In this document: piece after piece, positions 1 through 64,000 of the stretch
Layout: every line of letters begins with the position of its first letter
How positions within the stretch are numbered: the stretch's first letter is position 1
NCBI RefSeq assembly: GCF_000165425.1
Contig: NW_001799011.1
Location: forward strand, 63,933-127,932
Source of the DNA: Paramecium tetraurelia
Lineage: Eukaryota > Ciliophora > Oligohymenophorea > Peniculida > Parameciidae
Length of the DNA stretch: 64,000 nucleotides
Reading direction: 5' to 3'
Translations under genes and position numbers: made by a program
Notes under the pieces: model-generated
What the model saw: the letters and a program-made list of their open reading frames with translations, nothing else
Database searches by the model: none
Told to the model about the DNA's origin: nothing

Positions 1-235
1 ATAATGGACAATCAAAATCTTGATTCATGAATAATCTTGCACATTAAAATCCATTCCATTTACAAAATTAAAATTCTGTTTCTAAATTTATACATGCCAT
101 TTCATTCAAATCCATGTTACATGAATAAGTTTTTAAATCCTATTCACTTAATTCTTAGCATGTCCCTTGATAAAAAATGCAACTTTTATTCCTTACCTTT
201 AAGCAACCTTCTTTAGATAATCCTAATGTATTGCA
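1..235 (-). repeat. Near-identical patch shared with 10655-10890
   Basis: Differs by only a few bases from paralogue 1 over about 190 bp, then diverges sharply on the downstream side. It sits about 1.2 kb from the start codon in both genes. Confidence 0.85.
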
Positions 236-1220
236 AGATATATCTTTGAAGTCATCAATTTCAATGCATCTAGCATTTTCCCTATCATATCTATATAATC
301 CTTTTATAGATTGACAGACACTGATGTTTACTTCCCTTAATTCATCTATATTGCTCTAATTTGATTATCTATAAGCGTAACAAGAATTATCAATCCACTT
401 ACAAGAAATGTATGGATTTTTAATAGCTAAACATGCCTACCTGTTTAAATCCATCAGACAACTATTTATTTCTGACTGTACCATACTTTGACACATCTAA
501 TCTATGAAGATACCTATTTGTTAATCATTAACTTTTACACTCCTCTCCTTCTGTTTAGATAGATACACAAGCTTTCTTTGTCAAACCATGTTAAGTACAC
601 TACAAAGTCTCCAGTTATTCTTCCTAAACAGTGATGCAACCATATTCGCCTTTAAATCCAGAACTCATACCTTTAATTATTCTAACTTATTATACATAAT
701 AGATTTTGTAACTTAGAGCATGTTACATATGTAACAGAATTTTAATAAGATTCTTCACATGAGTTAGCGGTCTCTACTATTTCTTCCAAAGGCTAACACT
801 GACTATTTTCCCACTAGCAATCTGCATTTACAACATTTAAGCACGCATATTTATTATAGGATGTTATGCAACCTTAAGTTTAAAGTAATGACTTCGACAC
901 TAGTTAGCACTACTTCTGGAAGGTGCCTTAACTTAAAATTCTTAATTACATTAGGCTTCTTCGCCATATTCGTTAGTCAATTAATTAATGCAAGCATTCT
1001 AATTCAGAGTATCAAGGCAACCCTATGATGTCTTTTTCTCTACAATGCACTTACTTTCAAAATAATTATAAATGCCTAAATTAGAAAAAATAATACATGA
1101 ATATCCAGATGTTTTTTCTATGCAAGCTAATGGATTGTCTGAAAATAATTCGCAAGTTGATATGATTTAACAAAAATAGAGACGCAAAGAGACTAATAGA
1201 ATAAATGATAAGTTTTGCAT
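1..1220 (-). CDS. Giant Cys-rich surface-antigen-like protein, 5' part only (paralogue 0)
   Basis: Partial gene: the start lies at 1220 and the body runs off the left edge. The first 20 or so residues form a signal peptide (MQNLSFILLVSLRLYFCQII) followed by Cys-rich sequence. Units resemble the other three giants, for example GCLDTLNQNACINQLTN and YNKYACLNVVNADCQWENSQ. In-frame TAA and TAG codons are read as Gln. At least one intron is needed because the Cys-bearing frame changes. The position 1-235 matches paralogue 1 (10655-10890) almost base for base at the same distance from the start codon, so the two genes are collinear. Role is inferred: a secreted or cell-surface protein of the Paramecium surface-antigen type. 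The C-terminus is outside the window, so anchoring cannot be judged. Confidence 0.7.
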
Positions 1221-1411
1221 AAACTATTTAAATAATAATCTAGATTAATTTCTTGATCATGTTTATATATATGAATCTATATTTAATATTTAATTATCAA
1301 ATTAACTATGGAAGAAATCATCAATAAAGATTCATTTAAGAAAGTATTTATCTTAGAATCTATTAAATAAAAAGAAAAAATGATATTATTAATATTTTCG
1401 ATTTAATAAAT

Positions 1412-4400
1412 TCAATAGAATATCTATAAAAATAATGGAATGAGTATTGCCCCTGAAATTTCTAATAGTATATTATTATTATTATTTTTTGTATCTGTAG
1501 AATGTGATATTTATTCGCATGGTGGCGTTAAACTGTCATCCCAAGTACATAAATCTAATTATTAACACTAAGTCTTTTAATATTAAAACTAGCATTGTGG
1601 AACACAAATCTAATAATTTATTATGATAATCTACTTGGTATTTTTCAGAAAAAAAGCAACGGTTAGTTTGGCAGTTCTATTAATTAAAGTTTTCACACGT
1701 TTAGGAAATACATTTATTATTTTCTGTGTCAAAACTACAATATCCAACTTTTTCCAAGCAATCATGGATTTCTACAATTTACTCACATGAAAGGCAAAAT
1801 AAATCTTTAGTCAAAATACAAACTGTTGATCCTACTTAGGTACCATGACATTCAATATTTTTAGAGAGATAGCTACAACCATCTGATGAACAAAATTCTC
1901 TTTCAGAATTTTCACCTTATACTTTATTCCATGAACATTACTAACCTTTATATTAATTTTTATTGCAATCTTTTTCTTATTCAATTTCAGAACATCTAAT
2001 TTAATTAATACATTATTTATGGATCCAAGTACAATCATAATTAATACATTCATATTAATCTTTGATGTGATGACATAATTTAGTGACGCATGAGCTGAAT
2101 AAGGCACACTGTTTACTATATTTTGCACATTGTATTCTACTTAAATTCTCACAATTCTAAAATTGGGTGCACCCACTATTTCCATCACTAACACATTATA
2201 AATTATTAAAATAGAATTAAGAGCAGTCTATAGAAGAACTTTTAATTTCTTCGCAGGAAGTAGCTTCCATACATTTTCCATTCAAATTTAAAAAACAGAT
2301 CTTTCCTTTATAAAGTTCATAGTTACACTTATTCATTCTATTGCAATGCCTTTCTTTGCAAGTATATTCATCTTCGTTAAAGATTGACTACTCAAAATAA
2401 CATTTGCCAGAACTATTGCAACTTTGCTCATCTAAATTCTCTGAGCAAACTTTTTATTTCTCTAAATATATCTTATGTAAGCATTATTCATTCTTCCATT
2501 AGCATTATTCAATTGAATTACATCCATTTATATTTATTCCTTGAGTGGAACAAGTATCTAAAATTGACGACTGAATACATCCAATATCAACTAAATTAAG
2601 TTTACAACCACCATTTTTAATTTAAGCACAAACCAGTTCATTAGCATATTAGACATCTTAGCATGATAAGTTTAAATTAGGATCAAATAATTTGCAAGTC
2701 CCCTTCTAAAAGTAGCAATATTTCATTTACACGCATCCATAAACATTAATTCCTTCTACATTGCAATTTGTTAAATTCTTATCTGGCTTTTTACACTTCT
2801 TATTTTAAGAATCATAAGAGCAAGGATCAAATTCTTATACCATGCTACATAACAACGCATTAACACCCAAATACTGATTTTATTCTTCACAATTTCCTTC
2901 TGGTATCATCAATTCACAATGCTCAATATCATTATTCTTATTTTTAGTCCAGATACATGGTTAAGTCGTTATGTTCAAACATGCATATTTATTTAATCCT
3001 TTATGATCACATTTAGCTACTTTTACATCAATATAATCGCAAACTTCATCAATAATCCCACAAGGACCATCTTCAGCCATTGTAGAACTCTATGAAGCAG
3101 AAGCGATTTATTGTTTTTGATTAATTTCATAAACATTTTTTCTCAAATATTTAGAAATTGGATCAATACATTCTTACTTTTCAACATTCCAAGTACATAG
3201 TTTAGATTGAGTTTGATTATTAATGCATTTATACATTACTTCATCATAAATAAATTTGGCATCTGCAAACAAATGACATGTTTATCTGTTAACATACAAA
3301 AGAGTGGGTAATTTTTCAAAATAAAGATCCTCATCCTAAATTTTCTAGCATATTCCTTTCTTCCACCAACAATAACTATTTACTTTTGTAATAGCCAAAC
3401 AAGATTAAAAACTTAAATTACTTTAACAATCGAATTTACTTTATTATTATTAATCAAATTTCTTGCATATTCCTACATAATTATATTCACTACTTGATAC
3501 ATCTAGATCCCAATAACATTGTGAATTAGTTTATTATAGACAAGCATTTTGATTAATATTATGAAGACAATTATCAGTGTTTTAGATTTCTTGAAATAAT
3601 AAACATTGATAATCATTAAAAATACACATTTATCCTGGTCTTTTAATTTAAATACAAGCTTAATGATTACCTGAGTTTTGAGATATAAATTAACAAGTAT
3701 CTGATAAATCTTATTATTTTAATTAACATTAATCTTAATTCCAATAACAAGGTATATTAGGTATTCTTTTACATTATTATGCACTTTAAACTGAATCACA
3801 AGTTAATGGTATAATTTATATACATTTAAAATTGAAATGATCAAAAATACAAAAGTTATCTAATAATGAATAACAAACATTTCTTGATGCATTTTAAATT
3901 GTATTACATTCTAATTTTTAATTTATTTATTAATCATAATAAGTACATTTATTATTATTATTCCATTAACATTTGAATTTAGTTTAAAATAAACAAGATT
4001 ATATAGTTAATGCTTTTTAACAACATTATTAATGATCATCATTATTACAATTTAATATATCTGAATTAAAACCATAACAATAATTAAAGAATTAACATTA
4101 ATTAGTATTTGAATTTAATGGAATACATGCTAATTTATTTAATCCTCTTGGACATGTTAAATCTTATTATTCTTATTTTGATTCTATACAAGAGTTATTT
4201 AATGGATCATATATACATCCTATATCTTGTGTTTATTCACAAAATACATAGTTATTAATCATTTTTATATCTTTACAATTCTTTACTTTATATTCTTAAA
4301 TATTCTCATTTTAACATTTATTATCATAATATCTACAATATTATCCTTTTGTTTATAATTATTTACAACCTACTTAATTTTCAATATCTGAACAATTTAA

Positions 4401-7400
4401 TGTTTTTTATAATTCACTTGTTATTAATTGACATCTTTATTAACTATTTCTATAACATCCCTCCAATAATACATTCCTACAATTCTCTATTTATTATGCC
4501 TATTAACAATAATATAAATTATTTTAAATCTTTTGTTGGCATTTTTGATCCATAAATATACAATTTTCATTTAATTCGCAAGCTTCTTTGTTATAAAATT
4601 ATTTTTCTCTCTCACTGCAATTCAAATCTGATGAATTTTCATTGAGAACTTTTTTGCATTAAAATGATATTGCATCATATTAACATGGTTTACTAGTATT
4701 TAGAGAACATATAATCCCATTATTTATATCGGTTATCATTTCACATATCGCTTCGTACCCTTAAGAATAAGTTTCACATTTTTTATCTCGATATTAGCAT
4801 AATTAAGATTAAGTCTTCACTTTTAAACATGATCCCTTATTAAGTTAATCATCACATTGCAATTAAGTAAGTATTTCATTTGTTGCTTATAAACAACCTC
4901 CCTACCAATACGTATTAATAGATTCTATCTGCTAACATGTAAGTTTATTAAATGAGCGATGATTTTCCCATTCAAAATTGGAATCAACAAATATTTTACA
5001 AATTTTTTTGGTTTAATCATAAAAACAGGGTTTATCAGTTGCCAATGAACAAGTAATCGCAGTAACTTCAGTTTCAGAGGAACAATTTGAAGTATTTAAT
5101 ATATTGGAATCTATTTCTTTGCATCCTTCGATTTCATGAAAATAGCAATATTAATCTTTTAGACCTAAACATACATTTTTATTAAGTTTGTCTGTACATT
5201 TAGCTTTTTCAAAATCCATTTTGCATTCCTTTGATGAAAATTTACAATTTGCTTTAGATGTATTAAAGACACAAGCTTTTTCATTTAATCCTAATGTCGA
5301 GCACCTTTCATTGTTAATTATAACCTCTATACAACCTTAGGTGTTACTATTATATTTGCAAGGTATATCGCTAGTTTATGCACATGAAATTGGATTAACT
5401 CTAGCCCCATATAAACTTTGACATGAATCACCCTATAAAATAGGTTAGCATTTATAGTCCATAAATTTGCAATTCAAATTTTTATTAGAAAGACAAGCTA
5501 CCCAATTGAAGGTATCCTTACATGATGTAATGTATTCATTTTTAATCTCCTAACATTTTGAATTTAAGTATTAACAAGAACCTAGTGTTTATGATAGGCA
5601 AGCATATTTATTAATACCATCAGATCCACAGTTAGGAACATTTGCATCTCGTTCTGTTATATCTATACAAATTCCGAGGTTTTTAACATATATCAAACAT
5701 TAAAAAAAATTCTAAGTGGAATCTTTTAACTTGCAATATTAGCTTGAATTCTTTAGCTTTTATTCTCTTTAATATTATTCACTTGAATATTATAACTTTT
5801 CTAATTGAGCATTCTCACATCCCTTTAAGCCATATTAACACATATTATCGTAATTCAAACAAGCTACTTCATTTAAGTATGTTTAACAACCTTGATTAGT
5901 ATTTAAGAAGGAAGTGCACTTCTTATTAATAAAGGCACAAGCATCCTTGGTTTTTGATAGACAAGCCTTTTAGTTTAACCCTTAAGTTTCACAACCATAA
6001 AATTACGGTTCTAAAATTTGTCTACATTTGTGGTTGTTACCCAAAATGCAACTTTAATCACCTTCTATTTATGTACAAGTTTAAGCATTCATATGTGACA
6101 CATGACTTTAGTTTTCTAAAAATTAAGTACAATTCACTTGATTATTAGAGAATTAAGCTAATTCACATCTTAATAAGTTATCGGACCACACACACGGTAA
6201 TTATTAGAAATTCAAGCAACCATATTTATTTAATCCATCACATTTTTGTGGATTCGATTCAGTTTAACATATTTAACCATTCCATTTACATGATTCAACC
6301 ATAGACAACATACATGTTGATTTATTTTTATAAAGTAAGCACTTCCCTTTTAATGGACTATATTTCTCGCATAATTTACTCTCAGGATTAAACCAGCATA
6401 AATTCATTTATTCTGTTGTTTCTTTTATACATCCATAATAATTTCGAAGTGAACACTCTGGTTCTTATGATCCAATTAACTCTTTGCAATTTTTGTCTAT
6501 CCAATAGCATTATATACTGGTGTTTCTAATACAAGCTAAATAATTCAAATTTTGACACTTATCAAATTATTCACCTTCCTTTACTTTTTCACATTTTTTT
6601 TATTCCGTAATATATTTCATTGGTTCATCTTTGCATCTTAAACATGCGAATTCAGACACGGTAAAGTTAATTAAATCTTCACATTTTAGATGAGTAGCAT
6701 CTTCACACGTATTTTATTTAAATCTACATGCTTATTCAACACTTCCACATATTTCTTAAATATTTTAATCACCAAATAAATTAGCTTCTTAACAAAGGTA
6801 GTGCTAATTTGTTTTGTCTTCTCTCAATTAAGGAGGCTACCTCTATTTCTAGCAATATCCCAGATATTCAAAATTACATTTACAAAGCTCACACAATTCT
6901 TTACTATAACTTCTATCGCAAATACAAGGATCCTGAAAAGTACTTACACAAATATTGTCCTTAAATGTACAATTACAACTCTTACAGTGGTCTTCAGTAG
7001 AATTTTTATTGCAAACACAATTATTCCGATTAATACATTTATTATTCTAAAATGTACAATTACAAAGGCCACACAATTCTTTACTATAACTTTGATCACA
7101 ATTGCAAGGACCCTGCAAAGTACTAACACATTTAGTGCCATCAAATCTACATTTATCTAATGCCTGAGCACATAAACTTGGTTAAACGTCTTATTGACTT
7201 ATAGAGAGACAATATTATTAAGCTTTGTAAATATTCAAATTGGAGCAGTACTTAATCGCAGGTAATGAATAGCAATTTTATGGTTGCCCTACTTCTATAA
7301 TTTGACAAATTGCCTTTTATGAAAAGCTTCCTTTGCATTCCCCTTAAATGGCAGAACAACTAGGCAACTTATGTTCGTTGTCTTTAAATTATATGCAACC

Positions 7401-10400
7401 CCCTTGATTGAGATCAAAATAACATTTTTCTTAAACATCTTCCAAACAAATCGCTTTGGAATAAATATTTTCACACTTTGGGATTTTCTTTTTTATAAGA
7501 TAACATATTGGTTGTTTTTCATAAAATGTCATATTTTTACATACTTTTATTATAGTTAAGTCTCTTTTACTGAATTTAAGTTCACCTTAATTACAATCAG
7601 TATTAATAGGACTGCAATATTTTATGCATCTATCATCATATATTGTTTAGTTATTAATAAAGTTATTTAGAGCTTCTAAAGAATTGTAATTTACATAATT
7701 TTCAGTATAGTTATAAAACTAAGGGCAATCAGTATCTTTGCTGCAAATTTCATTTGTATAAAAACATCTAGATTCAATTATTTAGTCTCTAATAACGCCA
7801 TTATTATTAATAACCTATTATGAACAATTTTGATTTTAATCATCTACCCATTCTAATTAAGAAGTATTTTTTAAAACGTAAATCTATTTTTAAAACTCAC
7901 GAACATGGTTTTTAATAAAAACGGATTCTAATGATAGAAAAACTTTGCAATTATAAGCGTTAATATCCCAAAAACATTTATTCTAGTAATTACACTATTA
8001 AGATCTTTCTGATTACAAATGACATTATTCTTCTCCAAATTCTTATAAATTATTTTGGTTAATAGAGGAACAAGCTAATTTATTGTAGTTTCTACTTTCC
8101 TTCTTATTTTCATTCATTTTTGATATTCCATCAGGGTAACTATCATCAGGTTTATCAAATTGTGATATAAAAAGTGATTAACAAGTTGTAAGTTCATCCA
8201 TGATAGCATTTACACATTTTAGAGAATTAATATCAAAATAACATTTTTTAGGTATATTCATACAGACTTCAATATTTATGTCAATGCCAGCATCACAAAT
8301 ATTTTAATTATCTACAAATTCTAAACATTTACCATCCTTAAAATAACATTTGAATCCTCTGGTCAAATATAAACAAGCATATTTATTCATTTTATAATCT
8401 GAGCATTTTAAATGATCCTCCGTTTTAATCCATACACATAGATTTTTATTTTGGTCGTGATAATAACCCTCTGAATTTATCAATAAACATGCTTCTTAAT
8501 TATATAAGTTCTCTGAATTATAAGATAGGAATTATTGATGATTAACTTATTGAAATCTTTCACATTGAATATTTGCATGATTCCAAACGCATGCTTCTTT
8601 TGTCACCTTTAAACAAAGTACTTTATTTAGATTATCCTGACATCCCAATGAGCTTATTTCATCTTAATTCTAATAGCAAGTCAAGGCTTCTTAATTCCAC
8701 CTACAATCTCCTTAGAAATTCTTATAACATCCTTTGCTGTTTACAATTAAATCAGATGTGCATCCAGTAACAATTGTGGTGAGGATATAACATTTTTTCT
8801 TATCTTTATTCGCAATATCCTAAGAATATTCACAAGGCTCTTTTTTCGATGATTTACATACAATCTCATTAATCTCTTCTAAATCACCACATCTTATATC
8901 TGTAGGAGCCTTCATACAAACATCAGAATCGTAATTAAAATAGCAAGCCTGATATTTATTATTATTGCATGCTTTGATATTGGTATTTAGATCACAACTC
9001 TTTATATCATATAATTCATCTTCATGAATTGTAATACATTTCAATTTATCAGTATCCCATTTACAATAATGGTCTTCAGTAAATCTCAGGCAAGCATTTC
9101 TATTTCCATTTACATCCTCACAAGTTTTGAATGAAGTTTAAGTTAATATTTAGCATCTCCTTTTTTCTGCATCATAAGTGAAATACTTTACTTTATCGGA
9201 TGATTTTGCCTACAAAGAAAGACACAAAAATTCATTTGTAATATGCCCCTCTTAAATTACAATAGATAGATTGTTGTAATGCTGTTGATCAAAATGAATA
9301 CAGATTTTTCCATCATAAAAACATCTTTAGCTTTCTGACCAATCAATCATATGACAAGAATTCTTTGATAATGATGGACACGGTAATCTCAATTCATTAA
9401 AATAATTTTTCACTTATTCAGGATCCGTAATATCTACCTCATTTTTTGTTAATTCTCGACATTTTCCATCCTTAAAATAGCAATAGGTACCAGGATCTTT
9501 ACTTGAATAAAGGCTGCATGCGTGAGAGTTAATTCCTATAACATCTGTACAACACTTTGTTGTTTCATGATTTTCAATTTAACAATAATTATCATTTATT
9601 GTATTCTATCCTGTTTTATCTGTTTTGGGTCCTAAAGCTTCACACTACTTATTCTTATAATTATATTGACAAACACCCCAATTAGGAGTCTCATTAGGAT
9701 TATTTGGATCATAATGGGGGTTAGACATTATTATTTATGTGCAAACATTTATATTTACGTTTTTAAATTCACTGCATGGGATATTAGGAGGAACCTCTAA
9801 ATTAACACATCCATATCTTGTATCCCATTTACAAAATTGGCCTTCAGTTGTTATATCTTTACATAATTGTTCTGATGGTGAATTGGAGGTGCATTTTAAA
9901 TTATTAGTAATAATTTAAATATTCTGACAAACATTATTCTCGAAGTAACAATTATTCTTGATAAATTTGCAGGCGTATTGATTTAATCCAGCCTAATTAC
10001 AGGTCTCCATATCTTTAATATAATCAACACATTTTTGTTAACTTTTATTATATGAGCATTTTTATTTTTGATATTCGACAAAAGCACAAACTTGATCATT
10101 AGCATACTCTAGAGAATCACAAGGGACATTTCTTATTTCGTCTTCTTTCACTAAAATGCATTAGTCTTTATACCATCTGCATGGAGTTTATGTAGTTTTT
10201 ATTGAAGTACATATAACTCTATTCAGTCCTAATAATGGATTGTTACAACTGATTGTTTCCAAAAACAATTTTGTATTATTATCCATTTAATCATCTATTT
10301 GTAAAGTAACACATTTTTGCTAAATTTGATTATAATAGCACCCTCTGGAATTATTTTCAAAAACTTAAGAACAAGCCTAAGGATTTGCATATTATAATGA

Positions 10401-11861
10401 TTCGCATGTAGTAAAATATGAAATTACTTGAACAGAAATACATTGATAATTGGTCCATTTACATGTTTTCTTATTTTTTACATTATTTATACTAATACAA
10501 CCTTTTTGATTAATAAATGGTGTATCACAATCATCATCAGGTGTGCTATTGACACATAAATTTGTGTTTAAATCATATTTACATAGAACATTTAGTTTAG
10601 ATATAGCTTAACATACATTCCCATTTACTTTTATTGGTTGATCTTCAAACTTTAAGGGACAATCCAAATCTTGATTCATGAATAATCTTGCACATTAAAA
10701 CCCATTCCATTTACAAAATTAAAATTCTGTTTTTAAATTTATACATGCCATTTCATTCAAATCCATGTTACATGAATAAGTTTTTAAATCCTATTCACTT
10801 AATTCTTAGCATGTCCCTTGATAGAAAATGCAATCTTCAATCTTTATTTTTAAACAACCTTCTTTAGATAATCCTAATGTATTGCAAGGAATATTATAAT
10901 TATTTTCTAATGGAATTCTTTCACATTAGTGTTTTTCTTTTACATATTTATAAGCCCCTTCAAGATTATGACAAACATTTTAACTAACATCTGGTATGAT
11001 TTCGGTCGGTTGGTTTGTGTATAAAAAATCTTAACAAATTTACTTACTCCATTGGCAGCCTAAACTAGAATTTTCTATCGAAAGACAGGCCAGCCTGTTG
11101 AGTTTTTAGTTGCAACTTACTATTTGATCAATTGAGACTGGTTGACAAATTTGATTCTAAAAAATACCTAATTTAAAAATTCTTTAATACATTTTTCTCC
11201 AATTGTTTATATTTTTAAGCAAGCCAACTCAGTTAACCCTAACTACGAGCATCTTAATGTTGAATAGTACACTTATAATACTCCTATGCATTTATAATCT
11301 CCTTTTAATCCTGTATTTAGACCTTTTATTTTTAATAATTTGATACATTCTAAATTTTTTAGAGTTGAGCATGCCAGAGAACTAACTGGCATCTTCAATT
11401 ATTCTTCACATGATAAATCCTCAATTTATTCTGTCGAGATTTCCTTACATTTAGAGTCCCAAGTGCACTTATGATCATTTATATTAAGGCAAGCATATTT
11501 GCTTAATTTTTCAGAGCATCCAATCTTAGATAATAAATTTTTTGACACATTTTTGCATCTCGAATCGAAAACACCTAAAATAACAGTTTCAAATACATTG
11601 ACTTTATTATCCTTATTTATTAAATAACTAGCTAATACAAGCTTTTTCATTCAAATCCAAGGCACACCCATAATTAGTGTCTGCCATAGGAACACACTAG
11701 TTCACTCTTTGGTCGAAGCCACCTAAATATTAGATCTTAATACATGGGAAGTTTTGAGTTTATTCTAAGCAATTAGTTATATTGGCTGGTTATACTGAGC
11801 ATTATAGGACTTTAATCTATTACGATGAATAAGCAGAGATCAAATAGATTATAAAGATCAT
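1412..11861 (-). CDS. Giant Cys-rich GPI-anchored surface-antigen-like protein (paralogue 1)
   Basis: About 10.45 kb, roughly 3,450 residues. It starts with a signal peptide (MIFIIYLISAYSS) and ends in a hydrophobic tail (ILLEISGAILIPLFLQIFY) right before TGA, as expected for GPI attachment. The body is built of short units rich in Cys with recurrent patterns such as LSKYACLNINDHKCTWDSKC and ending in aromatic-acidic-Cys steps. Introns I could place: 11575-11596 (22 nt) and 1610-1634 (25 nt); both restore the Cys frame. Others must exist. Around 6870-7135 it carries a special module of CNC/SYSKELC units. Known family context: Paramecium surface antigens are large, Cys-periodic, GPI-anchored proteins. 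I infer the same class but did not prove the Pfam domain. I did not trace every base of the reading frame. Confidence 0.72.
5870..6410 (-). repeat. Three-way shared block, paralogue 1 copy
   Basis: Almost the same sequence appears at 16800-17350 and 28450-29035, about 5.9 kb from each start codon. It is the only long block I saw that is nearly identical in all three full-length giants. Confidence 0.85.
6870..7135 (-). repeat. Tandem CNC/SYSKELC Cys module inside paralogue 1
   Basis: Translated on the minus strand in the Cys frame this gives repeated units such as CNCDQSYSKELCGLCNCTF, then CVCNKNSTEDHCKSCNCTF, then CICDRSYSKELCELCKCNF. Cys spacing (C-x-C ... C-x-x-C-x-C) differs from the rest of the protein and recalls small disulfide modules of EGF type. 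Paralogues 2 and 3 hold one such unit each (near 17880-17960 and 29545-29630), so copy number has changed. Confidence 0.75.
10655..10890 (-). repeat. Near-identical patch shared with 1-235
   Basis: Counterpart of the window's first bases inside paralogue 1. Flanking coding sequence is much less similar, so the block looks like a conversion tract or a strongly conserved module. Confidence 0.85.
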
Positions 11862-12116
11862 TTATTATTAATTATTAATTTTCTTATATTTGGATATAAC
11901 TATCAGATCATATATATAGTCTTAAAATTTTTAATTTGAAATGATGACATTATATATCTAAAGTCTTCTATTAGAATATGTTTCTATTAATGATTTTAAC
12001 TCTCCTACACCTTCCAAATCTCTCAAGAATATAAAAGAAACTAAATTTTGAAATAATGCAATTAATTTAAAATTTTATATAAGCTTATAAATCTTATCAA
12101 AATACTATAAGTATTT

Positions 12117-15100
12117 TCACACAAAAATTAGACTTAAAATTATTAGGCCTGCGATTATTTCTCCATAAATATAAATTTCAACTACAATATTAATATTTTA
12201 TTTAATTTAGCAGTTTTATTTATATTAATCCCAAAAACACAGTTATACTTATGAACATTATTATTCTTCTTATATATTTGAACATTCTATTTGACATTTT
12301 TTTTTTGCTTCTATCCATTCACATTTATCTATTTATTGACATAATTCTTCTTTATATATAAATTCACATGAAATTTAACATTTCTATGATATTAATTTTA
12401 TGTACCTCATTCATAAATGTGCAATAAATTGGGGGGCATTCTTCTTAAGCTAAATAAGATTCACAGCTCTTAGAAATGCATTTATCTTTCACAATATCAT
12501 AACTACAGTATTTAGACTATTGTAGACAATCACAAGAATCAGAAATCTCTTCGCATGATAAACAAACAGAATCGCTTATTTCAACACAAAATTCAGATCC
12601 AATACGAGTTCCAGAACATGATTGCGATTACTGTACACTACTGCATTTATATTAAGTACAAAATTATTTATTATTATGAACTACCCAATGGCATGGCTTG
12701 GATGTGTAATTCCAATTATTACATTGAATTTCTTCAAAATTATCAGAACAATCAATTTATTCCTAACAAATATTTTCCTGGTAATTCGGTTCACATCCAT
12801 TTATAAGCACAATTTTCCATTAAATATTCATAGCATTATTTAGCTTAGCATGTCTAATTAAAATTACAAAACTGCTTATATTCTAAACATTGTTCCTATC
12901 CAAAATTTTAACAATTAAATTCTTCACACTTTCCAAAATTCTTATTCTCTTAACAAGGTTTATTATTAAATTTATATTTAGAACATTCATAGAAAAGGTT
13001 AGAGAATATCTTCACAATTTTAGGCTGGTAAACATTGATTAGAATGACTCCAATAACAAAATTGACTTTAATATAGATTTACCATCACATTAATCATAAA
13101 AATAATCCTAACACTTTTTTTGTTTGCACCAGTTAAATTTATGATATTTTATTAATATTGAACAATGCAATGATTTTATAATTTACATTTGTCAATATCT
13201 GTAATTTAAGTGCAATCATAAGTTTCAATAAACTTTCTGCATTTACATCCATCTGCCTAAAGTACACAATTTGGTTAATTTAAACACCCTTAATCACTTA
13301 GTGATTCATCAGAACAACCTTCATTTTAAGCAACTTAACATCCATATTAAAATTCATAATACTTACAAGAATCAATAGCATTTTTGCAAATTAATTGATT
13401 AGCTATAGGAAATTCTTCACATAAATAATTGTGTTTATTTAAATGCTAACATTTTTAATCATAATAACAATTTTCAATTTAAACACATCCAATAATATTT
13501 AATCCATTCAATTCACAACTTGTTTAATTCTTATTTGGAATTTCACATTTGAAATTCTATTCATTATAATAACAAGCCCCTTCTCTTATAATAGAGCATA
13601 CTTTTGGATTGACATTTGATGGTATTTAATCACAAGGAAGATAATAAGAATAATCCTCACATTGATATTTTTCATCATTTTTTTTGGTCCAAATGCAAGG
13701 ATAATTTTTAACATGAAGACATGCATATTGATTCAATCCCTCATGATTACATATTATTTAATCTAAGTCAACGAAATCACATCCATCTTTTATAAATCCA
13801 CATGGTTAATCTAATTTCAATTATGAACATAAATAAGAGGATAAATTTTTAAATTGACAAGAATTTTACTTATTATCAAGAGCAGGTTTTCCAAGTCTAC
13901 ATTTTCTTCTTGTAATATCCCAATAACAATTTTAAAATTTAATATTTAGACAAGCATCTTTATTTAATCCTTCCGTAATACATGTTACAGATGAATGATC
14001 CTGAATTTGAATGCAGAAATTCATATTTTAATCATATTTTACAATATCTCCATTATTAACTAAACCACATGCATTTTGATTAACTTCTTTCAGATATGAA
14101 GGCTAAAAAATAATTACTTCATTATCATCAATAAGTTAACACTAATTATTTTACCATCTACAGAATACTCCTTCCCTTATAATTTTTAAACAAGATGTAT
14201 AGCTAAGTTTTGAATCGCAATCATTTAATACTTATTTATCATAATTATCAAATTTATCAAATTTTACACAGCTTCCATAGTTTTATTCTGACTCAGTTCC
14301 CTCCAGAGTCTTCTTAACTTTAAATAATTTTACTTCCCAATAACAATCACTTACTTTTTACTATAAACATGAGTTAACATTAATATTATTTAAACAATTA
14401 TTCTAGGTTTAGTCTTACACAAATGCATTACATTAATTATCTTAAAATATACACATTTACCCTTATTTTACAATATTCATGCAAGCCCTCTAACTTCCAT
14501 TCTAAATTGTTATATCTTCACAATTCATTGAGGCTGAACTTCTCATTGAAATTAAACCATCTTTAACATCTCTACTTTCAAGATACATGCAATATTGATC
14601 TTATTCATTCCAAATGCAAGGTAAAGTAATCATCCTGTTACATTAATTGGGTGATTACAATTAATCACAAGATGTAGGTATGATAGAGTTGCATTTATGA
14701 TTAATTGAATCATAAATGCAAAATTTATCCGTTATAGAAATACAAGCAAGTAAACTTGAGTTCTAGATGTCATCGCATATAGAGTCTTAACTAACTGAAT
14801 AACTCTAACATTGATTATTAATCCACTAACATTGATATAAATATTAATTGAGACAATTTTCTATTGAACCTGCCTCTCTACAACATAAACTTTTATTTGG
14901 ATTAGTACATTTTTAAATTCCATAATTAGGATCATAACAATAATCAATAAATTGGCAATTTAGTTGTTGAATTGTTTATGTTAAGCATGCTATCCTATTG
15001 ATTCCTCTTTAACATATTATATCTTCTGTAAAAGGTACAATTTAACAAGATTATGTTTTAAAATCATAAATGCATCCCACATCTCGAGGAAATTCACAAA

Positions 15101-18100
15101 AAGAGTAGTGGTTGATATTTTTGATTTCTAGACATTCCATATATCTTATATCCATTAAATCACGGAACAAACATTGATTATCCACATATTAGCAGTACTG
15201 TCCTTCCTTTTAAATATTAATACATCCTATCTTGTTAATAGCTGATTCACATGTCAACAAATAATAATCAGATACTTAAATCTTCATACATTTATTCAAT
15301 TAAAAAACACACCCTTCTATTTATACTTGTTAGCATTAAATTATATTTATAGCATCCTCACAAAATTGAATATTGACCTTGCTAATTTTATAACATTGTC
15401 CATTAAAAACACAATTGCTCTAATCTAAAATACAAGCTAGCTTATTATAACCTTTTTATTCAGGATTTTTCTCAACACATCCAATTTGTTGAATACTCGA
15501 AGAATCAAATTTTATGCTTTTGCAACTGTATTGATAAGGATCAAATTCACAAGCAACATCTGTGGTCATAGCACATATAGCTCCTGAGTTTATATTTTAA
15601 ATAGATTCGCAAGGTGTATTTATAAAATCTTTTAAATCAACATTTATGCATTTTTTATTTTTATATTAGCAGTATTAAAATTGAGTTTTGATACTTATGC
15701 ATGCGTTTCTGTTTAGATTTTAATCGCAAGTTAAGTAGAACAATTATACACTCTATATTTATATGCAAGACTCCTTCCAAAAAATAAGAACATCCCTTAT
15801 AATTGCTTGAGAGTCCTTCATCAATATTTCTTAATTAAATTGCTCACAAGTCATTTTGTTAAAGGAATTTATGTTTGATAATGTATAGCTTTAAAAAATC
15901 GATTAATCATCAATATTATTGATTTTATCAAACGGCTTATATTCAGCACACAATTTTTTTCTTTTATCCTACAAGCAAGGAACATCTGAGCTTTAGGAAC
16001 AAGTATAAGGATTCGTTTATATTGGATTTTAGCAAATTTTAATATCAATTGATTTATCTAGTTGTTGACAACCATCAATTTCATTAAATTAACAGTATTG
16101 CCCCTTAGTTATAATGGCTAAACATTTGTTTTTATTTATTGAGTCTGTGCAAATTGAATATCCAAATGAACTTTCACACATCTTTTCGATTTCATTAAAT
16201 TGGCAAACCAATTCTTATGAATTAAAAATACAAGCTTTCCTATTGAACTAACTGCATGTCAACTATTGTTTTGACTTTTCCTCTAATAATTCACATTATT
16301 TTGTTTTACTATTAAAGCTACATGGATTTTTTTTATCTGCATAACATATTTTTGGATTAGTCAAATACTTAAACGATTATAAGGCACAATTAAAATCACT
16401 TGTCTCGTTGAATGTAGAACATTAATTATTTTAAAATTTGCATAATACATTATTCTATTGAGTGCATGCAAATGAATTTAATGTATTCAAGCAAAGATCA
16501 ATATCTGAAGGGTTAATGTATTAACATTTATTTTCCTTATATTCACAAAACTATTCTACTCTGTTTAAGCATGTGTATTTGTTTACCAAATTGTGAGCAG
16601 TCAGTCAATTTTATTTTTAGGTTATCAAAAACTACACATCTCTTTTAGATGACACTATAAATTAAACCTATTTAATCATCAAAAACGTAGCAAACTTTTA
16701 TTGAATAAGGGGCAAACCTAGTTTAAAGAATGTCAAAAACAGAAGTGAATTTGAAGTCTGAGCAAAAGCCTTGATTAAATTTGCATATTGCATCTTAATT
16801 CAAACAAGCTACTTCATTTAAATATGTTTAACAACCTTGATTAGTATTTGAGAAGGAAATGCATTTATTATTAATAAAGGCACAAGAATTCTTGGTTTTT
16901 GATAGACAAGCGTTTTTGTTTAATCCTTAAGTTTCACAATCATAAAATTAAGGTTCTAAAATTTGTCTACATTTGTGGTTGTTACCCAAAATGCAACTTT
17001 AATCACCTTCTATTTATGTACAAGTTTAAGCATTCATATGTGACACATCACTTTAGTTTTCTAAAAATTAAGTACAATTCATTTGATTATTAGAGAATTA
17101 AGCTAATTCACATCTTAATAAATTATCAGACCATACACATGGTGATAATTAGAAATTCAAGCAACCATATTTATTTAATCCATTACATTATTGTGGATTT
17201 GATTCAGTTTAACATATTTAAACATTCCATTTACATGATTCAACCATAGACAACATACATGTTGATTTATTTTTATAAAGTAAGCACTTCCCTTTCAATG
17301 GACTATATTTCTCACATAATTTACTCTCAGGATTAAACCAGCATAAATTCATTTAGTCTCTATTGCAACTTTCATAATTTAACTTTGAACACTCTATTTA
17401 ATCTGTTGTCGAAATAGCTGAAATGGTTTTACAAGTAAATTCATATTTCTTTTAATTGCATTTTAAAGATAGAGATTTCTGCCATTAACAATAAATATTT
17501 GTGGAAAAAGAGAGGCAAGCTTCTTTATTAAGATTTTCACATTAACTTATATTTTAGGCTATAGGATAGCATTTTTAATCGATTGAATTATACTACATTG
17601 CTAAACCAGTGCATCTTGCACAAGCCTATTAAGATACGGTTAACCCAATTAATTCCTTACAAGTAGAATGAGTGGCATCTTCGCATTTATCTGTGAATTT
17701 ACATGCTTAATCAACTAAGCCACAAGCCTTTTACTTATTAGCTCTGGTAAATGTGTTGACTTCATAACATAAATAATATTTATTTGAACAATCCTAATTT
17801 AATTAAGGATACAACATGCTACTCTTTTTTTAACAATATCCTAAAAAAATATAATCGCAACCACATTATTCGCATAAAACTTTACTATAACTTTTATCGC
17901 AATTACAAGGAATGGGCAAAATATTAGTGCATTTAATGCCATCAAATCTGCATTAATCTATAGCAAGTGCACATAAAATTGGCTAAGCATTAGATTCACT
18001 GATTTCATTACAAGAAAAACTAGATAATTAATTACTAGCGCTTTCACAGGTTTATTGATCTTCTTGGATACTCAAACATGAAGGACCTGGTTATTTTATC

Positions 18101-21100
18101 AAAGGTCCATTTTAACAAATGGCATTCGAGCTTTAACTTATAAAACAATTATTTGAAATGCTTGCGCAATTTGGTATCTTATGTTCATTGTTTTTTAATT
18201 AATTACAGCCTCCCTAATTTATATCAAAGAAGCATCCTACTTTATCTAATTACTAACATAGAGCTTATGAAAAAGATTAATGACAAACTCTACTGATATT
18301 TTTTATTAACATGCACCAAGGAGTAAAGGCATAATTATCCTATTAAGTACAATTATCTGAAAGAATTTGATCATATGGAGGTTCAAATTGGGTATCACAA
18401 AAATTTAATGATGTATCTCTTAAATTTTCTAAAGATACCTAAGCAGCTGTGTTTACTTAATCATTTGAAAAATCAATATAGGTCTCAACAATTTCAAAAG
18501 GATCTTCACTAAAACAAAATTCTTATTAAGAATAAGCACAAATTTAAACTCTACATGTTTCTGAAGGATTTTATATTGAGGTAAAGGTATATTCATAAAT
18601 TGTAAATAAAATTTATTATCTGCAGGAATAGTTTTTTTATGCCCAAGAACTGTTCACAATAATATTTGGTTTATTCCTTTAATACAAATTTGAATTGGCC
18701 TAGAAGACTTCTGTAGGGCAAGTATTCACTTCTTCTACATTTGGACAAGTACTACTTTCTTAGGCTTTTGATCTCCCAGTCTCAAAATAATCAACTAATA
18801 GTTTATAAACCTAACATGTATATTCTTTCCAATAACAATATTTTTCAAATCTACATTTTTAAAAATTTTCCTTTTCTTGAGAACATTCTTTCTCCTCAAA
18901 TACTTCTGTTAAATTAGGACTTATAGAAGCACATGAAATTTTGTTATGATGGATTTTATTTTTGGAATAGTTGAATAATTATGTGCAAGTCATAGTTTGT
19001 TCTACATTGAATGGTTGACATTATAGAGTGCTTTCATTAAAAACACATGCAACTGGTATTTTCATACAGACTTCAATATTGATCAAATTAGAAGTATTAC
19101 ATTATGACTATTCATCTTCAAAAATCTTGCATAATTGATCATTTTAATCATAAAAGCAAGGAGTACCTCTTGTTAAATATAAACAAGCATATTAATTCAA
19201 TTAATATTGATCACAACTAAGATTATTAATAGTTTCATCCATTTTCATACATTTTTTTGTTTCTTTGTTATAAAAATATCCAGCTCCTGAAATCAATAAA
19301 CAAGCTTTTTGATTATAAAGATGATTTACATTATTATTTGAATTTTCAAATTCTTAAGATGTTTTTGGGATAAACACTTAACATTAATATTTAACATCAT
19401 CCCACATACATGCCTCTTTTACTACTTGTACACATAGAATTTTGTTTAACTAATCACTACATTTGAGTTCTCCAATTTCTGTTTAATTTTCATAACATTT
19501 TAAAGCAGATGTATCCCATCTACAATTTCCATTTGTGTTATTATAACATACTCTGTTATTTGCATTCCTTGCTGAAACATCGCAACTATCAAATAAGGTT
19601 TCTGATTTTATGCAAGTTTTATCCTATTCAGAATATTCGCAAAGTTAACTAGGCCCGCTAATATATTTGCATACTGAATCGGAGACTAATCCTTTTTGAT
19701 TAAAGTAATCACAATCAACATCTGAGGGTGCTTAAATACATAAATCTTCATCATAAGAAAAAAAACAGTTTAATTTTTTACTCTCCATGCAAGTCTTAAT
19801 ATTTAAATTATTATTACAGGTCTAAATTTCGCCTATTTCATCTTAAGATATTGTGGTACATTTTAAATTAGCTAAGTCCCATTTACAAAAGTTGTTCCCG
19901 GTATATCTAGTGCATAAATTTTTATTTCCATAAGCATCTTCACATTCAGCAAATGGAAATTAAGAAGTAATAGTCAGTAATTTACATCTTTTTATATTCA
20001 TATCATAAGAGAAATATTTTTATTTATTATAGATTGTTAACATCGCTTCTATTGCTAAGCAGGAATATTCATTTAAAATTATAGGATACTAGGTCAGAAT
20101 CATTAAATTTTTAATTTTGGAAAATTTAAGATTCAAGCAAGCATCTCCATTATAATAACAAAGTTAAGAAGTTGACCATTCAATCATATGGCAGGAATTA
20201 ATATTCATTGATGTACAAGGTAACTTATTATCATTATAGAATTATTTAACCAAATTTGAATCAGAAATATCAACCTGTTAGAGAGTTAATTCTTAGCACT
20301 TAAGATCATAGAAATAACAATAATCACCTAAATTTTTACTTGAAAACCTACTACAAGAATTAGCATTTATTCCAATTAATTTCTTATCAGTGCAACATTT
20401 GGTTGTACATGGTTCATTATAGAGTTTGCAGCTATTTTAAATAAAATCAAAGCTGCAATATTCTGGAGTTTCTAAATTTATTGATGCACAAACATTTGGA
20501 TTAACAATTGTTTTTAAATACCCAAATTCTTAGCAATATTTATTATCGACAGAAATTTAAGTGCAAGAATTGGTTGTAAAAGACCAAGCACATAATTATC
20601 CTTTAGTAATAATTGATGAGCATTCAATTTTTGTTATGAATTTAGTGTTGCATAGTTATGAAGAATTGTATATTATTTTTATTATTGAAGAATTAGCCTA
20701 CTGATTATTAGAATTATCATTGATAATATCAATTTCTTATGCTTTAATACATTGTACTTTATCATAATAACATTTATCAACAGATAATTCACAACCAAAC
20801 TTGTTCAATCCCTTTGTATAGCATTTTGTGAATTTTTAAATATTATTAACACATCCTTTTAAATTTTCAAGATACCTGCATGGTTCATTTTGAAATGAAG
20901 CTAAAGCACAAGCCTAATAGTTTGAATACGATAGATGTAAACATGGTACATCTGCTATATCGCTTCTTTTAGATAAATATACACATTATTCTTGAAACCA
21001 TCTGCATGGAGTTTATTCAGTAGTGATAGAACCGCACATTACTTTATTAAGCCCGAGAGAAAAAGTATCACATTTGATTGTATTCAATAACTGTTTTATT

Positions 21101-22710
21101 AATTTATCATCAGAATTTACTAAGATAGATGTGCATTACTGTTTATTTTTATCAAAATAGCATCCTATATTATCATTTTCATAAATTTAGGAGCATGAAT
21201 TTGGATTAGCATATCCTAAACTTTCACAAGTTGTTAATTACTATACTATAACTACGAATTGACATCCATTAACAGTCCATTAACATGTTTCTTTAGAGTT
21301 TAAAATACTTACACATCCAAATTAATTAAGAAATGGAGTGTTACATTAATCATTAATTGAACTTTTAATGCATACATTATTAATATGGTCATATTTACAC
21401 AAAACATTTGGTTTTGAAATTGCTTAACAAACATTTCCATTCATTTTTATAGATGAATTTTTTACATATAAAGGGCAATCAATATTTTAATTAATAAATA
21501 ATTCTTAACAATTATTTCCATTCCATAGACAAAATTAAGAATTTGTCTTCAAATTAACACAAGCCTTTTCATTTAAATCCATATTACATTTATAATATGT
21601 AAGATCATCTTAATTTAATTATTAACAAATCCCATTTTAGAAAGAACAATTTTATGATGTTATTTTAAGGCATGCTTTCTTTGATAATCCAGGAGTATTG
21701 CATCCTAATCCATTTATTTCATGCATTTCAATACTTTTACATTTTTTTTATTTTTCATCAAACATACAAAGATACTATGATGATGCACAAACTAAACAAT
21801 TGACTTCATTTTTTGTTTAGCATTTAAATTCATTTTATTTATATATTCTACATGATGAATCTATCCATTCACATAATAATTATTGTTAATTATGCTTCAT
21901 TGCAGATATACAAGCATTTTTATTTAATTAATTGCATGAAAAAACTTACTTTGGTTCAATTGATTTGCATTGATCATCTAAAAAAACACCTAATTTTATG
22001 ATAATGTGAAATATTACAATATTAATCCTCTGTTATTATAGAAAGACATGCTTAATCATTTAATCCTGGTTGATTACAAGTTATCGTTGATAATTGATCT
22101 ATTCTTACTTCAACACATCTATAATCTCCTTCTAATCCTGAGTTCATGCCTTAATTACAAGATATTTTACATAATCCAGATTTAAGTTATTAGCAAGTAT
22201 ACGGAGTGACAGCAATGTCATGATAATCGCATAATAGTGTATTTTTAATTGTACTTTCTTTTAGCAATTCACATTTATTATTCCAAGAACATTTTTATTT
22301 TTATACACTCATACATGCTAATTTATTAACTCTATCTGAGCAACTTAACTTTTATATTTCATCGAAATATATGGTTTGGCAAATTCCAAAAAATGCACCT
22401 ATTCTTAATGATGTTTCTTACAATAAATATATTCACCATAGTTGTTTGTCAATTAATTAATGCATGCTTCCTTATTTAAATATTTTGAACAACCCAAATT
22501 TTATTATATAGTCTCTAAGCATTTCCCTAGGTATAGTATATATTAACCTAAAATTGAGATTGATAAAATACATTTAAAGGAGCTAGCCTTTGAAACACAT
22601 TAGGTAGAGGAGTTTGGATAATAATTACAATTATTGTTTGCAGTGATCATTGGTAAATAGCAAATGACATAAAATAACGCTATAAGTTGACCATAAGAAA
22701 TTTATCTCAT
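12117..22710 (-). CDS. Giant Cys-rich GPI-anchored surface-antigen-like protein (paralogue 2)
   Basis: About 10.6 kb. The start at 22710 gives a signal peptide (MRQISYGQLIALFYVICYLP) followed by NNNCNYYPNSS and Cys-rich units. The C-terminus is hydrophobic (GEIIAGLIILSLIFV) directly before TGA at 12117, a GPI-type tail. Long blocks are nearly identical to paralogue 3 while others are clearly diverged. Against paralogue 3 it has single extra bases in homopolymers near 12993-12996 and 13056-13061. The first turns the shared frame into an early TGA. So either the copy is damaged or the assembly has indels there. One CNC/SYSK unit lies near 17880-17960. Function is inferred as a cell-surface coat protein. 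Confidence 0.7.
12450..14545 (-). repeat. Near-identical block, paralogue 2 copy (C-terminal fifth)
   Basis: Matches 24120-26205 with rare differences, apart from a diverged island at about 12650-12850. Identity stops abruptly near 14545. Confidence 0.85.
16800..17350 (-). repeat. Three-way shared block, paralogue 2 copy
   Basis: Matches 5870-6410 and 28450-29035 with scattered substitutions. The sequences flanking it on the 3' side (17350-17395) differ from paralogue 3. Confidence 0.85.
17395..18175 (-). repeat. Near-identical block shared with 29068-29850
   Basis: Second long block of near identity between paralogues 2 and 3, bounded by diverged sequence on both sides. Confidence 0.85.
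18885..19640 (-). repeat. Near-identical block shared with 30605-31335
   Basis: Third block of near identity between paralogues 2 and 3; only a handful of substitutions seen by eye. Confidence 0.85.
20865..22580 (-). repeat. Near-identical N-terminal block shared with 32595-34300
   Basis: Fourth block between paralogues 2 and 3. It includes the mature N-terminus and fades just before the signal-peptide codons. A few short patches inside it differ more. Confidence 0.85.
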
Positions 22711-23786
22711 AATCAATACCTTTTTTTGATATAAAAATAATTAATGAACTTTATAAATAGAATTCACATATCAGTTCATCCTAAAACCAATCATTTAATG
22801 TAAAGTTCATTTTAATTTAAATACAGAAATAAGGTTATTTTACTTATTTTTGTAAGTGCCTTTTTTTATTAATTTTATATTTTTCTACATAAATATTTTT
22901 TAATTATTTTCTAATTAAAATCTGTGTTCCAATCAACTTAAATAAACCTTCAATTAAGAATTAAAATTTCTATTATTTTCTTAAAAATTATGAGTTTTAT
23001 AAAGAAAAAAGTAAATATTAATTTTTTATATTTGGAGCAGGGTTTATACGAAAGGTTTTTTAAAGCAACTTTAGGAAATTATGTGAGAAGAAAATATTTT
23101 CTTATTACTTACCCTGAGTGATATTCCATGAATCCATCTTTTCATTATGCATTAAAAATGCTAATCCTTTTCTTTAATAAACACCTAAAAACAACTATTT
23201 ACTTTTGTAATGCAATGCACTTTTCCATAACTATTTAAAATCTTTCGAAGAAGATTTTAATATTTTTTCAAACATTTGGCAAACGATAATTGTATTTTGA
23301 TACTATAATCATTGCTAATTAATTTACTTTAAATTATATAGACAATTTATTTATGATAAAAATAATAATAAATTTGTTGATTTAGATAACTATTTTAAAT
23401 TCTTTTTTCGTTTTTGCAACTAATACAAAAATTGTTTTCGAATAAATAGGAAGAACTAATTAATGATAATATTTCTACTCCACAAAATTTTGAAATATAT
23501 TAAAATAATCAAAGTAGGCAAAAAAAAAGATCTATTTTTAGTGGCAAAAACTTTTATTGAGAAGGAAAGAAAGAAAATAAAAGATTATTCTAAGGTCGAC
23601 TTAAAACAAAAACGGATCTGTTAGTCTCCAAATACATCTATAAGAATATATAAAACTGGAGCAAATAGCCCTAAAAAATCTAGTATTGATGAAAAATATC
23701 AGCTATTTAATGCCAAATAAACTATATAAATAAATTAAAAATCTTATATAAAATTAAATCATGCATTGAACCTTAATTAAGTATTT
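22711..23786. other. 1.08 kb AT-rich spacer, no supported gene
   Basis: Lies between giant paralogues 2 and 3. It must hold the promoter of paralogue 2 and the 3' flank of paralogue 3. I see only a 42-codon open frame (22990-23121, plus strand) without recognisable features. Confidence 0.6.
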
Positions 23787-26700
23787 TCATACAAATATTA
23801 GGTTTAAAATTATTAGACTGGTAATTATTTCTCCCAAACTCTAAATTTCTCTAATAATTAGATCATCTTGTTTTTTTTTTTAGCACTTTTATTCATCTTA
23901 ATCCCAAGAGCATAGATATACTAATAAACATTTTTGTTCTTCTTATATGTATGAACATTATTTTTAGCATTAGTTATATTTTTCTACCCATTCACATTAT
24001 TTTATCTATTGACATTAATCCTCCATTTATAAAAATTCGCAAGATGTTTAGCATTACTATAATTATTAATTTTATGTACCTATTTTACAAATGTGCAAAA
24101 ATTTGAAGGACATTCTTCTTAAGTTAAATAAGATTCACAGCTCTTAGAAATGCATTTATCTTTCACGATATCATAACTACAATATTTAGACTATTGTAGA
24201 CAATCACAAGAATCAGAAATCTCTTCACATGATAAACAAAGTGAATCGCTTATTTCAACACAATATTCAGATCCAATACGAGTTCCAGAACATGATTGCG
24301 ATTATTGTAAACTACTGCATTTATATTAAGTACAAATTTATAGGCTATTATTAATTACCCAATGACATGGCTTGGAGTTGTAGTATTAACCATTACATTG
24401 AACCCTTTCAACAAAGTTAGAACAATCAATTTATTCATAACAAACACTTAACTTTTTATTCCATTCACACCCATTTATAATACAATTTTCCATTAAATAA
24501 TCAGAGCATTATTTAATTTAGCATGTCTTATTAAAGGTACAGAATTGTTGATATTCTAAACATTGTTCTTATCCAAAATTTTAACAATTAAATTCTTCAC
24601 ACTTTCCAAAATTCTTATTCTCTTAACAAGGTTTATTATTAAATTTATATTTAGAACATTCATAGAAAGGTTAGAGAATATCTTCACAATTTTAGGCTGG
24701 TAAACATTGATTAGAATGACTCCAATAACAAATTGACTTTAATATAGATTTACCATCACATTAATCAGAAAAATAATCCTAACACTTTTTTAGTGTGCAT
24801 AGTTAAATTTATGATATTTGTTAATATTGAACAATGCAATGATTTTATAATTTACATTTGTCAATATCTGTAATTTAAGTGCAATCATAAGTTTCAATAA
24901 ACTTTCTGCATTTACATCCATCTGCCTAAAGTACACAATTTGGTTAATTTAAACACCCTTAATCACTTAGTGATTCATCAGAACAACCTTCATTTTAAGC
25001 AACTTAACATCCATATTAAAATTCATAATACTTACAAGAATCAATAGCATTTTTGCAAATGAATTGATTAGCTATAGGAAATTCTTCACATAAATAATTG
25101 TTTTTATTTAAATGCTAACATTTTTAATCATAATAACAATTTTCAATTTAAACACATCCAATAATATTTAATCCATTCAATTCACAACTTGTTTAATTCT
25201 TATTTGGAATTTCACATTTGAAATTCTATTCATTATAATAACAGGCCCCTTCTCTTATAATAGAGCATACTTTTGAATTGACATTTGATGGTATTTAATC
25301 ACAAGGAAGATAATAAGAATAATCCTCACATTGATATTTTTCATCATTTTATTTGGTCCAAATGCAAGGATAATTTTTAACATGAAGGCATGCATATTGA
25401 TTCAATCCCTCATGATTACATGTTATTTAATCTAAGTCAACGAAATCACATCCATCTTTTATAAATCCACATGGTTAATCTAATTTCAATTATGAACATA
25501 AATAAGAAGATAAATTTTTAAATTGACAAGAATTTTACTTATTATCAAGAGCAGGTTTTCCAAGTCTACATTTTCTTCTTGTAATATCCCAATAACAATT
25601 TTAAAATTTAATATTTAGACAAGCATCTTTATTTAATCCTTCCGTAACACATGTTACAGATGAATGATCCTGAATTTGAATGCAGAAATTCATATTTTAA
25701 TCATATTTTACAATATCTCCATTATTAACTAAACCACATGCATTGTGATTAACTTCTTTCAGAGATGAAGGCTAAAAAATAATTACTTCATTATCATCAA
25801 TAAGTTAACACTAATTATTTTACCATCTACAGAATACTCCTTCCCTTATAATTTTTAAACAAGATGTATAGCTAAGTTTTGAATCGCAATCATTTAATAC
25901 TTATTTATCATAATTATCAAATTTATCAAATTTTACACAGCTTCCATAGTTTTATTCTGACTCAGTTCCCTCCAGAGTCTTCTTAACTTTAAATAATTTT
26001 ACTTCCCAATAACAATCACTTACTTTTTACTATAAACATGAGTTAACATTAATATTATTTAAACAATTATTCTAGGTTTAGTCTTACACAAATGCATTAC
26101 ATTAATTATCTTAAAATATACACATTTACCCTTATTTTACAATATTCATGCAAGCCCTCTAACTTCCATTCTAAATTGTTATATCTTCACAATTCATTGA
26201 GCTTGAACTCATTTGACCAAATTGAGCCTCTTAAATTTCAAGATACATGCAATATTGTTCCATTTCATTCCAAATGCAAGGTAAACTAATCATTCTGCTA
26301 CATTAATTTCTTGATTACATTTCTTCACAAGTTGTGGGTTAGATAGTTTTGCAAATAAATTTTTTTGCATCTATTGGGTCTTTTGAAAGATTACAATTTT
26401 CGATTTAATTACAAACAGCTACACTTGCATACTCTAAGTCATCACATTCTACTGATGTTGCATTAATTGAAGAACTTTAGCAAGTATTGTTCTACCACTA
26501 ACATTTGCAATAACTTTAAAATAAACATGTTTCTATTGAATTTGCTCGTCTGCAAGCTTCATTTTAAGACCCACATTACTCATCAATTTAGTTAGGTCCA
26601 AAACAATAATCAAGATATGAACAATTTTTTAAATCTTTATTTATTAATTTTAGACAAGCTTTTCGATTAATACCTTACGAACATGTTAGATTATATAAAT

Positions 26701-29700
26701 CAGATACTTCTTTACAAGATTAATCTTAAAAATCATATGCACATTCCGTATCTTTTGGTTACTGACAAAATTCCAAATTATTGACATTATTAATCTCTTT
26801 ACATTTTTTGGTTCTCATTTGTATTAACTTTTATTCGATACATTTATTCTCCAAATATTAACAATTTTACCCAACTGTTTAAATATTTGTACAACCTATT
26901 TGATTTTGAGCTTAATCGCATTTTATTTCTTTATAATCTTGATTCGTGATTCTAACACATTTACCATTATTTATCTTGCACCCTTCTAATTTCACATTAA
27001 GACAATCTTTTAGATCAATTGCATCGTAACAATATCGGTTTTGACTTATTTCTGTTTTCTTAAAACATGATTCCTTGAAAATGCAATTAGGATTAGATTC
27101 ACAAGCCTTTTGATTATAGCCTTTTTAGTTAGGATCATTATCATCACATTCAATAGTAGCGTTTTCTGGAACTTCTATGCAACTGAACGATTAAGAATCA
27201 TATTAACATTTAACATCCGTTGTTTAGGCACAGAATGCACCATTGTTTATTAATTATATACTAGTGCATTTTTGATTTGAATAAGTCCTATAATCAACTC
27301 CTTCACATTTGTTATCTTTAAAGTGGCAATATTAAAATTTTGTTTTAATAAGAACACATCCGTATAGGTTTAAAGTATTGTCACAACTCAACCTATTAAT
27401 CTATTGAATTTCTTTTATTTCAACACATGCGCCTTTGAACCATTAAAGCTTCACTATCCTTTTGGAAAGTTTTCCAGAGTCTTATTTAAATAATATAAAA
27501 TTAAAAAGTTCACAAGCTTTTTCATTCAAAGAATAGATATTTGATATCACATAGTTTAAATAAGATCTATCATTACTATTATTAATTATATTATCTAGAT
27601 TGTCTATATATTTATAAGGGCTATATTCTATGCAGGTTTAGCTGGCTTTATTGTAAAAGCAAGGTATATCAGTGCTTTAAGAACAAGTAATAGGATTAGT
27701 TTAACGAGATGGATCGCATTTTTTGATTAAATCAAGATTAGTAATACTATTGCAACCTTTATTATCATCAAATTCACAAAATTGTCCATTTGTTATAATG
27801 GCTAAACATTTCTATTTATTTACATAATCTGTGCATTTTGAATATCCAAATGAGCTTTGACATTTTTTTTCATTTTAATCAAATTCACAAAGCAGATTTG
27901 GTGTGTAAAATCGACAAGCCTATAAATTAAAGCCTTTGCAGGTAATTTATTCTGTTATATCAACTGAACAAGTTTTGTTTTTACCGTCATATTAACATGG
28001 CATCTCTCCATCCATTTAACATACTTTTTTATTGACTATAGAAATTCCTGCAAAAGTTTTGCAGTTGTCACTTTTAGTAATCGGAACACATATCTTTTCG
28101 TTTATCAGAAATTTACATTTTATATTTTCAACCTAACTACAAGCATATTAATTTAAAAATTTTTAACAGTCCTTAATAGATGATGGATTTATATATCTAC
28201 ATTAACGATCCTTAATATTAACAATAATTTTCAACTTAGTTGATGCATGCATATTTGTTAATTCCAAATTGTGTGCAGTCAGTCAACTTTTTTTTTAAGT
28301 TACTAACCATTAAACATAACTTCTATATTTCACTATAAATTAAGCCAATTTAATCATCGAAAATGCGACACACATTCTTTGAAAATGGTGAAAACTTATT
28401 CTAAGTAACTTCATTAACAGAAGTGAATTTGAATTCGAAACAAAGGCCTTGATTAAATGTGCATATAGCATCTTAATTCAGACAAGCTAATTCATTTAAG
28501 TATGTTTAACAACCTTCATTGATATTTGAGAAGAAAATGCACTTATTATTAATGAAGGCACAAGAATTCTTGGTTTTTGATATACAAGCGTTTTTGTTTA
28601 ATCCTTAAGTTCCACAATCATAAAATTACGGTTCTAAAATTTCTCTACATTTGTGGTTGTTACCCAAAATGCAACTTTTATCACTTTTTATTTAAGTACA
28701 AGTTTAAGCATTCATATGTGACACATGACTTTAGTTTTCTAAAAATTAAGTACAATTCATTTGATTATTAGAGAATTAAGCTAATTCACATCTTAATAAA
28801 TTATCGGACCACACACACGGTAATTATTAGAAATTCAAGCAACCATATTTATTTAATCCATCACATTATTATGCATTCGATTCAGTTTAACATATTTAAC
28901 CATTCCATTTACATGATTCAACCATAGACTACATACATGTTGATTTATTTTTATAAAACAAGCACTTCCCTTTCAATGGACTATATTTCTCACATAATTT
29001 ACTCTCAGGATTAAACCAACATAAATTCATTTATTCTTTGTAACAAGCAACCTAATTTAAAGTAGAACAATCAATTTAATCTGTTGTCGAAATAGCTGAA
29101 ATGGTTTTACAAGTAAATTCATATTTCTTTTAATTGCATTTTAAAGATAGAGATTTCTGCCATTAACAATAAATATTTGTGGAAAAAGAGAGGCAAGCTT
29201 CTTTATTAAGATTTTCACATTAACTTATATTTTAGGCTATAGGATAGCATTTTTAATCGATTGAATTATACTACATTGCTAAACCAGTGCATCTTACACA
29301 AGCCTATTAAGATACGGTTAACCCAATTAATTCCTTACAAGTAGAATGAGTGGCATCTTCGCATTTATCTGTGAATTTACATGCTTAATCAACTAAGCCA
29401 CAAGCCTTTTACTTATTAGCTCTGGTAAATGTGTTGACTTCATAACATAAATAATATTTATTTGAACAATCCTAATTTAATTAAGGATACAACACGCTAC
29501 TCTTTTTTTAACAATATCCTAAAAACATATAATCGCAACCACATTATTCGCATAAAACTTTACTATAACTTTTATCGCAATTACAAGGAATGGGCAAAGT
29601 ATTAGTGCATTTAATACCATAAAATCTGCATTAATCTATAGCAAGTGCACATAAAATTGGCTAAGCATTAGATTCACTGATTTCATTACAAGAAAAACTA

Positions 29701-32700
29701 GATAATTAATTACTAGCGCTTTCACAGGTTTATTGATCTTCTTGGATACTCAAACATGAAGGACCTGGTTATTTTATCAAAGGTCCATTTTAACAAATGG
29801 CATTCGAGCTTTAACTTGTAAAGCAATTGTTTGAAATGCTTGCGCAATGTGGCAACTTATGCTCATTATTTTGTAAATAGCGACAGCCTCCCTACTTTAT
29901 ATCATAATAACAGCTTTCAGAATTTAATTCTAAACAAAGAGCTTTTGAAAAAGAACTATCACAAGTTCTGATTTTATTATAAATGAGTTAACAAAAGGGA
30001 CTTAGAATAGCATATACATCTCTATTACAGGTCTTGGAATAAAGTTGATCATATGGATAGTTAAATTGATTCGGACAAACCTTAGTAACTTTATCATCAT
30101 TGAAAGTGCTAATAACATGAATTTCCTTAGTTTCAGTCCCATCATCTCTCTTTTCATCTAATTTATTGATCGTATCAGTGATTTAAAAATTCAGAATATT
30201 TTCTGCACATATGATTTATTCAGATTTTGTACATATGGTCATTTTGCAATCTTAAGAATGATCTTCAACTTAATTATAGATATACATTCTAGTATATAAT
30301 TGAGTATGATTGAAACATGTCTAATTTACCCAATTCATTTAACTTCTAAGCTGAATTAATCTCGATGGCACAAATAATTCTGATTTATATTTGTTCAAAT
30401 CCTACTAACACCCTATTTCTTCATTTTCAGTATCCGGACATGTAATTCTTTCTTGTGCTTTTGATCTCCCAGTTTCAAGATAGTCAACTAATAGTTTATA
30501 AACCTAACATGAATATGTCCATTAATCCCAGAGACAATATTTTTCAAATTTACATTTTTATGTATGCTATTTTTCTTGAGAGCAATCTTTTTCATCAATT
30601 GTTTATATTAAATTTGGACTTATAGAAGCACATGAAATTTTGTTATGATGGATTTTATTTTTGGAATAGTTGAATAATTATGTGCAAGTCATAGTTTGTT
30701 CTACATTGAATGGTTGACATTATAGAGTGCTTTCATTAAAAACACATGCAACTGGTATTTTCATACAGACTTCGATATTGATCAAATTGGAAGTATTACA
30801 TTATGACTATTCATCTTCAAAAATTTTGCATAATTGATCATTTTAATCATAAAAGCAAGGAGTACCTCTTGTTAAATATAAACAAGCATATTAATTCAAT
30901 TAATATTGATCACAACTAAGATTATTTATAGTTTCATCCATTTTTATACATTTTTTTGTTTCTTTGTTATAAAAATATCCAGCTCCTGAAATCAATAAAC
31001 AAGCTTTTTGATTATAAAGATGATTTACATTATTATTTGAATTTTCAAATTCTTAAGATGTTTTTGGGATAAACACTTAACATTAATATTTAACATCATC
31101 CCACATACATGCCTCTTTTACTACTTGTACACATAGAATTTTGTTTAACTAATCATTACATTTGAGTTCTCCAATTTCTGTTTAATTTTCATAACATTTT
31201 AAAGCAGATGTATCCCATCTACAATTTCCATTTGTGTTATTATAACATACTCTGTTATTTGCATTCCTTGCTGAAACATCGCAACTATCAAATAAGGTTT
31301 CTGATTTTATGCAAGTTTTATCCTATTCAGAATATTCACAAATTTGACCCTGTTTATTTATCACCTTGCATACTGATTAACTAATCTTTCCTCTTCCAAC
31401 AAAGTAATTACATTCTACTTGTTCAGGAGCCTCTTAACAAAAATCTGTATCAAATGAAAAAAAACATGGTAATTTACTATTTTTACCTACAGAATCAATA
31501 TTAATACATGCCTCACCGTTTAAATCAGAATTGCAACTTGTGAATTCTCGAAGTTCTTCAACCTTTATATCAACACATTATAGCTCATCTGAATCCCAAA
31601 TACAGTAAACTTCCTAAGTTAATCCAGTACAAACATTTTTATTTCCATATGCGCTTTAGCACTCTTTGAAAGTGTCTAAAGGTACAAGTTTACATCTTTT
31701 ATTCTCAGCATCATAACCAAAGTATTTTTCTTTGTTTGTATTTGTAATTTTTGCTTCAATAGATAAACAGGCATATTCATTTAATATGAATTTATCTGAA
31801 GTTAAATCTAATAAGTTCTTGATTGAAGAAACATTGAGATTCGTGCAAACAAATCCATCATAATAACAATGTTAAGATTTTGACCAGCTGATCATATGGC
31901 AACCCTTAAAATTCATGGATGTGCAAGGCAATTCAAGATTATTAAAGTATAATGCGACCTCCTTTTCATCAGAAGTATTCACAATATCGCTTTATACCTC
32001 CGTGCATATACTTTTATAAAAATAACAATAAGTATATTAGTTCCCTTCTTCCTATCCTTTTTGACTTGTAAATTTACTACATGAATGAGCATTTATTCCT
32101 ATCAGATCAATTTCAGTACAACAGGGAGTTGTACAACCTTCAGAAAATATCTTACAATTATTTTTATCTTTGTCATAGCCACAATAATCTGATTAATCAG
32201 TTAAAATTGATGCACAAACATTTGGATTAACAATAACATTTTTTCCCATATATTGAATACACCTAGTATTATATTAAATAGAGATTTCTGTACAAGTAGC
32301 CAACATTTAGGACCATTAACATAGTTGTTCATTCGTAATTATTAATGCACAATCAGATTTTGGAAGCTGTGGAGTAGTGCATTTTAAAAAATTATAGGGA
32401 TTATTTTTCGATTCTGGACTATCTTCTTTTTCAGGATCTTCATAAATTCTGCTAATACATTTGTATCTATCAAATTAACACATACTAGGTTTAATTAATT
32501 CGCAACCAGCTTTATTTAATCCTAACAAATCACAACTGCTGTTATTTTATTCCATAGTATTAGTGCATCCATTTATTTTTTGTGAATACCTGCATGGTTC
32601 ATTTTGAAATGAAGCTAAAGCACAAGCCTAATAGTTTGAATTTTGTAGATGTAAACAGGGTATATTTGCAATATCACTTCTTTTAGAGAAATATACACAT

Positions 32701-34425
32701 TAATCTTGAAACCATCTACATGGAGTTTATTCGGTAATGATAGAACCACAAATTATCTTATTAATCCCTAAAGACACATTATCACATTTAATTGTCTTCA
32801 AAAAATCTTTTATTAATTGATCATTGGAATTTAGTTCGATAGATTTGCATTATTTTTTATTTTTATCAAAATAGCATCCTATGTTATCATTTTCATAAAC
32901 TTAGGAGCATGAATTTGGATTAGCATATCCTAAACTTTCACAAGTTGTTAATTACTATACTATAACTACGAATTGACATCCATTAACAGTCCATTAACAT
33001 GTTTCTTTAGAGTTTAAAATACTTACACATCCAAATTAATTAAGAAATGGAGTGTTACATTAATCATTAATTTAACTTTTAATGCATACATTATTAATAT
33101 GGTCATATTTACACAAAACATTTGGTTTTGAAATTGCTTAACAAACATTTCCATTCATTTTTATAGATGAATTTTTTACATATAAAGGGCAATCAATATT
33201 TTAATTAATAAATAATTCTTAACAATTATTTCCATTCCATAGACAAAATTAAGAATTTGTCTTCAAATTAACACAAGCCTTTTCATTTAAATCCATATTA
33301 CATTTATAATATGTAAGATCATCTTAATTTAATTATTAACAAATCCCATTTTAGAAAGAACAATTTTATGATGTTATTTTAAGGCATGCTTTCTTTGATA
33401 ATCCAGGAGTATTGCATCCTAATCCATTTATTTCATGCATTTCAATACTTTTACATTTTTTTTATTTTTCATCAAACATACAAAGATACTATGATGATGC
33501 ACAAACTAAACAATTGACTTCATTTTTTGTTTAGCATTTAAATTCATTTTAATTGAATATTCTACATGAATGAATCTATCCATTCACATAATAATTATTG
33601 TGAATTAAGCATTATAGAGATACAAGCATTTTTATTTAATTAATTGCATGAAAAAACTTACTTTGGTTCAATTGATTTGCATTGATCATCTAAAAAAACA
33701 CCTAATTTTATGATATTGTGAAATATTACAATATTAATCCTCTGTTATTATAGAAAGACATGCTTAATCATTTAATCCTGGTTGATTACAAGTTATCGTT
33801 GATAATTGATCTATTCTTACTTCAACACATCTATAATCTCCTTCTAATCCTGAGTTCATGCCTTAATTAAAAGATATTTTACATAATCCAGATTTAAGTT
33901 ATTAGCAAGTATAAGGAGTGACAGCAATCTCATGATAATTACATTGTTGATTATTTTTAATTGTATTTTCCCTTAGCAATTCACATTTATTATTCCAAGT
34001 GCATTTTTATTTTTATAAACTCATGCATGCAAATTTATTAATTCTATCTGAGCAACCTAAATTTTAGGCTTCGAAAAAATCTATAGTTTGACAAACTTCA
34101 AAAAACGCACCTATTTCTGAATGATATTTTCTTACAATAAACATTATCACCTTAGTTGTTTGTTGATTAATTGATGCATGCTTCTTTATTTAAATTTTGT
34201 TAACAACCTAGATTTTATAATCTAGTCTCTAAGCATTTCCCTATTTATATGTTATATTGACCTAAATTGAGATTCATAAAAAATACATCTAAAAGAGCTG
34301 GCCTTTGAAATACATTATAAAGAGGAGTTTGGATAATAATTACAATTATTATTTACTGTTATCGTTTGTAAATATCCAATCACCATTAACTAAAACGATA
34401 CAATTGTTTGGAATAAAGTTTTCAT
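23787..34425 (-). CDS. Giant Cys-rich GPI-anchored surface-antigen-like protein (paralogue 3)
   Basis: About 10.6 kb. The start at 34425 gives signal peptide MKTLFQTIVSFQLMVIGYLQ, unlike that of paralogue 2, yet the mature N-terminus NNNCNYYPNSS is the same. The C-terminus (LGEIITSLIILNLIFV) is hydrophobic and abuts TGA, fitting a GPI signal. The body consists of Cys-rich units with many TAA/TAG (Gln) codons. Where paralogue 2 shows a frame break near 12995, this copy stays open (QPFYECSKYKFNNKPC). The spacer to paralogue 2 is about 1.08 kb, much longer than the 191 and 255 bp spacers elsewhere in the array. As for the others, a surface-antigen role is inferred from architecture, not from a domain search. 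Confidence 0.72.
24120..26205 (-). repeat. Near-identical block, paralogue 3 copy (C-terminal fifth)
   Basis: Counterpart of 12450-14545. The adjacent stretch 26205-28440 is clearly diverged from 14545-16790. Confidence 0.85.
28450..29035 (-). repeat. Three-way shared block, paralogue 3 copy
   Basis: Third copy of the block at 5870-6410 and 16800-17350. Confidence 0.85.
29068..29850 (-). repeat. Near-identical block shared with 17395-18175
   Basis: Paralogue 3 copy. After it, 29850-30600 diverges from 18180-18880. Confidence 0.85.
30605..31335 (-). repeat. Near-identical block shared with 18885-19640
   Basis: Paralogue 3 copy; the next 1.2 kb is diverged. Confidence 0.85.
32595..34300 (-). 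repeat. Near-identical N-terminal block shared with 20865-22580
   Basis: Paralogue 3 copy of the N-terminal block. Confidence 0.85.
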
Positions 34426-35326
34426 TTTATTATTAAAAACAATCTCTATTAAAATTTTCATTCTTATATGGATAATTTGGATACAGCTTGTATATTCTGG
34501 CTTACTTCAGGTTACTGTCATACAAAGCAATGTTTCAGAATTTATTTAAGATTAAAATAGCAGCTCAAATGCTTTTTTTCAATTCTGATGACCCTTTGAT
34601 AATTATTTTTTTAAGTTACTCTATTTTTTAAGTACTAATTTCTTGCTTGTAATCATACTCAAATATGAAGCATTTAAAATTAATATTGAAATAAGATATA
34701 GTATTTATAATACGATAAAAATAATCAATAATCTGTAGAATTCAATTTATTTTTCCAAGAAACCTAAATTGCATAGAAGATTTATCTAAATTCTGAATAG
34801 ATATATTTATCGATTATGATTACTTTAATGGGCATTTTAAATCCTATAATTTGAATCGAAAATAGTTAAAATAAATGTTGCAATAAATAAGTAAAAATCA
34901 ATATATAAACTTTTTATAGCCATTGATTTTAATTAGGTTTTTATATTTAAATACAAATATTCAATACATCTAATGCTAAATAATTTTGGAAATCCATCAA
35001 ATAAGACAACAATTTTTTCCAAAAAAATTAATTTTGAAATTTTATAATTAAATTTGAAGCATCTTCAATTACTTTAATAGTTAATCATATTTATAAGATA
35101 GGAAAATAAACTAACATTTATTTTTATTATAATCTCTAATCTTAAATTTAGATCTTCCAAGACATAAAATGAAAACGTGAAAATGATGTTATTATGATCT
35201 CATTAAGTGCTAGATTCGACAATTTCTAAATAAAGTGATATATGTTGCTTTATTCGTGAATGTTAATTATTAAATTATTTAAATAATATCTTTAATATTT
35301 AATATTTATTTAAATTGCAAACGTGC
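34426..35326. other. 0.9 kb AT-rich divergent intergenic region
   Basis: Separates giant paralogue 3 (minus) from the low-complexity gene (plus), so both promoters should lie here. No open frame or repeat stood out. Confidence 0.65.
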
Positions 35327-37309
35327 ATGGCTGACAATTCAAAACAAAATTGGGGAGATTTATCTTCCGATGAAGAAAATGAGAAGCCTTAAGCTGATTC
35401 TCACAATCCTAAAACTCAAAATTAATAGGGAGGAAATAAACAAAGAAATAATTAATCACAATAAGGCTCATCTACAAGATAATAAAAATAAAGGCAAGAA
35501 TAAACATAAGGAGAAGACCACTAGAACCCAGAAAATGAAAGAAATGATATCGATACCAATAACCCTGACCACTCTAACTAATAGGGAAATTATAATTAGA
35601 GAAGTAATCAAAATAAAAAAAATTATGGGGATAACAAAGATAGGAGATACAAAGGAGATGGTAATTAAAGAGGCAATAGAGATCATTAAAAGAATTACAA
35701 AAATAGAGATTATAATTATAATTAAGAAGATAGATAAGATAGAGGTGATCGATAAGACAGAGGGGATAGATAAGACAGAGGTGATAGATAAGACAGAGGG
35801 GATAGATAAGATAGAGGTGATAGATAAGATAGAGGTGATAGATAAGATAAAAGAAAAAATTATGATAGGGATAACACTGGTATTTATATTAATAATCAAT
35901 TTAGGATTTATCGAGTAAAAGAAGGAACAATTAAATAATTATAATGGAGATAGTATTAATATATTACTTCATTATAAAATTGATGAAAATTAATTGAAGG
36001 ATGTGTTAAAAGATATTTAAATGAAGAATTTCAATTAGGGCGAGGATTAAACAAGATTTGATGTAGATAAGGAGAATGCTTAAAAACTATTGGAAGTCTT
36101 TAAATTATAAATTGTATAGCATTTTGTTTTAATTTTGCTAGGAATTAGAAGGCAGAATCCATAAGCTTTATATGAGAATAGGTTCAGATAATCATGAGAA
36201 GAACAATTATGGAAACAGAGGAGGATATCAAAAACCGCATTATTAGTAAAGATAATAAAATAATGATGATCAAAATTAATTTGGAAATAGAAATAGAGAC
36301 AGAGATAGGGACAGAGATGCAAAATTCTAAAATAAAAGGAATAATTTTGAACCTCCCAAAATTACCAGAAATCAATCTTCAAAAGTTGAAGAAAATGTAA
36401 TATTAGTTTTACCTTATTAGTTATAATAGACGGAATAACAATAATAGCCATAAAATGATGCTTAATAGAATGAATAAAGAGATATCAATCAATAAGAATA
36501 AAATTAGAAAATAGAGAGAGCAGATGAAAAGCCCACAAATTAAGAGGAAAACAATTAACAAAATGTATAAAAGGAGCAGAATCAACCAAGAAACTACTAC
36601 AAAGGTCATGATAATCAAAACAGGGGCTAAAAATATAATTATAAACAACACAATAATCACTATGATAGAGAATAAAATAATCAAAACTAAGATCAGACTG
36701 ATTAGGGCAGGGATGAATAAAATTAATTTAGAAATAACAATAATAATTATAATAATAAATATAGAGGGAATAAAGATAGATAATACGATAGGAATTAGAA
36801 TGATAATAAAGATTAGGAAGATTAAAATAACACAGAGGATAGAGATAATCAAAGAGGAGGCTATAGAAACTATTAAAACAATAGAGGAAATTATAGAAAT
36901 AACAACAACAGAAATAATAGAAACGATGATAAAAATAATGAAATTGATAATAACGATAAAGATAATTTTAATAGAAACAATAATGATGGAAATAATAATA
37001 GAAATTACAATAGAAACAATAATGATCAGGACAATAATAATAATAGAAATTATAACAAAGATCATTATAGAAATAATAACAAAAATTATAATAATAATAG
37101 AGATAATCGAGGATATGAACCCAAGTAATAATAAGGTGATGAAGAGGGTTAAAAGAAATAGAATTTTAGAGGAAATACATAAGTAAATTAAATATTAAAA
37201 TTAGAATGAATTAAAAGAGTTTCACTTTAATCCACATTTTGATAAGTAAAAGAAAGAGCCATAAAAAGCAGCAATAAAATCCGCCAATATGTTCGACATA
37301 TTAAAGTGA
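35327..37309 (+). CDS. Asn/Arg/Asp/Gln-rich low-complexity protein
   Basis: A 635-residue model with three introns (35880-35904, 36114-36141, 37183-37204). It starts MADNSKQNWGDLSSDEENEK. An acidic, Gln-rich head is followed by a hexapeptide array of GDRQDR type (about six copies), a short ordinary segment (residues about 195-260, e.g. INILLHYKIDENQLKDVLKD), then a very long Asn/Arg/Tyr/Gly-rich tract, and a conserved-looking end (KSAN then MFDILK). Such R/G/N-rich composition is common in RNA-binding or phase-separating proteins, but no RRM or KH motif is visible, so function is unknown. The DNA repeats of 18 bp underlie the hexapeptides. It ends 82 bp from the stop of the convergent gene at 37392. 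Confidence 0.85.
35731..35850 (+). repeat. 18-bp coding tandem repeat (GDRQDR)
   Basis: About six and a half copies of an 18-bp unit of the form gatagataagacagaggg, with single-base variants. It is in frame and codes Asp-Arg-Gln-Asp-Arg-Gly, with Gln from TAA. Confidence 0.9.
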
Positions 37310-37391
37310 GAGTACATCATTAAATTAATGTTATATGTGTTTTTTGATACGATAACCTAACTAGTTAAATCTTTTCTATAAAATATTAAAA

Positions 37392-38485
37392 TCAGAGTTT
37401 TTAGAATCTTATTTTACTGTCACTTCTTAATGCTTAGATTTCTCCAAGAGTAGAAATTTCTTTTCTCTCAGATGTAACATATGCCAGAGTATCTTATCGT
37501 TTTATAATATTAACATTTGGTAGTGCTAGGTGCTAAGGTTTAATTAACCCAGAATCAACTTTCGCTTTGATTTTGCTTAGATCATTTTTTTCTTTTTTGG
37601 GCTCCTACTTATAATTTCCTAGTCTAATAAGTTCGTCAGAGTTTTCGCTTACTTTTTTGGAAACCTATTGTTTTAGCCTATTCATGGTGTTTTTCCCATA
37701 TTGTAAGGCAGTCGATCTTCTCAAGTATTACCGTTCAGTAGGATCGGGATCTAGCTGGACTAAAATTTATAGGAACGTAGAACTACCTTGTTTAGTGTCA
37801 TGTCGATTTGCAAGCCAAGAAAATGCTACTCCAGCAGTGAATTTGGCTTATAGTTTTTCAATGATTTAATCTTCAATCATAGTTTCTTATTGCTGTAGAC
37901 TATGATCTTATTTTTCTTTGTTGTCTCTGGTTTGGTCTGTATTGGTTTTTGCTAAGTCTTCTGATGTCTTTTGGCGCATAATGACGGTTCCTTTCTTTGA
38001 CTGATTGGGAGTGGCACTTCCTAATCGCTATTTTCTCAACTTCCTTCTAATAACGTTGAAGATGGGTTCTAATTTGACAGCTTTTAATTTTAATTATGCT
38101 ACCATCATTTCATCTTTTCTCTCTAAGATTTTATCGATTAATTGAATTCTAAGTTATTACAAAAGTTCAACCTCTCATCAGCTGAATTCAGAGTTTTAAG
38201 AGATGCAATAATTTATTTTTTGTCATTAAAATCTGACAATGAGTTATAGGCATCCTGCACTCTTTATTTTTTAATGTTAATAGATTAAGATTTATTGGAA
38301 TCATGTTTTTAATGTAAATTTTTTCTATAAGTGTCTATAAAATTTGATGGTCTATCTTTGTTTTCAGTTTTGTTCAAAGTAGGAGTTAGAACAAGTTCTA
38401 GAGGCCTGGCTGACGCAAATAATGGTGATAATATTTTTTTTGCAGTATAATTTGGTCGATTTAGCATCAGTTTATCGAAGCTCAT
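37392..38485 (-). CDS. Unknown protein, 356 residues
   Basis: The start at 38485 (MSFDKLMLNRPNYTAKKILS) and one 23-nt intron (38149-38171) give an open frame to TGA at 37392. The middle and end are charged and Lys/Gln/Arg-rich (for example KLRKQRLGSATPNQSKKG and EKQDHSLQQQETMIEDQ). No membrane segment or signal peptide is visible. No family recognised. It is divergent from the EF-hand-like gene, with 32 bp between the start codons, and convergent with the low-complexity gene. The intron begins GTT rather than the usual GTA, so the splice site is slightly less certain. Confidence 0.75.
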
Positions 38486-38517
38486 ATAAATTTGATAAAT
38501 AAATTCATTAAAATTAA

Positions 38518-39138
38518 ATGTCACAGCAATCCCTAAGCTAGTTTTCATAACATAGTCAATAACAACAATAAAATTAGTAGCCTGCTTAGAAAGTCGGCAG
38601 CTCAATAGAGGACATAACTTAGGATTTGGAGGAATTGTTTGAATCTCTTAAGAGTAATCATCATTAAATAAATTTGCAGTCGAAAAACAAGGATAGCAAG
38701 TTGATTAGATAGAGAAATCAACCTTATTAGCATTACTTCTATATTTAAATATCGATAAATCCGAAGCATAATTTTTCAATTATGTGGTTAGAACATTAGA
38801 TCAGATGCAATAAGTAATTAATATCTTAACTACGATAGCCTACATTAACCAAAGACTAATTCAAAACCTTATTTTTGGATCCCCAAATAAATACAGAGAA
38901 TTTGAAAAGTGAAGAGTTTGCACAAATATTTAGTGTTTTCGATTCGCAGAAAAAAGGATCCTTTAGTGCTGAAGATTTCTTAAGGTTGTATAAGGAAACC
39001 TCGGAATATTTAAATCTGAATGAGAATCAGAAAATATAGGTTGAGGCAAGAATAAAAAAGGACTTTGAAATTATCAGTCCTGAACACAAGGAAATCACTC
39101 CAATTGAATTTTTTAAGATAATTAACAATTAAGGCTGA
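38518..39138 (+). CDS. EF-hand-like small protein, 189 residues
   Basis: The frame starts MSQQSLSQFSQHSQQQQQNQ. Two introns (38654-38679, 26 nt; 38909-38933, 25 nt) restore the frame exactly, 190 codons with the stop. A Gln-rich head is followed by a helical middle (residues about 30-120). Then comes VFDSQKKGSFSAEDFLRLY, whose D-x-x-x-x-G-x-F-x-x-x-D spacing resembles an EF-hand loop, ending in D rather than E. Position 3 is Gln and position 5 Lys, so calcium binding is doubtful. No wider family recognised. Confidence 0.75.
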
Positions 39139-39211
39139 TTGCAATTTTTGAATTTACAATTAATTACAATATATCATCATTATTTTATTTACATATATTA
39201 AATAGTATTAA

Positions 39212-42200
39212 ATGGATTAAGACCAAGAGATAAAAATGAAAATAAGGTCACATTCTGTAGAGAGAGGTATGAATTTATCTTATTGTAGAGAAAACCGAAA
39301 GCTAATCATAGTTTACAGATGAAATCGAAGATGATAAAATCGTTATTATTGGAGTTTGCTGCATGGCTAAAAAGTCTCAATCAAAGGAAATGCAAGAAAT
39401 TCTGAATCGCATAAATCCTGAGTTTTTCAAAATCGAGATATTTTCAGAGTAAATGATTCTGGAAGATCCAATAGAATCTTGGCCAATAGTTGAAACACTT
39501 ATAAGCTTTTATTCAGACGGATTCCCTTTGAATAAGGCCATAGCCTATGTTGATTTGAGAAAGCCATTTATCATAAATGATCTTAAGAAATAACAACTTC
39601 TATGGGATAGGGAGAGAGTCTATACATTATTAAAGAAAAACAAAGTGCCAGTACCTAAACATTATTTCGTGTTTAAAAATCCGAATAAATATATTATTGA
39701 TGATTATAATAGAAAAGAAATTGAAAAGAAGTGTAAGCCAAGAAAGAATGACTAGGAGATAATTGAGGAGGAAGACAATGTTGATAGTGTTATAAGTTTT
39801 TTATAGAATGAGGATTCCTCCTAACATTTAAAATCAGTCTAGACAGCCAAATAATTATCGGAATTACTATTGCCTCCAAGATAGGACACTATGGAAGATA
39901 AAAATAAAAATAAGATGAAATAGGGAATGAGATCTTACGATGCTAGATCGTTATCAGCTGTAATTGATATCAAGAAGGATAATAAGGATCTCTAGATTAC
40001 GAAGATTGAGGAATGTGATGATTATTTATTAATAAATGGACAGAAATTAGTTAAGCCTTTTGTGGAAAAGCCATTTGATGCTGAAGATCATAATATTTAC
40101 ATTTATTATAACTCAAGAGATGGAGGCGGATGTAAGAAGCTGTTTAGAAAGGTTGGTAATTAGAGTAGTATATTTGATCCAGCTTAGAATAGCATTAGGA
40201 ATGATAATGAAAACTATATTTATGAAGTATTCTTGCCAACAAATGGTTTCGATATTAAAGTCTATACTGTAGGAGAGTTTTATGCACATGCAGAAGCTAG
40301 AAAAAGTCCAGTATTGGATGGTAAGGTTGTTAGATCATAAAATGGAAAGGAAATGAGATATCCTGTTTGTTTGACAATGGAAGAGAAGATGATGGCTATA
40401 AAGATTGTGAATATATTCGGATAAAATATATGTGGATTCGATTTATTGAGAAGTAATAATAAATCATATGTGTGTGATGTGAATGGGTGGTCTTTTGTTA
40501 AAGGAAATGCAAAGTATTATTAAGATTGTGCCACCATTTTATAGAATATGATTTTGGCTAAGTTAAGACCTACATTATTGTAGAAACAAATTTCTGATAT
40601 CAATTTAGTTAAGGGATTCTACAAGAACTCTTTTCGACCAAGTTCAAAAGACATAGATAGCAAAGAATAGAATTCTGAATTAAGATCTGTGGTGGCAGTA
40701 TTTAGACATGGAGATAGAACACCTAAGTAAAAAATGAAGATGAGAACTTCCAATGTATTGTTTCTCTCTTTTTTTGATGAAGTAGTTGATCCATCTAAAG
40801 AAATTAAATTGAAGCATCCAAAATAACTATTAAAATTACTTAATTTAACTAGGGAATGTATTGCCAAGACTTCTTGTAGAGATAATATTATTAAACTGCT
40901 CCAAATGAAGTCAGTTCTTGAATTAGGAGGACACTTTGAAGGCATCAATAGGAAAGTCTAAATTAAACCACTAAAAACCTAAAAAATAGACAAGAATGGT
41001 TCGATTGTTGATTTCCCAGTTGAAGTCTTGTTAATTTTAAAGTGGGGTGGAGAATTGACCTAATTAGGTGAGGAACACGCTGCTAGATTAGGCAAAATAT
41101 TTAGACATGACATGTATCCTACAGAGAAAGATGGGCTACTTAGATTGCATTCCACCTATAGACATGACTTAAAGACATTCTCATCAGATGAAGGCAGATG
41201 CCAATACACTGCAGCAGCCTTTTTAAAAGGATTGCTAGGTTATGAAGGAGAGGTGACTCCTATCTTAGCTACTATGGTTTAGAAGAATGAGGTTGCCCAA
41301 GACTTGTTAGATTGCAATAATTTAGAAATAGAGGAAGAAGCAGAAATCAAAAACATTCTCTAAAAGATGTTAACAAGTGATGAGGATATGTTGACATAGA
41401 TTTACTAGCACTTTCCGGATTGTATTATGACTTCAACATAACATGATCTAATCAGTAAGTTTAAAAGTCCGAAGTCAATGCTTATATAATTACACACTTA
41501 CATTAAGTAACTAACCAAAAATATAAGGTAAATTTAGAATAAAATAATTAGACATCACATCCATTTGGATAAAAACTATTATATAACTCCTAGTGATATG
41601 GAACAAGGAGCTTAAACTATGTTTGAATCAGAAAATCTAACTTTATTCTTCAAAAGATGGTACAAATTAGAATATGATTTCTTGCAAAAGGATAAATTCA
41701 ACATTTCCAAAATCCCAGATATTTATGACAGTGTCAAATATGATATGCTTCACAATTAGGATAAATTATAGTTTTATGAAAACTCAAAGGAATTTTATTG
41801 CTTAGCTGAATTGCTTAGCCATTTTATGGTTCCATTCGAATATGGAATCACTACTAAATAGAAGCTATCCATAGCCAAACGTGTTGTTGGTCCTTTGTGT
41901 AATAAAATTAAATAAGATCTCTTATGGTGGAATAAACCGGAATCAAAAAACCAACAACAAGAAGAAGATTATTGGAAGTTCAGATAAACTGATGAAAGTG
42001 ATTTGAATAGTCCATGGAGACATGTGAGAACTAGATTATATTTCACATCTGCTTCTCATTTGTACTCTTTGTTTAACATCCTATATTATGGATTAGGTCA
42101 TTACTTAATAGAAGATGAATTCAAGTAAAAACAATTGTAACAAATATTAATGCTGTAATATCTGTCAAATATTGTTATAAAACTCTATGAAGATTTGTCT

Positions 42201-42401
42201 TCTGAGAAAGGAGATCCTAATAGATTTAGAATAGAATTAAGTGTTTCTGATGGAATTCAAATGTCTTTTCCAATCGACAAAAATATGCCGTCCAAAAGTG
42301 ACAATATTCACATCAACTAATCATTAAGATTGGATTAATTGGAGGATTTCCTTAATCAAATCATTGACTGCGCTTTTGGGGATGATGTTCAATCTTAATG
42401 A
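39212..42401 (+). CDS. PPIP5K: Diphosphoinositol-pentakisphosphate kinase (PPIP5K/Vip1/Asp1)
   Basis: Bifunctional enzyme of inositol pyrophosphate metabolism: the kinase half phosphorylates InsP6/InsP7, the phosphatase half can remove the group. The 1,055-residue model has a single intron (39267-39288, 22 nt). The N-terminal ATP-grasp half begins near residue 30 with [20 protein letters not shown], then [20 protein letters not shown], both close to the family. The histidine-acid-phosphatase half starts near residue 486 with the diagnostic [18 protein letters not shown] and later has [17 protein letters not shown]. Length suits the family, without the long C-terminal tail of animal forms. It begins 73 bp after the upstream gene and ends 59 bp before the next. 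No frame damage seen. Confidence 0.95.
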
Positions 42402-42460
42402 TATGATCTATATATATATCAAATTAGATTAAAATAAATTAAATAATGATCAATAAATTT

Positions 42461-43757
42461 ATGGGGTATTTTAAAAACAGGCCACCCTTTCAAAAGAGAG
42501 TGGCAAACTCATCCCTCTTAAGCTAATCTGATGAGATATTGTTGGATGATCTATTGTTCCTAATTTCTTGCTTTGAGAACAACCATTCAGAATTTATAAC
42601 TAAAGCACCCTCATATTACATAGAGCAATACTTTACTTTAACGAGTGAACAGTAATGTGTAATTCATAATTGTTTAGGGAATTTGCGAATTCTTATATCA
42701 TTAGAAACAAAGTGCTATTAACGTGTCATTTGATGCTTCATGAATTTTAATTGGGTATTGACTTTGCTGACCATTTCCTAAATTAGAAATTTAATGCTTT
42801 GTTGAATAAAAAATCACCTCCTCTCGTGAAAACAAATACATAAAAGGAAGAATGGCTCTCCTCCAATATTTAATTAAGTTACTTTTAATATCTGCAAAAA
42901 CTTGCTGTGAACATCCAAGTTTTCCATGCCTGCAAAGTACAACAATATCCATTGTTTTAAGAAGGATAAAAGTTTATTGACATCCAAACTAAATTGCTAT
43001 GGTTATTCAAGATTAGTAATTTGGTATTTGTTAAATTTAAAATTGAAGGTTAATAGCGGATTGGGCTAGATGGAAATTTTAAAATAAGCATTGCAAATGG
43101 TTCCTGATGATATGCTTTTGAAGGAGATAGTCTTAGTGTACTGGTCTGATATAATAGTATTCTACAATTTTCTTAGTAAAGAAGTATTTCAAAATGCATA
43201 ACAAATAGATCTTACAACTATTAGACTATTATAGACATTTAGCCACTCACATTTGTCTTTAATTCTATGAACTCTACTTACAATTGTTTCAAATCAGGAA
43301 CTCAATCTCAGATCTTTATAAATATCGCAAGCATTTCGACAGAGACAATGTCATTAAGCAACCAAAATGGTTCGATGTGAATAAACCAGTGCATAAACAA
43401 ATAGAAGAATTTATGTTGAAACAAAAATTAAACATGGGCAATCATACAGACAGAGGTGCCTTAAAACCTCAAATATCAAGTAGAGGATCCAAATCTCAAA
43501 TCGCTTTTGACACTAGAATAGACTTAAGTAAATTACCAAGAAAAGATAACACCATTAAAACCCATAGAGCAGGAAGATAGGGGGATAGTGAAGGTGACGA
43601 CGAAGATTTTGAACAACTAAAATAAATCTTGTAAAACTAAAATATCTAAACTAAATTAACAATGAAAAAATAATAATAATAATAAAAACAAGATTCTTAA
43701 GTTTCCTTTTAAAAATAATCTCAAGAAGAAGGAACAGATGTACCAAAAGGAGATTGA
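42461..43757 (+). CDS. Probable ANTH-domain (AP180/CALM-like) endocytic adaptor
   Basis: The 406-residue model uses three introns (42652-42677, 43024-43048, 43184-43208). It starts MGYFKNRPPFQKRVANSSLL. The pattern fits an ANTH domain: NKVLLTCHLMLHEFQLGIDF (like the family's second-helix segment), then YFQYLQKLAVNIQVFHACK, a long helix around VPDDMLLKEIVLVYWSDIIV, and FYELYLQLFQIRNSISDLYK. The final 100 residues are polar and end in a Gln-rich tract. Known role of the family: binds PI(4,5)P2 and clathrin in coated-vesicle formation. The usual N-terminal phosphoinositide-binding Lys cluster is not obvious, so the assignment rests on overall helix pattern. It could be another helical adaptor. 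Confidence 0.6.
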
Positions 43758-43869
43758 ATCAACTTATATATATATATAATGTTATATAATTATTTATTAT
43801 GAGCACCTTAATAATTTAAAATATGAGTTTTATAGACAATTTAATATGATTATTAAACGATAAAATTTA

Positions 43870-45340
43870 TCAAAGTTTTCCAAAATCCACTCTTAACTTT
43901 TTAGGAATTACTTCCAACTCATTGTTACCATTAAAAGTTAAAATTGCATATTGTTATGCTGGTTAAAAGAATTGAGGATTAATAAAAACAGTTTAATCAA
44001 TTAATTTAGCTGATTGTGTAAAATGAGATGGAGTAATAATGACATCTGGACATTGATCAAAATCTAGAAATTCTTATTTGGTCAAATCACAAGGGAACTT
44101 GGTAGGATTGATAGGCACAAAACTTCTTTATTCAATGATTTATTTTAATGCAGCTTCGATTTTATTTAACTTCTGAACACCAATCTTTTCTGAAGCAGAA
44201 TTTATCTCAGACACCACCTCTTCATTTATAATTCCAATTGTCATATCTTCAACTTATAAAATGCATGGATTTCCAACAAACATTAGGTTATCTACTTAAA
44301 CTTTCTTTTTCTACTATTCTACTTTGATATTTATAGGTGGTTGAGGTACTGGATGAAAACTAGTAATTTCTTTCGTAGAGTTCACTACTATCACTTGGAC
44401 TCTTGGGATTTCCTCCATAATCGCTTACAGGATTATTTCGAAAAATTCTTCATACTCACAAATACAAATAAAACATTACCTCATAATTGTACTTATCCAA
44501 GTTCTCCTAATTCTTGATATCCAAAATAGGTCCCAATAACATAAGTATATCACATGAAATTTATTTTTTCTTAATTTTTTCAACTAGAGCGAATAAACCT
44601 TTGTATCCAAATTTGTCTTCTTTTTCAAATGGACCAGCTGCTATAACCATAACAATAGAATCGGATCTTTGCTATGCCTAGTAGTTCTTAAAATTTGAGG
44701 GTTCTTCTTAAATGGCCTAATCGTCAGGGTAGATAGATAGGAATCTTCTCACTTCTAATTCTTAATCAGTGGATTGAGAGATTACTACTCCTACTATTTT
44801 ACCGGGGTATAAGTATGCTCCTTCATTTTCAATAGATTGCAAATTTAATGATTTTGGTTTTTGATCATCTTTGAAATCTAAGAAAAATGATTTATCAGAT
44901 TTTAATAATTTTTGAGTGCTTTAAGTGTCACTTTAGGTTTGGTCTGTTGGGACTTCGATTTTAAGAATTCTACCAAAACAGATGTTGGGTTCTGGCTCTC
45001 TTTAATTGAGTCTTTCCCATTATTTATAATCTGCTTCTAATTTTTATATTCTTTAGGTAATGCTTTCTCTCTTTTTTTCAAAAGTCGAACAAAACAATTC
45101 CTTCAATTAATTAATATCGTATTCATATTTTATGGCAATTTTTCTAGGATACGAATACTAACTATGTGTGAAATCAGGCCACTATTTATTGAACCCATCT
45201 CCCAAATAAATGAAATCATCATCATTTTCAACATCCATGTGGTTTGTATTCTCTTAAGCCTATATCTCTTAAAGTCTTGTTAAGAATATATTTTTCTTAA
45301 CTGAACTAAATGCGAATATTTCTTCAAAGGCATCACCCAT
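43870..45340 (-). CDS. POLA2: DNA polymerase alpha subunit B
   Basis: Regulatory B subunit of the polymerase alpha-primase complex that makes primers in nuclear replication. The 481-residue model starts at MGDAFEEIFAFSSVKKNIFL and has one 25-nt intron (44455-44479). The central part carries the calcineurin-like but inactive phosphoesterase fold of the family: SIVMVIAAGPFEKEDKFGYK, then ISCDILMLLGPILDIKNQEN, VIVVNSTKEITSFHPVPQPP and LMFVGNPCILQVEDMTIGI. The end (LRVDFGKL) is typical of a compact C-terminal beta segment. It is shorter than human POLA2 (about 600), mainly at the N-terminus, where the helical domain that binds other factors may be missing or reduced. An extra upstream exon cannot be excluded. 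Confidence 0.88.
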
Positions 45341-45522
45341 GTTTAGATATTCAAAAAATACTTAATTAATTTATGGCGCAATTTTTGTAAATTATCAATT
45401 AATCAAATAGCATTATTTGGGAAGGCCAAAATTAAATAGAAAACCCTTAAAATCTCAAGAAATCAATAATAGGATTAATATACAAATAATATATTATTTG
45501 TTTATTTTTAATATTTTTAATT

Positions 45523-46362
45523 ATGTAAAAGACCTCTTTAGTCAATTTCTTACACAATGGATCGAATTTTCATCCTTTCGGAGACAAACCTGAAAAACTG
45601 AATTCTACTGAAGGGAGATTCGTACCATTTATATTTGAAAGAAATCAAGTTGGGAAATTAGCTAATGCTGAACTTTATCATCTGAATTCAAACCAAAAGA
45701 GAATTAAACAAACAACAAGCGAGCAAACACACTCATTGATTGCAGACACTATTATCAAATCTAAATTGCACACCGAATAGGATTCACCGAAATATGATCC
45801 AGTAACCAAGTATATGACATTAATACCAACACATCATTAAATCGACGATCTACAAAAGACTATAGACATCAAATCCTATACTCTGAATCATACGTCTGTT
45901 GAAAGAGGATAGCAAATGAGAAAACAACCTAAAGGCTTAAATCACAAGCATTAATTAATCGGTAGAAGCACTAAGACTCTTACATCTCAAATACCTGCAA
46001 TAGGAATTTATGATCCATTACCTCTTAATAGACATCTACCAAACATTCAAATTAAGTCAAAATCTATTCAAAAACTACCTGAAGTTTGGGAACGCAATAC
46101 TTAAGTTACAACACCCAAAATTAATATTAAAAATAGTGAGTCAGAAATGATGTTTGCTAAATAAATTGCCCAAATCAATAGAGAAATTGACTCATAAATG
46201 AAAAGAAATCCAAATCAGAAATTCTCATAATTGCAATTCGATATCCACGAAAACATGAATTTAGAAGAGGCTGAACAAATGAGAAATAGAATGAAGCAAT
46301 ATTTCCAAAGTGTTAAGGATAGTCTAGCCAAAATCAAGAACCTTATTAATGTTAAGCGTTGA
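45523..46362 (+). CDS. Unknown protein, 279 residues
   Basis: Intronless open frame from MQKTSLVNFLHNGSNFHPFG to TGA. It is basic and polar with no signal peptide or membrane span. The last 60 residues look helical, perhaps a short coiled coil (MNLEEAEQMRNRMKQYFQSV). Family not recognised. It is divergent from POLA2 (182 bp between starts) and followed after 66 bp by the TPH-like gene. Confidence 0.8.
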
Positions 46363-46428
46363 ACAACTACATTTTTTTATAGATTTTATCTCCATACTCT
46401 ATAAATATTATTTATTCTATTTTTTAAT

Positions 46429-47780
46429 ATGTCTTCTGCAAAAGTTCCAAACTTATCAAGAATTAAAAGTAATCTAGAAAAAAAGTTTATTGATGTCTAT
46501 GGGAATAATCCCTAAAACCAAGAAATACTTGATTACATAATAAGAGAGTTAAAAGGGGAAACAGCATAAAGTGAAAAGAAAACTAAATCATCATAACAGA
46601 TATATTCTGAAGATAAGGCAGTCTAATCAATACCCTAAACTGCCCCTTAATTAACCGAAAAAATCATTGATAAAACCAAAGAACCATCAAATAAAAACTC
46701 TAAGGAATCTCAAAAACTATCTAGTCATGTAAGAATACATGTAAAACTAGCATGGTAGATCAGTATATGAAATTGATTCATTAAAATGGGGTTAATATGC
46801 AAAAGAATAAGATTTCAAGTAAAAATAAGAGGATGAAGAAAAATAGAAAAAATTAGCACAATAATAAGAAGATCTCAGGAAGTAGTTATGTGAAATCAAG
46901 TTAAGGAAACTCAAAGAGAAAGAGGATGAAAAGAATTCAGACATTAGATTTGCAGAGTAACAAAAATAATAGATCAAAAAACAAGAGGAACTTTCTAGAT
47001 AGAATAAAGAATTAAAAGCTTAGTAAAAAAAAGAAGAACTTTAATAAGTCAATACTTACTTAGATAATTTAAAGAAAATGGAAAGAAAAAAACAAAAAAT
47101 TAGAATTGCAGAAGAGCAATAAGAAATTGCTTAAGGTATTAGTATTAATTAAATTCTTAGTTTTAAGATAGATGCATTTAGAAGATGAAATTAATAAAAA
47201 AAAAAAATTAGAAAAGTAGTTAGAAATGTAGAAGGTCCTAAAATAATATGATGAGGATTAAGAGAAATAAAAGAAAGCTATTGAAAAAGAAAAAGAGGAG
47301 GATAGAAAATTAATGAAATAAAATAGTGAAATTATAAAAAAAAGGGATGAATAGAGAGAAAAAGAAAAAAATGATAGATTAAATAAAATAGAAGGAATAG
47401 CCAATAGATTTTAATAAACTGTTGATAGGGAATTACAAGAAAGAATAAAAGAGGAAGAGAGAAAATGTTAAAAGCATATGAAGGCTTAGGAAGAAAAAGA
47501 AAGAAAAGAAGAAGAAAGAAAGAAAAAGTCTTTGGAGAGAAAAACTAAGGAAATGACTGATGAATTAAAAAGACAAAAGTAATAAAGAGAAGATGTAAAA
47601 AAACGAGAAATAGAAGAAGATAAATAATTAGCAAAAGAAATTAAAGACAAAATCTTGAGAGATGAAAAATTGTCATTAATAAAGAAAGAAAAGTATAATG
47701 AAAAAATCTTAGAAACAAATTAGATAATTAAAGATTAAATGGTAATTGAAGAGAAGAGGAAAAAGAAAAAAAATATATGA
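46429..47780 (+). CDS. TPH-like coiled-coil protein (probable ciliary/axonemal)
   Basis: The 434-residue model starts MSSAKVPNLSRIKSNLEKKF and has two introns (46729-46750, 22 nt; 47136-47160, 25 nt). From about residue 125 it is almost unbroken Lys/Glu/Gln helix (KQLCEIKLRKLKEKEDEKNS; ERIKEEERKCQKHMKAQEEK). This composition and periodicity are those of trichohyalin/plectin-homology proteins, many of which are axonemal or basal-body proteins. Assignment is by composition only. It resembles the minus-strand gene at 61916 in layout: a short unordered head, a SVY-acid motif, then a long coil. A true domain match was not tested. Confidence 0.65.
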
Positions 47781-47907
47781 TAATATATTTTAGTTACTTT
47801 AATTGAAAATCAAAGTATAAATTTAGAATTGATTAACTATTAAGCCTAACTAGTTCAATTTTTTACATCTAAAATGAGATATATTAACCTCATTATCTTA
47901 GAAATAA

Positions 47908-48321
47908 TCATTTTCTAATTGTGAACTTACAACTATCTTAGTTGTTTATCATTTTTAGCTGATGTTCAAACTCATTAACCTTTAAATCTAAATTATACTG
48001 TGCGATTAATTACACTATTTCTTGATTTAAAATATTGCGTAATTAATCTATCATTTTATGATTCTCTTAAAATAAACTATAATACTTTTTAATTTCTACT
48101 GATAAAATTACATAAGAGAATTCTTAATTAAATAAATAGTTTTCTAAAGTTCCTTTAGCTGAGTTTGATAATAATAAATAATTTTTTATAATTCGAGTAA
48201 AGTTCAAATCAGAAATTGATAACTAACAATAAATTCTTTATATTGATTATTATATCCCTGTTTGTCTTGACTATTTAGATGCGAAAAGAATAGCAACTTT
48301 TAATTAATTATAATTAATCAT
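47908..48321 (-). CDS. Small unknown ORF directly behind the PDE gene
   Basis: 138 codons with the stop, intronless as modelled, starting MINYNQLKVAILFASKQSRQ. It contains helical, weakly amphipathic stretches (EIKKYYSLFQENHKMIDQLR; EFEHQLKMINNQDS). The start codon lies only 4 bp after the TGA of the phosphodiesterase gene. Either it is a separate gene with its promoter inside the PDE 3' end, or the two lie on one transcript. The 3' end is uncertain: a 19-nt intron near the end would extend it. No family recognised. Confidence 0.5.
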
Positions 48322-48325
48322 AATT

Positions 48326-50310
48326 TCATTTAGGTTGAATGGAAGCTAACTATTGTTTATAAAATTCGATAAGTTCTTGCCACTTAGCTTTATTTTTATC
48401 CAAGTTTTAAAAGAAAGGTTCATAAGCTGGAAGGAATCCTAAGACACATGCAAATGTAGGTTTCACAACATAATCAATAAATCTGATAAACAAGAAATAG
48501 AATACCCCACTTATGCTTCTGCTGTGTTGGTTGTATATCGATTACATAGATATGAGATAGGTAAGCCAAGGTCTCTCTCTTTGTCTCCCTACAGCCAAAA
48601 TTCAGATAAGACTTTTTCTGTCCATTATTTATAGATTTCAAAGCTTTTGGTAGGATTGGATACATCTGAGGAATGTACAATCAAGTCCATCAATCTTTGT
48701 TTATCTTTGCCATTGGGTTCAAAATCGGCTATTTTTGCATATATAAATAATAAATACGAGCAGCAACTCTACTATTGGTGATGGCAAGTTCTGAAGCATG
48801 ATGAGCCATATCTGTAGAAAGAACCATTAAGATAATTGATTCTCTGATGCGTCTGTATTTATGAAATTATAGATTTTCAAAAATATTGACTTTTTGATTT
48901 CCCCAGGCAATTTTAAAGCATTAGGAGGGATGATACATTTCTAAAACACTCTGATCATTGTATGTTAGAGCCAACTCATTTCTACTATTGATTAGGAATG
49001 CATTAGTAAGTCCTGGGTGTCCATAATCATGAATAGCTCCAGCAATCAACACACAGGCAATGTCTTATTCATCTAATTAACCTATTTCTATGAATTTGCA
49101 TTTGCTTAATAAGAAATTGCAAGTTTAAGCAACATCTTAAGCATGGACCTTATTGTGATATGGATTATCAAGGTATCCTTTCATTACTTCTTCAAAGTAT
49201 CCTCTTACCACTTTAGGTTTGATTAGGAACACATCAAACAGATTATAATTTTCAAAGAAAAACAACATCAAATTCACCAATCCTTCGCCTCCAGATAGTT
49301 TGTCACACTCAAATGGATCAATATATAGATCATCATGTTATTTATATAATATATCCAGTAACTATTTAATATTATTTTAAACTTACTCTTTTTGGAATAT
49401 TCAGTTTTTAAAAATTAGCAATTACTTTCTTTTGTTATTGTTATTATTAATCATTAGTTAATATTCGCTTGACTTCAGTTCTGCCTTATTAACTTTGATT
49501 TAACCAAGCCATAGCCTATTTATTTGAAATATTGACTTACTTCAGCATTGTCTTCATCCAATTTGCCCATTTAATACAACTGATTATTTCCTATCTTGTC
49601 AATACAATAATCAATATCTAACTTCATATTTTCATCTTCCAACACTTCCTTCAACTCAGCCAGGAACCTTACTATTTTTTCGGCTGGTGTGGAAATAGTG
49701 GAAATCGTTGCCAATCTCCTAAATGTCTGGGCCTTTCTAATTAAGAGAAAGATTCTCAAGAATCGAAAGACTGCCTAGATTACTTTGATTACATTGGATG
49801 TTTTTTGATCAGCCAATTCAAATATCACAAAAAAGAGTGACAGTAAGATAATTAGAGTGTCTAAAATCAACCATTTGTCTTTATAATATTTCTATACATT
49901 ATGTATTAAAATTACCTTGATGCCCCAAGCATACAATCCAACAAATATTTCTATAATGAATACTATCAGTATTCCAAGTTCAATCCAACTCAGAATTGAC
50001 GAGACATTATTGAATTAAGTTTCATCTAGCAATTCTTCAAGGGCCACAATGATAAATATCAATATTGCATAAGCTCCCACCAATGCTATAATACTAATAG
50101 TAACAAGCTTCGAATTCACAATATCTTGAAACTTTTGTTCGGATTAAGTATACAATCTAACTATTCACTGAATTCAATTTACCTCATATTCAGCTTCTTT
50201 CGAGGAACCTCTATCATCTTGTCATTTCTCTTTGTAGAATCCACTCTCATGGTCTATTTGTCAGGGTTTTCAAGACTTCTCTATTAGGAATCAGATCCCG
50301 AGGGCAACAT
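48326..50310 (-). CDS. Voltage-sensor domain fused to a cyclic nucleotide phosphodiesterase
   Basis: The 609-residue model, six introns: 50125-50153, 49892-49915 (24 nt), 49516-49540, 49362-49386, 48729-48757, 48483-48505; codon count closes exactly. Start MLPSGSDSQQRSLENPDKQT. Four membrane helices follow: S1 about 59-83, S2 about 96-118 (LSWIELGILIVFIIEIFVG), S3 about 127-147 (KWLILDTLIILLSLFFVIF), S4 about 158-182 with spaced arginines (FRFLRIFLLIRKAQTFRRL). No pore helix or selectivity loop follows. A linker (about 185-285) leads to a class I PDE catalytic domain: YHNKVHAQDVAQT (about 350), AGAIHDYGHPGLTNAFLINS (about 389) with HD metal ligands, and STDMAHH. Inference: membrane potential may gate cAMP or cGMP hydrolysis, plausibly at the ciliary or plasma membrane. 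Confidence 0.85.
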
Positions 50311-50534
50311 TTGTATAAATTCAATTAATTAAAAAAACTTATTCACTGCATTTCTAATAACAAAAATTGTATAATATTTTGAGTGTTGACATCAATGTGA
50401 ATTTGGTTCACATGTCTACACCCCTTCATTCACACTCTGATCTTCCCACATTCATAATAATTATTAGCCTTTATCACCAAATATCTGTTACGTTAATTTA
50501 TTAAATGAAATTATCACCCATATGTTAAACATTG

Positions 50535-51449
50535 ATGCATTCCAAATCCAATCCCTTATCTCCAGTCATCCAGAACATGAAGAAGCACAGTATTCACAGT
50601 ATTGAAAATGAAAAAAAGGAGAACCAGTATAAACATTAATGATCTTTAGCAATCAGTTAGAATTAAGGATCAATCAATTGGTGGAAGAAAACAAAAAGGT
50701 TAATCTCTAATTGAATGATAAAATTAAAGAAAATGAATAATTAAGAGGCCAAATTATGGAATAAGAAATTCAAATCAATAAATTAAAAGGAATAGAACAT
50801 GAACTCTTTTTGGTTAAAGAAATGTCTGATATTCGATTTCAAGATGTAATATTAACTTAGTAACACTAGTACCAAAAATCCAAATAATAGGCCGAACAAT
50901 TATATTAAGAATTAACAGACATACAAGCTGTCTTCTAAGATTCCTCTACTAAACTAATAAATCAAGCAGAAGAAATTCAGACGTGGAAGATTAGATACGC
51001 TGAGTTAGATTCAGCAAGACTATAATAATTGTAAGGTAAAATTATCAATCTATTCCTAGAATTAAAACAATAAATTCTATAAGAAATAGGAAGATGATGA
51101 TTAAAAATAATCGTATCTAAAGGCAATAACAGATTTGGAAAGAACCATCTAATCTCTACAAAATTAACTGCAGGAGAAGGAGGATTCATTAAGATTAGCT
51201 AATGAAGATATAAATTAGTGGAAGATTAAGTTTTCTAAAGTATAAATATAACAGAAGTAAGTGGTCAATGATAAAGAGAAAGATTAAAAAATATAGATGT
51301 TAATAGATGAAATTGAAAGATTAAATGATTTATTGGGTTAAAGAAATGATGAAATTTATACACTAAAGAGATTGGCTGAAAAAACTGCTTAACTTATTTC
51401 GATCAGTTAAAGAGCATAAAGATCGGCTAGCGGTCAAAAATATAAATGA
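50535..51449 (+). CDS. Coiled-coil protein with one apparent frame break
   Basis: Start MHSKSNPLSPVIQNMKKHSI. Introns 50627-50649 (23 nt) and probably 51035-51058 (24 nt) are used. The product is about 288 residues of Leu/Gln/Glu-rich coiled coil (NQLELRINQLVEENKKVNLQ; LERTIQSLQNQLQEKEDSLR). Between about 51080 and 51095 the coil-forming frame moves by one base with no GT...AG solution, so there is either one extra base in the assembly or a real frameshift. Family not recognised; such proteins are often cytoskeletal. The last residues are SASGQKYK. Confidence 0.65.
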
Positions 51450-51538
51450 AATTTTTAATTTATTCTAGATTTATTACTTACGTGTATATTCAATTAAGTT
51501 GATTAAAAGAAAAAAATTATATTTTCATTTACTTAATT

Positions 51539-52944
51539 ATGAAACCTGAATAAGAAAATGAATCCACAGACGAACTTTCTTAGTTGAGGGAAGAAAAGGC
51601 AAGGCGTAGATAAAAGAAAGAATATGAATTATAACTAATGGGGAAATGCATTGTATGGCTAATATATGCATATGTAGCAGGATTAATAATAACCACTATT
51701 AATTACATATTGGTATTCTAAAATTTCAGCATATAAAGTTGGAAAAAGAGTTTCAATATGAGGGCATTATCGAGGATAACTGTTAAGATTTGAAAATACT
51801 CAAAAACATTAATGATTAAATATTCCCACTATTGGATGAATTGACTGTAATAAATTATTCCTTAAGCTTAAAAGTTCAAAAAGTATTTCAAAATCTTTCG
51901 AGTAAATTTGGAGAACGATTGTCCTTTTGGAATTGGTGAATATATTTGCACAAGTAAAAAATGTGTTATTTGTACATGCAATTAATCTGAAGTATTCATC
52001 ATTTAGTAATTTAATTAGATTCCATCAAATTGGTTATCTCCTTAATCTTGGCCTATTAATAACCCAAAGGACGATTTTGCCTTTTGGGATTCAGAGAGAT
52101 TTTTATGTAATTTTAAAATAAATCCTTTATAGAACCTTCTGAATGGATATGGCACGTTGAAGATATCGAAAACGATAAGGGAGTCTACGTAGATCTCAAA
52201 TTAAATCCAGAAGCATATACAGGATATTAGGGACAACACATATGGGATGTGATTTATAGAGAGAATTGCTATTAGGGTATTTTATTATAACTCAATTTGA
52301 ATAATAGGTTCTTTGGATTAAATGTGCAAAGAGAAAAGAGCATTAAATAAGTTAGTTTCCAGGTCTACATGCATCAATTATCAACTTAATTAAGTGAATT
52401 TTACGTGGATCTTAAAACGAATAGAACATATCCTAATTATTCTTCGTATTTTAAAAGAGTGGGAAATCATCCAGAAAGAATCAAAAATCTTTTCTTTTTA
52501 TATTCTGTATTTGTTTCGTAGCAATAATTTTGGCTACTCCTGGAATCCAATAATATGATATCAACTCTTTATCCTTTGAGGATGATTTGAGATCTAAATA
52601 ATTATTAAATCAAATTTTATCTCTAAGCAACTCATAATGCTCAAGACCTTTCGATGAATAATAATTTTTTAAATAAATCACATTTGTAATAATTTATATT
52701 TACATTTTAGGAGTAAAAGAAGGATTATTAAAGATACATTCACAATATCAGTAGAATAATGGATTGTGTGGAATGCTAAAAATGTAAGGTATTTGGAAAA
52801 ATGCAAACTTATGGATTAGGAACTGCCCTCAAGATATTATTTTCAGAATCTCCTAGTGAGTTTTCTGGTAGATTGAAAAGAAATGAACTAGTTGCATTAA
52901 TCAATACTTTTTGGAAAGGTATCAAGTTCTGTGAATTCTATTGA
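51539..52944 (+). CDS. ERO1: ERO1-type thiol oxidase of the endoplasmic reticulum
   Basis: Oxidises protein disulfide isomerase in the ER lumen, feeding disulfide bonds to secreted proteins. A type II anchor near residues 36-57 ([20 protein letters not shown]) follows a charged head. Introns: 51713-51738, 51847-51874, 51992-52018 (27 nt), 52107-52132, 52686-52710. Motifs: [20 protein letters not shown], CxxxxC shuttle-type pair in [31 protein letters not shown], active-site [20 protein letters not shown] and [15 protein letters not shown]. The frame slips by one base near 52505-52525, and again at a T-run near 52910; beyond it another frame matches the family end ([13 protein letters not shown]). 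These may be assembly indels. It converges on the eS10 gene. Confidence 0.88.
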
Positions 52945-53186
52945 TCTGATGTATGATAGACGAACTAAATACCATTTTAACTTAATTTTGACAATTGGGG
53001 ATTATTGGGGGTGTGATAATATTGTTTATGAATGTGATGCGCTTTTTGTATAGGGAAATGGATAAGAAAATATAAAAAATGTTTTTGGGAATGCCTACAG
53101 AAGATAATCGTAAGGATGTTGGTTCTAAGAAGAAGCGTGATTGAAATGAACCATTTATATATATTGTACGATTGTATGTATCAATT

Positions 53187-53645
53187 TCATTGTTATGCTG
53201 TTTCTGTTTATTCTTCAGCTCTTCTTGGTCCTCTGTTTCCTCCTCTGCCGAATGGTTTGTTACCTCTTGGACCCCTTCTTTCAGGGACGTCATCTTCGAA
53301 CTTTTTGTCAGCCTTCTTGAAAGTAGCTGGGATAACATCTTCGACAATGCCTTATTGTTAGATGATGATTTCATACCCAACTTATCTCTTACATATTTAA
53401 CACCTTCAGCCTTGAGATAATAGTAGTAGTATTGCCATGAGAACACCAAATCAACAAGCTTCTTATCTCTCAAACTTCTCAAGAGCATCCAAACTTCCAA
53501 ATTTTTTACTCCTGTTTCAGCATGAAGTGGGAGAGCCATGTCCTTATGAATTCCTATGAAAATGTACCTTCTTGATAACAATAACACCTTCCAACAACAA
53601 ATATTCATAGACCTTTCTTCTGTCTTATCTCTTGACTTGAACCAT
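53187..53645 (-). CDS. RPS10: Ribosomal protein eS10
   Basis: Small-subunit protein at the beak of the 40S head. The 135-residue model starts MVQVKRQDRRKVYEYLLLEG and has introns 53543-53567 (25 nt) and 53351-53376 (26 nt). Family signatures: VYEYLLLEGVIVIKKD, LEVWMLLRSLRDKKLVDLVF, WQYYYYYLKAEGVKYVRDKL and VEDVIPATFKK, then an RGG-like tail (PRGNKPFGRGGNRGPRRAEE). It is slightly shorter than animal eS10 (165), mostly in the tail. Complete with no damage. Confidence 0.95.
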
Positions 53646-54735
53646 GCAAAATAATGGATTTGATTTATTTTAAATTTTAAAATAAAAATAAGCAAATACA
53701 CTATTAATGCATTTTCGATATCTTTTTTCCTTGATCAACTCCAAATAATTTGGAATAAATTCCTATTGAAGGAGATCTGCATTTGCAAATTCAGTAAATT
53801 ACTTTCAACTTTGAACTCATTTACAAATTGAGTTCTTTATAATAATTGATTGAGCAACTTAAAATAATCAAATAGTATTTAAATATAAACTCAAATAATT
53901 TCAATTTTTCATAATTAGAATACAAATAAAGCCCCATTTATTTATAAAGACTATGATTTATTCAATGCAAAACTGTGCAGAATCATTGAAGCATTAATAT
54001 ATATAAATAATAGTGAAGTAAATATCAATAATTATATTAGTTATGGAAATCTGAATCTACAAACTTGAATGGATATCTTTAATAATAAATCTCTCTTTTG
54101 ATATTTAATTTAAGAACTTCAGAATGTAATCAAATACTGTAAAGAGTATATTAATGGATCTTTAATATTTAAGGTTCTAATCAATCTTTAATCTTAATTA
54201 CTAATTATTTAGTGAATATCTATTTGTTTGAATCAAATAAATTTCTCAATTGCAAAGTTTTCTATTAGAAGTTACATTCCAAATTTCTTGATTTAAAGAG
54301 ATAGAGTAAAGAAATCATTTAAATTCAAAATAATTGCATTCTAAAATATAGTATAATTATATAGAGTAGATAGAATTATTGAAACCTTATTTGATTTTAC
54401 TGAGTATGGATAGAAACTATGACAAAAATAAGTATAATGTGATTCATATTGTTAGGGTAATTGAATTGGTGGTATATAAGTAAAGGTGAGAGTTTCGGAA
54501 ATTGAAAAATTCAAAAATAATTAGGAATTAGAATTGATACTAATAATAATCATTTGAGAGTTACAAATGAAAATAAAGGGTTATTAGGAAGAAAGGAGAT
54601 ATTTGTGGTGGGAGTAAGGAGTTTATTTAGAGAGGGAAATGTCGAAAGAATATGAAATGATTGGTCCATAAGAATATATACATATTAAGTGATATAATAA
54701 TAAATTTAATATATTAAGATATCTAACAACCTACA
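53646..54735. other. 1.09 kb AT-rich divergent intergenic region
   Basis: Between the eS10 and Polo-like kinase starts, so it should hold both promoters. A stretch at about 54411-54661 has short open frames (e.g. NENKGLLGRKEIFVVGVRSL) that could be exons of a tiny gene, but I could not join them with convincing introns. Nothing else stands out. Confidence 0.5.
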
Positions 54736-56675
54736 ATGGATGATAACAATAATCAAGATGGGTATTATGTGAATTAAATTAAGTGAACAAATAATAATAT
54801 TTGAGGAGAAGATTACTAAGGTGAATGGAGAGGTGGCAATTAAACGTTATCAAAGAGGCAAGTTTTTAGGGAAGGGAGGATTTGCTAAGTGTTATGAGGC
54901 CACCAATTTAGAGAATAAGAAGGTGATGGCTGCAAAAATCATTGCTAAATCATCTCTGACTAGAAACAGAGCCCGTTAGAAGGTATATATATAAGTAATT
55001 GGGTTAGTTGGTGTCAGAAATCAAAATACACAAAAGTTTGTAGAATTCAAATGTTGTCTAATTTGAGCATGTCTTTGAGGATCATGAAAATGTGTACATT
55101 TTATTGGAACTCTGTTGCAATCAAACACTGAATGAATTAATCAAAAGAAGAAAGAGATTGACTGAAATTGAAGTTTAGTGTTATGTTGCATAGATGATAA
55201 ATGCATTGAAATATCTCCATAACAATAATGTGATTCATCGAGAGTATTTTTTATAATCGAAATTAGTTTAAAATTGGGTAATTTGTTCTTGAATAAGAAC
55301 ATGGAATTAAAATTGGGAGACTTTGGTTTGGCAACAAAATTGGAGTTCGAAGGCGAGAAAAAGAGAACTATTTGTGGAACTCCAAATTATATTGCCCCTG
55401 AGGTCTTGGATGGCAAAGTGGGACATTCATTTGAAGTAGATGTATGGTCACTTGGAGTTATAATTTATGCAATGTTAATTGGTAAACCACCCTTTGAAAC
55501 TCCTGATGTCAAATCCACCTACAAAAAAATCAAAATGAATCAATATTCCTTCCCAGATCAAGTCCAAATATCAGACAATGCTAAATAACTCATCCAAAAG
55601 ATCTTGGTTCTCGAACCTAATAAAAGACCTTCATTGGATGAAATCATGGCACATTCCTTCATGAATTCAGGTGGCACCATTCCCAAGTAAATTACTCACT
55701 TAACATCCCTAGAGTTCTACCTCTATCCACCTTGGCATGTCCACCCTCAATTTAATATAACAAATAGTTTCAACAACCCAGTCGAGCCTCAGAAACTGCC
55801 TAGTCTAATCCTAAGATGGCCACTGTGAGACCCAACATATCATCTGAAAGACGTACTTGACTATTCCAATTTATTAGAAGATCAATTTGGAGCAACCTCC
55901 GGATTAAATACTGGCTACAATGGAGGGTACAATAGTAGTCAAAGACCCTCTTCTTAAAAACCTCAGGATTTCAAATCATCTGTCAGCACCAAATCCCTCA
56001 ACCAATTTTATACTAGTGGCACTATATAAAATCCATAGAGTAGCAAACAAAAAAACGAAATCTTTGTCAGAAGATGGGTTGATTACAGCAGTAAATATGG
56101 ACTTGGGTATCTTCTCAGTAATGGTGCTACTGGAGTCTTTTTTAATGATTCAACCAAAATCATCTTAGATCACAGAACTCAGGAATTTGAATACTTAGAA
56201 AGAAAAGGCACTGATAAATAGGATGCCATCGAAAAATTTTCTATCAATAGTTATCCGAAGGAATTACAGAAAAAAGTAACTCTCCTCCAACATTTTAAAT
56301 CTTATTTGGATGCTGACTCTAAAACAATTACTTCCTCTGACACCAATGACTATGATCCATTCCAATCAGTCTATGTGAAGAAATGGATGAAAACAAGACA
56401 TGCCATCATGTTCAGACTTTCCAATAAGATAGTTCAAGTATTCTGTTCTTCTCTCTCTTTAGGTAAACTTCACTGATAAAACTGAAATCATCTTGTCTTC
56501 AGAGAACAAACTAGTCACCTACGTTAATAAGTTAGGAGAAAGGAGTCATTATCCGTTAGCCACGGCCCTTGATAGTTAAAATCAGGAAATGGCCAAGAGA
56601 TTAAAATACACAAAAGAGATCCTAACACACATGCTTAATGGAAATACAAATGTTGACATAAAGAATCCAGAATGA
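54736..56675 (+). CDS. PLK: Polo-like kinase
   Basis: Ser/Thr kinase of mitosis and basal-body duplication. The 614-residue model has four introns (54762-54783, 54983-55007, 55244-55266, 56438-56462) and closes exactly. Kinase domain about 35-290: glycine loop [14 protein letters not shown] (Polo-specific form), HRDL restored across intron 3, [55 protein letters not shown] linker with QRPSSQKPQD follows, then polo-box region from about 430: [30 protein letters not shown], and after intron 4 [17 protein letters not shown] and [14 protein letters not shown]. Kinase plus two polo boxes is the complete family layout. Confidence 0.95.
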
Positions 56676-56739
56676 TCACTATATATTTGAAAGTGAGATG
56701 ATATAAATCATATAATATTTAAATTAATATATTTCAGAT

Positions 56740-58276
56740 ATGGAAAGTAGAAGCAGTAGTGAAGACAAGAAGGAGAAGAAGAGAAAGCGAAGCAGATCAG
56801 AAAAGAAAGACAAAAAAAAAATAAAAAAGTAAAAAATCTAAGGAAAGAAAGTCTAAGGAGAGAAAAAAGTCAGAGAAAAAGAAATCAAATAAGAAATCGG
56901 AAAAGAAGAAAAAAAAAGACAAAGAGAGAGAAAAAGAAAAAGAAAAGGATAAAGAAAAGGAGAAAGATAAGGAAAAAGAGAAAGATAAGGATAATAATAA
57001 GGCTGATGCATAAAAATAAGGGGAGGAGGTAGAAACCAAAGAAGTAATCAAAATTTATATTCCACTTTAGCAAAGAATTGCGAGATTGAAATAGGAAAGA
57101 AGAAAAAGATCCAGATCCAATTCTGCTGTCAAACATTATCAAAAGTAAATTTTAGCCAATAATCCTGTTGCGAAATCAAGTAATCTAAGTGTCTCTTATC
57201 TTAATTAGATGCTCTTGGCTATGATAAATAGGATTGCTTTTGGGATGGGTTTACTTGGGTACCTAAAACTAATTTGCACGATAAAGTGAGGGAAGATAAA
57301 GAAAAAGTAATGTCATTGACTAGTAGAATGAGGAGAATTTAAATCTGCAATATACCGACAGGTTTAACTAATCGAGATCTCTATGCTGAATTGAGTAGAT
57401 TTATGAATAGAAATTACTTAAATGACGTTGGCAATGCTAAGCCGATTCTATATTGTCATTTAAACGAAAAAGATCGAACATGCACTCTAGAATTATCATC
57501 TGTTGAAGAATCGAATAGAATGCTCAAATTAGAAGAAATCAAGTTACTGGATGAGTCATTGTAAAATTTTACGATTAGGTGACAGTCTCTATGGTATATC
57601 ATATATACATATTTTATACAGGCTAATCGGTTAATCAATCCTAATTAGTTTAATAAGCTCATAATATGGCCTAAGCATAAGCAGCCGCATATCTTGCTTT
57701 AAAATCCCTAGGCTATGCCAGAGGATAGAGGGAAGAAGATGAAATTCTGGCTTAGGCAGGTATCCCATCCAGGATTATAAAGGTTGGAAATTTCTTAAAT
57801 GTTGCTATGGCAATAAATCTAAATAAAAATGAATGGAATGAAATGCGAGAAGATTTAATTGAAGGCTTTTCATAATGTGGTCATATAGAAGATGATTTCT
57901 TTGTTAAACCTTATTAAGCAGGTCTTGGAGGTAATTGTGTCTCTTAACCACTTTAGCCGAAGCAGGTTCTCTTTTTCTAGTTTATACAACTATTGAGGAT
58001 GCTTAACGTACGGTTATATCGATGTATGGTAGAACATATAATTAGAGAGCACTCAAAATTATATTTATTAACGAATAAACCTATATTAGAAGTTACATCC
58101 CATTAAAATTAAAGTAATAACCTGAAATTGAAGAACCACAGATAAATCAAGAGAATGACAATTATGATAATGAACCATTTGAAGATTAAGAAGACTATTT
58201 GGATTAGATGGATAATGGAGTATTAGAGAATAATAATAATAAAGATAAAGATAATAAAGATAATAAAGATAATTGA
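56740..58276 (+). CDS. U2AF2: U2AF large subunit-like splicing factor
   Basis: Recognises the polypyrimidine tract and branch site in early spliceosome assembly. A Lys/Glu/Ser-rich head (about 100 residues) is followed by a ULM-like CFWDGFTWVPKT, a first RRM (RRIQICNIPTGLTNRDLYAE) and a C-terminal UHM-type RRM (KVGNFLNVAMAINLNKNEW ... GRTYNQRALKIIFINEQTY). The UHM R-x-Y/F motif is present. Introns: 57180-57208, 57594-57621, 57931-57956. Two one-base frame breaks appear: in the 10-A run near 56811-56821 (alternatively a 19-nt intron at 56829-56847), and near 57560, where LKILRLGDSLYG requires one base fewer. About 484 codons. The middle RRM of animal U2AF65 seems lacking or very diverged. Confidence 0.75.
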
Positions 58277-58331
58277 TAAAAATTTATATATTTAATATTT
58301 TGTGGGGGAACAGATGAATAAAATTATATTG

Positions 58332-61300
58332 TCAATTAAGTTTTCGTTTACTTTTAATTATTGGTTCTGCAAGTTCATCTACAATCTCTTAATTGTCAGC
58401 AATGTCAATAAATCTCAATTTTTTTAATTTTTTATCTTCTCTAGGGATCTCTTCATCTTCTTAAAATACATCATTTTATTGTTATTCTATATCAATTTGA
58501 TCGTCAATTTTCAAATCCAAGTCATTTGCATCCAACTCTTTGCCATCTTGCAAAAAATCTGATTCTGAATCAAAATAAACAACATTCTTTTTTCTCTCTC
58601 TTTACCCTCGTCCATACTCCTTTACTTCCTATACTTCATTCTATTTTGAAGTAATCCATTCAGGTACTTCATCATCTTGAATTAATCTATAGTTAAAATA
58701 TTGATCATCTCTATTTTGATTGAAGTTCTTGTAGATTAATTTCTCCTCCTCATATCGTTATCTATCTAATTCATTAAAAGTCTCAAATTCCTCTTCGCTT
58801 CTTGCTATCCATTCATTAATTTAAGTGTCATCTGGTATATCTTCAGCCTCAAAAAGATCAACCTTATTTTTCTATCTAAAGAAATCTTACAATCTTTCTC
58901 TTCTTTCCTAATCTGTAGATCTCTGATTATATAAACCAGCCTATATAATAATTGCATCCAAACCCATCTTATGTTCTGCCTTGCTTAGAATATTACCCTC
59001 TATTTAAGTCGCAGTTATCAATCTTAGGACTCTAACTTCGTTTTTTTATCCGATTCTATATGCTCTATCTTAGGCCTATAGATCCATCATTGGATTCCAA
59101 TCACTATCAAACAATACGACAGTGTCAGCTGATTATAAATTTAATCCTAATCCACCTGCCCTGGTACTCAAAAGAAAGATGTTATATATTGAATTTTCTT
59201 AATTGAATAACTTAATTCTAGTTTCCCTATCCTCTGATTTTGTTGATCCATCCAATCGTAAATATCTCCAACCTCTGTATTCAAAGTATGCCTCCATTAT
59301 ATCCATCAATTATGTCATTTAACTGAAAATCAATAATCTATGTTTAAAGTACAATAATTTAGGAATTATCCTATCTAATAATTCAAACTTGCCACTTGAT
59401 CTCCATATTTCATCTGTAATTCTGTTCATATCCAGATTCAACATGAATAAATAAGGATGATTGCATATTTTTCTCAATTACATCATTAAATTTTGTAAAG
59501 CTTATGATCCACTTTTTCCAGATTATTAATCAAAAGTCATTACTCCTCTTTAATTGATTTAGTCATAAATCTTCTTTTACCAAGCTGATAGTTTTATCTT
59601 AATAACATACTCTGTCTTTCGTGGTAACTCTTTCTCCACATCCTTTTTAACTCTTCTCAATAGAAAAGGTCGAAGTACTTAATGTAATCTGTTGATGATC
59701 AACAATTATTCTTCTTCATCCAATTAACAATCCTTCTCATTAACTCCCATCTTACTTAAAGGCATCTAAAACCACTTCTCAAAATCATCGCATGATGAAA
59801 ACACTTTTGGTAATAAGAAATTCAACAAAGCCCATAATTCTGCTATATTGTTCTATAAAGGTGTTCCTGTTAATAGCAATCTCCTCTCACTTTGATATTA
59901 CTAACCTAAAATCATAGCAAATTTGCTTCTGGAATTTTTCATCCTGTGTCCTTCATCCACTATAATGTACTTCCATTCATATTTTGCCAAGGCTAATCTA
60001 TCTTTTAATACATATTCGTATGTGGTAAGACAAATGTTCCATATCGTTGTTCTCATTTGCTTAGATATCTCCTTTCTAACTTAAGGTGAACCTTTATAGA
60101 TTACTTTCTTAATAGAGGGAGCCCATTTTTCAAACTCATTAGCCCAATTACTTAAAGTTGACAATGGGACTATGATAAAGAAAGGACCAAAGTTTTTCTT
60201 GGTCTCTATCAAATAACATAACAAAGAGATTGTTTAAATGGTCTTACCCAAACCCATTTCATCTGCTAGTATGCCGTTTAAACTATTATTGTATAAACTC
60301 ACTAGCCAATCCAATCCCTAAACTTAATACTGTTTCAACTATCCTCCTTCCAATAACATAGGCTATTTAGTCACAACTTCTTTAATACGATGAGTAATAT
60401 TGTAATATACTTTGTTTGCTTAATTGAGTTCATAACCCAAATTATTACTAGCATTGTTGTTATCTACAACTTCATCCTCTTCATTTTTCTCTTCCCCTTT
60501 CTATATCTTGACCTTGGCTCCTATATCTTTTAAAAATTGATCTGTTTATCTTAAAATAGATACAACTCTTTCCTTTTTTGCTTCATCAAGTTTTTCCAAT
60601 TTTTAGATATAAGTCACCATATCACCTTATTTGATGTCCTTCATTCTCATTTACTTATCAATCTGCTATTGTTTTTGATCCTTCTACTCCAAAACAACCT
60701 TAAATTAAACACTACGCTTTCTAGCATGTTTATATTTCTTTCTATGGAACTCCATAAATTCAATTTGATGTGCAAATATTGCTTGCATAAATTCCTTTTA
60801 TTTGATCTTCTTCCTTCTTGCTTGTTCATGTTTTATCATGCTTAATTCAAATTTGTCAGATAGTTTATTTTCTGGCCTTCTTGACGGTTTATCCCTTTTA
60901 AAATAATTTCTATCAAGTAACAACCTCTCTAACATTCTAGATTGCAGAACAGTCTGGTTTTCCTCTTGTAGAAGTGGATTAATAATGGCCTCTTTCATTT
61001 TGAGATAAAATTCCTTAGAATTGATAAAGAGCAACTCAATTTTTAAGGTCAAATATTTAGGGTCATTTTAGTGAGTTTTCTTTAGCTCCTACTCTATGTC
61101 CTACTTCCTCTTCTCCACATATCCTTACATTCGATCACTAAATATAGTTGTATCCTTATTATGTATAGGGAATTATGCTTACATCTTAATTCAGATCCAA
61201 TTTAAGTTTTGGATAGCGGTCTCTGAATATGGATTTCAGTTCCTCATTTTTATCAATTTTATCATGAAAATAGCGAATGGAATTTTAGAATATCTTTTCC

Positions 61301-61502
61301 CTTTCTACTTCCCACTACTCTTTAGGGTAAGGGAACATTTATTTTTCATTTTCAATCTGGTTATTTCTAAAGAGTCACTATCAATCTTACCTTTAAACTT
61401 GCTTGTAGCAAATCATTTGCTACCTCAACAGGTATACTTATTTTTCATCTTAATTCTAAATAAATATAAATGAATATTTACATAATCTGCTTCTTATTAC
61501 AT
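58332..61502 (-). CDS. SNF2-family chromatin remodeller, Brahma/Sth1 type
   Basis: ATP-driven nucleosome remodeller of the SWI/SNF-RSC class. The 1,030-residue model has introns 61456-61481, 61367-61390 (24 nt, contains in-frame TGA) and 61155-61182. The N-terminal QLQ motif ([19 protein letters not shown], about 13-33) and an HSA-like basic helix (about 185-240, [20 protein letters not shown]) mark the Brahma subfamily. ATPase: [12 protein letters not shown] at about 388, [14 protein letters not shown] at about 487, [11 protein letters not shown]; helicase C with [19 protein letters not shown] and [17 protein letters not shown]. The protein ends soon after an acidic tail (SKRKLN) with no bromodomain visible. 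Starting at 61502 rather than at the later ATG keeps the QLQ motif. Confidence 0.93.
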
Positions 61503-61915
61503 TTTAAATGATTTCTTAATCTAATGCTAAAATTTATATATTTTATGTATAAATGATCATCATTAAATACTAACAAATTTAAATCTCGAGTCCAAAAAAA
61601 GTACTTCAAAACTTTTCCCCATTATATTTATATATAGAATCAGTGGTATAGAAGATAAAATTATTTTAATTGTCATATTTGCAATTTAAGAGGCATTTTA
61701 AATTATATTACTTTAAGACTAATAATTAGAATTGAGAATAGAAAACTGAAATTAATGAAGATATCGATGTAATATCACACTTTAATGTAAATTTAAATTA
61801 ATTTTTTGATATAAATAAAAAAAATAAAATCTAGACCGAATAATTTAATATTCTTCTATTCTTCTCAAATATATGAATACAAAATTATATATATGATATA
61901 TTTATTTTTGATAAA
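61503..61915. other. 413-bp AT-rich spacer, no gene seen
   Basis: Between the 5' end of the SNF2 gene and the 3' end of the coiled-coil gene, both on the minus strand. It should hold the SNF2 promoter. Nothing else seen. Confidence 0.7.
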
Positions 61916-63584
61916 TCAAATCTCAATCTTCTTAACTTTCTCACCAAGGTCTGGGACTTCTTATGCTATAACTTTGAGTTTGTCTTTATTTTAAAGCAAT
62001 TCAGCTGTGTTCATTTTATTTGTTTTCTTTTTAATCTTACCTTACTTCTCCTCAATCTGACTTTTCAATATATCAGCATGCCTTAAATTTACTTCTTTAA
62101 TATACTATTTATTATTCTTAATATTGATACATCAAATTTCTTTTTCTCATGATCATTATAATTATCCAAATCTTGCTTCCAGATTTCAGCTTATCTTTTA
62201 TTTAACTCTTCTTCTTCTTCCTATCTTCTCTTTTTTTCCTCTATTTAAGAATTTAAGAATGATCTTAATTATTATCTTTAATCTAATTATTTAACCTTCT
62301 TTTTATCCTCTTCAATTTTCTCCCTTTCATTTTATGCTATAATATTCCTTAACATTTTCTCATCCTCCTATCTTATTAATTCCTTTTAATCTCTCACAAC
62401 CCCCTCTGCAAACATCCCCATAACTTTTTTCATCTTCTCTTCTCTCTATTTCCTTTCCAAATCTCTTTGTTCCTCCAATTGATTTTGCAAATTAATGTAT
62501 TGCTATTACATCTAGGTTTCAGCCTCCTTCTCTAATTTAGCATCCTCTAATGCCTTTTTTCTATACTCCTCATTCTCCTTCATCATCCTCAAGAACCTCT
62601 CTCTCTCTTTATTTCTTCTATTGAGTTATTCTCTCTATTCCAATTCCAATTCCTCTCTAATCTTCTTCACAAGTAAACTATCAAGTTCTTTCTCCTTCTT
62701 TTATTCTTACTTTCTAAATAATATCTTTTTTAGTTTAATACTTCCTTTGCTATTCATCTCTTACTTATTTGTCTCTCTATAGTTTTTCATTGAATATTTT
62801 GCCCTTAAGATTATCCTATTTCTCTTTTTCTCTTTGATCATAAACATTCAATTAATAATGATGTAATTTAACATAAGCATCTTCATCCTAAACCTCCTCA
62901 TGCTTTTTGTTTTGTTTCTCATTTAATTATCTATCCAATTCATTCTTTATCTTCTTTTTGAATTCTTGTTTCCTAACATTCTCCAGTTCCTTCTCCTTCT
63001 TGTATAATTCAGTGTCGAACTTCACCAAAGTAGCCCACTCATCATCCTCATCACCTTCCATCATATACACAGATTTTGGAGCCTTATTACATCATACATA
63101 TGAATGAGTACTTTAGATGATATTTCTGAATGCCCATCCTAGTTATACTATTACAACTATTATTGTTATTAATTTGATTTTCTAGATTGACTACTAGGAG
63201 GCTTTTGTTATGGAGCACCTTGTGCTTGCTATTATTGAGTGACTTATATTATTCATAACAACGCAATACCTTGGGATTCCTATATTGATTTTTCAGCTTA
63301 TGACTATGTAGTTGATCCTGCATTTTGAATTGCTTATTAAACTTATTATTTTAGAGATTTCAAAGTTACATCAGTCACCCTGGTTTTTGTAAAATAATCG
63401 TTCACTATTTGAGTGATTATCTATTCTCTAAAATGTAAGTTACTTATATTTTGTTTTTGTTGTTCTTACCGAAATCTTTGATAAATCTTTCCAAAACTGT
63501 CTGCTTTAATTGTTCCCTTTACTACTATATAAGTGCCTTGTCAATAGTTTCCTTCTTCTTCGATTCATTAGTCACTGTGCTCAT
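61916..63584 (-). CDS. TPH-like coiled-coil protein (probable ciliary/axonemal)
   Basis: The 511-residue model closes exactly with five introns: 63421-63443, 63243-63269 (27 nt with in-frame TGA), 63083-63111, 62714-62741, 62105-62130. It starts MSTVTNESKKKETIDKALIQ. The head is Gln-rich, followed by SVYMMEGDEDDEWATLVKFD, then about 320 residues of Glu/Lys/Arg coil (EREREKENEEY-like; RMMKENEEYRKKALEDAKLE; MGMFAEGVVRDQKELIRQED). This matches the trichohyalin/plectin-homology character of ciliary proteins such as MNS1/CFAP53. Specific orthology not settled. It shares its layout with the gene at 46429. Confidence 0.72.
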
Positions 63585-63613
63585 TATAATATTTAATAAA
63601 ATTAATTAATAAT

Positions 63614-64000
63614 TCATCTCTCCACATCAGTGTTTATCAATTTTGAAATCTCTCCATAACGACGCATAACCTCTATTCCAGATTCAGTTCTATTATCATT
63701 TAATTTACTAAGCAAACTTGCCATAAACATACTATTTGAATGTGCAATGTTGATAAACTCTCTTGATTCGTGGTAAACCACTTATAAGTAGAGTGATTTT
63801 GCATTTCAGATGATAGAGAAAATAATTTATCATATACAAGTAGAAAATAATTGTTATTTATTTATAAATTGTTTGTTAAATGGAATAATTTGATTCATTC
63901 AATCCGGTTAGTATTAGAAACATTCTTGTCAAGATCGAAAATATTGGTTTCATCAGTCCTAATAAATAGATTAGCTTATATTCCAACGTTCTGATGATGT
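63614..64000 (-). CDS. Unknown protein, 3' part only
   Basis: The gene ends at TGA 63614 and runs off the right edge. Clear coding segments on the minus strand: VVYHESREFINIAHSNS and SKLNDNRTESGIEVMRRYG near the end, and HQNVGIQANLFIRTDETNIF at the edge. The segment between (about 63795-63905) breaks the frame and must contain one or more introns I could not place. Its stop lies 29 bp upstream of the coiled-coil gene's start. No family recognised. Confidence 0.55.

Follow-up and report, generated by a model that had tools for sequence, protein, structure and literature searches.

The locus examined here raises the question of whether a single Paramecium tetraurelia gene encodes a membrane voltage sensor fused directly with a cyclic nucleotide phosphodiesterase (PDE), with no ion channel pore between them, and whether the product could place the enzyme under the control of membrane potential. 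The gene is found on the minus strand of the 64,000 nt stretch of contig NW_001799011.1 that was analyzed (the window). Its ATG is at 50310 and its TGA ends at 48326, exactly the ends that a sequence-only reading of this DNA had given. The gene is not a single open frame, since six short introns (26, 24, 25, 25, 29 and 23 nt) are needed to join its exons. A small gene finder of our own, trained on the window and on fetched loci and reading with ciliate code 6, returned the 610 aa hand model residue for residue. The intron within the S2-S3 loop sits in an identical alignment column (145) and in phase 0 in all five full models of the paralog family, which come from both of its clades, and the copy at C138 has an intron of 22 nt at this place. 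Neighbouring genes predicted likewise, among them coiled-coil proteins on both sides, have by eye no evident link to the PDE gene. Coordinates are collected in Table 1.

Table 1. Features of the predicted gene in window coordinates, and the loci of its family
Feature	Position	Strand	Basis or remark
Whole gene, 610 aa, 7 exons	48326..50310	minus	hand model and gene finder, code 6
Exons	50310-50183, 50156-49916, 49891-49541, 49515-49387, 49361-48758, 48728-48506, 48482-48326	minus	code 6
Predicted voltage-sensor domain S1-S4, aa 60-186	49703..50107	minus	Ion_trans S1-S4 half; PDB voltage sensors; residue invariance
24-nt in-frame intron, S2-S3 loop	49892..49915	minus	same place in paralogs
Linker, aa 187-290 (about 104 aa)	49341..49702	minus	interrupted by introns 49540-49516 and 49386-49362
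Predicted PDEase_I catalytic domain, aa 351-585	48404..49160	minus	HNxxH, HDxxH, D506, Q557; introns 48757-48729, 48505-48483
Predicted voltage-sensor PDE loci	C58 (window gene), C138, C157, C39, C198, C73

Within the membrane portion, Pfam matched Ion_trans at aa 74-186 with an E-value of 7.8e-13, in agreement with the voltage-sensor domain first proposed for these helices, and covered profile positions 13-121 of 241 only, which is the S1-S4 half. Three further, weaker Pfam families in the gene fell below their cut-offs, and PKD_channel also matches three of five members weakly (best 1.7e-4). Hydropathy analysis resolved four membrane segments (63-81, 97-115, 131-149 and 156-174) and no hydrophobic segment between S4 and the PDE, the linker included. 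The S5-pore-S6 portion of a six-transmembrane voltage-gated channel is therefore absent, and the pore-less architecture claimed for the protein holds.

A PDB search with a 197 aa query of sensor and linker obtained 67 distinct sequences at E<=10, while the reversed voltage-sensor sequence obtained none, so the matches are not due to chance. The best 60 of the 67 are nearly all voltage-gated channels or voltage-sensor phosphatases, headed by the fourth domain of Cav3 (E 2.2e-13), and the tail includes a TRPM2 chanzyme at 0.09 as well as a serotonin receptor at 1.5. The likeness to voltage-sensing phosphatases suggested earlier finds support in the sequence, with TPTE2 at 1.8e-7 and 4g7v, presumably the Ci-VSP voltage-sensor phosphatase, at 1.8e-4. 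With a five-sequence profile 4g7v improved to 1.5e-6 and TPTE2 weakened to 6.4e-5. Cav and Nav domains outscore the phosphatases in these searches. Two single-sequence AlphaFold models of the voltage-sensor exons, for which the 24 nt intron had been read through, were poor (pLDDT 61 and 68, pTM 0.29 and 0.38) and are given no weight in either direction on the fold; Foldseek matched them to 16 and 28 entries, none at E<=0.001, with KCa2.2 (E 4.6) as the sole channel.

Ten signature residues (E102, F109, E112, W130, D134, K159, R166, R169, R175 and K176) are invariant in the five full models. Among these are the aromatic and acidic residues of S2, the aspartate of S3 and the basic residues of S4, positions that we take to be known features of voltage sensors, and F109, E112, D134, K159, R166, R169, R175 and K176 are present in 5/5. 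Only 35 of the 127 positions in the domain are invariant, which gives a hypergeometric probability of 8.8e-7 for ten out of ten, and a stricter list gives 7/7 at 7.5e-5; the former value is indicative only, because the list came from general knowledge of voltage sensors and was drawn up after the alignment had been viewed. The S4 series runs K159, Q162 or R162, R166, R169, L172, R175, K176. Of the regularly spaced arginines attributed to S4, the charges stand, with three arginines and two lysines being invariant, yet the regularity is only partial, as the leucine at position 172 interrupts the series and regularly placed charges are fewer than in a strong sensor.

The linker carries conserved PxEK, IxNNxxY and EAxxWLxQ motifs. 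A VSP-like linker was considered, since the TPTE2 alignment extends into this segment, but a profile of the linker alone had no significant match in the PDB (best E 0.22). When the linker of the other clade was used as a query, genome searching matched only the three loci of that clade. Beyond the linker PDEase_I is covered from profile position 1 to 237 of 238 (E 2.9e-76), so the class I enzyme is complete, as had been stated. Its closest PDB structures are PDE4 and PDE1. Residues H352, H356, H394, D395, D506, N509, Y517 and Q557 are invariant in all five full models and presumably correspond to the metal ligands, the general acid, and the purine contacts and glutamine of PDE4; the first five of them and Q557 align with PDE structures. 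The catalytic set is intact, and a class I cyclic nucleotide PDE is predicted. Because of the similarity to PDE4, the substrate would be cAMP rather than cGMP.

The genome searched comprises 69.07 Mb in 231 contigs. Manual grouping of its 69 PDEase_I matches gave at least 42 loci, and 34 of about 42 were modelled; six of the models have a voltage sensor and 28 lack one. With the voltage-sensor part as query, the genome gave 25 matches at E<=1, eight of which fall in the six PDE loci, the remaining 17 overlapping Ion_trans matches. In the 28 sensor-less models the best voltage-sensor profile score noticed was 4.3 bits (E 0.022 in a small set). PDEase_I and Ion_trans were both found in each of the five full paralog models, and the sensor region of the sixth copy matches Ion_trans at 8.7e-14. 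This sixth copy (C138; L010, G000:C138:112282-115650) is the closest to the window gene, relative to which it has two one-base insertions in a PDE exon, and it is thus a decaying or broken duplicate or an assembly error. For this reason it was omitted from alignments A1 and A3 and from the tree, while alignment A2, the dN/dS estimates and the Ion_trans scan drew on its sensor region and the first part of its linker. The C157 model was started at an internal methionine in A1, A2 and A3, so that the 76 residues which the gene finder places before it were dropped. In the C73 model some 10 aa are inserted, in all probability because an intron was missed; this model was included in A1, left out of A2 and used in A3 only past the insert.

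The voltage-sensor PDEs form two clades about 33% identical to each other. In a tree built from 33 PDE domains, 28 of them from sensor-less models, the five sensor copies make up one group with support of 100/97, yet the join of the two clades may be false, since their long branches meet and drew a warning from the tree program. Ratios of dN/dS, calculated with our own script and given only where dS was finite and at most 1.9, were 0.028 (C58/C138) and 0.043 (C198/C73) for the sensor and 0.039 (C198/C73) for the PDE; for the N-terminal tail the ratio was 0.607 (C198/C73), where constraint is weaker. Over aa 187-240 of the linker, C58 and C138 differ by no non-synonymous and nine synonymous changes in 54 codons. 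By these estimates sensor, linker and PDE are all under purifying selection. The proposal that the voltage-sensor helices and the PDE belong to one spliced reading frame is supported by the domain families, the paralogs and selection. Given the invariant signature residues, the purifying selection and the S2-S3 intron common to all five full models, it is very probable that the product is one functional fusion protein.

None of the five members matched an NCBIfam family. Scanning alignment A1 against viral_contigs (352 pattern matches) and genome_contigs (91) confirmed no relative; the latter collection consists of bacteria and archaea, and its scan therefore says nothing on other ciliates. 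A pore-bearing channel-PDE ancestor was also sought among the Ion_trans matches listed (at least 154, with 150 of 520 candidates scored), none of which by eye adjoins a PDE locus, though this is weak evidence as the six voltage-sensor PDEs are themselves absent from those matches.

Other PDE paralogs were noted as well. L048 (G000:C168:147700-151900) combines 7tm_1, the rhodopsin-type GPCR family (E 1.3e-8, aa 63-200), with PDEase_I in one 734 aa model, and C47, whose PDE exon matches lie at similar profile positions, may be its duplicate. L046 (C6) and L047 (C220) have several hydrophobic N-terminal segments, for which Pfam gave no match in L047; together with C176 they are the modelled tree rows nearest to the voltage-sensor PDEs. 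L040 (C191) is a 1222 aa model in which one long hydrophobic stretch lies near aa 100 and another, weaker, at about 150, and its first 260 aa have no Pfam match.

How the helices serve the enzyme can be read in several ways. Many PDEs are simply membrane-anchored, and the four helices might be a former voltage sensor retained as an anchor only, leaving the PDE without voltage regulation. The leucine found at S4 position 172, where another charge would be expected, is in keeping with this. An anchor, however, would preserve hydrophobicity rather than E102, E112, D134, R166, R169 and R175, and both the invariance of the signature charges and of the charge-transfer phenylalanine, in a domain with 35 invariant positions out of 127, and the purifying selection on the domain make this reading unlikely, albeit the most serious of the competitors. 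Less probable again is a sensor that joins a complex of ion channels or other subunits, thereby bringing the PDE close to them, voltage control being indirect. The best voltage-sensor matches are indeed Cav channel domains, in a genome rich in Ion_trans proteins (at least 154 matches), but VSPs, which are likewise voltage-sensor enzymes with no pore, need no partner.

Two further readings we consider very improbable. The sensor could itself be a conductance, an Hv1-like proton channel with a PDE attached, as 3wkv, listed as ‘Ion channel’ and presumably an Hv1 chimera, is among the profile matches (E 1.3e-8). Hv1 needs a mid-S1 aspartate, whereas S1 here has no acidic residue in the middle of the helix and carries acids at its outer end only (E83, E84, D87 and E88). 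Least credible of all is a misjoining of two neighbouring genes by the model, the splicing of which is conceptual only. The sensor lies with the beginning of the linker on one exon, only 25 nt introns and no in-frame stop lie between there and the PDE exons, and the same layout was modelled in five full paralogs with the linker conserved.

We assign a probability of about 0.6 to the reading that the pore-less voltage sensor, the family-specific cytosolic linker and the PDE4/PDE1-like PDE together constitute a voltage-regulated membrane enzyme. In voltage-sensing phosphatases, S4 movement reaches the enzyme through the linker. By analogy S4 would move outwards on depolarisation and act through the linker to raise PDE activity, so that local cAMP would fall; we infer such voltage control, its direction and the substrate from sequence comparison. 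Such a fall would be opposite to the action of the K+-channel adenylyl cyclases, through which hyperpolarisation increases cAMP, and a depolarisation-driven PDE would complete the control of cAMP by those cyclases. In Paramecium a rise of cAMP on hyperpolarisation is described in a review, according to which each of the sixteen adenylyl cyclase genes of P. tetraurelia seems to be a fusion with a K+ channel (PMC4588038). A ciliary membrane location is no more than conjecture, and a ciliary role is weakened by the argument, in another review, that cAMP is without effect on beat frequency at constant voltage (PMC8208649). Broader, and in our estimate somewhat short of an even bet, is the proposal that the pore-less voltage-sensor PDEs are voltage-gated enzymes of a class not described before, which work in push-pull with the hyperpolarisation-activated K+-channel cyclases to let potential set cAMP, and which are old in ciliates, perhaps including Euplotes.

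To our knowledge, the known pore-less voltage-sensor enzymes are phosphatases. The present architecture was not found in the literature searched, which did not extend to preprints, most subscription journals and protein databases, and an earlier notice of it is possible. Since the somatic chromosomes of Euplotes mostly carry one gene, PDEase_I and Ion_trans regions lying side by side in that genus may be the same fusion read as two genes. Such a pair was reported in 2021 as always adjacent in four subgroups and was there read as a functional association (PMC8670190). If the pair were one gene, the fusion would be old in ciliates and would have been seen earlier but unrecognised. A 2023 review, whose figure legend announces the topology of all voltage-sensor proteins reported so far, mentions channels as well as the sperm exchanger, the channel-cyclase and the phosphatase; ‘phosphodiesterase’ appears nowhere in its text (PMC10651576). 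A review of Paramecium calmodulin counts PF00233 in at least 40 P. tetraurelia protein entries, which agrees with our 42 loci; its available text makes no mention of a voltage sensor (PMC9608856). A voltage-gated PDE, if true, would link membrane potential directly to cyclic nucleotides without an ion channel, would be relevant to the long-standing problem of what ties cAMP to potential in ciliates, and might become a tool for lowering cAMP by voltage.

Choanoflagellates possess a rhodopsin-phosphodiesterase, in which a membrane sensor is likewise fused to a class I PDE, although that protein senses light and its sensor is unrelated. Two entries listed as ‘Phosphodiesterase’ among the PDB matches of the window PDE, 7d7p and 5vyd, are presumably its PDE domain. 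The voltage-sensing phosphatases (TPTE2, Ci-VSP) share with the window protein a pore-less S1-S4 joined by a linker to a cytosolic enzyme, which in their case is a PTEN-like lipid phosphatase and in the window gene a class I cyclic nucleotide PDE; Pfam found no PTEN-like phosphatase domain in the latter. The sperm Na+/H+ exchanger SLC9C1 (sNHE) similarly couples a sensor to a non-pore partner, but is an exchanger with its voltage sensor C-terminal, as described in the 2023 review (PMC10651576). The K+-channel adenylyl cyclases, reported in Paramecium, Tetrahymena and Plasmodium (Weber et al. 2004, cited in the available parts of PMC4588038 and PMC10651576), also unite a voltage sensor and a cyclic nucleotide enzyme in one protein, and do so in ciliates. 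Neither a cyclase domain nor a pore was found in the window gene by Pfam and hydropathy. The cyclases have a K+ pore and make cAMP, whereas the window protein is pore-less and would destroy it; the voltage-sensor PDE is a possible counterpart of these known enzymes.
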